Below, in pieces: positions 1 through 20,386 of a stretch of 20,386 nucleotides of DNA. The notes below the pieces were generated by a model. That model ran no database searches. It was not told where the DNA came from and saw only the letters and a list, made by a program, of their open reading frames with translations. Position 1 is the first letter of the stretch. The number at the start of each line of letters is the position of its first letter. Made by a program: the position numbers and the translations under genes. This DNA comes from a virus. The DNA lies in IMG/VR virus record IMGVR_UViG_3300032117_000188, positions 1 to 20,386 of that record; one strand, written 5' to 3'.

Positions 1-199
1 CATTTATTGTTACATTCATAAAACCTACAGGTGAAGCTGGAAGTTTCCCCGACCCCTGAGTTGCCGTACTCGAACTGCTGAAATTTAACAAATTAATAAA
101 AAACTGTTGCCATGCCCTAGTCGGTCTCTTAGTCGTTCCGTCTAAAAACTCCGTCTGTGGGTAAGGGTTATTCTGTGGTGAGCCGTAGATGTCGTTCAT
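1..199 (-). CDS. Small tail-module protein, partial (runs off the left edge)
   Basis: An open frame begins at the ATG that overlaps the stop of the gp10-like gene (TGATG) and stays open to base 1, giving 66 residues. It starts MNDIYGSPQNN and contains RPTRAWQQFF, INLLNFSSSSTATQGSG and LPASPVGFM. The frame passes through a run of six A (plus strand 98-103) without a shift. From memory, the part from the Trp to PVGFM resembles a small protein of about 90 residues found next to gp10-type genes in P22-like environmental phages; its function is unknown. The one-base stop/start overlap suggests translational coupling to the tail hub gene and a role in tail completion. The C-terminus lies outside the window. 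Confidence 0.75.
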   Translation of the reverse strand, partial: MNDIYGSPQNNPYPQTEFLDGTTKRPTRAWQQFFINLLNFSSSSTATQGSGKLPASPVGFMNVTIN

Positions 200-2373
200 C
201 AATTATCCCCAACATTTGCTTTTAAGTTGGCAGAAATAATAACCGCTTTAACTGGGTCTGTCACCACAACTTCAAACACTCTGTCCCTTGACCAACCTAG
301 TCTTCTCCATCTAGCTCGGTTCTGATAAGCACCAATAGCACCAATACTTGTCCAATGCTCATTAGACCAAGTAGAACCTCCGTCATTTGACCATCTAAGC
401 ATTGCCTGTGGATTTACTCCAGGAGGCGCAATGTACGACCCCCCAGCTACCGCAAACCCAGCAATTGCAATTCCCGCAGTTGCATTGGTATTAGGCTTAG
501 TCTTATTCCCCTGTAAACCTACACCTGGCTGAAACTGTATCTGCAACTCATCAAAATATTGCCTTTGCAGATCAGTCGTTAAATGAGGAGTACGTCTCAG
601 TCTTCTAATTTCTTGTGAATCGTCTGTGTAATTACTAGGGTCTAGTTGGTAAATCTTTCCGTTTTGCCAATCTCCAACCAAAACAATGCCCTGAAATTGA
701 GTCGCACAATTACCCCTGTGTCTGTGATAGACATTGGAGTTATCAACCCATTGCCATTTATGCCAGAGACCAGTTGCAATATCAAATGCCCATGTCAAAT
801 CAAGGGTAGGAAACGATACAACGTAAACCTCGTGACCTTCTAGCTGATACGTCCAAGCAATCGCATCACCAATGTATTGATTGACTAAAGTGTTCTCTAC
901 AGCATGGGTTGAGATTCTTGTAGGTGTGTACCCATTCATCATTACAATCGTGCCTTGCCCTCTCAAATCCCTTGAGACGTAAGCAAATGAGTCACCAATC
1001 CTAGATACAGAAAACTTAGCCACGATTCCATGCTGAGTATTTGTGCCAGGTATTCTTTGGAATGGGAAAGGAAACGCACCTACATCCACCCAAACCTCGG
1101 ATGAAGTCTCGCCCAACAAATAAATCTCTCTGTGGTCAACAATAATAGAAACTAGATTATCAGGTGAGCCATCTTTAGACGAGAAAGATAATTGTGGAGA
1201 AATAGGAGACAACGCATTAGTCGCACCCCATTGCTGTGTGCCAGGATAGTTATAGACAAAGTAATTGTCCACAATATCCACCACATCCGCACCGCTAAAT
1301 GCTCCGTCAGATGTTGGCAGTACAGAGAAATTAAGAGCATATAAAGTCTCAGAACCTACAGTCTGCGACCCCGAAACTGTATATGTTCCAGTTCCTCCAG
1401 TTCCTGTGCCAAACGTCAGAGCCAACACCAAACCAGTTCCAGCACCGCTTGTAGAAGTTGTTACAGGGCTTACAGGGTTAGACGTATAAACTCCACCAGA
1501 TGTTTGACTGATTCCAGTTACAACTCCAGCAGACACAGAAGTCACAACGTAAGTAGCTGGTTGTGAATAAGTACCACCGACCACAGTCACAGTATCATTT
1601 ACTGCGTATCCTGTACCCCCAGACGATACAGACCCAGACAATACTATGCCTGAACCAAGAGCCGTAATCACAGTATTTGCAGTAACTGAAGTGCCTTGCA
1701 CAGTTTGTCCAACATACAAAGTACCAGACGAAACTGCAGTTACAGTCAGCGTTACAGACCCCAATGAGCCTGTGACAATCGCCCCCGCAGCTGCCGTATT
1801 CATCGCCTCAGAAGCTACAGTCTGAGAAATATTAACAGTCCAACTTGTACCGCTACCTGAAACAATCACAGTCTCAGGAGTTATACCAATTCCAAATACT
1901 TGTTGACCAACTGCCAATGCGCCAGTTTGTAGATTGTTAACAGTTAAAGTTGTGCCTGAGATAGACCCATTGAACTGCGCTACTCCAGGATTAGAAATGC
2001 GCCATGTATAACGATACGATCCGTCAACGATATAGACGTTTACTCCGTTATCAGATATGCCGACACGACCAGTAGTAGTCCTGAGTTGACCGACCAAAGA
2101 TGGAGTAAAGTTAGAGGAAATAACGTAAACGTATGGCCCGACCACCGCCATACATTGTGAGCCACCTGAAAGAGTCCGTAATCCCCTGACTTCTTGCTGG
2201 TTCTGAGAAACAATCTTTGTAGTCAGTCCTGGAGTTGGATAAAGCGCAACTACCCCTCTCTCACCTTGTGCTTTAGTAGGATCAACTTCAGGTCTCCAGT
2301 TGATACATTCTTGAGCATCTTGGTAGATTGATGGTGCTTGATACGCTGCTCCGACAAAGCCAAAATCTGGCAT
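199..2373 (-). CDS. P22 gp10-like tail hub / packaged DNA stabilisation protein
   Basis: A 724-residue protein matching the P22 gp10 tail accessory factor type, which closes the portal channel and forms the tail hub. The start is typical (MPDFGFVGAAY, then QECINWRPEV and LYPTPGL), and the C-terminal half carries beta-propeller-like stretches (VDHREIYLLGETSSEVW, HGIVAKFSV, IAWTYQLEGHEVYV). P22 gp10 is about 470 residues. The extra length comes from an insertion at roughly residues 134-350 made of two VGQ beta modules (VGQQVFGIGIT, VGQTVQGTSVT) and a GGTGYAVNDTVTV-type segment. After it the hub fold resumes at GADVVDIVDNYFVYNYPG. It begins directly after the stop of the holin candidate (TAA then ATG) and overlaps the next gene by one base. 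The family call rests on remembered motifs and on its place after a gp4-like gene. Confidence 0.88.
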   Translation of the reverse strand: MPDFGFVGAAYQAPSIYQDAQECINWRPEVDPTKAQGERGVVALYPTPGLTTKIVSQNQQEVRGLRTLSGGSQCMAVVGPYVYVISSNFTPSLVGQLRTTTGRVGISDNGVNVYIVDGSYRYTWRISNPGVAQFNGSISGTTLTVNNLQTGALAVGQQVFGIGITPETVIVSGSGTSWTVNISQTVASEAMNTAAAGAIVTGSLGSVTLTVTAVSSGTLYVGQTVQGTSVTANTVITALGSGIVLSGSVSSGGTGYAVNDTVTVVGGTYSQPATYVVTSVSAGVVTGISQTSGGVYTSNPVSPVTTSTSGAGTGLVLALTFGTGTGGTGTYTVSGSQTVGSETLYALNFSVLPTSDGAFSGADVVDIVDNYFVYNYPGTQQWGATNALSPISPQLSFSSKDGSPDNLVSIIVDHREIYLLGETSSEVWVDVGAFPFPFQRIPGTNTQHGIVAKFSVSRIGDSFAYVSRDLRGQGTIVMMNGYTPTRISTHAVENTLVNQYIGDAIAWTYQLEGHEVYVVSFPTLDLTWAFDIATGLWHKWQWVDNSNVYHRHRGNCATQFQGIVLVGDWQNGKIYQLDPSNYTDDSQEIRRLRRTPHLTTDLQRQYFDELQIQFQPGVGLQGNKTKPNTNATAGIAIAGFAVAGGSYIAPPGVNPQAMLRWSNDGGSTWSNEHWTSIGAIGAYQNRARWRRLGWSRDRVFEVVVTDPVKAVIISANLKANVGDN

Positions 2374-2553
2374 TTAGACGCCTTCCAAAAATTTAAGAAG
2401 AACTACGACAACTGAAATAGTCACACCAGCAATCATTTGATGGACTGGAGTTAGTGGGAATTCCATTACAAAACCTTGGAGTACGGATAAAACCGCAACA
2501 ACCAAAGCCCATTGAACTGACTTTGTTTTAAGAAGTGTGATTAGTTTGTTCAT
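2374..2553 (-). CDS. Small two-helix membrane protein, holin candidate
   Basis: A 59-residue ORF, MNKLITLLKTKSVQWALV... to ...LLKFLEGV. It has two hydrophobic segments, about residues 15-30 (WALVVAVLSVLQGFVM) and 41-57 (MIAGVTISVVVVLLKFL), joined by a short loop with Pro and His. A Lys-containing N-terminal stretch precedes the first segment. Size and topology fit class II holins, which make the inner-membrane lesions that time lysis. No endolysin lies next to it in the window, so the call is inferred from topology alone. Its ATG overlaps the stop of the S74 fibre gene (ATGA), and its stop is followed at once by the ATG of the gp10-like gene, so it sits in a coupled tail operon. Another small membrane protein, such as a tail-associated one, remains possible. 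Confidence 0.65.
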   Translation of the reverse strand: MNKLITLLKTKSVQWALVVAVLSVLQGFVMEFPLTPVHQMIAGVTISVVVVLLKFLEGV

Positions 2554-3635
2554 ACGCCCACCTTAGCTTCTAATGCTGAAAGACGTTTTCTTGTTGACTG
2601 AAGTTCGGCAATAATAATAGCCATTTTTGCAGAAGTTGAAAAATCACCTTGTTGATAAACAGGAACAGTCCTTGTACCCATTACCGCAGGAGTTGTGATA
2701 TTTCCTTGTTCGTCTTTTACTGCAGGGGTTATTTCGTATTCTTCTTCTTTAGTTGCATTAGCTTCACCAGTAATAGCAGATGGCAATGTTTGTTGATATT
2801 CGTCAGTAATAAAACCTATGTCTTGAGAATTATTTGAAATCCAAATAAATGTTCTTGGCTTAAATCCGTCAATATATTTGCCACTATCTGTAAAATCAAC
2901 AATATTTGTTTTTAATCTACGGTCAGAAGTAATGTTATATGAAGTAGTAGTTGTTGTTCTTGAAATGCTTCCAACAGTAGAGCTGTTATATTGAAAATAA
3001 GCTACAGTTAAACTTGTATCCGCTGTATTCCAAAGAGTATATTTTGGTGCTATTGTTGTCCCGCCTACACCTGTAGCGGATGTAACTCCAACCAACAAAT
3101 TACCACTATTATCTAGTGTCATTGCTTGGGTAGCAGATACCCCAGTTCCAGCAGTTCCCGATGGAGCAGTAAACCAGTAATGTGCTCCACCACCAAGGTT
3201 GTAATATGAAACTGCTGCCGTACTTGAATAAACAAATCCAGAAGTACCATAATAAGCGTTTTGGCTTATAAAGAAATTACCATTGCTTACAACAGTTGAT
3301 AAAGCGTTGCCAACTTTTCCTAATTCAATTGCTTTGAATCCACTATTCCAAGCACTAGGAGTAACACCTACACCTACGTTTTGAGCTGTATCTATTGTTA
3401 CCGCAGTAGTAGAGCCGTTAGTCTGCAAAGATAAAGACGTACCACTTTTAACAATAGGTGTGGTTACAGACGTAGTCCCCGCAACTGTAGCGCCAGAAAT
3501 AGCGCCAGAGGATGTTACGTTTGTAGGCGTAATAGTAGACGCTTGGAACGTGCCAGAATAGACCGCAGAGTTGACATCATTGAGCCACCCAGCGTCTATG
3601 ACTGTTTGATAATTGACGAATGTTGTTGATGCCAT
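2550..3635 (-). CDS. Tail fibre/spike with C-terminal S74 intramolecular chaperone
   Basis: A 361-residue protein in three parts. The N-terminus (TFVNYQTVIDAGWLNDVNSAVY, residues 5-26) matches the short virion-attachment motif common in podovirus fibres. Residues 30-230 are Ser/Thr/Gly-rich beta repeats with TPSAWNSGF and AMTLDNSGNLLVGVT, typical of fibre shafts. Residues 236-350 form a peptidase S74 domain, the self-cleaving endosialidase-type chaperone: TSDRRLKTNI holds the likely catalytic Ser237 and Lys242, followed by DIGFITDEYQ and a C-terminal helix (KMAIIIAELQSTRKRLSALEAKV). The family trimerises fibres and then cleaves itself off before the Ser. The insertion EITPAVKDEQGNITTPAVMG is typical of such domains. 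A ribosome site (AGGA) precedes the ATG. The domain call is strong; which receptor is bound is unknown. Confidence 0.87.
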   Translation of the reverse strand: MASTTFVNYQTVIDAGWLNDVNSAVYSGTFQASTITPTNVTSSGAISGATVAGTTSVTTPIVKSGTSLSLQTNGSTTAVTIDTAQNVGVGVTPSAWNSGFKAIELGKVGNALSTVVSNGNFFISQNAYYGTSGFVYSSTAAVSYYNLGGGAHYWFTAPSGTAGTGVSATQAMTLDNSGNLLVGVTSATGVGGTTIAPKYTLWNTADTSLTVAYFQYNSSTVGSISRTTTTTSYNITSDRRLKTNIVDFTDSGKYIDGFKPRTFIWISNNSQDIGFITDEYQQTLPSAITGEANATKEEEYEITPAVKDEQGNITTPAVMGTRTVPVYQQGDFSTSAKMAIIIAELQSTRKRLSALEAKVGV

Positions 3636-3651
3636 TTTTTATCCTATAAAA

Positions 3652-4629
3652 CTATCTAAAGAATCCGCCTGATAAAATCCAGCCTGCGTCCCTCGACCGA
3701 CTAGAAGTAATCACTTCATCGTACCTAGAAACTGGAGGAGGTCTCATGTTTGTTCGCTTGAGTTCTGATTTTGCTTGAGCAGCGTATGCTCCGATCATTT
3801 GCAATTGTGTGCCGTTTATTTTGCCAAACATGGGCATAAGTCGTTCTGCGAGTAGCCAACGTAAAGCATTGGTAAACCCTTGTGGAAGAATCATTGTGTC
3901 GTTTAGCGTTGCGTATCTTGTAAACAATGTGTCTGCAAACAAGTGCATTTCACCCTGAGATGGGTTAGGCCACACAAAGATATTGCCCAATGTTTCTGTT
4001 GGTTGGTAGTAAAACGCTTTAGGCCAAGGCCCTGAAAGTGTCTTCAGTCCAATCATTTGATACTGCCCATAGTCCAAAACAGACAATGGATAATCTAATC
4101 CACCCTGATAAACAGGTGTACCATTGGAGTTGGTGTTTACCCGAACAAATCCTGAATTGATAGCTAGTGGACGTTGAAAGTAAAGCTGAATCGTTGTACT
4201 TGCAACGGCTGACGAATATGTCGTATTAAGTAAATAAGTACCCGCTTCATTAACTTGACCACCAGCGCCTGTCAAAAATCCTACAATTGTAGTTCCTGTC
4301 GTTATTCCTGTTCCTGACAAAGTCTGACCGACTGCAACACCACCAGAATTGATGGATGTAATCGTGAGGATATTTCCTGATATTGATCCGACCACTTGAG
4401 CGCCAATTTGACCGCCTGGCCCAATTGTGTACTGAGTTTGACCTGGAGTTATCGGGAAAATAATCTCAGTCTTGTAAAACGTCATCATGGATTCGTTTGA
4501 CAGCTGGTCGAGTAAGTCGTTGAGCATATCAAACGCATCTTGCGCTTCGTCAGGTGTAGGGGTTTCACCAGAAGCTATTGCCCCTATGTCTTTCATCGCC
4601 CTTGTAATAATGTCGATTGGCATTGTCAT
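3652..4629 (-). CDS. P22 gp4-like head-to-tail joining protein
   Basis: A 325-residue protein whose ends match the gp4 tail accessory factor of P22-like phages, which binds beneath the portal ring and starts tail assembly. Family-like stretches are [55 protein letters not shown] and the helical C-terminal part [20 protein letters not shown] to AKSELKR. P22 gp4 has 166 residues. Part of the excess is a VGQ beta module inserted at about residues 76-150 ([27 protein letters not shown]) immediately after the TIGPGG motif. The ATG overlaps the upstream stop (ATGA); a second ATG two codons later (MPIDII) could also serve. It lies in the expected place upstream of the gp10-like hub. Confidence 0.87.
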
Positions 4630-4940
4630 AGAGACACCTTAAATGTTTCAGCAGGCAACCAAGGCATTTTTACCTTTTCTTTTTTCAGATTTTCCAGTTG
4701 TTCTGCTAACCTTGATTTTATTATATTTACGCCATTTTGTGTACTATCTTCTTCTACCCATGCACAAACATTATTATGTGTAATTTCCTTGAAAACTGGC
4801 ATGGGAATACGAGGTCTAATATTCCACCAACCCTCAGTTTCCACTTTAAAGTCACCATCGGTGAGCGTACAAGTGTAGTAAACCTTGGTAATTTGCTCGT
4901 TTTCAGCTTCAATATCGTTGATAGTCCAATCGTAGGTCAT
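4626..4940 (-). CDS. Small conserved phage tail-module protein of unknown function
   Basis: 104 residues, [24 protein letters not shown]... The pattern is an N-terminal beta part ([20 protein letters not shown]) followed by a helical tail ([28 protein letters not shown]) and a Pro-containing end (MPWLPAET). This resembles, from memory, a widespread family of roughly 100-residue phage proteins encoded among tail genes (an N-terminal Y-W-I-N-(D/N)-L type motif, then a V-x-x-x-L-x-x-Q-I/L segment and PPLPW-like end), for which no function is known. It overlaps both neighbours by ATGA, so it should be translated together with the gp4-like protein. There is no signal peptide or membrane segment. 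Confidence 0.75.
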
Positions 4941-5632
4941 GCAATATTCCCTATGTTTGTTGTCCCAAGATCGGTAAATTGAAAGTTTGAGCCTAGCAAA
5001 GACGTTACAGTTCCAGCAGAATCTGTCACCAAGAGCTGAAGTCTCATGTTTGCTGACGGAATTATGTCACCCTCAATAAACGCTGAATAACTTGTTGCGT
5101 CCAATAGTCCAAAAGATACAGGAAACGTAGAAGTCGCTGCAGCAGTTGCGTAAGAATTGTAAATAGCAGATGTTCCGTTATTTACCTGAATTAACTGCAT
5201 ATTTGCGTTAAAAATGGTGAAATTGGACGTTGCTGAGTTAGAAAATGATACTGTAATCGTTCCAGCAGTCGCTTTTGTAAATAGCAAACTGTACTTAAAT
5301 TTGTACAAATGCCCTGACAATAGCTCTGGTCTGACAGTAGATGTAAAGAATTGACCGCCAGATGCCACAGTTGCGCTAGATGCCAATTGTGCGACTTGAC
5401 TTGCGTTTATGATCTGTCTGCCAGAACCAGTCGTTGTGTTACCTGTAATGTACAAAGATGCGCCATCAAACTCTTCTGCGCCTTGAACTGGGCTTGTCAG
5501 GTTTGTACCAGCCGTAAAAGTAACAGGTGCAACTGTTGTCGTTCCTGTTGTATACGCCAAAACGCCAGAAACAGTCAATGTTCCAGTAGTAGGAATTAAT
5601 GTATCTGTTACGTTGTTCTGGTTAATAGCCAT
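4937..5632 (-). CDS. Beta-rich virion/tail protein, unknown family
   Basis: A 231-residue protein, MAINQNNVTDTLIPTTGTLTV..., rich in Thr, Ser, Ala and short beta strands and poor in charged residues, the composition of phage structural proteins. The middle (GHLYKFKYSLLFTKATAGTITVSF, residues about 108-131) and the C-terminal half (FIEGDIIPSANMRLQLLVTDSAGTV) look like a jelly-roll or lectin-like beta sandwich. The N-terminal part (EEFDGASLYITGNTTTG) resembles segments of fibre-associated proteins that begin with a short attachment motif. It overlaps the following small gene by ATGA and starts just after the stop of the 91-residue protein (TAATCATGG junction). It could be a minor tail or receptor-binding protein; no specific family is recognised. 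Confidence 0.75.
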   Translation of the reverse strand: MAINQNNVTDTLIPTTGTLTVSGVLAYTTGTTTVAPVTFTAGTNLTSPVQGAEEFDGASLYITGNTTTGSGRQIINASQVAQLASSATVASGGQFFTSTVRPELLSGHLYKFKYSLLFTKATAGTITVSFSNSATSNFTIFNANMQLIQVNNGTSAIYNSYATAAATSTFPVSFGLLDATSYSAFIEGDIIPSANMRLQLLVTDSAGTVTSLLGSNFQFTDLGTTNIGNIA

Positions 5633-5634
5633 GA

Positions 5635-5910
5635 TTAAACGTCCGTTGCGCCTTGGTATTGAGACATTGTTTTAAGAACTGTGTAGATTGCAGTCATCAG
5701 CTCACCCTTACCCGCCAAGTCTGCTAATCCAATGTAATGCTGATCTTCTCTAACAGGGCTAAGATTTGAATCTCTTGCATCCTTTGAGAAATGCACAGAT
5801 ACCTGTACTTGGATGTTGTCTTTGTTTCCAAAGAAGTTAGTTACACGAGCATAAGCCTCTGGTGCTGGTGCGCCAAATTGAGTTTGTTCTATGTTAATTT
5901 TTAATGCCAT
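5635..5910 (-). CDS. Small conserved phage protein downstream of the tail fibre
   Basis: 91 residues, MALKINIEQTQFGAPAPEAYARVTNFFGNKD... The pattern of MALKI(N), APEAYARV, a GNKDNIQVQV strand, a basic/acidic middle and a C-terminal IYTVLKTMSQYQGA resembles small proteins often coded next to tail fibre genes; no function is known for them. The start codon shares one base with the fibre stop (TAATG), which points to translational coupling and equal expression with the fibre. A fibre assembly factor or small fibre-associated protein is one possibility, but that is only inferred from position. Confidence 0.72.
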   Translation of the reverse strand: MALKINIEQTQFGAPAPEAYARVTNFFGNKDNIQVQVSVHFSKDARDSNLSPVREDQHYIGLADLAGKGELMTAIYTVLKTMSQYQGATDV

Positions 5911-8498
5911 TATCCGACCTCTATTGTTTCAAGTTTACAAACCCAATGTATAGTGGTACTTGCCACACCAGTTGCATTGATACTTATTGCTTTATTTGTA
6001 TTATCTGCTGTTGCAGAAACAACCCATGTTGATGCACTTGCTGTGTATCCTATTGTAGTTACACTTGGAGTTCCAACAAGAGCTACAGTTCCACTTGTAT
6101 TTTGTATTGAACCAAGTATCTGATATGAAGCAGTATCGTTTGTTGATGTATTTCTGCCAGTAATTAATGCCCTAAATGTGTAAGCATAATTTGATGGAAT
6201 TACTGCTTGGTTTAATGTTCCAGCAGTTCCAGAATCAGCAGTTAATACAACTAAAGTGGCAGATGTACTTGTATTCCTTAAAGTATAAATGCCTGTTTGA
6301 GCATCTCCTTGAGCAGAAAATTCACCAGAAGCATAGGCTTGTGCACCTATTACACCTCTAGTAATTGCTGATTTACCACCTAAAATTGATGACCAATCGC
6401 CTGAAGCAGTATTCCTATTAGCCGCAGTACCCGCATCGCCTCCTCCAACTATTACGCTATATGCTCCTGTTGCTTGGTTATTTCCTCCTCCTACTACTAC
6501 TCCATGAGGTGTGTAGAAAGATAGGGTTGGTGAGCCAGATGCCGTAGCGTTTTGAGATAAAGTTAGAGAAGTACCTGAGATAGCGGCTACATATGTGTCT
6601 GGAAAAGCCGATATACCTGTGCCATTAATTAACTGACCAACTTTAATTGATGCGTTAGAACCAGACAATGTAACTGCTGTTGAACCACTTGTTACAGTTG
6701 TTGTTGCTTGTGTTGTTACAGATGAACTAGATGTGCCAGAATTTGAATATCCATTTCCTATAAAATTAAAATATCCCCCCGCAGTATTTCCATATCCTCC
6801 TAAAACACTTCCATATCTTTGAGAAGCTCCATTTGCTTGACCACCTGCTATTGTGGTGTTATATCCAGAACTATTATTATAAGCTCCACCACTAACAACA
6901 CTATTTTGTCCAGATGCACCATTAGAAAAACCTCCAGAAATTACTGAATTTGATGCACTAGCTACGTTAGCAGCATTTCCCCTACTAGTCTGCCAATCAA
7001 CAGCATTAGCACCCCTAGCATTACCACCTGTAGCACTAGATGTAGTCTGTTGTGCTTGTAATGCTCCTGTTCCTTGTGGCTGTAGCACTAAAGGCACGTT
7101 TGCATCTGATCCAACTGCGCTTATTACAGGAGCTACAGTTGTTGCACCGCCCTGAATTTGAATGTAATTGGCAGAACCATTGCCAAACTGAGACGTTCCG
7201 CTTGAGTAAAAACTAGGTGAAGAATAAACACCTGTACTAGGGTTGTATTGAAGTTTAGTAGAACTTGTGTACTCAGTCGATAAATTACCCGATGTTTGGT
7301 TAGCAAACAAAGGATAACGTGTGGCATTAGTAGTTGTGTCGTCCGTTACAGTTGCATAAGCAGTTGGTGTTGCCCAAGTCAAAGCACCGCCACTTGTAAC
7401 GCTTAAAACCTGTCCTGAACTACCCACCGCAAGAAATGTCGTTGCATTAAGTGCGGATTGATAAGGTATTGAATAAGCAGCGCCACCCAATAAATTAGTC
7501 GCACTTGCCACGCTCAAAGTATTAGCATTTACCCATGTTGGGGCGCTTGTTGAATTGGATTGAAGCAGTTGTCCAGTAGAGCCAACAGCAGTAAATCCTG
7601 TTGCACCGATAGCAGTTTGGTAAGGAATTACCCCAGCAGAACCACCAACAATGTTACTCGCAGAGCCAACCGACAAAGATGATTGACTAACCCATTGCGG
7701 AGCAGATGCGCTACCTAGTGTTTGGAGAACTTGCCCTGAAGTCCCCGCAGAAAGGAACGAAGTCGTACCAGAACCCGTTTGATACGGAAAGGCATAAGCA
7801 CTCCCTCCTGTGATATTACTTGATGTTGTTGCAGTCGCAGCGTTTCCACCAATACTCAAGGCAGATGCCGTTCCTGTGATATTTGTGCCTACAAAAGTAG
7901 GTGTTGTCGTAAAGCTCGGAGTCGATCCACCAACAAAAACACCAGTTCCTGTCGCAAAAGATGTCGCACCCGATCCTGTTTGATATGGTACAGCTCCTGT
8001 TGAGCCACCAGCTAAATTAGTTGAATACGTTGCATTTGTTGCGTTCGTTGCGTTTGTTGCGTTTGTCGCATTAGTCGCAGTCGCAGCATTACCAGAAATA
8101 GACCCTGTGATCGTATTTGTAACGCTTAGATTTGTGAAATTAGAAGATGTAGCACTTAAAGATGTAAAAGCACCTGTGGACGGAGTAATGTTTCCTACAG
8201 GAGTATTGTTTAGCGCAGTAATCGTAATACTTACGCCTGAAATTGAGCCACCAGTAATATTGACGTTGGGGCTAGATAAAGTTGTAAAGCTACCAGTTGA
8301 CGGAGTAGTCGCACCAATTGGCGTACTATTAATCGTACTAGTGAAAATTGAGGCATTAGAAATAATGTCAGACGAAAGAGGAGGTGAGAAGAACTCACCC
8401 CCTGGTCCGACCAATCCAACACACACACCATTGACATCAAATATTGCCTGAACAGGAACAATATTCGTTGTTTGGGTTAGCGCTACTTGGTTTGTCAT
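5910..8498 (-). CDS. Large tail fibre/adhesin with YadA-like beta-roll
   Basis: I place the start at the ATG overlapping the upstream stop (TGATG, MTNQVALTQ), giving 862 residues; an ATG five codons earlier (MHTLL) is less likely. The N-terminus (VQAIFDVNGVCVGLVGPGG) looks like an attachment domain. Residues about 160-390 hold four degenerate repeats marked by GG(S/A)-x-PYQ(T/S) and a SF or TF end (GAVPYQTGSGATSF, YAFPYQTGSGTTSF, GVIPYQTAIGATGF, YSIPYQSALNATTF). Residues about 505-735 carry S-x-V-x-GG repeats (NSVISGGFSNGASG, NSVVSGGAYNNSSG, GSVLGGYGNTAGG), as in YadA-type left-handed beta rolls, interrupted at about 595-665 by a VGQ beta module. The C-terminus is a beta-rich cap (TLVVLTADSGTAG...). 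It is the probable host-recognition fibre; the receptor is unknown. Confidence 0.85.
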   Translation of the reverse strand: MTNQVALTQTTNIVPVQAIFDVNGVCVGLVGPGGEFFSPPLSSDIISNASIFTSTINSTPIGATTPSTGSFTTLSSPNVNITGGSISGVSITITALNNTPVGNITPSTGAFTSLSATSSNFTNLSVTNTITGSISGNAATATNATNATNATNATNATYSTNLAGGSTGAVPYQTGSGATSFATGTGVFVGGSTPSFTTTPTFVGTNITGTASALSIGGNAATATTSSNITGGSAYAFPYQTGSGTTSFLSAGTSGQVLQTLGSASAPQWVSQSSLSVGSASNIVGGSAGVIPYQTAIGATGFTAVGSTGQLLQSNSTSAPTWVNANTLSVASATNLLGGAAYSIPYQSALNATTFLAVGSSGQVLSVTSGGALTWATPTAYATVTDDTTTNATRYPLFANQTSGNLSTEYTSSTKLQYNPSTGVYSSPSFYSSGTSQFGNGSANYIQIQGGATTVAPVISAVGSDANVPLVLQPQGTGALQAQQTTSSATGGNARGANAVDWQTSRGNAANVASASNSVISGGFSNGASGQNSVVSGGAYNNSSGYNTTIAGGQANGASQRYGSVLGGYGNTAGGYFNFIGNGYSNSGTSSSSVTTQATTTVTSGSTAVTLSGSNASIKVGQLINGTGISAFPDTYVAAISGTSLTLSQNATASGSPTLSFYTPHGVVVGGGNNQATGAYSVIVGGGDAGTAANRNTASGDWSSILGGKSAITRGVIGAQAYASGEFSAQGDAQTGIYTLRNTSTSATLVVLTADSGTAGTLNQAVIPSNYAYTFRALITGRNTSTNDTASYQILGSIQNTSGTVALVGTPSVTTIGYTASASTWVVSATADNTNKAISINATGVASTTIHWVCKLETIEVG
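8029..8085 (-). repeat. 9-bp tandem repeat coding for Ala-Thr-Asn
   Basis: About six copies of a 9-bp unit (plus strand GTTGCGTTT with variants) encode repeated Asn-Ala-Thr triplets near residue 140-155 of the large fibre. Copy number in such arrays changes easily by slippage and could vary the length of a flexible linker before the PYQT repeats. Confidence 0.75.
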
Positions 8499-8857
8499 CA
8501 GTAAGGTGTGCAAGTCATAACAATAACATCACCAGCAGACATATTCGCTGCTAGTCCTGTTGTAATGCCATAACCTGTCATAGTTACTGACGTTGTGGTG
8601 CTTGCCGTTTGTTGTAAAAACAAATTTGAGCCGTTTGTAACATCATTGGCAGTACACAACCAACCATTTGGAGCGGCAGGAAGTGTTAACGTACCAGATG
8701 CAGCACCTCCGCTCCCAACTGTTACTGCAAAACAATTTGGAGTCAATCCCTTGATTGTGGGAGCTGTACCAAATCCACTTGCAATAACTGGCTGTTGTGC
8801 AAACGTGTTCAAAAGAACAGTATTTGGGGTACTTGTGTTTGCAACTTGGTTTGTCAT
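8498..8857 (-). CDS. Small beta-rich virion-type protein
   Basis: 119 residues, MTNQVANTSTPNTVLLNTFAQQPVIASGFGTAP... It is Thr/Ser/Ala/Gly-rich with strand-like segments (FAVTVGSGGAASGTLTLP, GWLCTANDVTNG, DVIVMTCTPY), consistent with a small decoration, tail-tip or fibre-attachment protein. Its first six residues (MTNQVA) are identical to those of the large fibre gene that follows, and the matching DNA is nearly identical, which suggests a duplicated 5' end. It overlaps the upstream gene by ATGA and the fibre by one base (TGATG), so the three are likely coupled. No named family is recognised. Confidence 0.72.
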   Translation of the reverse strand: MTNQVANTSTPNTVLLNTFAQQPVIASGFGTAPTIKGLTPNCFAVTVGSGGAASGTLTLPAAPNGWLCTANDVTNGSNLFLQQTASTTTSVTMTGYGITTGLAANMSAGDVIVMTCTPY

Positions 8858-9216
8858 GATTGATCTGCCATAGGAGTAATATACAAATTAGCAGTCGATG
8901 TCGCAGTAATGGCGCTTACAGAGAATCCGTTAGACGGAACTGCAATTACCATTGGTGTTGACATAGAAATGCCGAGTATTACTGTGTTAGTAGGAGTTCC
9001 ATTAGTCGGAAATACCGCTGCAGGAGCTGTGACCGAGTTCAGAGCGTTAGCTTCTGTAATCGTAAGCGCAATCGCATTGGCTGAAGTGTTAAGAAAACCG
9101 CAATAATTGATTTGATCGTTACCCGCTGGAGTAACAGTCAAAGCAGTTGAAGCGGTAGTCGAAACAGCTACAACGTATGATGGGCCAACTGGCCTAAAAA
9201 CGCTTGTATTTGCCAT
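8854..9216 (-). CDS. Small beta-rich virion-type protein
   Basis: 120 residues, MANTSVFRPVGPSYVVAVSTTASTALTV... Alternating hydrophobic and Thr/Ser segments (NQINYCGFLNTSANAIALTI is typical; later TVILGISMSTPMVIAVPSNGF and ATSTANLYITPMADQS) predict a compact beta sandwich of the kind seen in small phage head or tail decoration proteins. No catalytic motif, signal peptide or membrane helix is visible. It follows the upstream stop by a few bases (TAATCATGG junction) and overlaps the next gene by ATGA. Function is unknown; a structural role is inferred from composition and context. Confidence 0.72.
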   Translation of the reverse strand: MANTSVFRPVGPSYVVAVSTTASTALTVTPAGNDQINYCGFLNTSANAIALTITEANALNSVTAPAAVFPTNGTPTNTVILGISMSTPMVIAVPSNGFSVSAITATSTANLYITPMADQS

Positions 9217-9218
9217 GA

Positions 9219-9545
9219 TTAAGCAGCGTTTACAGGAGCTGAGCCGTCATAACGAACGATTTGAAACTCATATACACCAGATGCAGGAGTTGCAGGAGAT
9301 GTACTGCAGTTGCCAAACTGAACAGTCAATACGTTATTGGTCAAACAATCTGTTTCAGCAATGAAAATACCTGCAGTTTGGTTAGCAATGTAACCACCTG
9401 GTTGGATGTAATCAGTTGTTAACAAGCCTGGAACTGTGAAAGTCTGTACTGCTGTTGTACTAGCAGCGACTTGGGCAGGGGTAATGGATGGTGCAATGTA
9501 AAAAGTGCTTAAAGCATTTCCACGAGCAATTGTGGTAGATGGCAT
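9219..9545 (-). CDS. Small beta-rich virion-type protein
   Basis: 108 residues, MPSTTIARGNALSTFYIAPSITPAQVAAST... The middle (VQTFTVPGLLTTDYIQPGGYI) and end (LTVQFGNCSTSPATPASGVYEFQIVRYDG) form a strand-rich pattern common in phage structural proteins with a single Ig-like or similar beta domain. It is preceded by its own ribosome site (AAAGGAAAAATC upstream of the ATG) and lies just after a strong terminator hairpin, so its expression may be partly separated from the coat gene. It is the first of three similar-sized genes leading to the large fibre. No specific family is recognised. Confidence 0.73.
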   Translation of the reverse strand: MPSTTIARGNALSTFYIAPSITPAQVAASTTAVQTFTVPGLLTTDYIQPGGYIANQTAGIFIAETDCLTNNVLTVQFGNCSTSPATPASGVYEFQIVRYDGSAPVNAA

Positions 9546-9582
9546 GATTTTTCCTTTGAAAAATTATAATGAATTATAGTCT

Positions 9583-9620
9583 AAAAAGAGAAAAAGCTAC
9601 CCCTTTTGAGGATAGCCTTT
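9583..9620 (-). terminator. Rho-independent terminator
   Basis: On the minus strand an 11-bp imperfect stem (AAAGGCTATCC paired with GGGGTAGCTTT, including two G.U pairs) with a TCAAAA loop is followed by a T-rich tail. It sits in the gap between the 148- and 108-residue genes, just after the coat and its downstream neighbour, a natural place to reduce read-through into the tail genes. Confidence 0.78.
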
Positions 9621-9639
9621 CTCATTTATTTAGCTTGGA

Positions 9640-10086
9640 TTAGCTAAAGTCATAGCCATAAACATAAACATCGCCTGTGCCTGTAGCACCAGCGGCTGCA
9701 GTCACATCAACGTACAAAGTTTGACCTTGTAATGCTGGTGTGTTAGCAGATGCAGTTGACAAAGATACACCTAAAGGTGCAGTTGCCAAAGCAGCAATTT
9801 GTGTTGTTGTCAAAGCTGGGAACAAACTAGATGGTGAACCTACGTTTGTTGTTGTAATTGCCAAGTTTGTGGTAGTAGACAAAGCAACTGCAGAACCTGC
9901 ATTGTTGACATTGGTAACTAACATAGTCTGTGGCAAGTACGTTGTAGAGTTAACTACTGGTACTGGTGTAAAACCTACAGCGTTCAGGTTAACACCTTTA
10001 GAAACGCCTAACAAACGCAATGTTTGATTTGTGGTGACATTACTTGGGTGTGCCGTTACTGTGGTTGCTGGGCCTGGATTACTCAT
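9640..10086 (-). CDS. Putative capsid-associated (decoration-type) protein
   Basis: 148 residues, MSNPGPATTVTAHPSNVTTNQTLRLLGVSKG..., rich in Thr, Ala, Val and Asn. It has strand-like stretches (TLRLLGVSKGVNLNAVG, TTYLPQTMLVTNVNNAG, LYVDVTAAAGATGTGDVYVYGYDFS). It immediately follows the coat gene, has a good ribosome site (AAAGGAAA, about 7 bases before the ATG) and is closed by a terminator. A small beta-rich protein made in step with coat fits a head decoration protein or head fibre, but this is inferred from position and composition. It contains no catalytic motif and no membrane segment. Confidence 0.75.
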   Translation of the reverse strand: MSNPGPATTVTAHPSNVTTNQTLRLLGVSKGVNLNAVGFTPVPVVNSTTYLPQTMLVTNVNNAGSAVALSTTTNLAITTTNVGSPSSLFPALTTTQIAALATAPLGVSLSTASANTPALQGQTLYVDVTAAAGATGTGDVYVYGYDFS

Positions 10087-10111
10087 TTGTGTTTTCCTTT
10101 AAATAAGTTGA

Positions 10112-12328
10112 TTAGGCTGCAATTCTGCAGGAGAGTTCAGGGTACAAAGGCGCCCATCCGTACAACACATCTAAACGTGTTGGTATGGAATCGTTGTTAA
10201 TCGTGTACTGCATCTTGTTACTCCTAGTATTTCTACTAGTGGTGAAACCTCTTCGGATTTCACTCTAGGTCTTCTTTTGTTATAACCTAGTTCAGACTAT
10301 CGCATCTCCCTTGGGAGTTTTCTCACTTAGTCGTTCAGGCTGTATTTAAACTTGCCCCTTGTTGTCTGCTGCCAGAGTTCCAAGTCAATCAGAGAAAATT
10401 TTCTATTAGGTCTTTACCTAAAAGCCGCCAACATTAACGGACTACACGCATTGACAAACCAATTTCCTTATCACTAGCTCTACCTGCAAAATGCACACCT
10501 TCTGGAAGCTCTAAATCGGCTCATTTCTGTTACTTTCGGCTTTCGCCTACTGACCACTTTTGTGGCGGGAGAAACTCTTCGGATTCTCCTCTCTGCCTTC
10601 AATTCAGTTATAGCAGAGTTCAGACTATCGCATCAGCTTTCGCTGCCATCCCACTTAGTCGTTCAGCCTGCACGACCTTTTGGTCTGCTTGGCCCTTGTT
10701 AACCTCTTCAGGCACTCCAAGTCAATCAGGGACAGTTTTCTACTTACGCTGCTTGTAAGTAGCCGCAGTCATTTACGGCAAGAGTAAAGGCATTCCTGTG
10801 CATCATGATATTTTGTGGAGACAAAGTACCTGTGTTGTTGAAAGGTGTTACTACGGCTGTAGTTGAAGTAGAACCAATCACGATTGTGTTTTGGAACTGA
10901 CCACCAACGATAATTGCAGGAGAAACTTGAATGTTTGTTGCGCCTGTTCCTACTGTTGTAGTAGTTGTAACAACAAAATTACGCAGTTTGCCTGAACCAT
11001 ATGCTTGGCGGTTTTGTGGGTTAGTTGCATAGAGACCGGCAATTTGGATCACGTCACCAGCGTTCAATGTGCTTGAAGCAGATGCTTTGATCTGAATTGT
11101 GGAATACTGTGCCCAACCACTTGTCAAATAACCAACTTGTGCAGTTGTGTCAGCAGACAATGTGTTACCAGAGTATGAACCAAAAGTTTGGCTTACCACG
11201 TTTTGGTCAAGTTTCCAGTTTGTACCAGCTGAATCACGACCCATCAAACCTTTCCTGTATTGCTCCGCAATCGCTTCTTGGGGCATGAACAAACCTTTTA
11301 AGCTGTCAACGATTGTTGCAGATGTGAAAGGCTCAACGATACATGATCTACGTCCGTCTCTTGGTGCGCCTTCAGAATCAAGATAAGCACCAGCTGTTAA
11401 GTAGGTGATTAATCCTGTTGGAGGAGTACCAGCAACACCAACGATGTTCGCTGTGTTGAGAGCAGCAACGCTCAGACCATCTCTGTCAATCTTGTTCGCA
11501 ATAGCTGCAACTGCAGGCTTGAGAACACGATCAGAGAACATATCGAGTGATAGAGCCAAGTCTTGTGTAGTAAACTGGGTATCAACGTGGAACTGAGTTG
11601 ACAATGTAACGGGAACTGATGTCTCGTTAAAGTCTTCTACGTTCAATGCTGGGCCAGTTGTTCCTACAAATCTTCCAGGTCTCATTCTGTTACTTTCACC
11701 TTTCGGCTACTGACCATTTCTGGCGGTTCAAGCTCTTCGGCTCAAACTCTGCAATTTCTTTTGGTTATATGCAGTTCAGACTATCGCATCCCTTTCGGGG
11801 TTTCTCACTTAGTCGTTCAGGCTGTATTTAAACTTGCCCCTTGTTACCCACTTCTGGGACTCCAAGTCAATCAGAGAAACTTTTACGTCCGCACACCTGT
11901 ACTTTTTACGGACGTTAACTGTGTTGCCAATCTTGGCGCCTCAAATACACAGTTAAGCTGAGACAGGCATTTATATCACAGCAAATTGGTCATCATAATT
12001 GCGATCTACTTCTGAAGTGAAAGTTACATTCTGTTACTTTAGTGACCTATTTCTAGGCGGGAAAACCTCTTCGGATTTTCCTCTGCCCCTTCTTGGGTTA
12101 TAGGGCAGTTCAGACTATCGCATCACCCTATTTCTAGGGGCTTTCTCACTTAGTCGTTCAGGGTGTCTTTCGACTTCCCCCTTGTTGTCCACTTCTGGAG
12201 TTCCAAGTCAATCAGAGAAAGTTATTCAATATGCGTTACCGCATAAGGGAGCAAACTGTTTACTCGTTTTCGAGAACCATCAAGGCTTCATTAGTAATTT
12301 TACTAATCGTTAGTAAATTATTACTCAT
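10112..12328 (-). CDS. Major coat protein (P22 gp5 type), split by four group I introns
   Basis: Five exons are read on the minus strand: 12328-12262, 12026-11908, 11682-10775, 10521-10437, 10210-10112. The first begins at an ATG with an AAGGAAA site. Joined, they give one frame of 425 codons plus stop, or about 413-414 residues without a stop-containing 36-nt stretch in exon 2; P22 coat has 430. Exon 1 reads MSNNLLTISKITNEALMVL, typical of the family. Exon 2 supplies TSEVDRNYDDQFAV and GAKIGNTVNVR. Exon 3 runs from RPGRFVGTTGPALNVEDF to MMHRNAFTLAV. Exon 4 gives ADLELPEGVHFAGRASD and exon 5 QYTINNDSIPTRLDVLYGW. Codons split by introns are restored exactly (T|TA Leu, GT|A Val). The exon 3 ORF alone, with its apparent ATG inside the 3' end of an intron, is not the whole gene. 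The protein forms the icosahedral shell on the scaffold encoded just upstream. Confidence 0.93.
10211..10436 (-). ncRNA. Group I intron D (coat gene, fourth)
   Basis: A 226-nt ORF-less intron. The 5' exon ends CCGU, pairing with the internal guide GCGG so that U.G marks the splice site, and the intron ends GTAACAAGATG before CAG TAC. P10 can form between CAGTA of the next exon and TGTTG before the guide. It has a P2 hairpin TTAGGT-aaag-ACCTAA, P7 strands in CTGAACGACTAAG and GATGCGATAGTCTG, a P8 hairpin CTCC-caa-GGAG, a P9-type stem TAGGT/ACCTA, and later stems GTGAAATC/GGTTTCAC and CTAGT/ACTAG. The same helices are kept with different bases in the other three introns. Splicing joins Arg (CGT) to Gln (CAG). 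Confidence 0.9.
10522..10774 (-). ncRNA. Group I intron C (coat gene, third)
   Basis: A 253-nt ORF-less intron. The 5' exon ends GCCGU, pairing with the guide GCGGC, and the intron starts AAATG. It ends GTAACAGAAATG, after which exon 4 starts with A that completes the Val codon GT|A. P2 is CTACTTA/TAAGTAG, a peripheral hairpin is GACC-aaaa-GGTC, P7 uses CTGAACGACTAAG and GATGCGATAGTCTG, P8 is CAGC-gaaa-GCTG, the P9-type stem is CTCTGC/GCAGAG and the last hairpin is CCAC-aaaa-GTGG. Without splicing the coat frame stops at a TAA shortly after the 5' splice site. P10 is weak, about two pairs. Confidence 0.9.
11683..11907 (-). ncRNA. Group I intron B (coat gene, second)
   Basis: A 225-nt ORF-less intron with the best P1 of the set: exon end CGTCCGU pairs over seven positions with the guide GCGGACG, U.G at the splice site. 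It begins AAAAAG and ends GTAACAGAATG, after which exon 3 starts AGA CCT GGA. P10 can form between AGACCT and AGGTGT with one mismatch. P7 uses CTGAACGACTAAG and GATGCGATAGTCTG, P8 is CCC-cgaaa-GGG, the P9-type stem is CTGCA/TGCAG, and the next stems are GTTTGAGC/GCTTGAAC and CCA-gaaa-TGG. Unlike A, C and D it has no evident P2 hairpin. A perfect exonic hairpin directly abuts its P1. Confidence 0.9.
11911..11956 (-). repeat. Perfect 10-bp inverted repeat spanning the insert and coat exon 2
   Basis: TTAACTGTGT, inside the stop-containing stretch, is the exact reverse complement of ACACAGTTAA, which codes for part of Asn-Thr-Val-Asn in the coat. The 22-nt loop contains a second small inverted repeat, GCCA and TGGC. 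The distal arm ends directly at the first base of the P1 helix of intron B, so the two helices could stack. Confidence 0.8.
11941..11976 (-). other. 36-nt stop-containing insertion inside coat exon 2
   Basis: Between GCT GTG (Ala-Val, end of the conserved DDQFAV) and GGC GCC AAG (start of the conserved GAKIG) lie twelve in-frame codons with three stops (TAA, TAA, TGA). Both flanks are in the same frame and fit a P22-type coat, where I expect about one residue between them, so 33 nt are surplus. Removing 33 nt after GAT up to a G would leave Val-Ile-Gly and would fit group I end rules (U before, G last), but no intron core exists here. How the full coat is made across it is unexplained. Confidence 0.85.
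12027..12261 (-). ncRNA. Group I intron A (coat gene, first)
   Basis: A 235-nt ORF-less intron. The exon 1 end GAGU pairs with guide GCUC, and the intron starts AAACAG. It ends GTAACAGAATG, after which exon 2 starts TA, completing a Leu codon (T|TA). P10 can form between AACT of exon 2 and AGTT before the guide. P2 is TATGCG-gtaa-CGCATA, a P5/P6-type hairpin is TCCA-gaag-TGGA, P7 uses CTGAACGACTAAG and GATGCGATAGTCTG, P8 is CCCTA-gaaa-TAGGG, the P9-type stem is CTGCCC/GGGCAG, and later stems are GGAAAA/TTTTCC and CCTA-gaaa-TAGG. Without splicing the coat frame ends at a TAA formed across the 5' splice site after 22 codons. Confidence 0.9.
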
Positions 12329-12356
12329 TTGATTTTCCTTTTAAAGTTTAAAAAAA

Positions 12357-13244
12357 TTACCTAATTTTCCCCGCTTTCCTCGCTTCTTTCCATTGCTGAT
12401 ATGAACCATGAAATTGACCATCAGAGCCAATCGGTGTATCAGCAGCAGCAGAAGTCGCTCTAAGCGGAGTAATCGGCTTAGGTGCGTTACTTCTACTAAC
12501 AACAGGCTTTTCATCAGGCTTCGATTCAAACTGAGCTTCGATCTTTCCCAACTCTTTCAACGCTTTTGTTAAAGGCATTGCAACTATCTTCTTGGCAAGG
12601 TCTGGGTTTTTACCCAAGTGATACAGAACTTCCGCTCCGTAGTCGCTTGTCAAAATAGCATCTTGCACCTCTTCAGATGCAGGAAACTGTAATTGCGATA
12701 CCTTTTCAACGTAATCAGGATTCTCTTGTTTAAACTTATCTTGCCTCTCATTAAACGTACTCATAACACGTTCTTTTTCAGCATTAAGCCTAGACTGGCG
12801 CTCCCTGTCATCACGCTCACGCATTGCTTTGTCGGTGTTCCACTCACTCAACGCTTTGTAATACTCTACAAGATCGTTAAATTGAGCGGGTTGTGGCTCT
12901 GCATCCAATTGAGGATTCTTTGCCTGCTCCGTTCTTGTCTCATAATCTTTAAGACGATTCTCTAACTCTACCCTTGCTTGGCGCTCTCGTTCAGCTTCCT
13001 GACGAGCCATCTCACGCTCGGATGTAAGTTCTTTGAAACGCTTATCAATCCCCGACTTCTTTTTCTCTGTTGTCTTCGCCTCTTCATGCTCAACTGGTTC
13101 GTTCTCAACTTCCTCAGTTGGCTCTGTAGGAGTTTCCTCAACTACAGCCTCAGCTGGAGGTTCGTTAGTTAAACCTAACTTTTGTGCATAAAATTCGGCT
13201 GCATTGTCTGCAGTAATTACATTACTTGCTTCTTTTTCGGACAT
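12357..13244 (-). CDS. Scaffolding protein (P22 gp8-like role)
   Basis: 295 residues, MSEKEASNVITADNAAEFYAQK... An acidic Pro/Glu-rich segment (about 28-60) is followed by highly charged helices predicted as coiled coil (about 65-115, KRFKELTSEREMARQEAERE, and about 140-170, AMRERDDRERQSRLNAEKER). The C-terminus is basic (YQQWKEARKAGKIR), like the short coat-binding helix-loop-helix end of P22-type scaffolds. It lies between portal and coat, the standard place for a scaffold gene, and ends 29 bases before the coat ATG. The protein would guide shell assembly and then leave the procapsid. Sequence similarity to P22 gp8 itself is not evident; the call rests on composition, C-terminus and order. 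Confidence 0.85.
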   Translation of the reverse strand: MSEKEASNVITADNAAEFYAQKLGLTNEPPAEAVVEETPTEPTEEVENEPVEHEEAKTTEKKKSGIDKRFKELTSEREMARQEAERERQARVELENRLKDYETRTEQAKNPQLDAEPQPAQFNDLVEYYKALSEWNTDKAMRERDDRERQSRLNAEKERVMSTFNERQDKFKQENPDYVEKVSQLQFPASEEVQDAILTSDYGAEVLYHLGKNPDLAKKIVAMPLTKALKELGKIEAQFESKPDEKPVVSRSNAPKPITPLRATSAAADTPIGSDGQFHGSYQQWKEARKAGKIR

Positions 13245-13264
13245 AGTTTTACCTACGGATTTTC

Positions 13265-13281
13265 CCTGTGTACCTCACAGG
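13265..13281 (-). other. Small hairpin upstream of the scaffold gene
   Basis: CCTGTG and CACAGG form a 6-bp stem with a 5-base loop in the 64-bp gap between the ART-like and scaffold genes. There is no T tract, so it is not a classical terminator. It could be an mRNA processing or stability element that sets scaffold expression, or chance. Confidence 0.35.
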
Positions 13282-13308
13282 TAAGGTTTTGCTCGATATG
13301 GAGCGAAA

Positions 13309-13704
13309 TCATTTTTCTTCGTTCTTTTTTGTATAAATTTCTGGATTATGAACAGGATACATTTTGTTTTTTGTAGGTATTCTGAAATCCATTCTTCCAT
13401 TTGGGAATTCATCATCTAATTGCAATACATGATGGGGAACATCAACGGCTACAGTTGTATCTCCATAACCAGTACCAGTTGGATGAGTAGTCAAATAAAT
13501 ATCAGGTTCACCAGCAGATTTAAGCATCTTTTCTCTTAAGATTTTTTGAGCATTTTCTTTTGATGTTCCATGATACAAACGAACATGACCTTTTTCATTT
13601 ATAGGCAATCCATGTTCAGTATATTTTTGTTTTTTATTAGGATTACGTTTTTCTAATTCTTTTTTAATAAATTCTTCTCTATTTTCGCTTGTAACTGTTG
13701 GCAT
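13309..13704 (-). CDS. Small ADP-ribosyltransferase-like protein
   Basis: 131 residues. After a Lys/Glu-rich N-terminus (residues 1-40), the sequence VRLYHGTSKENAQKIL (41-56) matches the first core motif of the ADP-ribosyltransferase fold (the H of H-Y-E type enzymes, here His45). IYLTTHPTGTGYGD (69-82) fits the second, with Tyr70 or Thr72 in the pocket, and VAVDVPHHVLQLDDEFPNGRMDF (85-107) holds an acidic group that could serve as the third. The fold call is by motif and moderate; the catalytic Glu is uncertain, and related KptA-type or inactive folds are alternatives. The start shares one base with the portal stop (TAATG). Lying between portal and scaffold, it could be an enzyme packed in or injected with the virion, or an early host-modifying factor; this is inference. 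Confidence 0.68.
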   Translation of the reverse strand: MPTVTSENREEFIKKELEKRNPNKKQKYTEHGLPINEKGHVRLYHGTSKENAQKILREKMLKSAGEPDIYLTTHPTGTGYGDTTVAVDVPHHVLQLDDEFPNGRMDFRIPTKNKMYPVHNPEIYTKKNEEK

Positions 13705-15791
13705 TACACAGCCCTTTCTGTAGTTTCTAATGATGCTTGGTGCGCTGATACTTTGTCAATCTGAGCCAACAATAAAGCAACCTGTGCCTTAATATGCTCA
13801 ACTTCTAATTGAGTTTGAGACTTCAAATCTGCATCTTGTGCTTTGCCATGAACATTCAGCTCTGCAACGTACTTACGCTCAGAGTCACGCATCTCAATGT
13901 CGTGTGCCCTAGCAGTCTGGCGCATGAGTTCACGCTTGGTTTCTTCTGTTTCTTGCATCTGTTTGACAGACAATCCAAACTTCTGCTCCATTTGCATTTG
14001 CTGAATCTGTTGCTGGAGTTGCTTAATAACTGTCTGCGACTGCTGAAGTTGCATCTGAACTTGTGGAGGTACATCAGATTTCTCATCAATCTGCGCCAAT
14101 GGATTTGATGCTGCCATTCTGTCGGCAATAACGTCTGAACCAGGAAAATCCATATTGCGGAAGATCAAGTCCCCAGCGGTTTGCATCAATGTTGGGTCTG
14201 CACTCAACAATGACATCATGGAATCGACCGCTTCTTGACGCTTAGAGTTGTATCCTGGGCCAGTATCCATCACAACATCGTATTCACCGACTGTGACATC
14301 ATTTAAGACCTCAACAACACCCATTTCATTAACTTTACGCTCGTTCAACGTAATCAGATCAGGTTTACCATCATCACCAATAATGCGTAAAACACGTTCT
14401 GTGTCGTAAACCTGTGGAATTAAGTCAAGAATAATTTTGCCAGTCCAACGTAGTGATCTAGTGAAGTTATCATAATAATGGTAATTAGTTAGATCAATCT
14501 GTTGTTGTTGACCATTAAGAGCTTTGCCAGAGATATTACCTGTCGGAATTTGATTTGGATCAAATACACCCAATACAGACTTTAAATCTTGGTCAATAAC
14601 TGCCATTGCGCCCATCACCCCTGCTGGAGGAGGCTCTGGCTGAATCCTTGTAGGCACAGGAGCTGGTGTGCCCTCAATGTCCTTCATCTTATATCTGAGG
14701 ACAGGGAAAGCCTTAGTGTTAGCTTGTGCCCATTCTTGCTCATGTCCTTCGTCTTGACCTTCTGCGAGTAACCATTTTGCTTTTGGCGCAAGAGCAATAG
14801 ACTCGGTCATTGAAGTAGACCAATAGTTATACATCCGTTGCGGGTCTTTTGCCTGTCTAATCAATCCAAAACGCTTACGCTTAGAGTCAACAATTAACTG
14901 TTGTCCGTATACTGGCACGACAGGAATGTACTTTCCTGGCCAAATTCCGTCTTCAAGTATCTCCATCGCAGTCATCTTGACCCAATGAATCTCTTTCTTA
15001 ACAGTCTCACGCTTATCTAATATCTCAATGCCAGGCATTTCCTCGTAATCATCCTTAAACACCTTACTGCCATCAGACAACATATAAAGTGTTGTTTTTG
15101 TGCGAACAGTATAGAAGTATTCAGCGATACGAATGTCTTCTTTCATCACCCAATTGGCGTCAGAATCCCCAGTTCCACGCAATGTGAAGTTACTTTCTTG
15201 GGCATCGGGATACATCTGCCTAAATGCAGACTTAGGGATAATCTCTGTAATCATGCACTCTTCAGCATCTGAGCCATCAGGCATGACAGAGTTTGGGTCA
15301 AAGTAAACAGTAAATGGATTTGTGATTTGCTTGATGTAGATTTCTTGGTCAAAAGAATCGTCAGCAATATAGTCTGTCGTTACCCTCCAATATCCCCAAC
15401 CCATGCGAACTTGAAAATCATTTGCATTGTCATAGGCTTGGTCAGCATCAGATTGCACCTCGATGTGCCTGAATATGCCAGTAATAATGTCGGCTAACTT
15501 CTTGTCAGACTGAGAGTTCATGCCGTGGCACTTCATTCTCGGACGTTGTTGCCTGATCTGGTTTGTGATTTGACGTATTGATGGGTCTATTTTATTGATA
15601 GTAAGGCATGGACGAGCCTCTAATGTACGACTGTTCTGAATCTCTACAGGCCACATATCCCCTGCGCCAAAGCGTAAATCTTCCAATGCTTCGGAACGAT
15701 TAGTAGAGTCAGCCTCGTTAGCAAGCTGTAAGAATTTCTTAGCTTGTTCTATACGATCATCAAAGTCACCGCTCTTTGTGTCTTCAGCCAT
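13704..15791 (-). CDS. Portal protein (P22 gp1 type)
   Basis: 695 residues, close to P22 gp1 (725). It forms the dodecameric ring through which DNA is packaged and to which terminase and gp4-type proteins bind. Family-like features are the N-terminal helix (DDRIEQAKKFLQLANEADS), FGAGDMWP, RPCLTINKIDPSIRQITNQIRQQRPRM, GWGYWRVTTDY, ITNPFTVYFDPNS and LALAPK-like clip/stem segments (SMTESIALAPKAKWLLAEG). The C-terminal region from about residue 570 is very Gln-rich (QMQLQQSQTVIKQLQQQIQQ), consistent with the coiled-coil barrel of P22-like portals, followed by a charged helix to ...ASLETTERAV. It follows the large terminase by 20 bases and overlaps the ART-like gene by one base. Confidence 0.92.
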   Translation of the reverse strand: MAEDTKSGDFDDRIEQAKKFLQLANEADSTNRSEALEDLRFGAGDMWPVEIQNSRTLEARPCLTINKIDPSIRQITNQIRQQRPRMKCHGMNSQSDKKLADIITGIFRHIEVQSDADQAYDNANDFQVRMGWGYWRVTTDYIADDSFDQEIYIKQITNPFTVYFDPNSVMPDGSDAEECMITEIIPKSAFRQMYPDAQESNFTLRGTGDSDANWVMKEDIRIAEYFYTVRTKTTLYMLSDGSKVFKDDYEEMPGIEILDKRETVKKEIHWVKMTAMEILEDGIWPGKYIPVVPVYGQQLIVDSKRKRFGLIRQAKDPQRMYNYWSTSMTESIALAPKAKWLLAEGQDEGHEQEWAQANTKAFPVLRYKMKDIEGTPAPVPTRIQPEPPPAGVMGAMAVIDQDLKSVLGVFDPNQIPTGNISGKALNGQQQQIDLTNYHYYDNFTRSLRWTGKIILDLIPQVYDTERVLRIIGDDGKPDLITLNERKVNEMGVVEVLNDVTVGEYDVVMDTGPGYNSKRQEAVDSMMSLLSADPTLMQTAGDLIFRNMDFPGSDVIADRMAASNPLAQIDEKSDVPPQVQMQLQQSQTVIKQLQQQIQQMQMEQKFGLSVKQMQETEETKRELMRQTARAHDIEMRDSERKYVAELNVHGKAQDADLKSQTQLEVEHIKAQVALLLAQIDKVSAHQASLETTERAV

Positions 15792-15811
15792 GTTACACCT
15801 TTTTTAGCATT

Positions 15812-17089
15812 TTAACCCATCCAATTGCCTTGAGGCAAATTTAATTGTTTAGGCTTACCCAGTTTTTTGGGTTCATTAATCATGAGTCCTATGTACCTGA
15901 AAGCATCTGCACCATGCGACCAAATATCGTGTAACGGAGTTTTGGAGAATTGCTTTGTGTCTGGGTCAACCTCGTACCTATAATGTCTCAAGCATTGTAG
16001 TCCTTGATGGCAATTCTCTCGGTCAAAGTAGCAGTTGGAGAATATAGTCCTAGCAGCGTTAATTGAGTCAACAATTGGCACTTTAGGTAAGATTCTGGTC
16101 TTAAACCCTGCAGCTCTAACTATCTCCTCGATTGATCTTCCATTACCCGCCAAAGTCTTATTCTCTGCATCGTGTGGTAGCCAAAGCGTATCAAAGACGT
16201 ATCCAAATGTCTGGCACTTAGCGAGTATGTCGCTTATCTTGGTTTGGTTAACCTCAAAGTAACGAATAAGCCTGGTCTCCATGCCAACAAACTGGAGAAA
16301 CCAAATGGCAGTATTGTCAGACCATCCAAGGTCAAAAATCATGTGTACAGGCTTTGTAGCATCATAAGGAACTCGGGTAATTCGTTCCTCCAGCTCTGCC
16401 ATGTTGATTTCTTTCTGGAATATCGCACCATCCACAGTCTTACGGCATAAACCCTCCCAGACTGTGTTGTATGCTTCAACATCTCGTGCCTTAAGCTGGT
16501 CTTTCTCATCCTTCAGCGTTTGAGGAAACCAAGGGTTATCAGACCAATTGATTTTTGTAACCACAGAATTGGGCGGGGGATTCAGCACAAACCTAACGTA
16601 AGTTTCGTCTGTCTCTAACTCAGGATTAAAAGAAATCCATATCTCTGAGTTTTCTTTACGAATCGTAGGAATTAAAACGTCCCATGACATTCTGCTAACA
16701 CTTTGCGCTTCTTCTACCCAGCAAATGTCAGCACCTTCGTGCGACTTTACGTTGGCAATATTGTTCTTTAGACCGACAAAATTAAACTCTGTGCCGTTTT
16801 TGCCTCGGATTGTGTTCTGTGTGATTTCGTAGAATCCGTACAGTTTCAGCGCCATGACCTGATCGGATAGTAATTTGTGGACAGAATCTTTCATAGAGGT
16901 CATGTACTCACGAGCGCAAAGCACTCTCAACGTCTTTTGTGCGCCTTTAATTAGTAATGCTCTAGCAACTCCCCAAGACTTAGCGCCTCCTCGTCCTCCG
17001 TATAAAACCCTATATCGTGAATACTCAGGGTTAAATAAACATTGCAGCTTCTGAGGAAACTCTGCATCAACTTTCATCTGGCTTGACAA
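15812..17089 (-). CDS. Terminase large subunit
   Basis: 425 residues, the ATPase-nuclease motor that packages DNA. Walker A is GGRGGAKSWG (31-40), Walker B ICWVEEA (122-128) and the coupling motif WISFNP (151-156). The RNase H-like nuclease begins at IFDLGWSDNTAIWFL with Asp253, followed by WLPHDAEN (Asp307) and HDIWSHGADAFRY (Asp395), which give the acidic triad. The architecture matches the compact PBSX/phage-type terminase family rather than the longer T4 type. It overlaps the small terminase by 23 bases. A start four codons later (MKVDAEFPQK) is equally plausible; the longer form is given. Tight overlap with TerS fits joint expression of the packaging complex. Confidence 0.95.
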   Translation of the reverse strand: MSSQMKVDAEFPQKLQCLFNPEYSRYRVLYGGRGGAKSWGVARALLIKGAQKTLRVLCAREYMTSMKDSVHKLLSDQVMALKLYGFYEITQNTIRGKNGTEFNFVGLKNNIANVKSHEGADICWVEEAQSVSRMSWDVLIPTIRKENSEIWISFNPELETDETYVRFVLNPPPNSVVTKINWSDNPWFPQTLKDEKDQLKARDVEAYNTVWEGLCRKTVDGAIFQKEINMAELEERITRVPYDATKPVHMIFDLGWSDNTAIWFLQFVGMETRLIRYFEVNQTKISDILAKCQTFGYVFDTLWLPHDAENKTLAGNGRSIEEIVRAAGFKTRILPKVPIVDSINAARTIFSNCYFDRENCHQGLQCLRHYRYEVDPDTKQFSKTPLHDIWSHGADAFRYIGLMINEPKKLGKPKQLNLPQGNWMG

Positions 17090-17468
17090 AGTTAACAGCT
17101 ATGTTAGTGACCAATGGCGCTCCATCAGCCCCAGTTATTTCTTGTTTTACGCTTTCCCTGTACTTCTTCGGGAATCTTGCTGCCATTGACCTAGACCAAA
17201 TTGATGCGTTCAGCCTGTCGCTTTCCTTGTTCTCGACCATGTGAGTTTGGGCTATTGTCTCCCACCACTCTAGCTCGTATTGCTGTGCAAGTTCCAAGGC
17301 ATGTAAAAATTCTGGATATTGATCTCTCCAGTTGTATAAAGTTTTAGTCCCTACACCCAAAGTACAACCAATGGATTCAATTGACTTGCCCAGACGACCT
17401 TGCTCGATAGCTATCTGACAATAGCTTGGATCGTATTTACTAGGTCTTCCTACTGGGCGAGTTTCCAT
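17067..17468 (-). CDS. Terminase small subunit
   Basis: 133 residues. The N-terminus METRPVGRPSKYDPSYCQIAIEQG and GKSIESIGCTLGVGTKTLYNWRDQYPEFLHAL (residues 28-58) form a helix-turn-helix of the type used by small terminases to recognise packaging sites. A helical middle (ALELAQQYELEWWETIAQTH) and SRLNASIW-type region (DRLNASIWSRSMAARFPKKYRE) follow, ending in a basic/acidic tail with ITGADGAPLV, which is common in this family. The product would recruit viral DNA to the large subunit, whose gene overlaps its 3' end. It starts just after the preceding small gene (TAATCATGG junction). Confidence 0.9.
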   Translation of the reverse strand: METRPVGRPSKYDPSYCQIAIEQGRLGKSIESIGCTLGVGTKTLYNWRDQYPEFLHALELAQQYELEWWETIAQTHMVENKESDRLNASIWSRSMAARFPKKYRESVKQEITGADGAPLVTNIAVNFVKPDES

Positions 17469-17470
17469 GA

Positions 17471-17656
17471 TTATTCTTTTGGTTCTACATCTGTAGGTTG
17501 GTTAGCTGGGTTCTCTGGATGAGCGTCAAATTGCTTTTTGCCCTCTACGTTGAGCTTGTTGTGCAGATCGACTACCAACTCCATCGGAAGCTTTCTTAGT
17601 CCAGCGAGGATGAGTTCTAGTTCTTGTACTGTGTGTGAGAAGTCTAATTTAATCAT
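17471..17656 (-). CDS. Small helical protein of unknown function
   Basis: 61 residues, MIKLDFSHTVQELELILAGLRKLPMELVVDLHNKLN... It has two amphipathic helices (VQELELILAGLRKLP and ELVVDLHNKLNVEGKKQF) and an acidic Pro-rich tail (AHPENPANQPTDVEPKE). Similar short proteins (I-L-x-A-L-x-K-L-P pattern) occur next to terminase genes of other phages; no function is known to me. The start overlaps the stop of the preceding tiny gene (ATGA). Confidence 0.7.
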   Translation of the reverse strand: MIKLDFSHTVQELELILAGLRKLPMELVVDLHNKLNVEGKKQFDAHPENPANQPTDVEPKE

Positions 17657-17790
17657 TTTTTACCTTGTTTGTGTTTTCGACCTGGGCCTTTTTTAGTTGA
17701 ATGTGGGTTTGCGCCTGATTGCCACTTCATAAATAGGTGTTCATCTACACCCATTGCAATCAGTAAATGAACGGCTAAACTTGCTTTCAT
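17653..17790 (-). CDS. Tiny basic protein of unknown function
   Basis: 45 residues, MKASLAVHLLIAMGVDEHLF... then MKWQSGANPHSTKKGPGRKHKQGKK. A hydrophobic start is followed by a strongly basic tail, suggesting nucleic-acid binding. Evidence for being real is the junctions: its ATG overlaps the upstream stop (ATGA) and its TGA overlaps the next start (ATGA), so it bridges two genes in a coupled chain. It is too short for confident family assignment. Confidence 0.62.
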   Translation of the reverse strand: MKASLAVHLLIAMGVDEHLFMKWQSGANPHSTKKGPGRKHKQGKK

Positions 17791-17930
17791 TTCTTTTTCT
17801 TGGCTTTTTCAGCCTCACGTTTTTCAGAATATGCAATTGCTAAACTTTGTTTTAAAGGTTTTCCCTGTTTTAACTCAGTTTTAAGATTTTCTTTAAATGC
17901 TTTAGGAGTTGCTGATTTTTTTAATGGCAT
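17787..17930 (-). CDS. Small basic phage protein
   Basis: I choose the start MPLKKSATPKAF (47 residues), which has an AAAAAGG ribosome site, over an ATG 17 codons upstream. The pattern MPLKKSA...AFKENLKTELKQGKPLKQSLAIAYSEK resembles a widespread group of very small phage proteins (N-terminal MPL.KG-like, then N(I/L)K.E...GKP.KQ(A/S)(V/L)AIA) with no known function. It ends in a Lys-rich tail (REAEKAKKKK). It overlaps the end of the nuclease gene by 29 bases and the next tiny gene by ATGA. Confidence 0.75.
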   Translation of the reverse strand: MPLKKSATPKAFKENLKTELKQGKPLKQSLAIAYSEKREAEKAKKKK

Positions 17931-18213
17931 TTTGTGGGCCTTTTTGTTGATAATTGACAATAATTTCTTGATACTTTTCAAACCAACCTAACCTTGTATT
18001 ACATTGTTGGCATAAAACACCTCTGTAAGTAGATGGTATTTTATGGTCAATGCACATTTTTTTAGCTTTTATTCCACAAATTTCACAAGGTTGTTCTCTT
18101 AACGTAATAATTTCTTCTCTTGTTAATCCATATTTCTTTTTTGCATCATAACGTAACTGATTAAGCCTTTTTTGCAAACTTAAAGTTCCATTATTTGCAA
18201 ACTTATGTGGCAT
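17902..18213 (-). CDS. Endonuclease VII-like HNH nuclease
   Basis: 103 residues from MPHKFANN; an ATG two codons earlier would give 105. The zinc and active-site pattern is clear: PCEICG (Cys43, Cys46), CIDHK (Asp56, His57), then GVLCQQCNTRLGWF (Cys68, Cys71, Asn72), with a preceding helical Lys-rich segment. T4 endonuclease VII-type enzymes of the His-Me superfamily cut branched DNA at this fold; small relatives are packaging resolvases or homing and nicking nucleases. It starts on the stop of the preceding gene (TAATG) and lies four genes upstream of the small terminase, which favours a packaging resolvase. A free-standing homing nuclease that helps spread the coat gene introns is an alternative. 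Confidence 0.85.
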   Translation of the reverse strand: MPHKFANNGTLSLQKRLNQLRYDAKKKYGLTREEIITLREQPCEICGIKAKKMCIDHKIPSTYRGVLCQQCNTRLGWFEKYQEIIVNYQQKGPQNAIKKISNS

Positions 18214-18488
18214 TAACATTTCCAGTTCTTAAGTGATGCTTTAGCTCTTTCTGCAGGGCCTTTAGCGTTCTTGACTACACCTTCCATCCTCGCACAGAAA
18301 GAGTCTTTTCTTGCCTTGTCTTTCTCTGTTTTGGGGTTTGGAGTTGGTGCTTTCAAGTGCGATCCGTTCTTAGCGTTGTACTCTGCACGACCTTTTGCCG
18401 TCATTCCAGCGCCTTTTTCGGTAGGATTGTAGGTTTTACCCTTTCCTACAGTTTTGTGTTCAATGGGTTTATCGTGCTTCTTGGTCAT
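18213..18488 (-). CDS. Small basic phage protein (DUF6321-like)
   Basis: 91 residues, very Lys-rich. MTKKHDKPIEHKTVGKGKTYNP, then GAGMTAKGRAEYNAKNGSHLKAP and a C-terminal KARKDSFCARMEGVVKNAKG plus ERAKASLKNWKC. The GxxAKGRAxYN...G..LK.P and SFCARM...A...W.C pattern recurs in small virus proteins, and I associate it with DUF6321 from memory. The function is unknown; the basic character and two Cys-containing blocks suggest DNA or virion association. It begins on the upstream stop (ATGA). Confidence 0.78.
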   Translation of the reverse strand: MTKKHDKPIEHKTVGKGKTYNPTEKGAGMTAKGRAEYNAKNGSHLKAPTPNPKTEKDKARKDSFCARMEGVVKNAKGPAERAKASLKNWKC

Positions 18489-18646
18489 TTTTTGGCAGTC
18501 TTAGCAGATTGTTTGAACGCTGCAGCAGTTGGCGCACCCTTAGAACCAGGCTTTCTCATCTTTTCCACAGGCTTACCCTCTGCCTTTTCTTTCTTAATGC
18601 GCTCTTGTTTAGCATGGATATTGGCATAAAGTCCAGGTTTACTCAT
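18485..18646 (-). CDS. Tiny basic phage protein (DUF5872-like)
   Basis: 53 residues: MSKPGLYANIHAKQERIKKE, then EKMRKPGSKGAPTAAAFKQS and a Lys end. The combination KPGL(Y/W)ANIHAK and EKMRKPGSKGAPT is a pattern I recall from small proteins of many phages and some large viruses, assigned to DUF5872. The function is unknown. The start lies inside the GroES stop region (GATGAGTAA) and the stop overlaps the next start (ATGA), both supporting it as a real coupled gene. Confidence 0.75.
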   Translation of the reverse strand: MSKPGLYANIHAKQERIKKEKAEGKPVEKMRKPGSKGAPTAAAFKQSAKTAKK

Positions 18647-18920
18647 CTTGTTCCTCCACAAAACAAACGTCCTTCCAGCTCATAACAATTAGCTTTTCAC
18701 CATTGTCCTTGAACTCAAAGTATTTAAGATACTCGTCTTTGTAATCTTCTGCAAGTGTTCCAAAGTATATCTTATCACCTACTTTTAATCCCTCTTCTGC
18801 AGCTTCGTCACCGACCGCTACAACGTGACCAATGGAATCAGCCTCTGCGGTTTGTATATACAAAGTCGATACGATTCTTGGTATGGGTTTGACAATGATC
18901 TTGTCTCGGATTGGCTTCAT
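18639..18920 (-). CDS. Phage GroES-like co-chaperonin
   Basis: 93 residues, close to the usual 95-100 for Cpn10. Family features are MKPIRDKIIVKPIPR at the N-terminus, a short mobile-loop region (VSTLYIQTAEADS), GHVVAVGDEAAEEGLKVGDKIYFG, and the C-terminal EKLIVMSWKDVCFVEE, matching the GroES core. GroES caps the GroEL ring during folding; T4 gp31 is the well-known phage counterpart, needed for capsid protein folding. The mobile loop is shorter than in bacterial GroES and lacks the usual GG-hydrophobic pattern, so GroEL binding may differ. It overlaps the Cys-rich gene by ATGA. Confidence 0.87.
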   Translation of the reverse strand: MKPIRDKIIVKPIPRIVSTLYIQTAEADSIGHVVAVGDEAAEEGLKVGDKIYFGTLAEDYKDEYLKYFEFKDNGEKLIVMSWKDVCFVEEQDE

Positions 18921-19186
18921 GGTACTTGCCTCCGACTAAGTTTGTTGTTTTTTGGCTTCAAAACTTCTCTAGCTTCTGCTACATCAGCAGAAAAGTCCCC
19001 AACCGCTTGGGTCGGGGCTAAAGTCGCTTTTTCGGCAACTGCATCTCTGTCAAACTTGAACTTGAATTCACCGCACCATTCGTTCGGGCTTCTGTTCTGG
19101 TAAGTTGGAAATCTCTTACATTGCCCCAACTGCATATTATTTTGTAGATCAAAAAACCTACATAAACTACAATCTTCTTTATCCAA
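18917..19186 (-). CDS. Small Cys-rich, possibly metal-binding protein
   Basis: 89 residues. The first third carries four Cys in the order C-x2-C (CSLCRFF), C (GQCKRFP) and C (EWCGEF), the layout of a small zinc or iron-sulphur site seen in various short phage and bacterial proteins. The rest (DAVAEKATLAPTQAVGDFSADV...) is low-complexity and charged. No catalytic motif is visible. A ribosome site (AGGAG) precedes the ATG. It is coupled to the GroES-like gene by ATGA. Confidence 0.75.
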   Translation of the reverse strand: MDKEDCSLCRFFDLQNNMQLGQCKRFPTYQNRSPNEWCGEFKFKFDRDAVAEKATLAPTQAVGDFSADVAEAREVLKPKNNKLSRRQVP

Positions 19187-19213
19187 TTTAAGTCTCCTTA
19201 CTTACTTTGGCTA

Positions 19214-19249
19214 GAAACCCCACGCATCGACACAATGTTGTGGGGTTTC
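19214..19249 (-). terminator. Hairpin after the 112-residue gene, possible terminator
   Basis: A perfect 10-bp inverted repeat, GAAACCCCAC and GTGGGGTTTC, with a 16-base loop, lies between two minus-strand genes. The T tract expected of a rho-independent terminator is missing on the minus strand, so it may instead be an attenuator or mRNA end-protecting hairpin. Confidence 0.45.
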
Positions 19250-19255
19250 GCTATT

Positions 19256-19594
19256 TTACATCGAATCTTGAACGTGTGGCACACGCTTGTGATCGTAACA
19301 GTTGTGCTCTTTAGAGCCTGTGTTCATCTCACCAACGTAAGCATCGTTTTTACCCATGTGGGCGCTAGAACGCATACCAAGTCCATCAGCTTTACCAAGA
19401 CCTACGCCACCAGCTAGAGCAGCTCTACGCTCTCCAGATGTGTCGCTAGATGTTGCGCCTTTTGGAGCTTTAGCACCAGTTACGCTAGGTACACCCTTCA
19501 TGCTGTTTGGGCCTTTCTCACTACCCATCTTCTCGCCTGTGCGATCAGAAGCGGTAACGCCTTTCGGCTCTTTTTCTTTACCGTAGTATCCCAT
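19256..19594 (-). CDS. Gly/Lys/Ser-rich small protein of unknown function
   Basis: 112 residues, MGYYGKEKEPKGVTASDRTGE... It is low in hydrophobic residues and rich in Gly, Lys, Ser and Met, with two internal echo segments (PKGVTASDRTGE and PKGATSSDTSGE), so it is probably disordered. The C-terminal HNCYDHKRVPHVQD holds His and Cys. It has a good ribosome site (AAAGGA) and is the first gene of the long minus-strand unit, facing the plus-strand gene across the divergent promoter region. No family is recognised. Confidence 0.7.
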   Translation of the reverse strand: MGYYGKEKEPKGVTASDRTGEKMGSEKGPNSMKGVPSVTGAKAPKGATSSDTSGERRAALAGGVGLGKADGLGMRSSAHMGKNDAYVGEMNTGSKEHNCYDHKRVPHVQDSM

Positions 19595-19631
19595 TTTGTA
19601 TCCTTTAAAAAATTGGAATCTTTATTTTCGC

Positions 19632-19661
19632 ATTATAACTTTGTTTGTCAAGTGGTTTGAA
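19632..19661 (-). promoter_or_regulatory. Candidate leftward promoter for the late operon
   Basis: On the minus strand TTCAAA (-35) and TATAAT (-10) are separated by 18 bases, with transcription expected to begin about 30 bases before the 112-residue gene. The -10 is perfect and the -35 matches four of six. A TTGACA nearby is only 8 bases from the TATAAT, so it cannot be its partner. Confidence 0.45.
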
Positions 19662-19684
19662 TTGTAACAAATTAATGTTATAAA
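19657..19684 (+). promoter_or_regulatory. Candidate rightward promoter for the metallophosphoesterase gene
   Basis: TTGAAT and TATAAA lie 16 bases apart, about 30 bases before the ATG at 19714. It overlaps the leftward promoter in the same 119-bp gap, so the two could compete or be regulated together. Confidence 0.5.
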
Positions 19685-19713
19685 CGACAGTTAATTCTTT
19701 ACTTCAAGTTTAT

Positions 19714-20386
19714 ATGATAAAACATACTGACGAAGAGATTCTCGATGCATTTCAAAAACATGGAAGTGCTAAAGCAGCAGCAAGGTTTCTTAAGGTAGAT
19801 TTAAGAAATCTAGTGCGAAGAAAGCAAAGAATGGAAGAAAAGGGTTTTGTAATCCCAACTGGTCATGTGGATTATCATAAGATTGAAAGAAAGATAGACC
19901 TTGGCATCCTCAACGGATCAGTCGTAGTATTTTCAGATGCTCATTTTTGGCCTGGCATCCGTACTACGGCATTTAAAGGTTTACTATGGGCAATATCCAC
20001 ATTAGCACCCAAAGCAGTTATAGCAAACGGGGATGTATTTGATGGATCAAGTTGTAGCACTCATAAATCAATTATGTGGGGGTCAGGCAGAGAACCTTCA
20101 GTTGTAGAAGAATTAAAAGCCTGTTCTGCATCAATGGGTGAAATAGAAGAAGTTGCTAAAGCCGTAAGACATAACGTACATTTATATTGGAGCTTTGGTA
20201 ATCATGATGCTAGGTTTTCTACCTATTTGTCGTCCCATGCTCCAATGTATGAAAAGGTTGCTGGATTTAATCTAAAAGATCATTTCCCATCTTGGAAACC
20301 CTGTTGGTCAGTATGGTTAAATGAGTCTGTAATCGTCAAACACAGAAACAAAGGGGGAATACACGCTACCCACAATAATACGGCAA
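19714..20386 (+). CDS. Calcineurin-like metallophosphoesterase with N-terminal HTH-like segment, partial
   Basis: 224 residues in the window, open at the right edge. The N-terminus (TDEEILDAFQKHGSAKAAARF, then LRNLVRRKQRMEEKG) looks like a small helix-turn-helix, often seen in phage members of this family. The phosphoesterase core has all the metal-binding motifs visible so far: FSDAHFW (D-x-H), ANGDVFDG (GD-x2-D), FGNHD (GNH[D/E]), VKHR and GIHATHNN. Enzymes of this family hydrolyse phosphodiesters or phosphomonoesters of nucleic acids or nucleotides; phage members are thought to act in DNA metabolism. No strong ribosome site is seen before the ATG. It is the first rightward gene, opposite in direction to the late genes. 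Confidence 0.88.
   Translation, partial: MIKHTDEEILDAFQKHGSAKAAARFLKVDLRNLVRRKQRMEEKGFVIPTGHVDYHKIERKIDLGILNGSVVVFSDAHFWPGIRTTAFKGLLWAISTLAPKAVIANGDVFDGSSCSTHKSIMWGSGREPSVVEELKACSASMGEIEEVAKAVRHNVHLYWSFGNHDARFSTYLSSHAPMYEKVAGFNLKDHFPSWKPCWSVWLNESVIVKHRNKGGIHATHNNTA

What the first reader, a model, noticed from the sequence alone, without database searches (positions are those of the whole stretch)
10112..12328. P22-type coat gene interrupted by four ORF-less group I introns
Seen directly: four related segments of 225-253 nt, each with the same P7 strands, hairpins at the same places with compensatory base changes (P8 CCCTA/TAGGG, CCC/GGG, CAGC/GCTG, CTCC/GGAG; P9-type CTGCCC/GGGCAG, CTGCA/TGCAG, CTCTGC/GCAGAG, TAGGT/ACCTA), a U.G pair at each 5' splice site and a terminal G. 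Exact joining at the predicted sites restores one P22-type coat frame through split codons. Known: phage group I introns are usually found in DNA-metabolism or lysis genes, and more than one per gene is uncommon. Four in a podovirus coat gene is, as far as I know, not described. An ORF caller reports only the 313-residue middle.
Basis: partly seen in the sequence, partly recalled or inferred. Interest (0 to 1): 0.92.

Follow-up and report, generated by a model that had tools for sequence, protein, structure and literature searches.

The report
Intron-riddled phage coat gene, core-less mini-intron
A freshwater phage's coat-protein gene is interrupted by four complete self-splicing-type introns plus a fifth, 33-base one that carries only the splice-site guide and no catalytic part, and that probably borrows the ribozyme of the intron next to it.

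Summary
The four segments are genuine ORF-less group I introns (235, 225, 253, 226 nt) in a P22-type coat gene. Evidence: exact intron-minus alleles, U.G pairs and terminal UG in every delimited intron, and a P3-P9.1 architecture supported by compensatory changes in 28 of 44 pairs across 43 relatives. That 33-mer recurs (32-41 nt) in 46 contigs (22 sequence variants). It follows U, ends UG, and contains an internal guide whose P1 and P10 pairings with both exons covary. A third helix to the 3' exon shows all four Watson-Crick types at one position. It has no room for a catalytic core, and is always followed 34 nt later by the complete intron at site B. Without its removal the coat stops at residue 40-41 in all 39 genes tested; with removal 25 complete genes read through. 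Best reading: a core-less group I mini-intron excised by the neighbouring core (inferred). Closest known are the 63-75 nt fungal PaSSU-type introns and engineered spliceozymes. The intron family also sits mostly (107 of 120 contigs) in major-head-protein genes. No RNA data could be tested.

The parts
12262..12328 (-). coat exon 1 (starts ATG, MSNNLLTISK...ENE+U)
   Evidence: aligned to intron-less homologues
12027..12261 (-). group I intron 1, 235 nt (site S1, coat residue 23); P1 GAGU/GCUC, P7 strands start at 12155 and 12117
   Evidence: nearest relative is the same-site intron of L177; RF00028 E 8.2e-7, below cut-off
11975..12026 (-). coat exon 2a; last 8 nt GCUGUGAU (11982-11975) form the exon strand of P1 of the mini-intron
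11942..11974 (-). core-less mini-intron, 33 nt (AUAAAUGCCUGUCUCAGCUUAACUGUGUAUUUG): P10 strand GCCU 11968-11965, IGS GUCUCAGC 11964-11957, helix X 5' strand UUAACUGUG 11956-11948, terminal UG
   Evidence: stops in frame; conserved in 46 contigs; covariation; fold; removal needed for ORF
11908..11941 (-). 34-nt mini-exon (exon 2b) AGGCGCCAAGAUUGGCAACACAGUUAACGUCCGU; pairs with mini-intron P10 (11941-11938) and helix X (11923-11915); its last 8 nt (11915-11908) are the P1 strand of intron 2
11683..11907 (-). group I intron 2, 225 nt (site B, residue 51); IGS GCGGACGU 11892-11885; P7 strands start at 11814 and 11783; proposed to supply the core for the mini-intron
   Evidence: co-occurrence with the mini-intron 46/46
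10775..11682 (-). coat exon 3 (908 nt; most of the 313-aa ORF reported by the ORF caller)
10522..10774 (-). group I intron 3, 253 nt (site S12); P1 GCCGU/GCGGC; P3 UCCC/GGGA
   Evidence: L036/L039/L094/L147 carry the same intron
10437..10521 (-). coat exon 4
10211..10436 (-). group I intron 4, 226 nt (site S14); P1 CCGU/GCGG
10112..10210 (-). coat exon 5 and stop
   Evidence: whole joined product (33 nt removed) hits PF11651 1-411, E 5e-32

Best explanation
The locus is a P22-type coat gene whose transcript must lose five segments. Four are complete, ORF-less group I introns, each with its own P1/P10 guide and P3-P9.1 core, which should self-splice by the usual two steps (structure shown here; activity inferred; about 0.95). 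The fifth is a 33-nt core-less mini-intron. Its own guide pairs with the last 8 nt of the 5' exon (P1, U.G at the cut) and the first 4 nt of the 3' exon (P10). A third helix (X) pairs its 3' half with the 34-nt mini-exon and presents the 3' splice site, UG|AGG, in a loop (pairings shown by covariation). It is removed at the RNA level (inferred; about 0.85). Because it has no G-binding core, and is always followed 34 nt downstream by the complete intron at site B, that intron's core probably binds the mini-intron's P1 and terminal G and excises it, before its own P1 docks or in trans after excision: one ribozyme, two excisions (about 0.55).
For: Complete introns: exact empty sites in homologues; 98.2% of cells paired, 28 of 44 pairs with changes on both sides, 0/500 shuffles, slid controls 40-45%; U.G P1 in 103/103 and terminal UG in 112/112 delimited introns. 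Mini-intron: 46 contigs, 22 variants, all with the site-B intron start 34 nt downstream; no contig with the mini-intron but B removed; lengths 32-41 nt, not all multiples of 3. P1 covaries at two positions; P10 and helix X each have one position with four pair types; 0, 4 and 0 of 5000 shuffles reach the observed pairing. 17 of 18 variants fold alike. Removal gives 410-424 aa coat in 25 complete genes; leaving it stops the coat at 40-41 aa in 39 of 39. L236 has both mini-intron and site-B intron precisely absent, with 1,020 nt identical to L140 upstream and identity continuing to 72 nt past the site-B 3' splice site.
Against: No RNA or activity data. The mini-intron and site-B intron are only 34 nt apart, so co-inheritance alone could produce the 46/46 association; nothing shows directly that site B's core does the cutting. 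L236 could be a DNA allele rather than spliced cDNA (sample type unknown). A conserved U.U mismatch lies inside the mini-intron's P1. The variants come mostly from related freshwater phages, and the shuffles ignore relatedness.
Confidence: 0.62

Rival explanations
1. The mini-intron splices by itself, as reported for the 63-75 nt PaSSU-type introns of Phialophora, helped by exon sequence; the site-B intron is only a hitch-hiker.
For: It has P1, P10 and a middle-of-intron x 3'-exon helix, the same set as PaSSU (PMC3160393).
Against: PaSSU-type introns also keep a P7 with a G site. Here all of the insert is used by P1, P10 and helix X, and it is half the size. No mini-intron is found without a core 34 nt away.
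Confidence: 0.12
2. The mini-intron is removed in trans by another factor: the core of any other coat intron, or a host or phage protein.
For: Related cores at other sites share the same UG end and P1 geometry. Some contigs with the mini-intron carry further introns.
Against: Several genes have the mini-intron and site B as their only insertions (for example L102, L140, L187). Coat genes with other introns but not site B never have it.
Confidence: 0.12
3. Ribosomes skip the segment (translational bypassing as in T4 gene 60).
For: A stop codon follows closely, and hairpins flank the segment.
Against: The triplet before the resume codon is UGA in all 18 variants, so no landing codon matches the take-off codon (read directly). 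Covariation of P10 with the 3' exon is not expected from hopping.
Confidence: 0.05
4. A dead remnant or assembly artefact: these alleles make no coat protein.
For: Assemblies from metagenomes only; a deletion relic of a fifth intron would look like this at first sight.
Against: 46 contigs from many samples, 22 variants, compensatory changes in three helices, and intact coat frame on both sides in all complete genes.
Confidence: 0.04

Closest known systems
Phage group I introns in capsid or tail genes (mycobacteriophage LittleE capsid, BAKA tail; lactococcal Tuc2009 capsid, cited in PMC3706429)
   Same: Group I-type introns in virion structural genes; U before, G at the end; spliced mRNA shown there by RT-PCR
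   Different: One intron per gene there (LittleE's 819 bp with an endonuclease ORF); here four short ORF-less ones plus a core-less one in one gene
Jug and crAss-like phage group I introns (PMC12363816, PMC7886860)
   Same: Many short (~206 nt) group I introns per genome; splicing of 37 of 76 supported by metatranscriptomes in Jug phages
   Different: Mainly terL, nrdD and polymerase genes there; no core-less member mentioned in the passages read
PaSSU/Arthonia degenerate group I introns, 63-75 nt (PMC3160393)
   Same: P1, P10 and a helix between intron middle and 3' exon (PM), no P3-P6/P8; U.G at the 5' site
   Different: They retain P7 and end in U; fungal rRNA; no neighbouring full intron implicated. 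Here 32-41 nt, no P7, ends UG, 34 nt upstream of a full intron
Engineered trans-excision ribozymes / spliceozymes (PMC4094466)
   Same: A group I core removes an internal segment from another stretch of RNA and joins the flanks
   Different: Designed; there the ribozyme recognises the two splice sites itself, whereas here the guide lies in the excised segment

Membership tests
[quoted passage not shown]
   four of four in the window; 103/103 delimited relatives
Group I intron (the four complete introns) | P3/P7 pseudoknotted core with P4-P6 and P8 | tested here: met
   RNAalifold finds P3-P6, P8, P9, P9.1 unsupervised; 28/44 pairs with compensatory changes; P7 invariant, so no covariation for P7 itself
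Group I intron (the four complete introns) | terminal G and exact join to the intron-less allele | tested here: met
Group I intron (the four complete introns) | score above the Rfam RF00028 cut-off | tested here: inconclusive
   26.6 bits vs cut-off 50, E 8.2e-7 for intron 1 only; cmscan silent. A detection threshold, not a defining trait
Group I intron (the four complete introns) | guanosine-initiated self-splicing | not testable with these tools
   no RNA or bench data
Group I intron (33-nt mini-intron) | own catalytic core including P7 | tested here: not met
   nearly all of the 32-41 nt are used by P1, P10, helix X and short linkers; so it is not filed as a group I intron, only as a group I-type splicing substrate
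Group I intron (33-nt mini-intron) | P1 with U.G, P10, terminal UG | tested here: met
   18/18 variants; covariation in P1 and P10
PaSSU-type degenerate group I intron | P1, P10, intron-middle x 3'-exon helix | tested here: met
   definition from PMC3160393
PaSSU-type degenerate group I intron | retained P7 with G site | tested here: not met
   no remaining nucleotides for it
Translational bypass element | matching take-off and landing codons | tested here: not met
   triplet before the resume codon is UGA in 18/18
P22 coat protein | full-length match to PF11651 | tested here: met
   1-411 of 414 aa, E 5e-32

The most novel reading that the evidence does not exclude
A natural non-autonomous group I mini-intron: a 32-41 nt segment carrying only the guide (P1/P10) and the terminal G, excised by the ribozyme core of a neighbouring group I intron, so that one ribozyme makes two excisions around a 34-nt exon. 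It would be the natural counterpart of engineered trans-excision splicing.
Probability: 0.52. Interest if true: 0.92.

Novelty: new variant of a known kind. Interest (0 to 1): 0.82.

Why it matters
If right, group I introns can be reduced to a guide plus a terminal G and live off a neighbour's core, a step towards splitting catalyst from substrate of the kind proposed for spliceosome origins. It also means short stop-containing inserts in phage genes can be functional introns, invisible to Rfam and ORF callers. That many freshwater phages route their most abundant protein through up to five excisions raises the question whether splicing times or limits coat production.

Tried and rejected
Rfam cmscan for the introns: silent; replaced by comparative structure. 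Translational bypass: landing codons do not match. Within-gene duplication as source of the four introns: rejected, since each is nearest to same-site introns in other phages. MAFFT alignment of the mini-intron misplaced helix X, so pairs were counted by hand-set registers in a script. Spliced-junction searches for the window's own lineage found none; for the L140 lineage one contig (L236). The sample type of L236 could not be learned. A claim that the mini-intron site equals the site of complete introns L127/L141/L191/L199 was dropped: they sit 3 nt upstream. The automatic splice caller mis-set L102-type, L119, L125, L139, L154, L176 and L188; these were left out of the alignment.

Full report
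What is there. The window is a whole IMG/VR record of 20,386 bases, a podovirus-like structural module: terminase, portal, scaffold, coat and tail genes on the minus strand. The coat gene runs from 12328 to 10112. Four segments of 235, 225, 253 and 226 nt interrupt it. Homologous coat genes without the inserts (for example L005, L006, L008) give the joins exactly, and the joined product matches P22_CoatProtein over 1-411 (with the extra 33 nt also removed).

The four are group I introns. Among coat-gene relatives found by protein and by intron pattern, 117 introns were called, of which 112 are kept as usable; all 112 end in UG, and 103 of 103 scored have a P1 with U.G of at least 4 bp (some entries are near-duplicates). 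In 43 non-redundant introns the unsupervised fold gives P3 (7 bp), P4, P5, P6, P8, P9 and P9.1. With the P7 pseudoknot added, 98.2% of cells pair and 28 of 44 pairs show changes on both sides; no shuffle of 500 reaches this, and sliding the partners drops pairing to 40-45%. P7 itself never varies. The introns hold no endonuclease-sized ORF (longest open stretch 48-78 codons). In a tree of the cores they cluster by insertion site (17 changes against 31 in shuffles), and each window intron is nearest to same-site introns of other phages, not to its neighbours. They therefore spread between phages site by site rather than by recent duplication within this gene.

After removal of the four, exon 2 still reads VI*MPVSA*LCI*GAKIG. 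A 33-nt insert lies at 11974-11942. It is not an accident of this contig. A pattern search found 45 further contigs, 22 sequence variants in all, and every one shows the start of the site-B intron (the window's intron 2) 34 nt downstream. Two site-B introns of a different lineage (L175, L181) lack it. The insert is 32-41 nt, not always a multiple of three. In 39 of 39 genes that could be scored, leaving it in stops the coat at residue 40 or 41, and removing it gives 410-424 residues in all 25 complete genes (the window and L212 were not scored by that script, the window's product is).

Anatomy of the insert. It follows a U and ends UG, like the complete introns. The last eight exon bases (window GCUGUGAU) pair with an internal guide (GUCUCAGC) with U.G at the cut and one conserved U.U mismatch. 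The first bases of the 3' exon (AGGC) pair with GCCU just 5' of the guide, which is P10. The 3' half (UUAACUGUG) pairs with the 34-nt exon (CACAGUUAA), helix X. Over 18 variants the exon and guide change together (G-C to A-U; U-A to A-U), P10 shows four pair types at one position, and helix X shows U-A, G-C, A-U and C-G at one position, which is the third base of a valine codon. Observed pairing is reached by 0, 4 and 0 of 5000 shuffles for P1, P10 and X. These shuffles ignore relatedness. Energy folding of 17 of the 18 variants gives the same three hairpins, P1, X with the 3' splice site in its loop, and P1 of intron B; for the window alone the excess stability over shuffles is modest (z -2.1). 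No bases are left for a P7 or any core.

How it most likely works. Shown: the insert must go for coat to be made, and it carries a complete guide for joining the flanks. Inferred: removal is at the RNA level by group I chemistry. Inferred with less certainty: the core is that of intron B. The association is complete, no insert occurs without B in this collection, and B with the insert are the only insertions in several genes. But 34 nt is close enough for simple co-inheritance. Engineered group I ribozymes do remove internal segments in trans (PMC4094466), so the chemistry is precedented. One contig, L236, is the same as L140 over 1,020 nt up to the 5' splice site, has the 34-nt exon, continues after B's 3' splice site (identical for 72 nt, about 97% overall), and lacks both segments. 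It is either spliced cDNA or an intron-minus allele; I could not learn the sample type.

Comparison. Single introns in phage capsid genes are known (PMC3706429), and phages with many short group I introns are known (PMC12363816). Small degenerate group I introns with P1, P10, P7 and a middle helix to the 3' exon are known from fungi (PMC3160393); the mini-intron resembles them but lacks P7 and is about half as long. I found no report of a core-less intron paired with a neighbour's core, within an open-access library only.

Wider pattern. 68 are in P22-type coat genes, and 39 more in genes matching four other major-head-protein PHROG families (phrog_1357, 14242, 9953, 1328); the rest include portal, major tail and ribonucleotide reductase genes. 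Cluster representatives, not every member, were tested against PHROGs. At least 16 distinct insertion points occur in the P22-type coat gene. The counts include near-duplicates. The window, with four introns plus the mini-intron, is the most interrupted gene seen.

Noticed in passing
L119:5924-5945 and L235:564-585: A different coat gene carries an 11-nt frame-breaking insert (GACGAU|CUAUAAACCUG|CAGUUC) 38 nt upstream of a complete intron at another site (CACAGU|). Found in two samples (identical over 709 nt). It also follows U and ends UG but has no guide of its own; possibly a second, even smaller case.
   Followed up: partly
L085-L204 (120 pattern contigs): This intron family sits in major-head-protein genes in 107 of 120 contigs, spanning five different PHROG or Pfam head-protein families.
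   Followed up: partly
L234 (MW202674.1, 15069-19581): A deposited complete podovirus genome (ctn9Y15, Manatee Spring) has its coat gene annotated as two 'P22 coat protein' CDS plus a hypothetical protein; it is one gene with an unannotated intron.
   Followed up: yes
window 10522-11682 versus 11908-12328: Exon 3 to exon 4 is 94-98% identical to L036/L039 while exons 1 and 2 are only about 82-86% identical, a sign of recombination across the coat gene.
   Followed up: no
L230, L231, L232, L233: The intron core pattern also occurs in two Burkholderiales MAGs, Kushneria aurantia and a gut Intestinimonas MAG; L231 has a P22-type coat intron, probably phage contigs or prophages.
   Followed up: partly
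L109, L157, L180, L204: Several split intron-model hits per contig in the phrog_1357 head-protein cluster suggest several introns per gene there too, some with an insertion near P6.
   Followed up: no

What the first reader, a model, noticed from the sequence alone, without database searches (positions are those of the whole stretch)
11941..11976. Stop-containing 36-nt insert in a coat exon: candidate bypass element or unknown mini-intron
After the group I introns are removed, the coat frame still carries twelve codons with three stops between conserved DDQFAV and GAKIG. The length is a multiple of three and the flanks stay in frame. Known precedents for skipping such a stretch are translational bypassing in T4 gene 60 (50 nt, with hairpins) and the byp elements of some yeast mitochondria. 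Here a 10-bp perfect hairpin is present, but I find no clean pair of matching take-off and landing codons. Removing 33 nt from after GAT to the G before AGGC would satisfy group I-like end rules and leave Val-Ile-Gly. A pseudogene or an assembly error are plainer options.
Basis: partly seen in the sequence, partly recalled or inferred. Interest (0 to 1): 0.87.

Follow-up and report, generated by a model that had tools for sequence, protein, structure and literature searches.

The report
Coreless mini-intron served by neighbouring ribozyme
A 33-base, stop-filled insert in a phage coat gene looks like a tiny intron that has lost its own RNA-cutting machinery and is probably removed by the self-splicing intron just downstream; the same arrangement turns up at about a dozen places in phage head and portal genes, and I know of no natural precedent.

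Summary
The insert is real. Relatives show the flanking residues are adjacent (DDQFAV-[V/I]-GAKIG), and 52 distinct contigs carry a homologous insert of 32-41 nt at the same site, in all three length classes mod 3. It is neither a bypass element nor an error. It is a mini-intron with the complete guide of a group I intron but no catalytic core. P1 has U.G at the 5' splice site, P10 holds the 3' exon, and the last base is G. Its tail pairs with the exon directly before P1 of the next group I intron (helix "PX", in the place of P2). All three helices covary (95.5% of cells paired, at most 47% when slid; 0/500 shuffles as high). All 50 contigs long enough have that intron 34 nt downstream. Two other phages carry a full group I intron at the identical site, without the downstream one. 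A blind search found the same architecture at about ten further sites in head and portal genes. At one capsid site the downstream intron occurs at three positions, and PX always targets the exon abutting it. Best model: the downstream intron's core excises the coreless intron in cis, then itself. Splicing has not been shown at RNA level. The only precedents found were engineered ribozymes.

The parts
11942..11974 (-). coreless mini-intron, 33 nt (ATAAATGCCT-GTCTCAGC-TTAACTGTGT-ATTTG), excised between GTGAT and AGGC
   Evidence: empty-site relatives; homologous inserts in 51 further distinct contigs; full group I intron at the identical site in L117/L118
11975..11982 (-). 5' exon strand of P1a (GCUGUGAU); 5' splice site after U11975
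   Evidence: pairs with IGS GUCUCAGC, U.G at the splice site in all variants; Ala-codon wobble covaries T/A, A/T, G/C
11957..11964 (-). internal guide sequence of P1a (GUCUCAGC)
11965..11968 (-). P10 strand of the guide (GCCU), pairs with 3' exon AGGC 11941-11938
   Evidence: Gly-codon wobble and guide base covary through five pair types, 100% paired
11947..11956 (-). PX (P2-like) 5' strand in the mini-intron (UUAACUGUGU)
   Evidence: 10 bp with 11924-11915; four pairs change on both sides; starts directly after P1a
11915..11924 (-). PX 3' strand inside the exon (ACACAGUUAA), abutting P1 of intron 2
11908..11941 (-). 34-nt exon between mini-intron and intron 2 (..GAKIGNTVNVR)
   Evidence: conserved coding sequence
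11683..11907 (-). group I intron 2 (225 nt): proposed source of the catalytic core; P1b 11914-11907 x 11893-11886
   Evidence: present in all 50 mini-carrying contigs long enough to show it; core motifs TTGACTTGG, GACTA/UAGUC
12027..12261 (-). group I intron 1 of the coat gene
   Evidence: Rfam Intron_gpI 26.6 bits, E 4e-4, below gathering score; splice sites from frame restoration
10522..10774 (-). group I intron 3 of the coat gene
   Evidence: U|...G| ends, core motifs, frame restoration
10211..10436 (-). group I intron 4 of the coat gene
   Evidence: Rfam Intron_gpI weak match, E 0.3; frame restoration
10112..12328 (-). P22-like coat (major head) protein gene, six exons
   Evidence: 414 aa after removal of four introns and the mini-intron; Pfam PF11651, PHROG 283

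Best explanation
The insert is a non-autonomous (coreless) group I-type mini-intron. It carries the full guide: P1a with U.G at the 5' splice site, P10 that holds the 3' exon, and a terminal G. It has no room for the P3-P9 core. Its tail forms helix PX with the exon directly upstream of the next group I intron, so P1a, PX and that intron's own P1 (P1b) lie side by side in front of the core, PX taking the place that P2 has in an ordinary intron. The core of the downstream intron would first use P1a and P10 to excise the mini-intron. That removes one strand of PX. P1b would then dock and the downstream intron would excise itself. Shown by sequence: the insert, its boundaries, the three helices with covariation, and obligate association with a downstream intron. 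Inferred: excision at RNA level, use of that core in cis, and the order of events.
For: (1) Boundaries: empty-site relatives; full group I introns at exactly the same junction in L117 and L118, GTGGT|...ATTG|AGG. (2) Pairings: over 16 distinct guide sets, 95.5% of cells pair, at most 47% when slid, 0/500 shuffles as high. P10 is 100% paired with five pair types at the Gly wobble base; PX has four pairs with two-sided change. (3) Lengths 32, 33, 34, 40, 41 nt with frame restored in every carrier. (4) Every mini-carrier that can be judged has intron 2, 34 nt downstream, against 1 of 69 coat relatives without the mini. Several 24-36 kb records of mini-carriers show a single core motif, that of intron 2. 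(5) Generality: a blind constrained scan of 543 intron upstreams gives 36 hits at score >=60, against 0.33 expected from shuffles. They include capsid site FxG|T (7 sequences, 100% paired, 12 of 19 pairs with two-sided change) and sites in portal and other head genes whose junctions are confirmed by intron-free relatives. (6) Cis coupling: at FxG|T the downstream intron lies at NEQV, QDPV or LQD, and PX in each case targets the exon abutting that intron's P1. (7) A full intron also exists at FxG|T (L309).
Against: No RNA data. That one core can process two P1 helices in succession is untested here. In L094 the MFE structure differs. L429's second mini has no clear PX. How the terminal G reaches the G site without an own P9.0 is unexplained. 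Skipping the 34-nt exon (5' site 1 joined to 3' site 2) is a possible competing reaction. The carriers are related sequences, so shuffle counts are not probabilities.
Confidence: 0.83

Rival explanations
1. The mini-intron is excised with the same guide, but in trans, by the core of another intron copy (introns 1, 3 or 4, or excised intron 2 RNA).
For: Near-identical cores are present in the same gene in the window; engineered group I ribozymes excise short segments in trans using P1, P9.0 and P10 (PMC4094466).
Against: Several carriers' records show no other core motif. PX tracks the position of the downstream intron at site FxG|T and abuts its P1 at the well-defined sites. All carriers that can be judged have that intron close by.
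Confidence: 0.09
2. Programmed translational bypassing: ribosomes hop over the insert, helped by the hairpins, as in T4 gene 60 or mitochondrial byp elements.
For: Stops and a strong hairpin at the insert; non-triplet lengths are tolerated.
Against: No matched take-off and landing codons: the codon before GGN is always TGA and the codon before the insert is GTA or ATA. A stop does not always follow the would-be take-off codon (L087 group). P1 with U.G and P10 covary as group I guides. Full group I introns occupy the same sites.
Confidence: 0.03
3. A degenerate intron remnant that is not removed; the coat gene is a pseudogene or the contig is misassembled.
For: It shares site and ends with full introns, so it plausibly descends from one by core deletion.
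Against: Compensatory changes in three helices, intact flanking frames in 52 contigs, frame restored in all, and recurrence in other genes.
Confidence: 0.02
4. Excision by a phage or host protein enzyme that recognises the hairpins.
For: The small size would suit an endonuclease and ligase pathway (one search lists the lengths).
Against: The conserved features are base pairings with U.G and terminal G at freely varying sites, and the obligate partner is a ribozyme, not a protein gene.
Confidence: 0.03

Closest known systems
Autonomous group I introns (phage and bacterial)
   Same: P1 with U.G at the 5' splice site, P10 with the 3' exon, terminal G, insertion sites shared with full introns (L117/L118, L309)
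   Different: no P3-P9 catalytic core; 29-58 nt; needs a neighbouring intron; P2 replaced by a helix formed with exon sequence
Engineered trans-excision ribozymes and group I spliceozymes (PMC4094466, PMC4509937)
   Same: a group I core removes an internal segment that is not its own intron, guided by base pairing at both splice sites
   Different: engineered, in trans, guide carried by the ribozyme; here natural, apparently in cis, guide carried by the excised segment
Trans-splicing or fragmented group I introns
   Same: intron function divided between RNA parts
   Different: there one core is split; here one core appears to serve two introns and the mini has none
Group I twintrons / twin-ribozyme introns (Didymium, Naegleria)
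   Same: two reactions associated with one locus
   Different: there two ribozymes are nested; here one core, two tandem introns with an exon between
Exon skipping by tandem group I introns (Twort orf142, SIOphi polymerase; discussed in PMC11878797)
   Same: neighbouring group I splice sites handled by one ribozyme
   Different: skipping discards an exon; here the exon between is essential coding sequence and is kept
Group III introns of Euglena plastids (own knowledge)
   Same: a shrunken intron that has lost its catalytic parts and depends on outside catalysis
   Different: group II lineage; partner is not a neighbouring intron in cis
T4 gene 60 bypass and mitochondrial byp elements
   Same: short stop-containing insert with hairpin in a conserved gene
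   Different: no matched codons; group I guide pairings; homologous full introns at the site

Membership tests
Group I intron | 5' exon ends in U paired with G of an internal guide sequence (P1) | tested here: met
   all 23 coat variants and all curated other sites
Group I intron | intron ends in G; 3' exon pairs with guide (P10) | tested here: met
   terminal G in all; P10 covaries
Group I intron | catalytic core P3-P9 within the intron | tested here: not met
   inserts of 29-58 nt have no room for a core; core motifs occur only in the downstream intron. Hence not filed as a group I intron
Group I intron | guanosine-initiated two-step splicing | not testable with these tools
   needs RNA or in vitro data
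Translational bypass element | matched take-off and landing codons | tested here: not met
   NTA before the insert, TGA before GGN
Translational bypass element | insert retained in mRNA | not testable with these tools
   no transcript data
Twintron | one intron lies inside another | tested here: not met
   coding exon of 34 nt separates mini-intron and intron 2
Trans-splicing / fragmented group I intron | exons on separate transcripts | tested here: not met
   exons are contiguous in one gene on one strand

The most novel reading that the evidence does not exclude
Phages hold a widespread class of dependent introns: guide-only mini-introns that use the ribozyme core of a neighbouring group I intron, with one core serving two introns in order (and in L429 possibly three, two minis before one core). 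It would be a natural separation of intron from catalyst in the group I lineage, analogous to the step from group II introns to spliceosomal introns.
Probability: 0.78. Interest if true: 0.95.

Novelty: categorically new. Interest (0 to 1): 0.93.

Why it matters
If confirmed, introns need not carry their own catalyst even outside the group II and spliceosome lineage: a self-splicing intron can act as splicing machine for a neighbour that kept only its guide. That gives a natural, simple and testable model for how introns become dependent on a shared catalyst, a long-standing question about the origin of the spliceosome. It also gives natural templates for small guide-programmed RNA excision. 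For annotation, head and portal genes that look broken by 30-60 nt inserts upstream of a group I intron may be intact. The Rfam group I model misses all four full introns here at its gathering score.

Tried and rejected
Rfam at gathering score finds nothing in the window; with a lax threshold only introns 1 and 4 match weakly. A fuzzy string search timed out. MAFFT of whole inserts misplaces the PX strand, so helices were counted on equal-length excerpts. Excerpt choice favours the structure, which is why slid and shuffled controls matter. Joining 5' site 1 to the 3' site of intron 2 (exon skipping) was rejected as the productive reaction because the 34-nt exon is conserved coding sequence and its loss shifts the frame. 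Bypass rejected (no matched codons). tblastn of short spliced peptides of four other genes against isolate phages gave no match; empty sites for those came from held viral contigs. Low-scoring hits of the loose scan (below about 50) are mostly noise by the shuffle control and were not used. My first 5' site for L354 and first 3' site for L357 were wrong and were corrected from homologues. Literature searches found engineered analogues only; subscription journals are largely absent from that library.

Full report
WHAT WAS CHECKED. The window is a 20.4-kb phage record. Its minus strand carries a P22-like coat gene, 12328-10112, broken by four group I introns (12261-12027, 11907-11683, 10774-10522, 10436-10211). 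Intron-free relatives read DDQFAV-(V/I)-G(A/G)KIG without interruption, which fixes the insert at 33 nt, 11974-11942, between GTGAT and AGGC. Removing the four introns and these 33 nt gives one 414-aa frame that matches P22 coat / major head protein over its whole length.

IT IS NOT AN ERROR. A DNA pattern scan for DDQFAV followed by anything other than the conserved Gly found 53 contigs. Fifty-one hold a homologous insert at exactly this junction. With the window that is 52 distinct contigs and 23 distinct sequences over the mini-intron and P1b, with inserts of 32, 33, 34, 40 or 41 nt. In-silico removal restores the coat frame in all of them. Lengths in all three classes mod 3 exclude reading through in frame.

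FULL INTRONS AT THE SAME JUNCTION. The other two contigs, L117 and L118, have complete group I introns at the identical 5' and 3' sites (GTGGT|...ATTG|AGG), with their own P2 hairpin and core, and they lack intron 2. The mini-intron is therefore best seen as a core-less counterpart of an intron that exists in full elsewhere.

ANATOMY. The 33 nt divide into AUAAAU-GCCU / GUCUCAGC / UUAACUGUGU / AUUUG. GUCUCAGC pairs with the last eight bases of the 5' exon (GCUGUGAU; one U.U mismatch in the middle), with U.G at the splice site: a group I P1. GCCU, just 5' of that guide, pairs with the first four bases of the 3' exon (AGGC): P10. The last base is G, as in group I introns. UUAACUGUGU pairs with ACACAGUUAA in the downstream exon. 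That strand ends exactly where P1 of intron 2 (CGUCCGU...GCGGACG) begins; I call this helix PX. Minimum-free-energy folds show P1a, PX and P1b side by side in 9 of 10 variants tested.

COVARIATION. On 16 distinct sets of these elements, 95.5% of cells form standard pairs; slid versions reach at most 47%, and no shuffle of 500 equals it. The Ala-codon wobble in P1a changes T, A, G with its partner A, T, C. The Gly-codon wobble in P10 runs through five pair types, with P10 100% paired. PX has four pairs with changes on both sides. The sequences are related, so these counts are not probabilities, but the same result recurs at an independent site (below).

THE PARTNER. In all 50 contigs long enough to show it, the insert is followed, 34 nt downstream, by group I intron 2. 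Among coat relatives without the insert in an unselected sample, 1 of 69 has an intron there; Fisher p about 2e-33, entered as 51 versus 69 and nominal because of shared ancestry. Intron 2 without the insert exists (L036, L142, L151, L176), so dependence runs one way. In several 24-36 kb records of carriers the only core motif found is that of intron 2.

GENERALITY. I scanned the upstream sequence of 543 distinct candidate group I introns in the contigs held for P1a followed directly by PX followed directly by the intron's own P1. At score 60 or more there are 36 hits, against 0.33 expected from shuffles. Beyond the coat site they fall in other structural genes: capsid site FxG|T (L232, L300, L373, L390, L397, L470, L381; L424 just below threshold), GC|II (L240), VDVD|CRV (L313), portal sites PP|WNN, FQP|IEQ and EQS|RWN (L277, L357, L391, L269, L366), RIG|YYG (L354), FAG|KYIPVP (L307) and QNA|EPTV (L318). 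A few hits above the threshold (for example L360, L119) have no coding support and are probably chance. Gene names come from PHROGs for the first capsid family and the portal. Junctions are confirmed by uninterrupted relatives: 321 contiguous nt in the major head protein of Tunturiibacter phage Tunturi_3 for L318, and L236, L238, L244, L364, L286, L311, L239 for others.

THE SECOND SITE AS AN INDEPENDENT TEST. At FxG|T seven sequences give 100% paired cells against at most 37.5% when slid, with 12 of 19 pairs changed on both sides and 0 of 500 shuffles as high. At this one site the downstream intron lies in three different places (after NEQV, QDPV or LQD). In each case PX targets the exon directly upstream of that intron's P1 (L390 and L470 CUGAUUUUG/CAAAAUCAG next to GAUCCCGU, L424 with a bulge, the others next to GAGCAGGU). 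The guide follows the core. This is the strongest argument that the core acts in cis. A full intron at the same FxG|T junction exists in L309.

MECHANISM. Shown by sequence: boundaries, guide pairings, PX, obligate partner. Inferred: the core of the downstream intron takes P1a first. P10 and the terminal G complete excision of the mini-intron and joining of the exons. Loss of the PX strand then frees P1b to dock, and the downstream intron excises itself by its ordinary route. If intron 2 left first, the mini would be stranded, so PX may also set the order. In L429 two mini-introns (37 and 42 nt) precede one core; removing both restores the frame, and the PX of the first forms next to P1b. PX of its second mini is unclear.

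KNOWN SYSTEMS. The element works like a group I intron but fails that family's defining test, an own catalytic core, so I do not file it there. Engineered trans-excision ribozymes and spliceozymes show that a group I core can excise a foreign segment with P1, P9.0 and P10 (PMC4094466). Exon skipping by tandem group I introns is known in phages Twort and SIOphi (PMC11878797) but discards the exon. Literature searches in the open-access library found no natural core-less intron of this kind; most subscription papers are not in that library.

VERDICT. Main gap: no RNA evidence. I rate the novelty 'categorically new' for the intron type (no own catalyst, dependent on a neighbour), while the splice-site chemistry rules are those of group I; a reader who counts any use of those rules as group I would call it a new variant.

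Noticed in passing
L429, minus-strand coordinates 5161-5314: Two coreless minis (37 and 42 nt) in tandem before one group I core in a capsid-like gene; removing both restores the frame.
   Followed up: partly
L277:4658-5025 (+): Portal gene with two coreless minis (PP|WNN, FQP|IEQ), each followed by its own group I intron.
   Followed up: partly
L309:4118-4450 (+): Full group I intron at capsid site FxG|T followed about 26 nt later by a second full intron at NEQV: possible ancestral state before core loss.
   Followed up: partly
window 10100-12345: Rfam Intron_gpI misses all four introns at its gathering score (best 26.6 bits against 50), so this intron family is likely under-annotated.
   Followed up: yes
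window 13309-13704 (-): 131-aa ORF with an LYHGTS motif reminiscent of ADP-ribosyltransferases, between scaffold-like and portal-like genes; no Pfam match.
   Followed up: partly
L090, L105, L110, L113, L126 near +455 from the mini 5' site: A further group I intron in the coat gene after FHVD (another core position), seen as a frame break.
   Followed up: no
L232, L300, L373, L470, L381: Downstream introns whose core is interrupted by a long insert, possibly a homing endonuclease gene.
   Followed up: no
L087, L109 and relatives: Mini P1 loop differs (AAATTAATCCT rather than ATAAA..) while guide and PX are kept.
   Followed up: no
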